From IMG/VR virus record IMGVR_UViG_3300030047_000130, positions 1 through 22,180 of that record: 22,180 nucleotides of DNA; one strand, given 5' to 3'. The notes under the pieces were generated by a model that worked only from the letters and a program-made list of their open reading frames with translations, was not told the origin of the DNA and searched no databases. The position numbers were made by a program, and so were the translations under genes. Position 1 is the first letter of the stretch, and each line of letters starts with the position of its first letter. Positions 1-22,180 of the stretch are shown here, in pieces. This stretch comes from a virus.

Positions 1-219
1 TATTCTATCTTTATATAGCCTAACCATTAAATATCCCTTTCGAGTTGGAAATGGTTTGAGAATCCTTTCTGGCATAAGTTTATAATACTTGCTTTTATTT
101 AACGCAAAATGACTTAAACTTTTTATGATTCCTAAACTACTACACCGATAATACCCTTCATAATTTGGTACATCCTTCCATCTTTGCCACAAACAACCTT
201 TTACTAAATTTCGTTTCAT
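1..219 (-). CDS. NUMOD4-type homing endonuclease, N-terminal part (runs off the window)
   Basis: The gene starts at 219 and runs leftwards off the window, so only 73 residues are visible. The N-terminus contains W-K-D-V-P-N-Y-E-G-Y-Y followed by SSLGIIKSL, which is the NUMOD4 DNA-binding motif found at the N-terminus of phage HNH homing endonucleases. It aligns with the start of the intact gene at 1460-2038 and of the broken gene at 12877-13427. The catalytic HNH region would lie beyond the edge. The start is fixed by the position of the motif and by the structured leader ending 11 nt upstream. Inference: a free-standing mobile endonuclease; only the NUMOD4 part is actually seen. Confidence 0.85.
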   Translation of the reverse strand, partial: MKRNLVKGCLWQRWKDVPNYEGYYRCSSLGIIKSLSHFALNKSKYYKLMPERILKPFPTRKGYLMVRLYKDRI

Positions 220-230
220 AATAATAAAAT

Positions 231-312
231 AGCCCCAAAGATTTCAATAGAGGTCTGACTTTCTATATCCATGCAATGAGGCTTATGATTGTTAATTACT
301 AAGTGTCAGACC
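231..312 (-). promoter_or_regulatory. Pseudoknot leader RNA, copy 1 (upstream of partial NUMOD4 gene)
   Basis: Read on the minus strand, segment A is GGTCTGAC (312-305), B is AGCCTC (283-278), A' is GTCAGACC (259-252) and B' is GGGGCT (236-231). A pairs perfectly with A' over 8 bp. B pairs with B' over 6 bp including one G-U. The order A-B-A'-B' makes an H-type pseudoknot. B' ends 11 nt before the ATG at 219. The same topology recurs at three other loci with different but still complementary sequences. Probable role: translational or transcriptional control of the endonuclease in cis; a role as a separate RNA cannot be excluded. Confidence 0.75.
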
Positions 313-326
313 GTAATTATATTATG

Positions 327-334
327 CAAAGATA
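327..334 (-). promoter_or_regulatory. Bacteroidetes-type promoter (-7 element) for the partial NUMOD4 gene
   Basis: The minus strand reads TATCTTTG, a perfect TAnnTTTG -7 element. Transcription should start near 320, a few nucleotides before pseudoknot segment A. A 25-bp stretch around this promoter (315-339) is identical to that at 2133-2157, upstream of the second NUMOD4 gene, which shows that the two promoter-leader-gene units are copies. Confidence 0.75.
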
Positions 335-360
335 ATGAATTATTTTGATATATCGAAGTT

Positions 361-903
361 TTATTTGCTTTTTAATACATTTTTAATTTTTTCAATTGCT
401 GATTCGCATTCGGATTTGGTTTTCTTTACAAACCCTCTTTCAAACGCTTCTAGATGATATACTGATTTAAATAATATCTCATTACTAATAAGTTCGCATT
501 TATTCGCCACACAAATAAAGAAGCATCTTTCTCCTTCTTTTGGCACCCATCTCAACTCCTTAAACGTATCATTATTAAAATCATAGTCAAAACCTAAAGC
601 GTTTACTTCGGACTGGAATTGAGTAGGGGTGAGGATTTGAAAATTAAATCCATCTCTTGCATATCCAAAATAAACGCAGTCAAATTGTATTTCCTTATCC
701 TTTAGTCTACAATAATTCTTTTCCATTGGGTCTCCATCGCCGTCAAAACCTCCACATACAAAATAAAATACAGACTTATCTCCATCGTCGTCGCTATCTG
801 TACACTTCACGCAATCCCCAACCTTTGGCTCAACTTTTAAATCTTCAATTTGCTCAATGGATATACTTGTACATCCTTTTGGTATTTTATAAGTGTTTTT
901 CAT
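361..903 (-). CDS. Hypothetical phage protein, 180 aa
   Basis: This is the last gene of a four-gene leftward operon. Its ATG overlaps the stop codon of the HTH gene at 900-1079 in an ATGA arrangement, indicating translational coupling. I do not recognise the family. The protein is acidic in its first third, with a run of Asp and Gly around residues 37-60, contains several Cys residues, and ends in a lysine-rich helix beginning about residue 150 (AFERGFVKKTKSECESAIEK). No membrane segment or signal peptide is visible. The C-terminal piece resembles the short domain often seen at the ends of Bacteroidetes phage accessory proteins, but I cannot assign a function. Confidence 0.8.
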   Translation of the reverse strand: MKNTYKIPKGCTSISIEQIEDLKVEPKVGDCVKCTDSDDDGDKSVFYFVCGGFDGDGDPMEKNYCRLKDKEIQFDCVYFGYARDGFNFQILTPTQFQSEVNALGFDYDFNNDTFKELRWVPKEGERCFFICVANKCELISNEILFKSVYHLEAFERGFVKKTKSECESAIEKIKNVLKSK

Positions 904-1079
904 TTGTATTTTTCATTTAGTGCAATTAGCGTTTTCCAAGTAGGATTATAAGTCCTATTAATAATTTGTGAGCAGGTTGTAATGTTGATACCTGTCTTTT
1001 TGTTCAGTTGATATGGGGTCTGTGGTAGACCTTCTATTTGCTTCAATACTAATTCGATAGTTTCTTCGAGTAAATTCAT
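900..1079 (-). CDS. Small helix-turn-helix protein, 59 aa
   Basis: The ORF begins MNLLEETIELVLKQIEGLPQ and continues with a segment (about residues 21-50) that reads like an XRE/Cro-type helix-turn-helix: TPYQLNKKTGINITTCSQII followed by NRTYNPTWKTLIALNEK. Conserved features are the Tx2QLxxxTGI turn and the NxTYxPxxxTLxAL third-to-fourth helix pattern. It overlaps both neighbours by ATGA-type junctions (start inside the stop of 1076-1240, stop inside the start of 361-903). Probable role: DNA-binding regulator in the early operon. It is too short to contain a separate oligomerisation domain. Confidence 0.72.
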   Translation of the reverse strand: MNLLEETIELVLKQIEGLPQTPYQLNKKTGINITTCSQIINRTYNPTWKTLIALNEKYK

Positions 1080-1240
1080 TTCTTTCTAAGTATTATTGTT
1101 GTTTTGTTAATTAGTACCGGAATTTTTCCGATATCTGTTTTATGTATTTCATCCATATCAATCTCTCCTTGTATAGAGAGATTGATTTTTTGAATACGAC
1201 TCGCTCCTGTAGCCGTATGACGATCAAAATAATTTGGCAT
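1076..1240 (-). CDS. Hypothetical protein, 54 aa
   Basis: The ORF starts MPNYFDRHTATGASRIQKIN and ends TIILRKK. It starts inside the 3' end of the 1224-1388 gene (17-nt overlap) and its stop overlaps the next start as ATGA, so it fits the coupled operon. Within it lies a perfect 11-bp inverted repeat (1157-1167 with 1176-1186). On the minus strand this covers AAGGAG and an internal ATG that could start a 26-residue product (MDEIHKTDIGKIPVLIN...). No family is recognised. Confidence 0.6.
   Translation of the reverse strand: MPNYFDRHTATGASRIQKINLSIQGEIDMDEIHKTDIGKIPVLINKTTIILRKK
1157..1191 (+). terminator. Intrinsic-terminator-like hairpin on the plus strand
   Basis: ATCAATCTCTC (1157-1167), an 8-nt loop, GAGAGATTGAT (1176-1186) and then a run of six T residues. 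This has the form of a rho-independent terminator reading rightwards, although all genes here read leftwards. It may block antisense transcription, or the stem may matter only for the minus-strand mRNA, where it would cover an internal ribosome-entry region. Confidence 0.45.
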
Positions 1241-1388
1241 ATTTATCTTTTATTGAGTGTAAGATTCCTTTCGAGTCTCTTATTAATCCAACTTTTAATC
1301 TTTCTTTTTCCAGTTCTGCAACCCTGGACTCTAATACCGAATTGGCATTTAATAAATCTTGGTAAGTTTTTTTGCGTAATAGTTTCAT
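1224..1388 (-). CDS. Small coiled-coil protein, 54 aa
   Basis: First gene of the leftward operon, 25 nt downstream of a -7 element. The protein begins MKLLRKKTYQDLLNANSVLE and is predicted from its heptad spacing (L, V, L at residues 13-31, with ESRVAELEKERLKVG) to form a short coiled coil. The C-terminus is basic. The downstream gene begins inside it. No family is recognised; a small DNA- or protein-binding phage factor is possible but not supported further. Confidence 0.65.
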   Translation of the reverse strand: MKLLRKKTYQDLLNANSVLESRVAELEKERLKVGLIRDSKGILHSIKDKYAKLF

Positions 1389-1412
1389 GATTATTTATTT
1401 TTAAATTGTTTA

Positions 1413-1420
1413 CAAAGATA
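1413..1420 (-). promoter_or_regulatory. Promoter -7 element for the 1388-361 operon
   Basis: The minus strand reads TATCTTTG, a perfect Bacteroidetes -7 match, 25 nt upstream of the ATG at 1388. A short A/T-rich 5' leader (TTTAAAAATAAATAATC) follows, typical of Bacteroidetes genes without a Shine-Dalgarno site. Confidence 0.7.
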
Positions 1421-1459
1421 ATACTTTAATTTGATTGATTAATATGTTTTATACATGTT

Positions 1460-2038
1460 TTACAACATAAAATAATACGGTTTACTATTGTCTATTATAC
1501 GATTTTTTTGATATGCGTTATGAGATTCTATCTCAGTATCAAAATAGCCTAAATGCTTTAATTTTCCGTTAATCTGAATTTGAGCAGCCCATTTTTTATC
1601 TCTCTTGTGCCAGTAAACTCCTCGATACTTACTTGAGAAGCCTGATTTGTCTTTCCTAAATCCAGCCTTATCTTTCCTAAAGCACGTTTGTACGTTTTGC
1701 TTTTGAGTTACAATTTGTAAATTAACTGCTTTATTATCCAGTTTATCTCCGTTAATATGATCAATTACAAGGTTCATTCCGTTGGGAATATGATTTAAAA
1801 AAGCCATTGCAATTAATTGATGAACAAGGAACATGTGGGTTTCTACATTTTTTCTTAGAGCTACACGTAAGTATCCTTTTCCTTCTGCCGCCATCAAAAT
1901 CCGTCCAGATACATAGTACGCTGAACTGTTTTTCATAATAATAGTCCTATCTAAACTCTTAATTCTACCAAAATTGCTTGCTTGATAATACCCTTCATAC
2001 CCGGGTATGTCTTTAAAAATTTCTTTATCTTCATTCAT
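1460..2038 (-). CDS. HNH homing-type endonuclease (NUMOD4 + HNH + AP2), 192 aa
   Basis: Domains in order: NUMOD4 (residues about 7-30, FKDIPGYEGYYQASNFGRIK), an HNH_3-type nuclease core (about 70-115: VHQLIAMAFL, then VIDHINGDKLDN with the catalytic D93-H94, then NLQIVTQKQN), and a C-terminal AP2-like DNA-binding domain (about 136-180: SSKYRGVYWHKRDKKW, with LGYFDTEIESHNAY). A linker at about 120-134 contains a 7-residue tandem duplication (FRKDKAG/FRKDKSG). An in-frame ATG at 2068 exists, but the NUMOD4 motif and leader place the start at 2038. The length is normal for this family. Such enzymes cut a specific unoccupied site and spread their own gene; this is a free-standing copy. It is the intact parent for comparison with the broken copy at 12877-13427. 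Confidence 0.93.
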   Translation of the reverse strand: MNEDKEIFKDIPGYEGYYQASNFGRIKSLDRTIIMKNSSAYYVSGRILMAAEGKGYLRVALRKNVETHMFLVHQLIAMAFLNHIPNGMNLVIDHINGDKLDNKAVNLQIVTQKQNVQTCFRKDKAGFRKDKSGFSSKYRGVYWHKRDKKWAAQIQINGKLKHLGYFDTEIESHNAYQKNRIIDNSKPYYFML

Positions 2039-2050
2039 AATAATAAAAAT

Positions 2051-2129
2051 GCCCCGAATAGTTCGCAACGCTTCTCACTTCGTTACTCTCTAAACAGGGC
2101 TTTATTGGTTATTGCAGTTATGTGAGAAG
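2051..2129 (-). promoter_or_regulatory. Pseudoknot leader RNA, copy 2 (upstream of HNH endonuclease)
   Basis: On the minus strand A is CTTCTCAC (2129-2122), B is GCCCTG (2100-2095), A' is GTGAGAAG (2078-2071) and B' is CGGGGC (2056-2051). A/A' is 8 bp perfect; B/B' is 6 bp with one G-U. Gaps are 21, 16 and 14 nt, and 12 nt separate B' from the ATG at 2038. The spacing matches the three other copies although the stem sequences differ. Confidence 0.78.
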
Positions 2130-2144
2130 TGCAATTATATTATG

Positions 2145-2152
2145 CAAAGATA
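2145..2152 (-). promoter_or_regulatory. Promoter -7 element for the HNH endonuclease gene
   Basis: The minus strand reads TATCTTTG followed by CATAATATAATT, identical to the sequence at the leftmost NUMOD4 gene. Transcription would start about 8-9 nt before segment A of the pseudoknot. Confidence 0.75.
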
Positions 2153-2188
2153 ATGAAATTAAATTATATATTGAATTGATATTGCAAT

Positions 2189-2386
2189 TCATGGTGTTAA
2201 ATAAATCTTAATTCTTTCCAATAAGTCAAAGATATAGGATAATGGCGGCTTATCACTCAACTGCTCTTGATGATATCTTAATTTACTACCATCTTTCATT
2301 GTCAACTCGACCATAGGACTATCAGATGAGCCTGCAATATTGGTTACCTCGCCAATATAGAATGTATGTTTAACTCGTAATTTCAT
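2189..2386 (-). CDS. Hypothetical protein, 65 aa
   Basis: The protein starts MKLRVKHTFYIGEVTNIAGS and has the pattern of a small beta-rich domain (VELTMKDGSKLRYHQEQL) followed by a C-terminal helix (LSYIFDLLERIKIYL). An upstream in-frame TTG at 2398 is less likely than the ATG at 2386, which lies directly after the stop of the 2388-2531 gene. Last gene of the leftward operon that begins near 4630. No family is recognised. Confidence 0.68.
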   Translation of the reverse strand: MKLRVKHTFYIGEVTNIAGSSDSPMVELTMKDGSKLRYHQEQLSDKPPLSYIFDLLERIKIYLTP

Positions 2387-2387
2387 A

Positions 2388-2531
2388 TCAATATCCAAAT
2401 ATTTGTTTGTGTAAATTATAGATATTTTTAGCCAAATATATCCCAGCGGAGAATCTCATAGTCATATTAGGATGCTCTATCACTACATAACCACTTCTTT
2501 TCAACCTATCTAATTTTTGCTGTTTGGTCAT
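2388..2531 (-). CDS. Hypothetical protein, 47 aa
   Basis: The ORF begins MTKQQKLDRLKRSGYVVIEH and ends HKQIFGY. Its stop lies one nucleotide before the next start at 2386, a junction typical of this operon. The short basic N-terminal helix followed by SGYVVIEHPN resembles leading segments seen in small phage proteins, but I cannot name a family. Confidence 0.55.
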   Translation of the reverse strand: MTKQQKLDRLKRSGYVVIEHPNMTMRFSAGIYLAKNIYNLHKQIFGY

Positions 2532-2573
2532 AATCAATTAGTTATGTATAGTTATTTAAAGTGATGGTTTAAG

Positions 2574-2717
2574 TTAATTCCCAATATTATATCTTGTCCA
2601 TTTGCCAATTCCATACTCGTTATTTATATCTGCTATTATTTCCTTTTTACTTGTAGCGTTGGTATAAAACGAGCCAAGGTAATAGTTACCGTCATAAACT
2701 TCTAATTTCGTCCACAT
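2574..2717 (-). CDS. Hypothetical protein, 47 aa
   Basis: The ORF encodes MWTKLEVYDGNYYLGSFYTN and ends GKWTRYNIGN. It is rich in aromatic residues and looks like a tiny beta-sheet domain. It lies in the leftward gene series, about 64 nt downstream of the Cys-rich gene at 2782-3087. No family is recognised, and the assignment rests on position, frame and composition. Confidence 0.55.
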   Translation of the reverse strand: MWTKLEVYDGNYYLGSFYTNATSKKEIIADINNEYGIGKWTRYNIGN

Positions 2718-2750
2718 ATTATTTGTATCTAATTTTTAGTTTTTCTTTCT

Positions 2751-2758
2751 TATCTTTG
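2751..2758 (+). promoter_or_regulatory. Promoter-like -7 element on the opposite strand
   Basis: A perfect TATCTTTG (followed by CAAC) reads rightwards in the gap between two leftward genes. No plus-strand ORF of interest follows; a transcript would be antisense to the Cys-rich gene at 2782-3087. No clear -33 TTTG is seen, so it may be chance. Confidence 0.3.
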
Positions 2759-2781
2759 CAACAAAGCAAATGGAGCATCGT

Positions 2782-3087
2782 TTACTCATCTGGAATAGAT
2801 TTAATAATTTCGAGGATTGCTTGATCGTTTTCGATATTCCTATCACAATACCATAAATTATAAATACTGTTATCCTCAGTACAGTCTCCAGCTATTTTAC
2901 CAAATTCACATTGTTCGCATTCCATATTCCACCGTTCGCAGAATCCGCAATGGCAACATAAGCTTCTAATTTCTGAAGGATAGTGCCACTCATCCCCTAC
3001 CGCCTTTACATGTGATTCCCATTTAATAATAGAAAGTCTTTTTGCTTCTTTTAAACTTAGCTGTGTTATCTTTCTAACTGTTTCCAT
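2782..3087 (-). CDS. Cysteine-rich small protein, 101 aa
   Basis: Eight Cys residues and a His fall between about residues 44 and 69 (CCHCGFCERWNMECEQC, then FGKIAGDC), in CxxC-type pairs that suggest a structural zinc site. A further Cys follows at the YCD near residue 81. The N-terminus is a basic helix and the C-terminus an acidic helix. It begins inside the membrane-protein gene 3066-3449 (22-nt overlap), so the pair is probably coupled. Role unknown; small zinc-ribbon proteins in phage early operons are often host-takeover or nucleic-acid-binding factors, which is only a guess here. Confidence 0.78.
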   Translation of the reverse strand: METVRKITQLSLKEAKRLSIIKWESHVKAVGDEWHYPSEIRSLCCHCGFCERWNMECEQCEFGKIAGDCTEDNSIYNLWYCDRNIENDQAILEIIKSIPDE

Positions 3088-3449
3088 ACATTTTTATAAT
3101 TATCAATAATATATCTAATTTCAGCTTCCTGTCCGATTAATTTACTGCTAATATATACGACAGCTCCATCTTCGCCAATGTCGGCTAAATGGTTACCCCA
3201 AGTACTAAATACTCGTATCTTGCCTTCTAATGACACAGGTTTAATAAACTCAAACTCGACAGGCTCGGCTTCTGGATTTTCTTCTTTTATAAAATGTGTA
3301 CAGAATAGTCCTGCGCCAACATTTACAACAAGGAAAAGAACCAATAAAATTATAAACAGCACAACGCTAAGTTTATACAATAGAATAAATCCACCTATTA
3401 CGCATGATGCTATAAGTAGAATTGCGAGAGTGATTTTTAGTGTTTTCAT
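3066..3449 (-). CDS. Two-helix membrane protein, 127 aa
   Basis: Residues about 5-25 (ITLAILLIASCVIGGFILLY) and 28-50 (SVVLFIILLVLFLVVNVGAG) are hydrophobic membrane segments. A soluble tail of about 75 residues follows, containing FSTWGNHLADIGEDGAVVYI. Its start overlaps the stop of the gene at 3446-3607 (ATGA), and its 3' end overlaps the Cys-rich gene. The protein should sit in the inner membrane with the tail on one side. It may act in superinfection exclusion or membrane remodelling, but nothing specific is visible. Confidence 0.78.
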   Translation of the reverse strand: MKTLKITLAILLIASCVIGGFILLYKLSVVLFIILLVLFLVVNVGAGLFCTHFIKEENPEAEPVEFEFIKPVSLEGKIRVFSTWGNHLADIGEDGAVVYISSKLIGQEAEIRYIIDNYKNVWKQLER

Positions 3450-3607
3450 AATGTTTTATCAAAAATTGAATTAATAATATCAGAAGTCTTTTCAAAATAA
3501 CAATCATCCCAAAGTATAAAGCTTATAAATATACTTGCTATACCTCCTGTAGATGCAAAGAGTAGCCAGCAAATTACTTTTATTAATAAAATAATTAGTT
3601 TAATCAT
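3446..3607 (-). CDS. Small membrane protein, 53 aa
   Basis: The ORF encodes MIKLIILLIKVICWLLFAST, then GGIASIFISFILW and a short polar tail ending FDKTL. One long or two short membrane helices are visible. Both ends are 4-nt ATGA overlaps with neighbours (3604-3810 and 3066-3449), which is strong support that the ORF is real despite its size. Function unknown. Confidence 0.72.
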   Translation of the reverse strand: MIKLIILLIKVICWLLFASTGGIASIFISFILWDDCYFEKTSDIINSIFDKTL

Positions 3608-3810
3608 ATTATTTTTGTTTTTAAATAATTAGAATAATAAATTTCTGCTGCCCCCTTATCTTTAAATTTGCGATCAGCAACTATACAAGGCTCTGTGTGC
3701 CCTTTTAATTGTTTACTGATATAAACTATCCAATCTAAATTAAAACGGTGTACTCCTTCTGTATATTGCTTATGATTGCGTTCGGCGTATGGTTGTCGGA
3801 TATTGTTCAT
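3604..3810 (-). CDS. Hypothetical protein, 68 aa
   Basis: The protein MNNIRQPYAERNHKQYTEGV... carries a short strand-rich middle (FNLDWIVYISKQLKG) and a C-terminal RKFKDKGAAEIYYSNYLK helix. The stop overlaps the next gene's ATG by 4 nt. The pattern of a compact domain ending in a helix with A-A-E is common in small phage proteins, but I do not recognise a named family. Confidence 0.65.
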   Translation of the reverse strand: MNNIRQPYAERNHKQYTEGVHRFNLDWIVYISKQLKGHTEPCIVADRKFKDKGAAEIYYSNYLKTKII

Positions 3811-3821
3811 GGCTAAATAAT

Positions 3822-4004
3822 TTAATTACCTCCGCTCAAACTAAACTGTAACGACTCTTTACATTCATCTGACCGATCCTTAACGGAATTAAATATCTTA
3901 GTAGCCGTCTCTAAATCTCCACAAACAATATTAAACGGAATATCAAAACAATGCCATTTACCCTTAGTAATTTTATTTGCACTTGATTGATGGGTTTGTT
4001 TCAT
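3822..4004 (-). CDS. Hypothetical protein, 60 aa
   Basis: MKQTHQSSANKITKGKWHCF leads into DIPFNIVCGDLETATKIFNS and an acidic end. It is located 11 nt upstream of the 3604-3810 gene in the same direction. No motif that I can assign. Confidence 0.62.
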   Translation of the reverse strand: MKQTHQSSANKITKGKWHCFDIPFNIVCGDLETATKIFNSVKDRSDECKESLQFSLSGGN

Positions 4005-4028
4005 AAATTCTCGTATTTCTTCTGGAAA

Positions 4029-4088
4029 TTAAATACCTAATCTTTTTTCAATCTGACTTATAGACTGATTTCCTAACATGATGCTCAT
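4029..4088 (-). CDS. Possible 19-aa peptide
   Basis: MSIMLGNQSISQIEKRLGI fills part of the 100-nt gap between two leftward genes. It could be the remnant of the first helices of an HTH protein or a chance ORF. Listed only because the gap otherwise holds nothing. Confidence 0.2.
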   Translation of the reverse strand: MSIMLGNQSISQIEKRLGI

Positions 4089-4107
4089 AATACTAAATTT
4101 TATTGGT

Positions 4108-4608
4108 TTAATAACTCGATTTTAATTCCTCGTTAAATTCTCTACCCTCATAAATTTCTTCAAACAAATCACACAACGTTGATCTATTTATAACGAACCC
4201 ATCTTTAACGGCTGAAAATCCATCTTTAATGGCATTCACTATAAATCCATCGTTTTGCATTTTTTTTGTTAGTTTCGGTTCATTATCTTTAAATGCCTTT
4301 TCTTTTATGTGATCCGAAATAATTACCTCGACTTCTCTTGTAACCCTGTCAAATATCTTTTCAGGGATATACCTATAATAGTTGTATGATTTTTTATCAC
4401 CGATTACAACGTTCCGGACATCTGTTTTTTTGCTGCTTTTATTTAATGGAGGCTCTTTTTTCTTTTCCCTTGACGGAAGATATAATTCATTATTATCACG
4501 GCAATACACGGATATAGCTGAATCAACTATATACATTACGTGATTAACGCATCCTGTTGGAACGTGTTTGTGATACTGCTTTCTTTTTGTACTTTTCTTT
4601 TTGCCCAT
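4108..4608 (-). CDS. Basic hypothetical protein next to the iteron array, 166 aa
   Basis: First gene of the leftward operon, 30 nt from a -7 element and about 60 nt from the first iteron. The N-terminus is very basic (MGKKKSTKRKQYHKHVP), suggesting nucleic-acid binding. The middle has a lysine-rich linker, and the C-terminal half is helical (EVEVIISDHIKEKAFKDNEP). Near residues 125-140 there is a repeated KDGF element (NAIKDGFSAVKDGFVINRS). I do not recognise the family. Its position next to the 11-bp repeats makes it a candidate iteron-binding or replication protein, which is inference from location only. Confidence 0.75.
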   Translation of the reverse strand: MGKKKSTKRKQYHKHVPTGCVNHVMYIVDSAISVYCRDNNELYLPSREKKKEPPLNKSSKKTDVRNVVIGDKKSYNYYRYIPEKIFDRVTREVEVIISDHIKEKAFKDNEPKLTKKMQNDGFIVNAIKDGFSAVKDGFVINRSTLCDLFEEIYEGREFNEELKSSY

Positions 4609-4637
4609 ATTCGTTTTATTTGTTAGTTTATAATTGG

Positions 4638-4645
4638 CAAAGATA
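4638..4645 (-). promoter_or_regulatory. Promoter -7 element for the 4608-2189 leftward operon
   Basis: The minus strand reads TATCTTTG, 30 nt before the ATG at 4608. The nearest iteron (4665-4675) would lie about 20-30 bp upstream of it, overlapping the expected -33 region, so whatever binds the array could also control this promoter. Confidence 0.7.
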
Positions 4646-4664
4646 ATACTTTAATTAGAATATT

Positions 4665-4921
4665 TGGCATAAATAGAGTCAATGTTTATTTATGCCAAGC
4701 ACTTTGTTATTTATGCCAGCTAAAATGCTATTTATACCGGCAAAATTCTATTTATGCCATTGTTAAAATTTCTATTTACGCCACTATATACTAATAAATA
4801 CTAATGTGAATGTATTATAACTGAATTTAAATGTTTATTAATTACGCCAAATATATGATCTTTGTGATTTAATTACGCCAAATACGGTTGGCATAAATAA
4901 TATATGAATTTAATTGTGCCA
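4665..4921. repeat. Array of ten 11-bp iterons (TADTTAYGCCA), candidate replication origin
   Basis: Copies on the plus strand: 4687-4697, 4708-4718, 4729-4739 (variant TATTTATACCG), 4749-4759, 4773-4783, 4839-4849, 4870-4880 and 4911-4921. Copies on the minus strand: 4665-4675 and 4889-4899. The first four plus copies are spaced 21, 21 and 20 bp apart, i.e. on the same face of the helix. Two subtypes exist: TATTTATGCCA on the left and TAATTACGCCA on the right. A very AT-rich segment follows. This layout matches iteron origins that bind a replication initiator, but a repressor array is an alternative. Confidence 0.8.
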
Positions 4922-5356
4922 CTTATATACTTAAAGGTTAATTTAATTAACACTATTGAATATCAATGAAATAACATTTTTTATACTTTAGATATGTGGT
5001 TTATCTTTTTGTGTTAGTGAGAGTTAGGTTAGTTATAGATTTTTTCTATAATCTACCCAACATTATAGATGATTAACATTTACCATCTACTCTTCTACAT
5101 TTATTAACTATACTCAAAATCAAATACATAACTATAAATAATAATATATACTATAAATATATATACTATATAAAAATTTATATTATTTATTATTATATAG
5201 AGATTAGAAGAGAGTGAGCTAATAAATGTTATTAAAAGATAAGGGAGCATAAAAATTAACTATAAATAAAACGAAATAAAAATAATAAAGCGTATAACTA
5301 AAATTTTCTGAGTACGAAAACTACGTACAGTTTATTATTTTTAGATAAGTAACTAA
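4922..5356. other. Gene-free, extremely AT-rich segment
   Basis: No credible ORF on either strand. The core (about 5120-5205) is almost pure A/T with alternating TATA tracts, a plausible DNA-unwinding element next to the iterons. Small dyads are present: TTATAGA (5033-5039) with TCTATAA (5045-5051), and GTACG (5312-5316) with CGTAC (5324-5328). Confidence 0.6.
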
Positions 5357-5390
5357 ACCAAACGTAGTTACAAAACTAATTACGCTTGGT
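5357..5390 (-). terminator. Hairpin terminator downstream of 5417-6256
   Basis: Two 14-nt arms (5357-5370 and 5377-5390) pair with one mismatch and one wobble around a 6-nt loop. The hairpin lies 27 nt after the stop codon at 5417. In the minus-strand RNA the stem is followed by UUUAGUUAC, a weak U tract. It would separate this gene from the origin-like region. Confidence 0.5.
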
Positions 5391-5416
5391 ATAGTTATAT
5401 ATTATTAGATAACTTA

Positions 5417-6256
5417 TTACTTATCAGCAGTTTCAATCAAATTTAAGAACGATTCTTTTGTAAATCCAAATGCTCTGTCCCAATCTGTTTTTGACTGGAG
5501 AGAAACAAATTCATACAATTTCATAACGTCCTGCTGTGATATGAGTTCTTTATATTCTGCACGCAAAGACTTATAATCAACATAAAGAACGTAAATAGTA
5601 TTGTTGTATATACTGACAGGTGTAAGTCGACCAGAAGCGTTTAAAACGGCATTAGAAGCATAACTTTTCAACAGTCTGGTTTTATCGTTGATTCTTGAAT
5701 GATATTTTACTGCTTTATTAAATTCTTTGTAAATTATTGCTATTGCACTTCTAAATCTCACCGGACTTTTATTGGTTGAAATTTGAACAGTGCCGGAGTT
5801 TCTTGTTTGCCGGAACTTAAGAGGTTGTATTTCGTCAAATCTGCACATATAACAGCGGTTTCCACCTACTTCGTAGGGGAATACGAACTTACACTTATCT
5901 TGTGGAAATGAACGCTTTGGAGCGCAGCAAATGAAGCCCACTGGAACATACCACAATTTAAAGCTATCAAAACTCACATCGGGATACGATGAAGGATTTT
6001 GCACAAAATGGGTAAATTTAAGTAAATGCGGGCTATTTAGCACTTCGGTATGCGATTTTGTTGAGATGTCGTCACGAATGAATGTTTTTTGAATTAAATC
6101 AGCGATTTCAAAGCGTTCTACACCCAGATAAACGCAGCCGTTAAAGGTTTCAATAGAACGCCCTTCTATTGTCCTAACGTGTCCTAAATCACTTAATAAG
6201 TAATTTCCATTATTTGGAATGATCCTCCAGTTTTCTTGTATTTTTTCTTTACTCAT
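5417..6256 (-). CDS. NUMOD4-containing protein without an HNH motif, 279 aa
   Basis: The N-terminus (about residues 8-35, ENWRIIPNNGNYLLSDLGHV then RTIEG) is a NUMOD4 motif. A short segment, YLGVERFEIADLIQKTFI, corresponds to the part of HNH_3 proteins before the active site. The catalytic D-H-x-N-G signature is absent. The remaining 200 residues, with a CxxC (CYMC near residue 136) and a helical C-terminus, match nothing I recognise. The start at 6256 is preferred over an upstream ATG at 6322 because the latter lies inside the leader stem. The gene carries the same pseudoknot leader as the true HNH genes and sits beside the iteron array. Possibly a domesticated relative of a homing endonuclease turned DNA-binding protein; function unproven. 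Confidence 0.8.
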   Translation of the reverse strand: MSKEKIQENWRIIPNNGNYLLSDLGHVRTIEGRSIETFNGCVYLGVERFEIADLIQKTFIRDDISTKSHTEVLNSPHLLKFTHFVQNPSSYPDVSFDSFKLWYVPVGFICCAPKRSFPQDKCKFVFPYEVGGNRCYMCRFDEIQPLKFRQTRNSGTVQISTNKSPVRFRSAIAIIYKEFNKAVKYHSRINDKTRLLKSYASNAVLNASGRLTPVSIYNNTIYVLYVDYKSLRAEYKELISQQDVMKLYEFVSLQSKTDWDRAFGFTKESFLNLIETADK

Positions 6257-6266
6257 AATATAAATA

Positions 6267-6345
6267 AATCCCAATTCACAAATAAGAGGTAGGCAACTTC
6301 TTAAATATAAATTGGGATTCAAAAATTAGTTATACCGGTGCCTAC
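6267..6345 (-). promoter_or_regulatory. Pseudoknot leader RNA, copy 4 (upstream of the NUMOD4 protein)
   Basis: On the minus strand A is GTAGGCA (6345-6339), B is AATCCCAATT (6319-6310), A' is TGCCTAC (6295-6289) and B' is AATTGGGATT (6276-6267). A/A' is 7 bp and B/B' 10 bp, both perfect. Gaps are 19, 14 and 12 nt, and 10 nt separate B' from the ATG at 6256. Segment A sits in a loop between two CCGG tetramers, so a third small stem is possible. Confidence 0.78.
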
Positions 6346-6368
6346 TCCGGGTGTCGTAATTCGACTTA

Positions 6369-6376
6369 CAAATATA
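6369..6376 (-). promoter_or_regulatory. Promoter -7 element for the NUMOD4 protein gene
   Basis: The minus strand reads TATATTTG (TAnnTTTG). Transcription would begin near 6362, followed by a small GTCG/CGAC hairpin and then the pseudoknot. Confidence 0.68.
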
Positions 6377-6398
6377 ATCAAAATAAACGGATAAAGGG

Positions 6399-6557
6399 CT
6401 ATTTCTGCTCAACTACTATTAATACTTTTTCGCGACCTTCTTTATACATAACTTTGTGAAAATAACCTTCATCAATCATCTTTTGAGGTTTTTCAGTATT
6501 ATAGAATCCTGTTGCCCAAACTTCATTTATTGAGCCTTTTGTTACTACTTTATACAT
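6399..6557 (-). CDS. Hypothetical protein, 52 aa
   Basis: The ORF encodes MYKVVTKGSINEVWATGFYN... and ends REKVLIVVEQK. The beta-strand, helix, beta-strand pattern with a middle KPQKMIDEGYFHK segment resembles small phage proteins that give the amino-acid pattern of a ferredoxin-like half-domain. Same orientation as its neighbours; the downstream NUMOD4 gene has its own promoter. No family is named. Confidence 0.58.
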   Translation of the reverse strand: MYKVVTKGSINEVWATGFYNTEKPQKMIDEGYFHKVMYKEGREKVLIVVEQK

Positions 6558-6574
6558 CTTGTCGGCTTTTATTT

Positions 6575-6685
6575 TTAGTTTAAATTAATTTTTAGTAAAA
6601 TAGGAACAAATCCAGTATTTTTAATAATCCTGTTTGTGTCGAAAATGTAACAGAAATTTCCTACTTGAATATAGTTTGTTTCCAT
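6575..6685 (-). CDS. Possible hypothetical protein, 36 aa
   Basis: METNYIQVGNFCYIFDTNRI followed by a hydrophobic end. It is in the same direction as its neighbours and 17 nt upstream of the 6399-6557 gene. Size makes it uncertain. Confidence 0.38.
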   Translation of the reverse strand: METNYIQVGNFCYIFDTNRIIKNTGFVPILLKINLN

Positions 6686-6825
6686 AATCATTTGGTGTTT
6701 ATAGGTTTTATCTATGAGTTATATAAGTTCCTGTATTTCAGTCCATTAAAATACAAGATTTAAAGTAATTATTTAACCAATTCGATTGATTTGTTATTCA
6801 CTCATGTACGGTGAATTTCGACGGG

Positions 6826-7350
6826 TTAAAATCTGTAATTCTTTCTTTTTGAGGTGGTAACTTCTATTTGTTTTGACCCCACAAAGAAACAATCCAATAG
6901 TATTAAATTACCATTTTTAACTGCAACGTTACGAGGTGAAATTTCAAATTTAATATCACTCCCATAATTTGCACAGGCATCAATAGCTTCCTGAAGTGAA
7001 TTTCTTAAAGTAATGTTTGTTACCTTAGAAAATTCCTTATACCATGCATCCTTCAAATCATAATTATTTTTGCAATATGGTATTTGAAGCTTTCTAAGTT
7101 CAGAATAAAGTTTATACTGTGCTGGTTTTAGGGAGTCTTTTAAACTTTTAACCTTTTCGTAATACTCCATCTTGTAGAGTTCGGAATCTATACGCTCAAC
7201 TGTAGGAAAGTATTTGCTTTCAGGAAACCAACCCATCGACATACATTCTTTTATTGGATCACAAGACCTTAAAAGCACCTCTTTATCATTTAATTTATAA
7301 CAGATGGTGAATAATCCTTTACCTATAACTTTAAGTCCTGAAGTTTTCAT
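6826..7350 (-). CDS. Kinase-fold-like phage protein, 174 aa
   Basis: Residues 9-22 (VIGKGLFTICYKLN) look like a glycine-rich nucleotide-binding loop. The segment around residues 135-155 (FEISPRNVAVKNGNLILLDC) has the layout of a protein-kinase/aminoglycoside-kinase catalytic loop and metal-binding strand, with S-P-R-N in place of the usual H-x-D-x-x-x-x-N start and L-D-C in place of D-F-G. The Asn and the second Asp are kept; the catalytic Asp position is Ser or shifted. The middle (GWFPESKYFPTVERI and MEYYEKVKSL) resembles the hinge region. The protein is shorter than a full kinase, as is common for phage versions. It may be a pseudokinase or a minimal kinase acting on host proteins. Located in a leftward set of small genes. 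Confidence 0.62.
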   Translation of the reverse strand: MKTSGLKVIGKGLFTICYKLNDKEVLLRSCDPIKECMSMGWFPESKYFPTVERIDSELYKMEYYEKVKSLKDSLKPAQYKLYSELRKLQIPYCKNNYDLKDAWYKEFSKVTNITLRNSLQEAIDACANYGSDIKFEISPRNVAVKNGNLILLDCFFVGSKQIEVTTSKRKNYRF

Positions 7351-7353
7351 AAT

Positions 7354-7467
7354 TTAGTCTTCTTTAAAATATTTAATAAACTTTTTAATTTTAACAACTG
7401 CACACTTAATGAAGTATGCTATAATCGATAATTCAATCGACATAAAGATAAGGCGTTCGAGGGTCAT
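7354..7467 (-). CDS. Small membrane protein, 37 aa
   Basis: MTLERLIFMSIELSIIAYFI followed by a basic tail (KCAVVKIKKFIKYFKED). A single membrane helix with a positively charged C-terminal end. It lies between, and in line with, the genes at 7472-7699 and 6826-7350. Confidence 0.5.
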   Translation of the reverse strand: MTLERLIFMSIELSIIAYFIKCAVVKIKKFIKYFKED

Positions 7468-7471
7468 AATA

Positions 7472-7699
7472 TTAATACCTCCACAAAGCTAAATTATTAT
7501 CATTGCACCACTTCCGGGCCATTTTTTCAAGTCTTATTGTCTCGCCTGAACTTTGCTCCATCTCTATCCATTGGAAGTCGTCAGTGAGCCAAAAATACCT
7601 TAATTCCATTTTGCGCCATTCGGAATCATTTTTGATTGACTGGCAAATTACAATATATGAATAACTGGCCCCTACATTTAATACAAATGTTTTTTTCAT
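7472..7699 (-). CDS. Hypothetical protein, 75 aa
   Basis: Starts MKKTFVLNVGASYSYIVICQ and contains a Trp-rich beta segment (WLTDDFQWIEMEQSSGETI) before a C-terminal helix ending CNDNNLALWRY. The start overlaps the stop of the upstream gene by ATGA. No recognised family. Confidence 0.68.
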   Translation of the reverse strand: MKKTFVLNVGASYSYIVICQSIKNDSEWRKMELRYFWLTDDFQWIEMEQSSGETIRLEKMARKWCNDNNLALWRY

Positions 7700-7896
7700 A
7701 ATAATACGCTTTTATTTTCATTAAAGAATAATACAGAGTCATTAAGATCAATCTTATGCCCTTCTTTAGTACCGTTATCCATAGTGCACAGGACGAAAGT
7801 CCTGCTTCCTATATACTCCATTGCATCAATTAACATCACTATACCGCATTGTAGCTGTATGCGTGTGTCGGGCTTAATGTCTGTTATGTGGATCAT
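7696..7896 (-). CDS. Hypothetical protein, 66 aa
   Basis: I take the ATG at 7896 as the start (MIHITDIKPDTRIQLQCGIV...). The open frame extends back to 8067, but the extra 57 residues are unlike the rest in composition and overlap a set of strong hairpins, so they are more likely noncoding. The protein reads as small beta-rich (GSRTFVLCTMDNGTKEGHKI). Its stop overlaps the next start by ATGA. Confidence 0.6.
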   Translation of the reverse strand: MIHITDIKPDTRIQLQCGIVMLIDAMEYIGSRTFVLCTMDNGTKEGHKIDLNDSVLFFNENKSVLL

Positions 7897-7913
7897 GATG
7901 TTAGTTATTAGTT

Positions 7914-8222
7914 GCTCAACATTGAGCGTTGTATAGCAAGGCAGAACCAACCGCCTTGCTCTTACTTTATACCCTATTCTGTGCATTTCACACAATGGAG
8001 AAGTACGCCAAGTAACGACCTGATTAATGCATTTCACATAAGGAAGAATCGTAATCCAGTTAGGCATTGCACCTATGTTCTATACGAACGTTGTTTGTTT
8101 TACATCGCAGTCTTTAAGTACTGGCATGCGATGATCCTGCATTGACTCTGCTCGTTTGGCTTTTCATCGGCTTACCATCCCGGACTTTGTGAGTGCGCTC
8201 AATCCAATGAGCTACACCCTAG
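7914..8222 (-). ncRNA. Candidate structured noncoding segment with a tRNA D-arm-like element
   Basis: This 310-bp stretch between two leftward genes is visibly richer in G+C than its surroundings and carries several stems: TAGCTCATTGGATTGAGC (minus strand, near 8213-8196), matching tRNA positions 8-25; CATCGCA/TGCGATG (8103-8109 with 8127-8133); AGCAAGGC/GCCTTGCT (7935-7942 with 7953-7960); and GCTCA/TGAGC (7914-7918 with 7923-7927). A complete tRNA cannot be folded: no matching acceptor strand, anticodon arm or T arm is seen. It could be a decayed tRNA cluster or a phage structured RNA. The strand is inferred from the D-arm and from the flanking genes. Confidence 0.4.
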
Positions 8223-8225
8223 TTG

Positions 8226-8390
8226 TTAAACGTCTCTTGTATAGGTCTTGTCACAGAACTGTTTGTACGTTAATCTTAATTGATTCTTTGGTCTGTGTTT
8301 GTATTCGAGTCTTTGGTCTGCTTGCAACAACATTATTATTAACATTGGTATTACAAATAGAATAGCGAAGAAAATGATTATTGCTATCAT
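8226..8390 (-). CDS. Small membrane protein, 54 aa
   Basis: MIAIIIFFAILFVIPMLIIM forms one membrane helix, followed by a basic soluble tail (LRLTYKQFCDKTYTRDV). The start overlaps the stop of the 8387-8476 ORF as ATGA, like a two-gene pair of the lambda Rz/Rz1 type in layout. There is no lipobox, however, so I make no spanin claim. Confidence 0.6.
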   Translation of the reverse strand: MIAIIIFFAILFVIPMLIIMLLQADQRLEYKHRPKNQLRLTYKQFCDKTYTRDV

Positions 8391-8476
8391 AGTATAACGT
8401 TTTTTACAAAACTAACTGCTATTCTGATAATAGTTAAAGCGAAAAGAACTGCTGGTAATAAGTAGATAAGTGTCAT
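8387..8476 (-). CDS. Membrane miniprotein, 29 aa
   Basis: MTLIYLLPAVLFALTIIRIA followed by VSFVKNVIL: essentially one transmembrane helix. It is the first ORF after a -7 element and is coupled by ATGA to the next membrane protein, which supports translation despite the length. Confidence 0.45.
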   Translation of the reverse strand: MTLIYLLPAVLFALTIIRIAVSFVKNVIL

Positions 8477-8507
8477 AAGGCGTTTGTTTTATTTGATTAG
8501 TATGATA

Positions 8508-8515
8508 CAAAGATA
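8508..8515 (-). promoter_or_regulatory. Promoter -7 element for the membrane miniprotein pair
   Basis: The minus strand reads TATCTTTG followed by TATCATACTAATC, 31 nt before the ATG at 8476. Confidence 0.65.
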
Positions 8516-8559
8516 CATGAATTGAAATGATATACCAAATGTTTTGTGTTAAAAGAATG

Positions 8560-8709
8560 TTAAAGTTTGCGAGTACAGAAAGTTACTGTAAGGAACATTG
8601 TAGATATAATTAATAACATTGGATTGTAAACACATGCTGCAATTATAGTGGATACTGTCATTATGGAAGAGAAAAGAAAAACGACTGTGTTAAGTTTTGA
8701 AGTTGTCAT
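8560..8709 (-). CDS. Two-helix membrane miniprotein, 49 aa
   Basis: From the ATG at 8709 the protein is MTTSKLNTVVFLFSSIMTVS, then TIIAACVYNPMLLIISTMFL and TVTFCTRKL, i.e. two closely spaced hydrophobic segments. An ATG at 8775 is in frame but lies upstream of the -7 element, so the shorter form is preferred. Function unknown. Confidence 0.5.
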   Translation of the reverse strand: MTTSKLNTVVFLFSSIMTVSTIIAACVYNPMLLIISTMFLTVTFCTRKL

Positions 8710-8745
8710 AATGTTATGTTGTTTTAGTTTGGTTCTTTCGATATG

Positions 8746-8753
8746 TAAAGATA
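8746..8753 (-). promoter_or_regulatory. Promoter-like -7 element (TATCTTTA)
   Basis: One mismatch to TAnnTTTG, 37 nt before the ATG at 8709. It is the rightmost leftward promoter; the transcription polarity of the window changes just beyond it. Confidence 0.5.
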
Positions 8754-8775
8754 GTATATTGATATGATATATCAA

Positions 8776-8979
8776 ACTATTATTAGTTAAAAGATTCAGT
8801 ATATAAAGTTAAAGTAAGTTAAGACAAAGATTTGGAAGAGGGGGGGGTGCTTAGTGTATTTATTAACAATGTTAACATGCGCTATGCCCCTTAAAAATTC
8901 GCCGCCAAAAACGTAAAAACTTTCTCCCTTAACTGTTATTAAACATTAAAATCCACGCTTTTAATCAATCAAAAGTAAT
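8776..8979. other. Divergent intergenic region between leftward and rightward gene blocks
   Basis: No ORF is supported. It contains a run of eight G (8840-8847), striking in this AT-rich DNA, and the perfect palindrome ATGTTAACAT (8869-8878), which shares TGTT...AACA half-sites with the palindromes at 9696-9713 and 10895-10908. This is the natural place for a regulatory switch. Confidence 0.55.
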
Positions 8980-8987
8980 TATCTTTG
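8980..8987 (+). promoter_or_regulatory. Promoter -7 element for the methyltransferase (probably leaderless)
   Basis: TATCTTTG ends only 4 nt before the ATG at 8992. With the usual spacing the transcript would begin at or within a few bases of the start codon. Confidence 0.72.
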
Positions 8988-8991
8988 CAAT

Positions 8992-9627
8992 ATGGAAAAA
9001 TTAAAACTATTGGATTTATATTGTTGCGGAGGCGGTGCTGGTCATGGGTACGAGCTTGCAGGCCTTGATGTGACTGGAGTGGATATAGAGCCTCAACCAA
9101 AACACAGGGGGAAGGTAGTCGTTGCAGATGCAATTGAATATCTACGTGAACACTATCAAGAGTACGATGCAATTCACGCATCTCCCCCGTGTCAACAATA
9201 CTCAACAAGTTCGATGCAATTCAGACTTAACGGTAAAGAGTATCCTGACTTGATTTCAATAACTAGGGAAGAGTTAATTAAAACCGGTAAGCCGTATATT
9301 ATAGAGAACGTTCCAAATTCTCCATTAATTAATCCAATCCAGTTATGTGGCTCAATGTTTGGAATGAGAACGTATAGACACCGGTTATTCGAGAGCAATA
9401 TGCCATTAGTAGCCCCAATTCACCATAAGCATTCTGTTAAAAATGCGAAGATGGGACGAAAGGCAAATGAAGATGAAAACATACAATACGTTGGACACTT
9501 TTCTGGTTTAAAAGAAGTACGTCAAATGACCGGCTTAAATTGGCTTGGAACATACGAACTTGCACAAAGTATTCCTCCGCAATATACAGAATACTTAGAC
9601 AAACAGGTAATTGAGTTTTTGAGATAA
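8992..9627 (+). CDS. C5-cytosine DNA methyltransferase, short form, 211 aa
   Basis: Motif I is LLDLYCCGGGAGHGYELAG (residues 6-24), with VTGVDIEPQPKHRG as motif II. The catalytic motif IV is ASPPCQQYS around residue 64-72, with the Pro-Cys nucleophile. Motif VI is PYIIENVPNSP (about 101-111). Motif VIII is YRHRLFE (about 128-134). The C-terminal segment LAQSIPPQYTEYL corresponds to motif X. The target-recognition region between VIII and X is short (about 45 residues), so the enzyme is compact compared with stand-alone C5 enzymes of 300 or more residues, as in many phage-borne versions. It would methylate cytosine in a specific phage DNA site, probably to evade host restriction; no partner endonuclease is encoded nearby. 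The gene has its own promoter and is followed by a 50-bp repeat. Confidence 0.9.
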   Translation: MEKLKLLDLYCCGGGAGHGYELAGLDVTGVDIEPQPKHRGKVVVADAIEYLREHYQEYDAIHASPPCQQYSTSSMQFRLNGKEYPDLISITREELIKTGKPYIIENVPNSPLINPIQLCGSMFGMRTYRHRLFESNMPLVAPIHHKHSVKNAKMGRKANEDENIQYVGHFSGLKEVRQMTGLNWLGTYELAQSIPPQYTEYLDKQVIEFLR

Positions 9628-9642
9628 AAGGATCCTGCCCTA

Positions 9643-9692
9643 AATCTCAAAAAAATATCCGGCAATTTTTGACCAAACTTTTCCCATGCCCA
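9643..9692. repeat. 50-bp direct repeat, copy 1 (after the methyltransferase)
   Basis: Identical over 50 bp to 10838-10887. It begins AATCTCAAAAAAATATCCGG and ends TTTTCCCATGCCCA. It lies 16 nt after the methyltransferase stop and directly before the palindrome at 9696-9713. The second copy begins within the stop codon of the radical SAM gene. The two copies bracket that gene, with a period of 1195 bp. Confidence 0.95.
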
Positions 9693-9695
9693 AAG

Positions 9696-9713
9696 TTATG
9701 TTGTATAACATAA
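9696..9713. promoter_or_regulatory. Palindromic operator-like site, copy 1
   Basis: TTATGTTGTATAACATAA is an 18-bp palindrome with one mismatched pair. It shares TGTTRTATAACA with the site at 10895-10908; both directly follow a 50-bp repeat. Its location between the methyltransferase and the radical SAM gene suggests an operator for the latter. Confidence 0.55.
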
Positions 9714-9773
9714 AAATTAATTATGCCATTTCAAATCATTCAATTACCTTTATATAAAATCAAATTAAAAAAT

Positions 9774-10838
9774 ATGAAAATAGGAATAATTGACGCAGAT
9801 TTATTAGGCAGACCGAAACATAGATTCCCAAATTTGGCATGTATGAAGATAAGCACATACCACAAAAATCATGGGAATAAGGTTAGGTTGGTCTTAGACT
9901 ATTCAGAGGTTGCTAATTATGATAAATTATACATCTCAAAAGTGTTCACCGATACACCGATTGATGGCTCTCTTTTACAATTACCCAACGTAAAATATGG
10001 TGGAACTGGATTCTTCTTTGATAAAGCACCGAACCTACCTGATTATGTTGAGCATTTAATGCCTGATTACTCGCTGTATAATGAGTGGATTATTGGGAAG
10101 GATATAAAAGACTATACCGACTCATCGATAGGATTTTTAACTCGTGGATGCTTCCGTAAATGTGCGTTTTGTGTTAATAAAAAATATGATCGGGCGTTTA
10201 TCGCTTCTCCGTTGAGTGAGTTTTTAGACTTGAATAGAAAGACCATTTCATTATGGGACGACAACTTTTTATCGCATCCAAAATGGAGAGAATTATTAGC
10301 AGAATTAGTCGCTTCGGGTAAGCCATTCCAGTTCAGACAAGGATTAGATATAAGATTGATTACAGAAGAGAAAGTGGAGCTATTTAGCAAAGTAAAATAT
10401 GCAGGTGATTATATATTTGCATTTGACCACATCGATGACAGAGAGTTAATAGAGAGTAAATTAAAAATATGGAAGTCAAAAATATCGAAGACCACAAAGT
10501 TATACGTGTTCTGCGGATTTGATCGGGATAATAAATGGGATTTAGATTTTTGGAAACAAGATATAATTGACACGTTTTTAAGGATTAAAATACTAATGGG
10601 CTTTGGTTGTTTGCCTTATATCATGCGATTTAATAGATACGAGGAATCCCCATATAGAGGGACATATATAAACTTGGCTCGCTGGTGTAATCAGCCTTCA
10701 ATGTTTAAAAAGAAGTCATACAGAGAGTTTGTAAAGGCGAATGGAGCTAATAGCAGCACTAACAAGTATTTTGAAGAAGTAGATTTTGTCGATGAAGAGT
10801 TTTACGATATGAGGCATGATCAGTTAAATAGATATTGA
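9774..10838 (+). CDS. Radical SAM protein with N-terminal B12-binding-like region, 354 aa
   Basis: The iron-sulphur cluster motif CFRKCAFC (C126, C130, C133) is a canonical CX3CX2C of radical SAM enzymes. It is preceded by IGFLTRGC, as in the B12-binding/radical SAM class. The N-terminal 110 residues begin MKIGIIDADLLGRPKHRFPN and have the strand-helix repeat of a cobalamin-binding-like domain, but no D-x-H-x-x-G motif is visible, so actual B12 binding is doubtful. Downstream ISLWDDNFLSHPKW and FQFRQGLDIRLI are typical of barrel strands in this class. I chose 9774 rather than 9723 because the domain starts right there and the stretch before it is A-rich and noncoding-like. Substrate unknown; tRNA, nucleotide or DNA modification are all possible. 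The neighbour is a DNA methyltransferase. Confidence 0.85.
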   Translation: MKIGIIDADLLGRPKHRFPNLACMKISTYHKNHGNKVRLVLDYSEVANYDKLYISKVFTDTPIDGSLLQLPNVKYGGTGFFFDKAPNLPDYVEHLMPDYSLYNEWIIGKDIKDYTDSSIGFLTRGCFRKCAFCVNKKYDRAFIASPLSEFLDLNRKTISLWDDNFLSHPKWRELLAELVASGKPFQFRQGLDIRLITEEKVELFSKVKYAGDYIFAFDHIDDRELIESKLKIWKSKISKTTKLYVFCGFDRDNKWDLDFWKQDIIDTFLRIKILMGFGCLPYIMRFNRYEESPYRGTYINLARWCNQPSMFKKKSYREFVKANGANSSTNKYFEEVDFVDEEFYDMRHDQLNRY

Positions 10839-10887
10839 ATCTCAAAAAAATATCCGGCAATTTTTGACCAAACTTTTCCCATGCCCA
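10838..10887. repeat. 50-bp direct repeat, copy 2 (after the radical SAM gene)
   Basis: Perfect copy of 9643-9692. Its first base is the last base of the radical SAM stop codon. It is followed 7 nt later by a palindrome, as in copy 1. Confidence 0.95.
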
Positions 10888-10894
10888 CCAAAAC

Positions 10895-10908
10895 GTGTTA
10901 TATAACAC
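10895..10908. promoter_or_regulatory. Palindromic operator-like site, copy 2
   Basis: GTGTTATATAACAC is a perfect 14-bp palindrome, 10 bp upstream of the -33 element of the next rightward promoter. It is similar to the site at 9696-9713. Well placed to bind a dimeric repressor of the downstream operon. Confidence 0.6.
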
Positions 10909-10917
10909 ATCCTAATA

Positions 10918-10949
10918 TTTGGCAATTACAAATTAAATGATTTACTTTG
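10918..10949 (+). promoter_or_regulatory. Rightward promoter of the VRR-NUC operon
   Basis: TTTG at 10918-10921 (-33), a 20-nt spacer, and TTACTTTG at 10942-10949 (one mismatch to TAnnTTTG). The spacer is ideal for the Bacteroidetes primary sigma factor. A leader of about 150 nt with several hairpins follows before the first ORF, at 11104. Confidence 0.55.
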
Positions 10950-10957
10950 CAAAGATA
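10950..10957 (-). promoter_or_regulatory. Leftward -7 element back-to-back with the rightward promoter
   Basis: The minus strand reads TATCTTTG, a perfect match, abutting the rightward -7 box (shared core CTTTGCAAAG). Transcription would run antisense into the radical SAM gene through the palindrome and the repeat. Confidence 0.4.
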
Positions 10958-11041
10958 AGCATCCTCGGCGTTAAAGGTAAAGATGGTCGCTGCGAATAAA
11001 TAAAACCTAAAACCATACATTAATAGGACGGTGCTGCCTAT

Positions 11042-11097
11042 TTTAATTGCTTCTTTAGCTCAGCAGATAGAGCCTGACAGGAAGCTCAAAAATTAAA
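11042..11097 (+). pseudogene. Truncated tRNA-like hairpin (acceptor stem and D-arm only)
   Basis: GCTTCTT (11049-11055) pairs with AGGAAGC (11079-11085) as a 7-bp acceptor-like stem including one G-U. It is followed by TA and a D-arm with GCTC/GAGC stem (11058-11061, 11070-11073) and loop AGCAGATA. Then come only CTGAC and the 3' acceptor strand. The anticodon and T arms are missing, so this looks like a tRNA with an internal deletion. An additional TTTAATT/AATTAAA stem (11042-11048, 11091-11097) extends the hairpin. It lies in the 5' leader of the following operon. Confidence 0.5.
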
Positions 11098-11103
11098 GAT
11101 ATT

Positions 11104-11184
11104 ATGAAAATGACTTACTACATTGGAGTTGATATTATTGGTCAACCGATTTTTGTGCATCACTTTTTAAAAGAAATACTATGA
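11104..11184 (+). CDS. Possible small protein, 26 aa
   Basis: MKMTYYIGVDIIGQPIFVHH followed by FLKEIL. The stop overlaps the ATG of the next gene as ATGA, the main reason to list it. It may act as a leader peptide that couples translation of the following gene. Confidence 0.4.
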   Translation: MKMTYYIGVDIIGQPIFVHHFLKEIL

Positions 11185-11399
11185 GTAATTTAGTAGAATC
11201 AATCGCCTTAATGCAGGCTGAGATATCTGAGTTGAGAAGAATACTTGGATGCTTGAATTTATTTTCTTTCGATAAGAAATATGATACATTTGTGGAGTTC
11301 TCGGATGGTACAGGAACGAGTTCCATGGTATTTGAAAACGTTAAAAGGTTACATTTAAGAATAGAAGAACTTGAAAAATCAATACCTAAAAACTTATGA
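11181..11399 (+). CDS. Hypothetical protein with terminal coiled-coil segments, 72 aa
   Basis: Helical ends (MSNLVESIALMQAEISELRR and KRLHLRIEELEKSIPKNL) flank a polar middle with FDKKYDTFVEFSDGTGTSSM. Probably a small dimeric helical protein. Coupled by ATGA overlaps on both sides. The stop overlaps the start of the inserted GIY-YIG gene; before that insertion it would probably have overlapped the VRR-NUC start in the same way. Confidence 0.68.
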   Translation: MSNLVESIALMQAEISELRRILGCLNLFSFDKKYDTFVEFSDGTGTSSMVFENVKRLHLRIEELEKSIPKNL

Positions 11400-12397
11400 A
11401 ACCTCACGACAAACTTCAGTCCGACAATAATGCTTACGTATATTTACATATAGATATTGCAACTGATGACGTGTTTTATGTTGGAATAAGTAATAATAAC
11501 GATGGAGGCAAATATAATAGGGCAAATAGAATACATAGTAGGAGTAGATTTTGGAATAACTATACAAAGCTTAACGGTTTTAAAATTGAAATATACAAAG
11601 ACAATATTAGTTGGAAAGAAGCTTGCAAATTAGAAAATGAACTTATTATCAAATTTGGTAGAAGGGATATTAAAACTGGAAATTTGGTAAATCTAACTAA
11701 TGGAGGAGAGGGGTTTATAGGACACTCAAAAGAAATGAAAAAATCTCTATCTATAGGGACTAAAAAATCATGGGCTGATGGGAAGATGGATATTTTACTG
11801 AAAAAAATATATAAATATTCTGATAATGGAGAGTTAGTAAGCAGTTTTAATTCAATTAAAGAAGCTGAAAAGGAAACTAAAATCTGTAGAACAGAAATAT
11901 CTGCATGCGTAAATAATAAGCGACTAAGGGCTGGAGGTTATTTTTGGTCTTTTGAAAACAGTGGAGTTAAAGTGCCAGAACTTAAACCAAGAGGGTGGAG
12001 TGGAAAGGTTGGTATAGTTGGGTATGATATAATTACAGAAAAAGTATATACATTTGCATCCGAAAAAGAGGCAGAGATTTATTTTAAAATATCGGGGTTG
12101 TCCACAAGTATATGTAAATGCATTCATGGTGAAACAGAAAGGGCAAATGATATTATATGGTACAACTCAGAACACGACAGTAATTTAGCACTGATAAAGA
12201 GAGCTTCTATTCGAGGAGAAAGAATGATTGTCAGGATTGATAAACTTAATAATATAGAGATATTCAACAACCTTAAAGACGCCTGCTTTCTCACAAATGG
12301 AATAGATTTTAGAAACGTTTCTGCTTGTACATTTGGGAAACAGAAAACAGCATACGGATATAAATGGAAAAAATTAAAAGATTATGAAAGAGCATGA
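11396..12397 (+). CDS. GIY-YIG homing endonuclease with NUMOD3/NUMOD1 repeats, 333 aa
   Basis: The GIY-YIG core is YVYLHI (14-19) with FYVGIS (27-32); basic residues follow (R42, R45, R49, R51) and the metal-binding Glu lies in ACKLENELI (about E80). A NUMOD3-like basic motif, GHSKEMKKSLSIGTKKSW, lies near residues 108-125. Three NUMOD1-like DNA-binding repeats follow, each with the pattern strand-(E/K)AE-helix ending in G-Y-x-W or similar: about 135-180, 205-252 and 272-330. Such enzymes nick or cut a recognition site to move their own gene. The first nine residues (MKPHDKLQS) resemble the start of the next gene (MKEHDTLQA), and the gene is inserted exactly at that gene's 5' end. The 3' end overlaps the VRR-NUC gene by 14 nt. 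No intron or intein features are seen, so it is free-standing. Confidence 0.9.
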   Translation: MKPHDKLQSDNNAYVYLHIDIATDDVFYVGISNNNDGGKYNRANRIHSRSRFWNNYTKLNGFKIEIYKDNISWKEACKLENELIIKFGRRDIKTGNLVNLTNGGEGFIGHSKEMKKSLSIGTKKSWADGKMDILLKKIYKYSDNGELVSSFNSIKEAEKETKICRTEISACVNNKRLRAGGYFWSFENSGVKVPELKPRGWSGKVGIVGYDIITEKVYTFASEKEAEIYFKISGLSTSICKCIHGETERANDIIWYNSEHDSNLALIKRASIRGERMIVRIDKLNNIEIFNNLKDACFLTNGIDFRNVSACTFGKQKTAYGYKWKKLKDYERA

Positions 12398-12761
12398 TAC
12401 ATTGCAAGCGAAATGCTTTACTTGGATTTGGAATGAAAAACCAGAACTACGCTACCTATGCTTTACTACCCGCAATAACCTAACCATGCAGGAAGGTGAT
12501 TTGCAATCGAAAATCAAGATGGGGCAAATGAAGGCTATGGGAACTGTAAAGGGAACTACTGATTTAATCTTCTACTTTGCCGGAAGGCTTTATGGATTTG
12601 ATATGAAAGTTGGAAAGGACAAGCTAAGCAAAGAACAATTAGAGTTTCTTGCTCAATTAAAGAGGAATGGTGGAAATGGAATGGATATAAGAAGTCTTGA
12701 GCAGTTTAAGGAAGAAATACAAAGTATCTTAAATAATGGGTGCCTAACTTGCGAGGACTAA
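12384..12761 (+). CDS. VRR-NUC domain nuclease, 125 aa
   Basis: The stand-alone VRR-NUC fold is recognised by LQAKCFTWIWNEKPELRYLC (7-26), FTTRNN, then GTVKGTTDLIFYFAGRLYGF with the PD-(D/E)XK-type active site formed by D (in GTTDL) and the D-M-K of FDMKVG, followed by KLSKEQLEFLAQLKRNGG. Length is typical of phage VRR-NUC proteins. They act on DNA structures, possibly Holliday-junction-like, during phage replication or packaging, in line with the position just upstream of the terminase genes. Its start lies inside the end of the GIY-YIG gene. The Glu of the usual E-x-K is Asp here. Confidence 0.85.
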   Translation: MKEHDTLQAKCFTWIWNEKPELRYLCFTTRNNLTMQEGDLQSKIKMGQMKAMGTVKGTTDLIFYFAGRLYGFDMKVGKDKLSKEQLEFLAQLKRNGGNGMDIRSLEQFKEEIQSILNNGCLTCED

Positions 12762-12779
12762 AAATAATAACTATATTTG
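12749..12779 (+). promoter_or_regulatory. Promoter of the broken HNH unit
   Basis: TTG at 12749-12751 and TATATTTG at 12772-12779, separated by 20 nt. The -33 part lies inside the end of the VRR-NUC coding sequence. Transcription would start about 4-5 nt before pseudoknot segment A. Confidence 0.68.
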
Positions 12780-12788
12780 TAAATACAT

Positions 12789-12866
12789 GTTGCTTCATGT
12801 AAAACTAATTTATAAGTCCCTTAGAGTAAGTCAGGAAGCAGCAATTTCCTACTGAAATTTGGGACT
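12789..12866 (+). promoter_or_regulatory. Pseudoknot leader RNA, copy 3 (upstream of broken HNH gene)
   Basis: A is GTTGCTTC (12789-12796), B is AGTCCC (12815-12820), A' is GAAGCAGC (12835-12842) and B' is GGGACT (12861-12866). A/A' is 8 bp with one U-G, B/B' 6 bp perfect. Gaps are 18, 14 and 18 nt; 10 nt lie between B' and the ATG at 12877. A small extra hairpin (AATTTC/GAAATT) fills the A'-B' gap. The leader is intact although the gene it serves is frameshifted. Confidence 0.78.
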
Positions 12867-12876
12867 ATTTTTTATT

Positions 12877-13427
12877 ATGGAAGAAATAGAAGTTTGGAAA
12901 GATATCCCTAATTACGAGGGGTATTATCAAGTTAGTAATTTAGGCAGGGTAAAAGGGTTAAAAAGGACTGTTCCTTTAATGTATGGACGTTACAGAGTCA
13001 ATAATGAGAAAATTATAAAGCTACCTATAGATAGCCACGGATATTTAAAATGTAGTTTATGTAAAAACGGTATTGCAACCACAGAAAAAGCTCACGCCCT
13101 TGTGGCGATAGCATTTTTAGGACATATACCTAATGGTAACATTATAGTTATAGACCACATTAACGGATGTAAAACTGATAATATGGTTAGTAACTTGCAG
13201 ATAGTAACTCATAGAGAAATACATCTACTTGTTTTAGAAAACTAGAAGATACTTTTTCGAGTCAATATCTAGGAGTTTCTTGGGATAAGCATGCTAAAAA
13301 ATGTGTTTCTAAAATTAGGGTTAATGGAGAATCAAAGTATTTAGGTTATTTTTATACTGGAATCGAAGCATCTGATGCGTATCAAAAAGCTTTTAAAAAT
13401 TTACTTAGTGTTCAAATTAAAAAATAA
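12877..13427 (+). pseudogene. Frameshifted HNH homing-type endonuclease (NUMOD4 + HNH + AP2)
   Basis: The first frame, from the ATG at 12877, encodes NUMOD4 (VWKDIPNYEGYYQVSNLGRV), the HNH core (HALVAIAFLGHIP, VIDHINGCKTDN, NLQIVTHRE) and then stops at 13245. The frame at -1 continues without a break in homology: NTSTCFRKLEDTFSSQYLGV then SWDKHAKKC and NGESKYLGYFYTGIEASDAY, ending at 13427. This matches the C-terminal AP2 part of the intact copy at 1460-2038. One missing A in the run near 13216-13219 (GAAAT for GAAAAT) explains it. Catalytic residues are intact in the first part, so a truncated 122-residue protein could still be made. An assembly error in the A run is possible. An in-frame TTG at 12859 lies within the leader and is not the start. 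Confidence 0.88.
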
Positions 13428-13431
13428 TGTA

Positions 13432-13439
13432 TATATTTG
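13432..13439 (+). promoter_or_regulatory. Promoter -7 element for the terminase/head operon
   Basis: TATATTTG followed by CACG, 18 nt before the ATG at 13458. It starts just after the stop of the broken HNH gene. No clear -33 TTTG. Confidence 0.65.
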
Positions 13440-13457
13440 CACGATAAAATTATACTT

Positions 13458-14054
13458 ATGCCAGAAGAATCTCCAGAACAAGGAATACTCCGAATAGTTG
13501 AACCCACACGGCAAACGGTTATGCTGGATGATGTTCGAGAGACATTTTCACGTATGATTGCTGCAGGGGAAGGTATAGAAAAAAGCTACAACACTGCTTA
13601 CGGAGTAACTTTGAGTGCGTACGATGCAAATAATATGGCAATGACTTTATTGTCAAATAAATATGTAGTGGATCGCATTAATCAACTATATAAAGAACGC
13701 ATGATAATGCGCAATTTAACGAAAGAAAGCGTGGTTGTCAAGTTAGCTGAAATGTTTGACGTATCACTTGTAGATTATTTTAAATCGGATATGAGCGGAT
13801 TAAAAGATACGAGCGAATGGAGCGAACCAATGCGACTTTCTGCTAAAAAAATTGAGTTCGGTAAATTCGGTGTGAAATTCGAGATTGCGGACAAGCTGGC
13901 GATAGCGGACAAGATGATTAGCATGCTCGGGTATATTAATCCAGAGCAAAAGGAAATTACTGATTCAGGACTATCGAAATATACAGATAAAGAACTTGCT
14001 GAAATGGTAGGGGTTGAAGTGGATTATAAAGAGGTGAAAATTAAAAAGAAATGA
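13458..14054 (+). CDS. terS: Terminase small subunit, 198 aa
   Basis: The protein has an HTH-like N-terminal half (MLDDVRETFSRMIAAGEGIE, then YNTAYGVTLSAYDANNMAMT) in which the sequence ANNMAMTLLSNKYVVDRINQ resembles the N-terminal DNA-binding region of Terminase_2-type small subunits. The helical oligomerisation region is LTKESVVVKLAEMFDVSLVD, and the C-terminus (YTDKELAEMVGVEVDYKEV) is typical. It would recognise the packaging site and stimulate the large subunit. An in-frame TTG at 13437 overlaps the promoter, so I start at the ATG. The position 850 bp before the large subunit supports the call. Confidence 0.85.
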   Translation: MPEESPEQGILRIVEPTRQTVMLDDVRETFSRMIAAGEGIEKSYNTAYGVTLSAYDANNMAMTLLSNKYVVDRINQLYKERMIMRNLTKESVVVKLAEMFDVSLVDYFKSDMSGLKDTSEWSEPMRLSAKKIEFGKFGVKFEIADKLAIADKMISMLGYINPEQKEITDSGLSKYTDKELAEMVGVEVDYKEVKIKKK

Positions 14055-14194
14055 CACTAAGCGAGGCAGTTAAAGAGCTAAAATATTATCAAGAATGGAG
14101 GACGGGCGCAGATATTACGCAGCCTAATCTAAAAGACATAACAGAGGCTATAGATATAGCGATTCATTTAATGGAAGAATTAACTAAACACTAA
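14051..14194 (+). CDS. Small conserved-type phage protein, 47 aa
   Basis: MTLSEAVKELKYYQEWRTGA, then DITQPNLKDITEAIDIAIHL and MEELTKH. It resembles the short helical proteins near terminase or replication genes in many Bacteroidetes and Gram-negative phages (pattern EAIKxLxxYxxWRRG... P...I..AID.AI..L). ATGA overlap with the terminase small subunit gene. Function unknown. Confidence 0.75.
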   Translation: MTLSEAVKELKYYQEWRTGADITQPNLKDITEAIDIAIHLMEELTKH

Positions 14195-14199
14195 ATAAA

Positions 14200-14553
14200 A
14201 TGGACATATCACTCTCACTTGCAAAACTTGCAAAAGAAAAAGGATTTAAACCTACAACAGTTAAATTCTATTCCGACAAGAAAAACGGTTCACGTAATTC
14301 AGCAGAACCTAAAAGTTTTAATACTCTAAAAGCAGATGAGCAATACGGTGAAATGTATGCTTGTGTTGATATTGAAGTACTTAAAAAGTGGTTCAAGATT
14401 AAGGTGGATGGTGAAGAGGAGGTTGTTGAGGCGTTGAATGGACACGTTGTTGGCTCATCGTCAATTAAAGAGATACCGATTACTGCCGTAGTGGTTGATA
14501 TTCCTGATGAAGAAGAAAATTCCGAAATAATATCCGAAGAAGAAAATAAATAG
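14200..14553 (+). CDS. Hypothetical protein, 117 aa
   Basis: The protein contains SLAKLAKEKGFKPTTVKFYS near the start and EMYACVDIEVLKKWFKIKVD in the middle. The latter resembles the PTQsLLqKWLRE-type small domain frequently found as a stand-alone or terminal unit in Bacteroidetes phage proteins. The C-terminus is acidic (PDEEENSEIISEEENK), like a DNA-mimicking or flexible tail. Located between the two terminase genes. No function assigned. Confidence 0.7.
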   Translation: MDISLSLAKLAKEKGFKPTTVKFYSDKKNGSRNSAEPKSFNTLKADEQYGEMYACVDIEVLKKWFKIKVDGEEEVVEALNGHVVGSSSIKEIPITAVVVDIPDEEENSEIISEEENK

Positions 14554-14554
14554 C

Positions 14555-14905
14555 ATGGAAGGAAATAAAATAGTCTTTAACAACAGTTTAGACCATAAGT
14601 CGGTTGACCTTTACGTATCAGAAAATGTAAAGGTATCACTTACCAAAGAGAGATATAGTCAACTTATATCTGAAATTATACCTGACATGCAAGACGATAT
14701 TCAGTCATCTATAAACAGGTTTAATAATGCAAATGCGATGCGAGAAAAATGCATTGGATTTATAAAAGACATAAGAAATATATTTTATTCTGGCGGTTCG
14801 GATAGTGATTATATGTTTAAAAATGACATTGATACCATAAAAGAAAATGAAGAAAAACTAACAGAGATGTTAGAAAAATATTCACGACTACTTGGCTTTG
14901 AATAA
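14555..14905 (+). CDS. Hypothetical helical protein, 116 aa
   Basis: The 116 residues are mainly helical (SLTKERYSQLISEIIPDMQD; ENEEKLTEMLEKYSRLLGFE). It begins one nucleotide after the preceding stop and its own stop directly abuts the terminase large subunit ATG. No family is recognised. Confidence 0.7.
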   Translation: MEGNKIVFNNSLDHKSVDLYVSENVKVSLTKERYSQLISEIIPDMQDDIQSSINRFNNANAMREKCIGFIKDIRNIFYSGGSDSDYMFKNDIDTIKENEEKLTEMLEKYSRLLGFE

Positions 14906-16372
14906 ATGGAAAACCAAACAATACTCGATAGACATTCACTCGAAATGAGGGCTGCCGCAAAGATTGAACTTCTTCGCAGGGGAACTAAGAGCGGTGATTT
15001 CTGGTCTTATTGCCTGTATTGGGATTATAAGTTTTATTCAAGACGACCTTTTTTAAAAGATATAGCAGTAATTTTACAACGTGTTTATGATTCATATAAG
15101 AATGAAGAAGTAATCAGGGTCGCTATCTCACTTCCGCCGAGAAGTGGTAAAAGTTACTGCGTATCAATGTTTTGCGCATTTATGTTAGGTCATTTCCCTG
15201 ATAAATCAATCATGCGAAATACCTGTACATCCACACTATATGAAAAGTTAAGTAAGGATGTTAGGGAAATGGTGCAAAGTGACAAATGGTACGGGCTATT
15301 TGGTGTTCGATTACGCACAAAAGGCGTTAAAACTTGGGCTTTAGAAACTGCAACTCAAAGTAGTTATTTCGGTGGTGGTACGGGTGGAACTATTATCGGT
15401 ATCGGAGCTTCAATGCTTGATATATCGGATGACCTTTATAGAGGTATCACAGACGCCCTCAGTGAGTCCGTAAATCAAAAGACAATAGAATGGTCAGAAT
15501 CAGCAAGAGGTTCACGTGTAGAGCGTGGATGTTGCCAAATTGATGTAGGTACACGTTGGAGAACAAATGATATTATTGGTATCAATGAGGCTCGTGGCGA
15601 TTATAAGAAAGAAAATATCATCAAGGTGTCGGCTCTCAATAAAAAGAATAAGTCTTTTTGTGAAGATGTTCAAAGTACAGAACACTACCTCGATGTAAAA
15701 AATAAGATTGCCGAACCGATTTGGTTTGCAGAATACCAACAAGAACCGATAGACATTAAGGGTAGACTGTTCGACCATGATGACTTAAAATGGTATGATG
15801 GCAAATTGCCTATCGATTCACACGATTCAAATTTGGGTGTATGTGACGTTGCTGATGAAGGACATGATTATTTGTCTGCTCCTTTTGCAAAGAAATACGG
15901 AGATTTGTATTACATTTACGACTGGGTTTTTACGGATCAGCCTGTTGAGGTTACATCTCCACTTTTAAAGGGAGTATTAGACGAAAATAACGTTAACCTC
16001 ATGCGCTTTGAAAGTAATAATGGTGGACGTATATTTGCATTAGAGATTGCAAAGGACGTCGAAACTAATGTAACATGGCAGTTTACAACATCGAATAAAG
16101 AGACTCGTATCTTCACCGATAGTGCATGGATTAAGAATCATTGTGTATTTAGAAACGACGTAAAGCCGGGAAGTCAATATGATAGAGCATTACAACAATT
16201 ACTGACTTATTTGGCAAAAGTAGAAAAACAAAAAGATGATGCTCCCGATTCTTTAAGTATGCTGCGCAGGTTTACTGACGAGATGGGATTTAACAATAAG
16301 GCGGTCGAGTCTAAAAGTGGTAGGAGTAATTGGGATAGTATAGAGATAGGAATTAATCAGATAAATATATGA
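14906..16372 (+). CDS. terL: Terminase large subunit, 488 aa
   Basis: The ATPase half carries a Walker A, ISLPPRSGKSYCVS (PPRSGKS at 77-83), and a GIGASMLDISDDLYRG segment in the place of Walker B. The nuclease half carries GVCDVADEGHDYLSAP (about 312-327, with acidic D314), YIYDWVFTDQP, and ESNNGGRIFALEIA. The C-terminus has DDAPDSLSMLRRF, the aspartate-containing motif at the end of terminase nucleases. Length is normal. The protein translocates DNA into the prohead using ATP and cuts the concatemer. It starts immediately after the previous stop and ends as an ATGA overlap with the next small ORF. Confidence 0.95.
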   Translation: MENQTILDRHSLEMRAAAKIELLRRGTKSGDFWSYCLYWDYKFYSRRPFLKDIAVILQRVYDSYKNEEVIRVAISLPPRSGKSYCVSMFCAFMLGHFPDKSIMRNTCTSTLYEKLSKDVREMVQSDKWYGLFGVRLRTKGVKTWALETATQSSYFGGGTGGTIIGIGASMLDISDDLYRGITDALSESVNQKTIEWSESARGSRVERGCCQIDVGTRWRTNDIIGINEARGDYKKENIIKVSALNKKNKSFCEDVQSTEHYLDVKNKIAEPIWFAEYQQEPIDIKGRLFDHDDLKWYDGKLPIDSHDSNLGVCDVADEGHDYLSAPFAKKYGDLYYIYDWVFTDQPVEVTSPLLKGVLDENNVNLMRFESNNGGRIFALEIAKDVETNVTWQFTTSNKETRIFTDSAWIKNHCVFRNDVKPGSQYDRALQQLLTYLAKVEKQKDDAPDSLSMLRRFTDEMGFNNKAVESKSGRSNWDSIEIGINQINI

Positions 16373-16506
16373 CCAACGAGGAGCGAATGAAAAGACGTGG
16401 CGAGATGTTTCGTTCACTACCTATGTCTGATTGGCATCAAATTATTGCATTTGAAAAGATTATACGAAACTATATAAAAATGAAAGAACTTTTAAAAAGA
16501 AAATAA
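16369..16506 (+). CDS. Hypothetical protein, 45 aa
   Basis: MTNEERMKRRGEMFRSLPMS then DWHQIIAFEKIIRNYIKMKE and LLKRK: a small basic helical protein. Both junctions are tight (ATGA with the terminase, 1 nt before the portal ATG). Function unknown; size and charge might suit a packaging accessory factor, but this is a guess. Confidence 0.65.
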   Translation: MTNEERMKRRGEMFRSLPMSDWHQIIAFEKIIRNYIKMKELLKRK

Positions 16507-16507
16507 T

Positions 16508-18061
16508 ATGGATGGTGAAGAAGTAGTATCATTGGGATTACCTCCAGTATTCCCAGATCATTTAGATATAGAGCAAATAAAAACTCTATCCTTTTCAGAA
16601 CAGTTAACCATTCTACGCAAGAACTGTAACCGTATAACCTATGGTCAAATTGCGAGGGATATTCGTTTCTATGAGAATCATCACCCGATACATATAGACC
16701 AAGATAAGGAGGACTATTATGTAATGGAGGATGTAGAAGCTCCAGATGGTAAGATTGAAAAGAAGTCAGTCAAAGTCCGCCAAACAAAACTTGCCCTGCC
16801 GTATCCACAACAAATAGTCGCTAACATGGTGGCTTTCCTGTATGGAAATGATATTGATTTGGTATTGAACAGAAACAGAAACGACCAAGCTATTCAAGAT
16901 GCGTTTGCTAAATTTACTGATATTTGGAATAAAGATTTACGCATGATGTCGCTAATTAAAAAAGCTACAAGAATGTGTGGAATTGAAACAAGGGCTGCAA
17001 TACAGTTCATGTATGATGGAGTTAGTCTAAGAGGTAAGGTACTATCTTTTAAAGATGGATATAAGATTTATAGACATCGGGATGATGCAAATAAAATTGA
17101 TGCTGTTACGATTGAATATAAGCGTGATAAGATAGTAGAAGGAGTATTACGAATGAATGTACCAACTATTGAAATTTGGACTGATTTAGGAGTTGATAGA
17201 TACGAAGGGGTTACTTTTATTGAGCATATCGACAACCCAATGCAGACTAAAAAACTATTGTTCGCTTATCTCGAACAAGATGCTTCGGAGTTTGAATACG
17301 TAAAGGATTTGATTTCTCTTCAAGACTATTCACGCTCAATGCACTCGGATGTAAATGTTCGTATCGGTAACCCGGCATTAGTGGTTCATGGTAAATTATC
17401 CAAAAAACCAGTTTACAATGCAACCGTAAAAATATACGAGATTGATGGTGCGAGTGGATTTGATGCAAGTAAATCAGGTCAAGCCGACATGAAATACTTA
17501 GAGGTTACATCTGCTCCTGAATCCATTAAGCTTGAAATGCAAAATAATGAGAATGATATTTATCGCTTTACATGGCCTGACCTCAATAAGTTAATGACCG
17601 ATATGAAAAATGGTAACTTGTCAACTCAATCAATGAAACTTACATTCTTACAGGCTTTTGTTAAGGTTGCAGAAAAACGTGAGATTCACGATGAGTTTAT
17701 TTCAAGAATTATCAGTATAGTAAAAGATATGGCAACTGAGCTATATCCCGAACTTACAGGAATGAAGGATTTGGATATTAGTTTCAATTATAACTCTCTA
17801 TTACCATCATCGGTGGATGAAACAGTTAATATGCTTGCAGTTGCTGTTGGCGCAGGGATTACATCCGTTGAGAATGCGGTTAGGATATTGACTATTAATA
17901 CGCCTGAAACTATGGATGAATTAAATAAACAGAGTGCTGCGGAAGCTAAATTAAAAGCTAAGGTTGCGGCAGATGCTGCTGCTAAAGCTAAGGTTGAGGC
18001 TAACTTAAAAACTACTGCGAGTGCGGCAGAGAACGTAAGGAATCAGGGAGGGGTAAATTAA
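16508..18061 (+). CDS. Portal protein, 517 aa (SPP1/phi29-independent tailed-phage type)
   Basis: The position directly after the terminase and before the scaffold, the length (about 500 residues) and the sequence pattern indicate a portal. Supporting segments are ITYGQIARDIRFYENHHPIH, LALPYPQQIVANMVAFLYGN, KVLSFKDGYKIYRHRDDANK and VEIWTDLGVDRYEG-like strands. The last about 60 residues are an Ala/Lys-rich coiled coil (LKAKVAADAAAKAKVEANLK) typical of the C-terminal barrel or crown region. The portal is the dodecameric ring through which DNA enters and exits. Confidence 0.88.
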   Translation: MDGEEVVSLGLPPVFPDHLDIEQIKTLSFSEQLTILRKNCNRITYGQIARDIRFYENHHPIHIDQDKEDYYVMEDVEAPDGKIEKKSVKVRQTKLALPYPQQIVANMVAFLYGNDIDLVLNRNRNDQAIQDAFAKFTDIWNKDLRMMSLIKKATRMCGIETRAAIQFMYDGVSLRGKVLSFKDGYKIYRHRDDANKIDAVTIEYKRDKIVEGVLRMNVPTIEIWTDLGVDRYEGVTFIEHIDNPMQTKKLLFAYLEQDASEFEYVKDLISLQDYSRSMHSDVNVRIGNPALVVHGKLSKKPVYNATVKIYEIDGASGFDASKSGQADMKYLEVTSAPESIKLEMQNNENDIYRFTWPDLNKLMTDMKNGNLSTQSMKLTFLQAFVKVAEKREIHDEFISRIISIVKDMATELYPELTGMKDLDISFNYNSLLPSSVDETVNMLAVAVGAGITSVENAVRILTINTPETMDELNKQSAAEAKLKAKVAADAAAKAKVEANLKTTASAAENVRNQGGVN

Positions 18062-18085
18062 AAATAATATAAAAAATAAATAAAG

Positions 18086-18289
18086 ATGGAAAAAATGACG
18101 TGTAGTATGATTATTGGTAAAATAGAAGAACAAGAGGAGGTCGGAATAAGAAATATAACTCTTATATTTGATTGTCCAGATGATGTTCATTCAGGCTCTA
18201 TTATAGCAAAAGAATCCATAAATGATAAATTTTATTTCTTCAGAAAAATTGGCGATAAATTTAAAGTAGAATTTGAATCTATCGAGTAA
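18086..18289 (+). CDS. Hypothetical protein, 67 aa
   Basis: MEKMTCSMIIGKIEEQEEVG... NITLIFDCPDD... KFYFFRKIGDKFKVEFESIE: a small beta-rich protein. It lies between the portal and the scaffold gene without overlap, 24 nt after the portal stop. It may be a late-added small gene, as it interrupts the normal order. No family is named. Confidence 0.65.
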   Translation: MEKMTCSMIIGKIEEQEEVGIRNITLIFDCPDDVHSGSIIAKESINDKFYFFRKIGDKFKVEFESIE

Positions 18290-18355
18290 AAGTAGTTTAT
18301 TTTTATTAATAACAATCTTTAACTATAAAAATACTTTTATAAATAAAGAATTAAT

Positions 18356-18363
18356 TATATTTG
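18356..18363 (+). promoter_or_regulatory. Promoter -7 element for the scaffold/capsid genes
   Basis: TATATTTG followed by CAATAAATTAAATAAACACT, 20 nt before the ATG at 18384. It would allow the capsid genes to be expressed more strongly than the packaging genes. No clear -33. Confidence 0.62.
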
Positions 18364-18383
18364 CAATAAATTAAATAAACACT

Positions 18384-19007
18384 ATGATTGAAAATGAAGT
18401 AATAGTCAGTAAACTCCAATCGGAGGGGATTGATGAAAAGCTCGCAGGGGGTATTCAATTTGAAACGGTGGAGGCGTTAGATGCGTGGGTTGGTATAGCC
18501 AAAACATTCACAGCGAAACCGAGGGGCATAGAAGAATACAACGCAGACGAGTTAAAGAAATTGGCAGACGAAGGTAAGGTAAAAGGCTTGCAGGCTCTTC
18601 TTGATAAAACAAGATCAGAAGCAAAAGGGAAACCGACTGACCCAGCTAAGCCAGCAACAGAGGTTTCACCTGAATTAAAAGCGATACAAGACAAACTTGA
18701 CTTGCTCATGGGTGATATTAAAACTACGAAAGAAACTACCGCAAAAGCTCAATTTGATGCCCACGTAGAAACAAAGACCAAAGGATTTGACCCATTAGAA
18801 GTAACTATGCTTAAAAGCTCATTGCCAATCACTGCTACAAACGCAGAAATTGATGCTGCTGCTGATAAGTATCGTCAATTAATGGTTAGTCGAGGTCTTA
18901 AATCTTATGCAACGAGTTCGAGTTCATCTGCTCCTGCTGGTAAATTAGACGCTGATTTTTCAAGTGCAGTAAAAAGTTTTGTGACTGATAAAACAACTAA
19001 AAAATAA
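18384..19007 (+). CDS. Scaffold / capsid assembly protein, 207 aa
   Basis: The charged, largely helical sequence includes DELKKLADEGKVKGLQALLD, ELKAIQDKLDLLMGDIKTTK and ETTAKAQFDAHVETKTKGFD. It has low sequence complexity at the C-terminus (YATSSSSSAPAGK) and a final basic segment. This, plus its place between the portal and the capsid genes, fits a scaffold protein that directs prohead assembly. The N-terminal GIDEKLAGGIQFETVEALDAWV is seen in capsid assembly proteins of related phages. A protease function is not visible. Confidence 0.78.
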   Translation: MIENEVIVSKLQSEGIDEKLAGGIQFETVEALDAWVGIAKTFTAKPRGIEEYNADELKKLADEGKVKGLQALLDKTRSEAKGKPTDPAKPATEVSPELKAIQDKLDLLMGDIKTTKETTAKAQFDAHVETKTKGFDPLEVTMLKSSLPITATNAEIDAAADKYRQLMVSRGLKSYATSSSSSAPAGKLDADFSSAVKSFVTDKTTKK

Positions 19008-19013
19008 AAAACT

Positions 19014-19601
19014 ATGCCCTATTTTGTAAAAAATACCGCTCCCGCACCTGATCCAAAGATTTGGGATGAGCTTAATGCTTGTACCGATGGTTTAGGTGGT
19101 GGTGTATTGGATGTAACCGAATTGGATGCAGCTAAAAACGGTGGATACCTATTAAAAGGTGCTCCTATGTATTTGGATTACGCAACGAAAATGGCTCATG
19201 TGGTTAAAGCCGCTACCGTCATTACTGGTGGAACTACCACTGCTCCTCGTGTAAATAAAAACCACTTATTGAAAGTAGGTGAATTTGGTTATGTATCTGG
19301 AGATGCAGTAGCTATTACTGCTATTGATACCACTAGTGCTGCTTATGATGTGATTACTTTTGGGGCTGCCGTAACAGGCGTAGCTGCTGGAGCTATCATA
19401 ACCCAAGCCACTGCTGCCGGAGCTACTCCCGCTGTAAAATATACAGCTAATTGCTTATTGGGTAATACCACTAAGATAATTGCCGGAACTTCGGTAACGT
19501 GCATTATATGTATTGACCAATGGGTTCCAATGGCACGTATTCCTCATTCTATTTCCGCTTTAACTGTTAGTGCTCTTAACCCTCTTATCATACTGAAATG
19601 A
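19014..19601 (+). CDS. Head-fibre / capsid decoration-like protein, 195 aa
   Basis: The N-terminus includes YFVKNTAPAPDPKIWDELNA and GVLDVTELDAAKNGGYLLKG. The middle is Ala/Thr/Gly-rich with AVAITAIDTTSAAYDVITFG and AGAIITQATAAGATPAVKYT; the end is IDQWVPMARIPHSISALTVS. This pattern is found in proteins called head fibre in Bacteroidetes siphoviruses and related to phi29-type head fibres. They decorate the capsid or join it during assembly. It sits between scaffold and major capsid protein, with a 4-nt ATGA overlap with the latter. Confidence 0.78.
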   Translation: MPYFVKNTAPAPDPKIWDELNACTDGLGGGVLDVTELDAAKNGGYLLKGAPMYLDYATKMAHVVKAATVITGGTTTAPRVNKNHLLKVGEFGYVSGDAVAITAIDTTSAAYDVITFGAAVTGVAAGAIITQATAAGATPAVKYTANCLLGNTTKIIAGTSVTCIICIDQWVPMARIPHSISALTVSALNPLIILK

Positions 19602-20683
19602 TTTCATTTAACGAACTTATACAAGACCCTACGCAATTCCAAGATTTTGTGAGGGAATTAGCACCAGCATTTAAGACTCCTAAATTCCCTATGTACACAG
19701 AAGATGTATATTCTGAAACTCGCGAGTGGAAAGCGGTTGCTGCATTGAACGGACGAGTACCAATGGCATCATTGATTGACCCATATTCGGGTAAGCCAAT
19801 TATCGGGACTGAAAAGCCTCTTGATATGTACGGTGATATGCCTACATTTGGTAATAAAGTTACTTTCACTGCAAAGGAATTTGCCAAAATTGGTCAATTA
19901 GAACGTGGCATAGCTAATAACATGGTACAACCACAGCAACTGATTAAATTCCTTTTCAATTATTTCGAAAGGTTGTCAGTAGGTCCACTTATCTCACAAG
20001 ATAAATTGTTCTTTGAAGCATTTTCTAACGGTACATCAACAATTTTAGCAGCCGACAACTTATCGGGTTTAGGTATGTCTATTGATTGGGGAATTGATAA
20101 ATCTAATGTTGGAATCACTTGGGCTACTGCTGCAACTGCAAACGGATTGGAAGATTTGAAAACTCTTTATTGGAGAATGTATAATACTTACGGTGTAATT
20201 GTGGATAATTTCACTATGAACCGTAAAACATGGTCGTTGTTGCAGGCTCAAGCTTCTACGAAAGCAGCTATGACAAGTTACTTCTCTGATGGCTCAACTA
20301 CTACTAAATATATGGGTACTCCTTCTTTGGAAGCTGTAAACAAAATTTTAGTTGATGGTATGATGTTACCTACCATTACTATTGAAGATACTATGGTATC
20401 TAAATATAATGCCGATGGTACAACCGCAGCAGCCGCAACAGCAGCATTTATTGATGGTCGTGTTACCGCTCACGTAGGGACTACAATCGCTCAATATTTG
20501 TGGACTCCATCTGACGAACAACGTAGACCGGATTCAAATGTAATTTATCAAGATGTTAATCACGTACTATTGTCTACTCGTAGCGATAGAGGTAAGGTAA
20601 CCATTGAAAGTGAATTATCTTCTATCTGTGTTCCTACTTTGATGAACCAAATGAGTATATTAATCACTGATGCAACTGCATAA
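19598..20683 (+). CDS. Major capsid protein, lambda gpE-like, 361 aa
   Basis: The sequence resembles the lambda gpE capsid family: an N-terminal region with PFTTE-like YTEDVYSETREWKAVAALNG, RVPMASLIDP and SGKPIIGTEKPLDM, a helical middle (LERGIANNMVQPQQLIKFLF), an insertion with DWGIDKSNVGITWATAATAN, and a C-terminus with LWTPSDEQRRPDSNVIYQDV, VLLSTRSDRGKVTIESELSS and a final VPTLMNQMSILITD. Length 361 is close to gpE. It forms the icosahedral shell. ATGA overlap upstream; the last base of the stop is the first base of the next ATG (TAATG). Confidence 0.88.
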   Translation: MISFNELIQDPTQFQDFVRELAPAFKTPKFPMYTEDVYSETREWKAVAALNGRVPMASLIDPYSGKPIIGTEKPLDMYGDMPTFGNKVTFTAKEFAKIGQLERGIANNMVQPQQLIKFLFNYFERLSVGPLISQDKLFFEAFSNGTSTILAADNLSGLGMSIDWGIDKSNVGITWATAATANGLEDLKTLYWRMYNTYGVIVDNFTMNRKTWSLLQAQASTKAAMTSYFSDGSTTTKYMGTPSLEAVNKILVDGMMLPTITIEDTMVSKYNADGTTAAAATAAFIDGRVTAHVGTTIAQYLWTPSDEQRRPDSNVIYQDVNHVLLSTRSDRGKVTIESELSSICVPTLMNQMSILITDATA

Positions 20684-20976
20684 TGACTAACATCCAAGCA
20701 TATATGGCATATAACCCCGATGCAACGGTAGCAACTCTTGCATTGGGTTTGTATGACATTAATGTAGAAGGTACTGATAGCAATAAAGCTGCAATGGCTT
20801 TAGGAATGATTGATAAGGCGATTTCAGGAGACTATAAGCAAGGATATACATCCGAGACTACATCGAATGAATCAAGATCGTATCTTTACAATCAAGGTAA
20901 GGCTATTTTAGCTTCGGTTGGAATAATATATGTCGAGCCTAATATTGGAATTGTAGTAAATGGAAGCTCATGGTAA
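20683..20976 (+). CDS. Head-tail connector-like protein, 97 aa
   Basis: Directly follows the major capsid gene. Helical N-terminal half (MTNIQAYMAYNPDATVATLA; AAMALGMIDKAISGDY) and a helix with SRSYLYNQGKAILASVGI. This matches, in size and position, the gp6-like adaptor genes that attach beneath the portal. The assignment is positional; no motif is diagnostic. Ends with a 7-nt overlap into the next gene. Confidence 0.6.
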   Translation: MTNIQAYMAYNPDATVATLALGLYDINVEGTDSNKAAMALGMIDKAISGDYKQGYTSETTSNESRSYLYNQGKAILASVGIIYVEPNIGIVVNGSSW

Positions 20977-21263
20977 GATATTCCTTTCCATCAATCATAA
21001 CTGGAGACCCTGTTTTAAATGAAAATGGAGACCCTATAAGTGATGGGGTTGATACTCCGTTCTTTGCTGATTATCAATTAAGGATGGGAAATGAATCAGT
21101 AAACTATGCTGGCTCTTTTGTTAGAGTTCAATATAAGATGTTCGTTCCGGTAAATTCTAAGATTGATTTTAAGTTAGGAGCAGAGGTTACTTGTAACGCA
21201 AGCAAAGGAGTAATCGTATCTATTTTCCCGACTGCAAAGAATATCGAGATATGGGTACAATGA
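20970..21263 (+). CDS. Head closure / stopper-like protein, 97 aa
   Basis: A beta-rich protein: SFPSIITGDPVLNENGDPIS, then ADYQLRMGNESVNYAGSFVR and VQYKMFVPVNSKIDFKLGAE, resembling the small barrel proteins that close the head after packaging (SPP1 gp16-like). It lies in the expected slot between adaptor and neck genes. The call rests on fold pattern and position. Confidence 0.6.
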   Translation: MVRYSFPSIITGDPVLNENGDPISDGVDTPFFADYQLRMGNESVNYAGSFVRVQYKMFVPVNSKIDFKLGAEVTCNASKGVIVSIFPTAKNIEIWVQ

Positions 21264-21730
21264 CGCAAAAATGGACGATGCCACAAATTGTTAGCAAACT
21301 CGATAAAAAAACTGATGTTGCTTTTGATGAAGGGAAACTTACAGATGCGTTATTTGATATATGTCAAGAGATTGCCGCTAAGGCTCGTTCAGGACACACT
21401 TTTATGAATATAAAAGGAGAACTTGAATCATCAATTGGGGTCGTAGTATTAAAGGATAGAGAGGAAATTAAAAGATGGGATGTAAGTTCAGTTTCGGGAA
21501 AAGACCCCGCACTTGGAATTATAGACTTTCAAAATGCTCTTGAACAATTTGTACTTGGAAAATCAGAATTACCAGATGGTACTCATATTCCTGAATTTGG
21601 ACTTGCTGGAATTGTATTTGCAGCAGCACCGTACGCAGGGACGGTAGAAGCAAGAGGCAGAACGGTTTTAGATTACTTTAAACCAGATACAAATTATGTC
21701 TTTAGTATTATAAAAACGGCAATTATATGA
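21260..21730 (+). CDS. HK97 gp10-like neck/tail-completion protein, 156 aa
   Basis: The protein, starting MTQKWTMPQIVSKLDKKTDV, has the N-terminal helix, then ICQEIAAKARSGHTFMNIKG, ELESSIGVVVLKDRE and the segment FGLAGIVFAAAPYAGTVEAR followed by GRTVLDYF. This layout of long helix, G-(x)-L-x-x-S-I strands and A-x-x-Y-A-x-x-V-E-x-x-G is typical of HK97 gp10-like tail components. An upstream ATG at 21251 would add three residues; I chose 21260 because it forms the ATGA overlap used across this genome. Confidence 0.72.
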   Translation: MTQKWTMPQIVSKLDKKTDVAFDEGKLTDALFDICQEIAAKARSGHTFMNIKGELESSIGVVVLKDREEIKRWDVSSVSGKDPALGIIDFQNALEQFVLGKSELPDGTHIPEFGLAGIVFAAAPYAGTVEARGRTVLDYFKPDTNYVFSIIKTAII

Positions 21731-22098
21731 CCAATACTATATTTGATGTTCTCAATCAGCTAAAAACTTCTCTAACTTCTTTTCTTATTCCAATATATAA
21801 AGAGGTAAAAAAAGATGCTGAAACAGGAAAATGCTTTGTATTGACATATATTCCGATAAAAAAGACGTATATTAGCAGCACGAATGATATAGTAATTTTA
21901 CTCTATCTTCCAAAAATAGCTGGAATAGCGGATATGATTAGCGTGGAAACTTACTCTAATTCTATTGAAACTAAACTAAAAGCATTTAAAGCGGCTAATG
22001 GACAGATAAATTTTAATGAAAACGTTGACCCTTTTACAGATAACTTAGACAGCAACTATACTGTCACAACTTTTAAAATAAGAACAATTAACTATTAA
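21727..22098 (+). CDS. Tail terminator-like protein, 123 aa
   Basis: The N-terminal helix (MTNTIFDVLNQLKTSLTSFL) followed by strands (KCFVLTYIPIKKTYISST; IVILLYLPKIAGI) and a helix (ETYSNSIETKLKAFKAANGQ) with a final strand (TVTTFKIRTINY) suits the tail-terminator fold (lambda gpU/SPP1 gp17 class). Position directly before the tail protein supports this. ATGA overlap with the upstream gene. No single diagnostic motif. Confidence 0.62.
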   Translation: MTNTIFDVLNQLKTSLTSFLIPIYKEVKKDAETGKCFVLTYIPIKKTYISSTNDIVILLYLPKIAGIADMISVETYSNSIETKLKAFKAANGQINFNENVDPFTDNLDSNYTVTTFKIRTINY

Positions 22099-22109
22099 TA
22101 AATAAAATT

Positions 22110-22180
22110 ATGGCAGCAACAAGTGGTGTTATCAATATAGTAGAGTTCGTCTCTGCTGAATACGCAGACGTAGATTTAAG
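22110..22180 (+). CDS. Tail protein, N-terminal part (runs off the window)
   Basis: Starts MAATSGVINIVEFVSAEYAD then VDL, and continues past the window. Preceded by an A/T-rich entry region (AATAAATAAAATT) as for highly expressed genes. By position, after the tail terminator, the major tail tube protein is most likely; only 23 complete residues are visible. Confidence 0.6.
   Translation, partial: MAATSGVINIVEFVSAEYADVDL

What the first reader, a model, noticed from the sequence alone, without database searches (positions are those of the whole stretch)
219..340. A recurring pseudoknot leader RNA, four copies with covarying stems, always ahead of NUMOD4-type genes
Four leaders (231-312, 2051-2129 and 6267-6345 on the minus strand; 12789-12866 on the plus strand) have segments in the order A-B-A'-B'. 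A pairs with A' over 7-8 bp and B with B' over 6-10 bp. Gaps are similar: A-B 18-21 nt, B-A' 14-18 nt, A'-B' 12-18 nt, and 10-12 nt from B' to the ATG. Stem A differs completely between copies (GGTCTGAC, CTTCTCAC, GTTGCTTC, GTAGGCA), yet A' remains complementary in each. Stem B covaries around a CC(C)/GG(G) core. A promoter -7 box lies 10-24 nt before each. All four precede NUMOD4-type genes, and no other gene class in the window has one. Homing-gene expression is known to be held down by RNA hairpins in phage T4. A defined pseudoknot family linked to Bacteroidetes phage NUMOD4 genes may be undescribed.
Basis: seen in the sequence. Interest (0 to 1): 0.88.

Follow-up and report, generated by a model that had tools for sequence, protein, structure and literature searches.

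The report
Kissing-hairpin leader RNA of phage genes
In front of "homing" DNA-cutting genes, and also in front of the DNA-replication genes of related phages of Bacteroidota, there is a short folded RNA whose base-paired stems have changed their letters almost completely while staying complementary; no RNA family in Rfam matches it, and it looks like a shared on/off control element.

Summary
All four leaders exist at the stated coordinates and are the only ones among 29 window ORFs. More data change the anatomy and the scope. In 20 leaders, 96% of cells in 22 pairs form standard pairs and all 22 pairs show double-sided changes (slid controls about 40%). H2 is followed by a U-tract and looks like an intrinsic terminator. 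This "class I" RNA is not NUMOD4-specific: it also heads phage replication operons (17 of 18 non-redundant members of one 70-aa gene family upstream of replication initiators) and other genes. A second, different RNA ("class II", a three-way junction whose loop pairs with two copies of one target before AUG) is endonuclease-specific: in a protein-blind DNA scan all 25 copies precede homing endonucleases (24 NUMOD4-HNH, 1 GIY-YIG). No Rfam match. Best reading: cis-acting leaders that restrict or time expression of endonuclease and replication genes, class I probably by transcription attenuation. Existence is near certain; mechanism is inferred.

The parts
217..334 (-). Leader 1 (class I): TAnnTTTG box 334-327; P0 319-313/299-293; A 312-305 with A' 259-252 (8 bp); B 283-277 with B' 237-231 (7 bp); U-rich tail 230-220; ATG 219-217
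   Evidence: CM R1 42.1 bits
1..219 (-). NUMOD4 gene behind leader 1 (cut by window end)
   Evidence: Pfam PF07463 E 1.6e-11
2036..2152 (-). Leader 2 (class I): box 2152-2145; P0 2135-2130/2116-2111; A 2129-2122 with A' 2078-2071 (8 bp); B 2100-2095 with B' 2056-2051; U-rich tail; ATG 2038
   Evidence: CM R1 36.1 bits
1460..2038 (-). NUMOD4-HNH-AP2 homing endonuclease-type gene, 192 aa
6254..6376 (-). Leader 3 (class I): box 6376-6369; P0 6350-6347/6338-6335; A 6345-6339 with A' 6295-6289 (7 bp); B 6319-6310 with B' 6276-6267 (10 bp); ATG 6256
   Evidence: CM R1 36.2 bits
5417..6256 (-). 279-aa gene with a weak N-terminal NUMOD4 and no HNH match
12772..12879 (+). Leader 4 (class I): box 12772-12779; P0 12783-12788/12797-12802; A 12789-12796 with A' 12835-12842 (8 bp); B 12815-12820 with B' 12861-12866 (6 bp); U-rich tail; ATG 12877
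   Evidence: CM R1 32.8 bits
12877..13245 (+). NUMOD4-HNH gene, 122 aa, ends early; AP2 part continues in another frame to about 13427

Best explanation
The four leaders are copies of a cis-acting 5' leader RNA of about 90-105 nt. Transcription starts at a Bacteroidota-type promoter whose box (TAnnTTTG) usually ends 1-9 nt before the first hairpin, so H1 forms at or near the 5' end. H1's loop (A) pairs with the apical loop (A') of hairpin H2. H2's stem (B:B') is preceded by an A-rich stretch and followed directly by a U-tract, the signature of an intrinsic terminator. Most likely the RNA limits and times expression of the gene behind it: H2, locked by the kissing helix, causes termination just before the gene, and where it lies 9-15 nt before the AUG it also obstructs ribosome loading. 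Endonuclease cassettes carry promoter, leader and ORF together and use the same type of control element as the phage's replication operon. Shown: the structure, its conservation, its gene neighbours. Inferred: attenuation, direction of effect, any trans-acting factor.
For: Structure: 96.2% of 396 cells paired versus 50.5% shuffled and about 40% slid; 22 of 22 pairs with double-sided changes; P0 was not used to select members. P0 at -7 kcal or better in 14 of 45 versus 4.5% in shuffles. Window leader 3 versus its orthologue: promoter and CDS still align, the leader no longer does, yet all three helices persist. Terminator signature: T is 76% of the 8 nt after B', a T-run of at least 5 in 22/23 leaders versus 110/578 control ORFs, L1b 56% A; 71% versus 31% T in the unbiased scan. 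In 15 scanned leaders of the 70-aa gene family the U-tract stays next to B' (79% T) although the AUG is 41-55 nt away: this favours termination over start-codon blocking. Position: 20 of 23 P0 begin 1-9 nt after the box. Gene context: replication initiators and endonucleases. Cassette: P12002L has promoter+leader+HEG between two genes that abut in P12002S.
Against: No transcript, terminator or reporter data. H2's loop (about 20-45 nt) is large for an intrinsic terminator, and the standard terminator scan does not flag these sites (loop limit 3-8). A:A' and B:B' are compatible, so no built-in on/off exclusion is visible for class I. A U-rich stretch before AUG could instead serve ribosomal protein bS1. 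A and B helices were used to select members, so their pairing percentages are partly circular. The promoter call rests on a short consensus.
Confidence: 0.5

Rival explanations
1. Translational gate. H2 (and its A-rich/U-rich extension) covers about -10 to -20 and blocks 30S loading; opening of the structure turns translation on. Class II works this way through two competing B' sites.
For: B' ends 9-23 nt before AUG in 23 class I leaders. In Flavobacterium, low structure from -20 to +20 goes with high translation and bS1 is positioned at -12 to -15 (PMC6847099). In class II loop B matches two sites by at least 7 bp in 11/11 versus 0.8% of shuffles, one ending 2-9 nt and the other 19-31 nt before AUG; 23 of 25 protein-blind copies also carry both sites.
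Against: In the replication-operon leaders H2 lies 41-55 nt from the AUG yet keeps its U-tract.
Confidence: 0.25
2. Autogenous or regulon control by a trans-acting single-stranded nucleic-acid-binding protein, as with T4 gp32 and its pseudoknot operator. The 70-aa protein behind class I leaders is the candidate. (Compatible with either output route; the figure is for a protein factor being the main switch.)
For: Leader precedes the 70-aa gene in 17 of 18 usable non-redundant homologues. AlphaFold model (pLDDT 89.9) has PUR-alpha and Whirly domains among its best PDB matches, TMq up to 0.68. T4 gp32 recognises a structure with relaxed sequence demands plus A/U-rich repeats (PMC535899).
Against: Foldseek E-values are only 0.16-0.6. 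Several leaders precede other genes, and the 70-aa gene was not sought in every phage.
Confidence: 0.2
3. mRNA stabiliser: a 5'-terminal structured element that protects phage transcripts from 5'-end-dependent decay.
For: P0 mostly starts 1-9 nt after the promoter box, so the 5' end is probably buried in H1.
Against: Does not explain the U-tract or the second hairpin.
Confidence: 0.1
4. Ligand-sensing riboswitch.
For: Class II has invariant or nearly invariant junction letters (GGAUAG, UGA) and a recurring UAAUUA loop.
Against: Class I has almost no fixed letters outside an A-rich linker; downstream genes share no metabolite.
Confidence: 0.07
5. DNA-level feature only: homing site, operator or leftover of insertion, not RNA.
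For: T4 endonucleases bind operators next to their genes (PMC2988022).
Against: Whole-stem turnover with kept complementarity in an A-B-A'-B' order plus P0, and the same element before non-endonuclease genes.
Confidence: 0.03

Closest known systems
T4 gene 32 translational operator (pseudoknot + UUAAA repeats bound by gp32)
   Same: Phage replication-gene leader; structured 5' part followed by A/U-rich sequence; structure kept while sequence diverges (PMC535899).
   Different: T4's folded part is about 28 nt; here 83-120 nt to the AUG with three helices and a kissing loop. No protein partner shown. Many different genes share it.
T4 / Aeh1 homing-endonuclease hairpins (I-TevI, segB, mobE)
   Same: RNA structure before a phage homing endonuclease gene; purpose probably to restrict expression (PMC2988022).
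   Different: Those are single hairpins over a Shine-Dalgarno site, left out of late transcripts by a nearby late promoter; here the promoter precedes the whole structure and no Shine-Dalgarno site is seen.
Plasmid replication-control leaders (ColIb-P9/IncB pseudoknot, pT181 attenuator)
   Same: Loop pairing in the leader of a replication initiator decides expression (titles cited in PMC10724649; details from general knowledge).
   Different: No antisense RNA seen; A:A' pairing is within one RNA and the elements are not known to be homologous.
Rfam HEARO and other endonuclease-linked RNAs
   Same: RNA next to HNH genes.
   Different: No match at gathering score or relaxed E-value.

Membership tests
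Any of 4227 Rfam 15 families (incl. HEARO) | covariance-model score at or above gathering score | tested here: not met
   0 matches; relaxed E<=1 on the window and 12 loci: two unrelated weak hits outside the leaders
Intrinsic terminator / attenuator | GC-rich stem directly followed by a U-tract | tested here: met
   76% T in 8 nt after B', T-run>=5 in 22/23 versus 19% of control ORFs
Intrinsic terminator / attenuator | short loop (3-8 nt) | tested here: not met
   apical loops are about 20-45 nt; standard scan does not flag the sites
Intrinsic terminator / attenuator | termination at the U-tract, modulated by conditions | not testable with these tools
   needs 3'-end mapping or reporters
T4-type endonuclease hairpin | hairpin sequesters a Shine-Dalgarno site | tested here: not met
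   U/A-rich region before AUG in class I leaders, by inspection and composition
T4-type endonuclease hairpin | late promoter placed so that late mRNA lacks the hairpin | tested here: not met
   TAnnTTTG box lies 1-23 nt upstream of P0, so its transcript contains the whole structure; transcripts not mapped
T4 gene 32-type operator | pseudoknot followed by A/U-rich single strand | tested here: met
T4 gene 32-type operator | bound by the phage's own single-strand-binding protein | tested here: inconclusive
   PUR/Whirly-like fold suggested for the 70-aa protein, weak E-values; no binding data
Riboswitch | conserved ligand-binding core letters | tested here: inconclusive
   class I: essentially none; class II: GGAUAG/UGA junction invariant or nearly so

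The most novel reading that the evidence does not exclude
A phage-wide RNA regulon: one kissing-hairpin leader family controls both the replication operon and mobile endonuclease cassettes of Bacteroidota phages, read by a phage-encoded PUR-like single-strand-binding protein made from the same operon; endonucleases have adopted the leader so that they are made when the phage DNA replicates. Each copy uses its own A strands, which do not match those of the other copies in the same genome, so copies would not cross-pair through A.
Probability: 0.2. Interest if true: 0.93.

Novelty: new variant of a known kind. Interest (0 to 1): 0.8.

Why it matters
Gene control in phages of Bacteroidota, a dominant phylum in gut and sea, is little known, and the phylum does not use Shine-Dalgarno pairing. 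Two unlisted, widespread leader RNAs, one shared by homing endonucleases and replication operons and one confined to endonucleases, give a concrete handle on how such phages time genes and how selfish endonucleases fit into the host phage's programme. The near-total turnover of stem letters under kept pairing also explains why sequence- and CM-based surveys would miss class I. Cultured phages (tooticki, FCV-1, P12002L, phi18:3) make it testable now.

Tried and rejected
Plain H-type pseudoknot: replaced after P0 was found. NUMOD4-only association for class I: rejected by the unbiased scans. Known Rfam family: rejected. Whole-genome search with CM R2 in 298 genomes found nothing, but only 13 of the many candidates per genome were scored, so it is uninformative; R1 on 13 host genomes gave only two matches at E 0.3-0.6. 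DNA pattern GGGGCWWTTTTWTTATTATG found two near-copies of leader 1 plus other sequences. The p2 locus as an empty-site comparison with relative G015 was too diverged to define ends. Firmicutes NUMOD4 genes have other structures and were set aside. Paper searches found no description of this RNA.

Full report
CHECK OF THE OBSERVATION. The window is an IMG/VR virus record. I scored an A-B-A'-B' descriptor with nearest-neighbour energies. Over all window ORFs of about 80 aa or more, four starts score -30.7 to -36.2 and the next best is -18.4. The four genes carry NUMOD4: three above the Pfam cut-off and the 279-aa gene weakly (16.4 bits). Among 65 non-redundant NUMOD4 starts with a Bacteroidota-type box, 24 reach -24 kcal against 1 of 1300 dinucleotide shuffles and 2 of 66 boxed control ORFs.

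ANATOMY, CLASS I. Relatives from IMG/VR and cultured phages showed a third helix, P0, whose loop is the 5' strand of A, for example GTAG[A]CTAC, AATTAC[A]..GTAATT and AATGTAATG[A]CATTACATT. The RNA is therefore two hairpins: H1 = P0 with loop A, and H2 = B:B' with A' in its loop, joined by a 7-9 bp kissing helix A:A'. On a 20-sequence alignment (rows padded with N, no letters altered, some long loops and stems shortened) 96.2% of cells are paired against 50.5% in shuffles and 37-43% when partners are slid, and all 22 pairs show changes on both sides. P0 was not used to choose members. Own versus swapped strands pair at 0.92/0.41 (P0), 1.00/0.46 (A) and 0.94/0.56 (B). Window leader 3 and its orthologue in record G015 keep promoter and coding similarity but little alignable leader, yet all three helices are rebuilt with new letters.

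SIGNALS AROUND IT. In 20 of 23 leaders P0 starts 1-9 nt after a TAnnTTTG-like box, and B' is followed by a U-tract: 76% T in the next 8 nt, a run of at least 5 T in 22/23 against 110/578 control ORFs. The stretch before B is 56% A. In the scan that used no gene information the top hits have 71% T after B' against 31% for background hits.

GENE CONTEXT, CLASS I. A scan of 0.9 Mb of phage DNA (mostly contigs chosen because they hold NUMOD4 genes) gives 28 hits at -32 or better against 0.6 in shuffles. Of 36 non-redundant hits at -30 or better, 19 precede NUMOD4 genes by HMM, plus the weak NUMOD4 gene of window leader 3. Others precede replication-initiation genes (P12002L/S and two more), PAPS reductase, a helicase, HNH genes without NUMOD4, an Nmad5 protein and a family of about 70 aa. 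For that 70-aa family, sought by protein and not by RNA, 15 non-redundant leaders were found by scan and two more by eye (L422, L435) among 18 with usable upstream sequence; L427 has none. The stems differ between homologues. In the ten examined, the next gene is or resembles a DnaD-like or O-like replication initiator. There the AUG is 41-55 nt from B', so the U-tract belongs to the RNA and not to the start site. Four HNH genes of phi19:1 lack a leader of their own.

CLASS II. Other NUMOD4 leaders fold differently. A:A' (xxGG/CCxx) encloses AUAG, hairpin C (loop often with UAAUUA), UGA and hairpin D whose loop B pairs downstream; the nested stems are 93.1% paired against 66.7% shuffled and 37-53% slid. 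B has two targets, B'1 and B'2, both at least 7 bp in 11/11 against 0.8% of shuffles; B'2 ends 2-9 nt before the AUG. A DNA pattern scan blind to proteins found 31 stretches: 25 are leaders, 24 before NUMOD4 genes and one (L391) before a GIY-YIG-type protein (judged from its N-terminus); six are chance matches. The pattern was built from one sub-type (AAGCGTTTACG loop), so other class II sub-types are not covered by this test.

MOBILITY. P12002L has a HEG (28031-28516) with box and class II leader between genes that abut in P12002S; the right-hand junction is at the stop codon, while the left flank is diverged, so that edge is approximate. The leader is thus part of the cassette. In T4, by contrast, seven free-standing endonucleases are promoter-less (PMC2988022).

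MECHANISM. Shown: structure, selection on pairing, promoter-proximal position, U-tract, gene classes. Inferred: class I acts as an attenuator (0.5), with translational gating as the main rival (0.25). In Flavobacterium low structure from -20 to +20 accompanies high translation (PMC6847099), so both routes predict reduced expression when H2 forms. A trans-acting factor is possible: the 70-aa protein is predicted with good confidence (pLDDT 89.9) and its best PDB matches are PUR-alpha and Whirly single-strand-binding folds, with weak E-values. T4 gp32, an ssDNA-binding protein that recognises a pseudoknot leader of relaxed sequence, is the nearest working analogue (PMC535899).

LIMITS. Class I members were found with a descriptor that contains A and B, so their pairing percentages are partly circular; P0, the U-tract, the shuffles and the 70-aa set are the independent supports. 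Host phylum for the window is inferred from promoter type and relatives (Flavobacterium, Polaribacter, Cellulophaga phages). Presence in bacterial genomes was not properly tested.

VERDICT. Real, structured, unlisted in Rfam and wider than the finding claimed. I file it as a new variant of a known kind (cis-acting leader RNA), because leader RNAs that control phage endonuclease or replication genes are known in principle, while this architecture, its spread and its sharing between the two gene groups are new to the sources I could search.

Noticed in passing
L419-L443; L386:2817-3026 (-); L316:12779-12991; L387:10495-10713: A conserved ~70-aa protein directly upstream of replication initiators in Bacteroidota phages, predicted bbbb-alpha fold resembling PUR-alpha/Whirly single-strand-binding domains.
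   Followed up: partly
L419-L442, between the class I U-tract and the AUG of the 70-aa gene: A further conserved hairpin-like stretch, xGGTAATCTTnAAACCx, shortly before the start codon.
   Followed up: no
L256, L269, L277 (IMG/VR contigs with Shine-Dalgarno sites before NUMOD4 genes): NUMOD4 leaders with a ~12-bp hairpin whose ~26-nt loop is complementary over about 20 nt to sequence just before the ribosome binding site: a different, possibly switching, structure.
   Followed up: no
L153, L154, L192, L193, L197, L157 (Clostridia and relatives): NUMOD4 genes preceded by a GGTGGnGGGG...CCACC hairpin and then an RBS; may be yet another leader or an upstream terminator.
   Followed up: no
window 12877-13427: NUMOD4-HNH gene breaks off at a stop at 13245; the AP2 part continues in another frame, also in four near-identical contigs (L083-L086).
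   Followed up: partly
window 5417-6256 and L223-L225: Family of 279-aa proteins with a weak NUMOD4 at the N-terminus and no HNH match, 62% identical between phages; function unknown.
   Followed up: partly
window 11396-12397: GIY-YIG/NUMOD1-type gene with no leader of either class.
   Followed up: partly
L313 28031-28516 versus L314 28318-28366: Endonuclease cassette present in Polaribacter phage P12002L, absent in P12002S: a natural filled/empty pair.
   Followed up: yes
window 4634-4738: Long imperfect inverted repeat (TTGGCATAAATAG family) in an intergenic region, terminator-like on the + strand.
   Followed up: no
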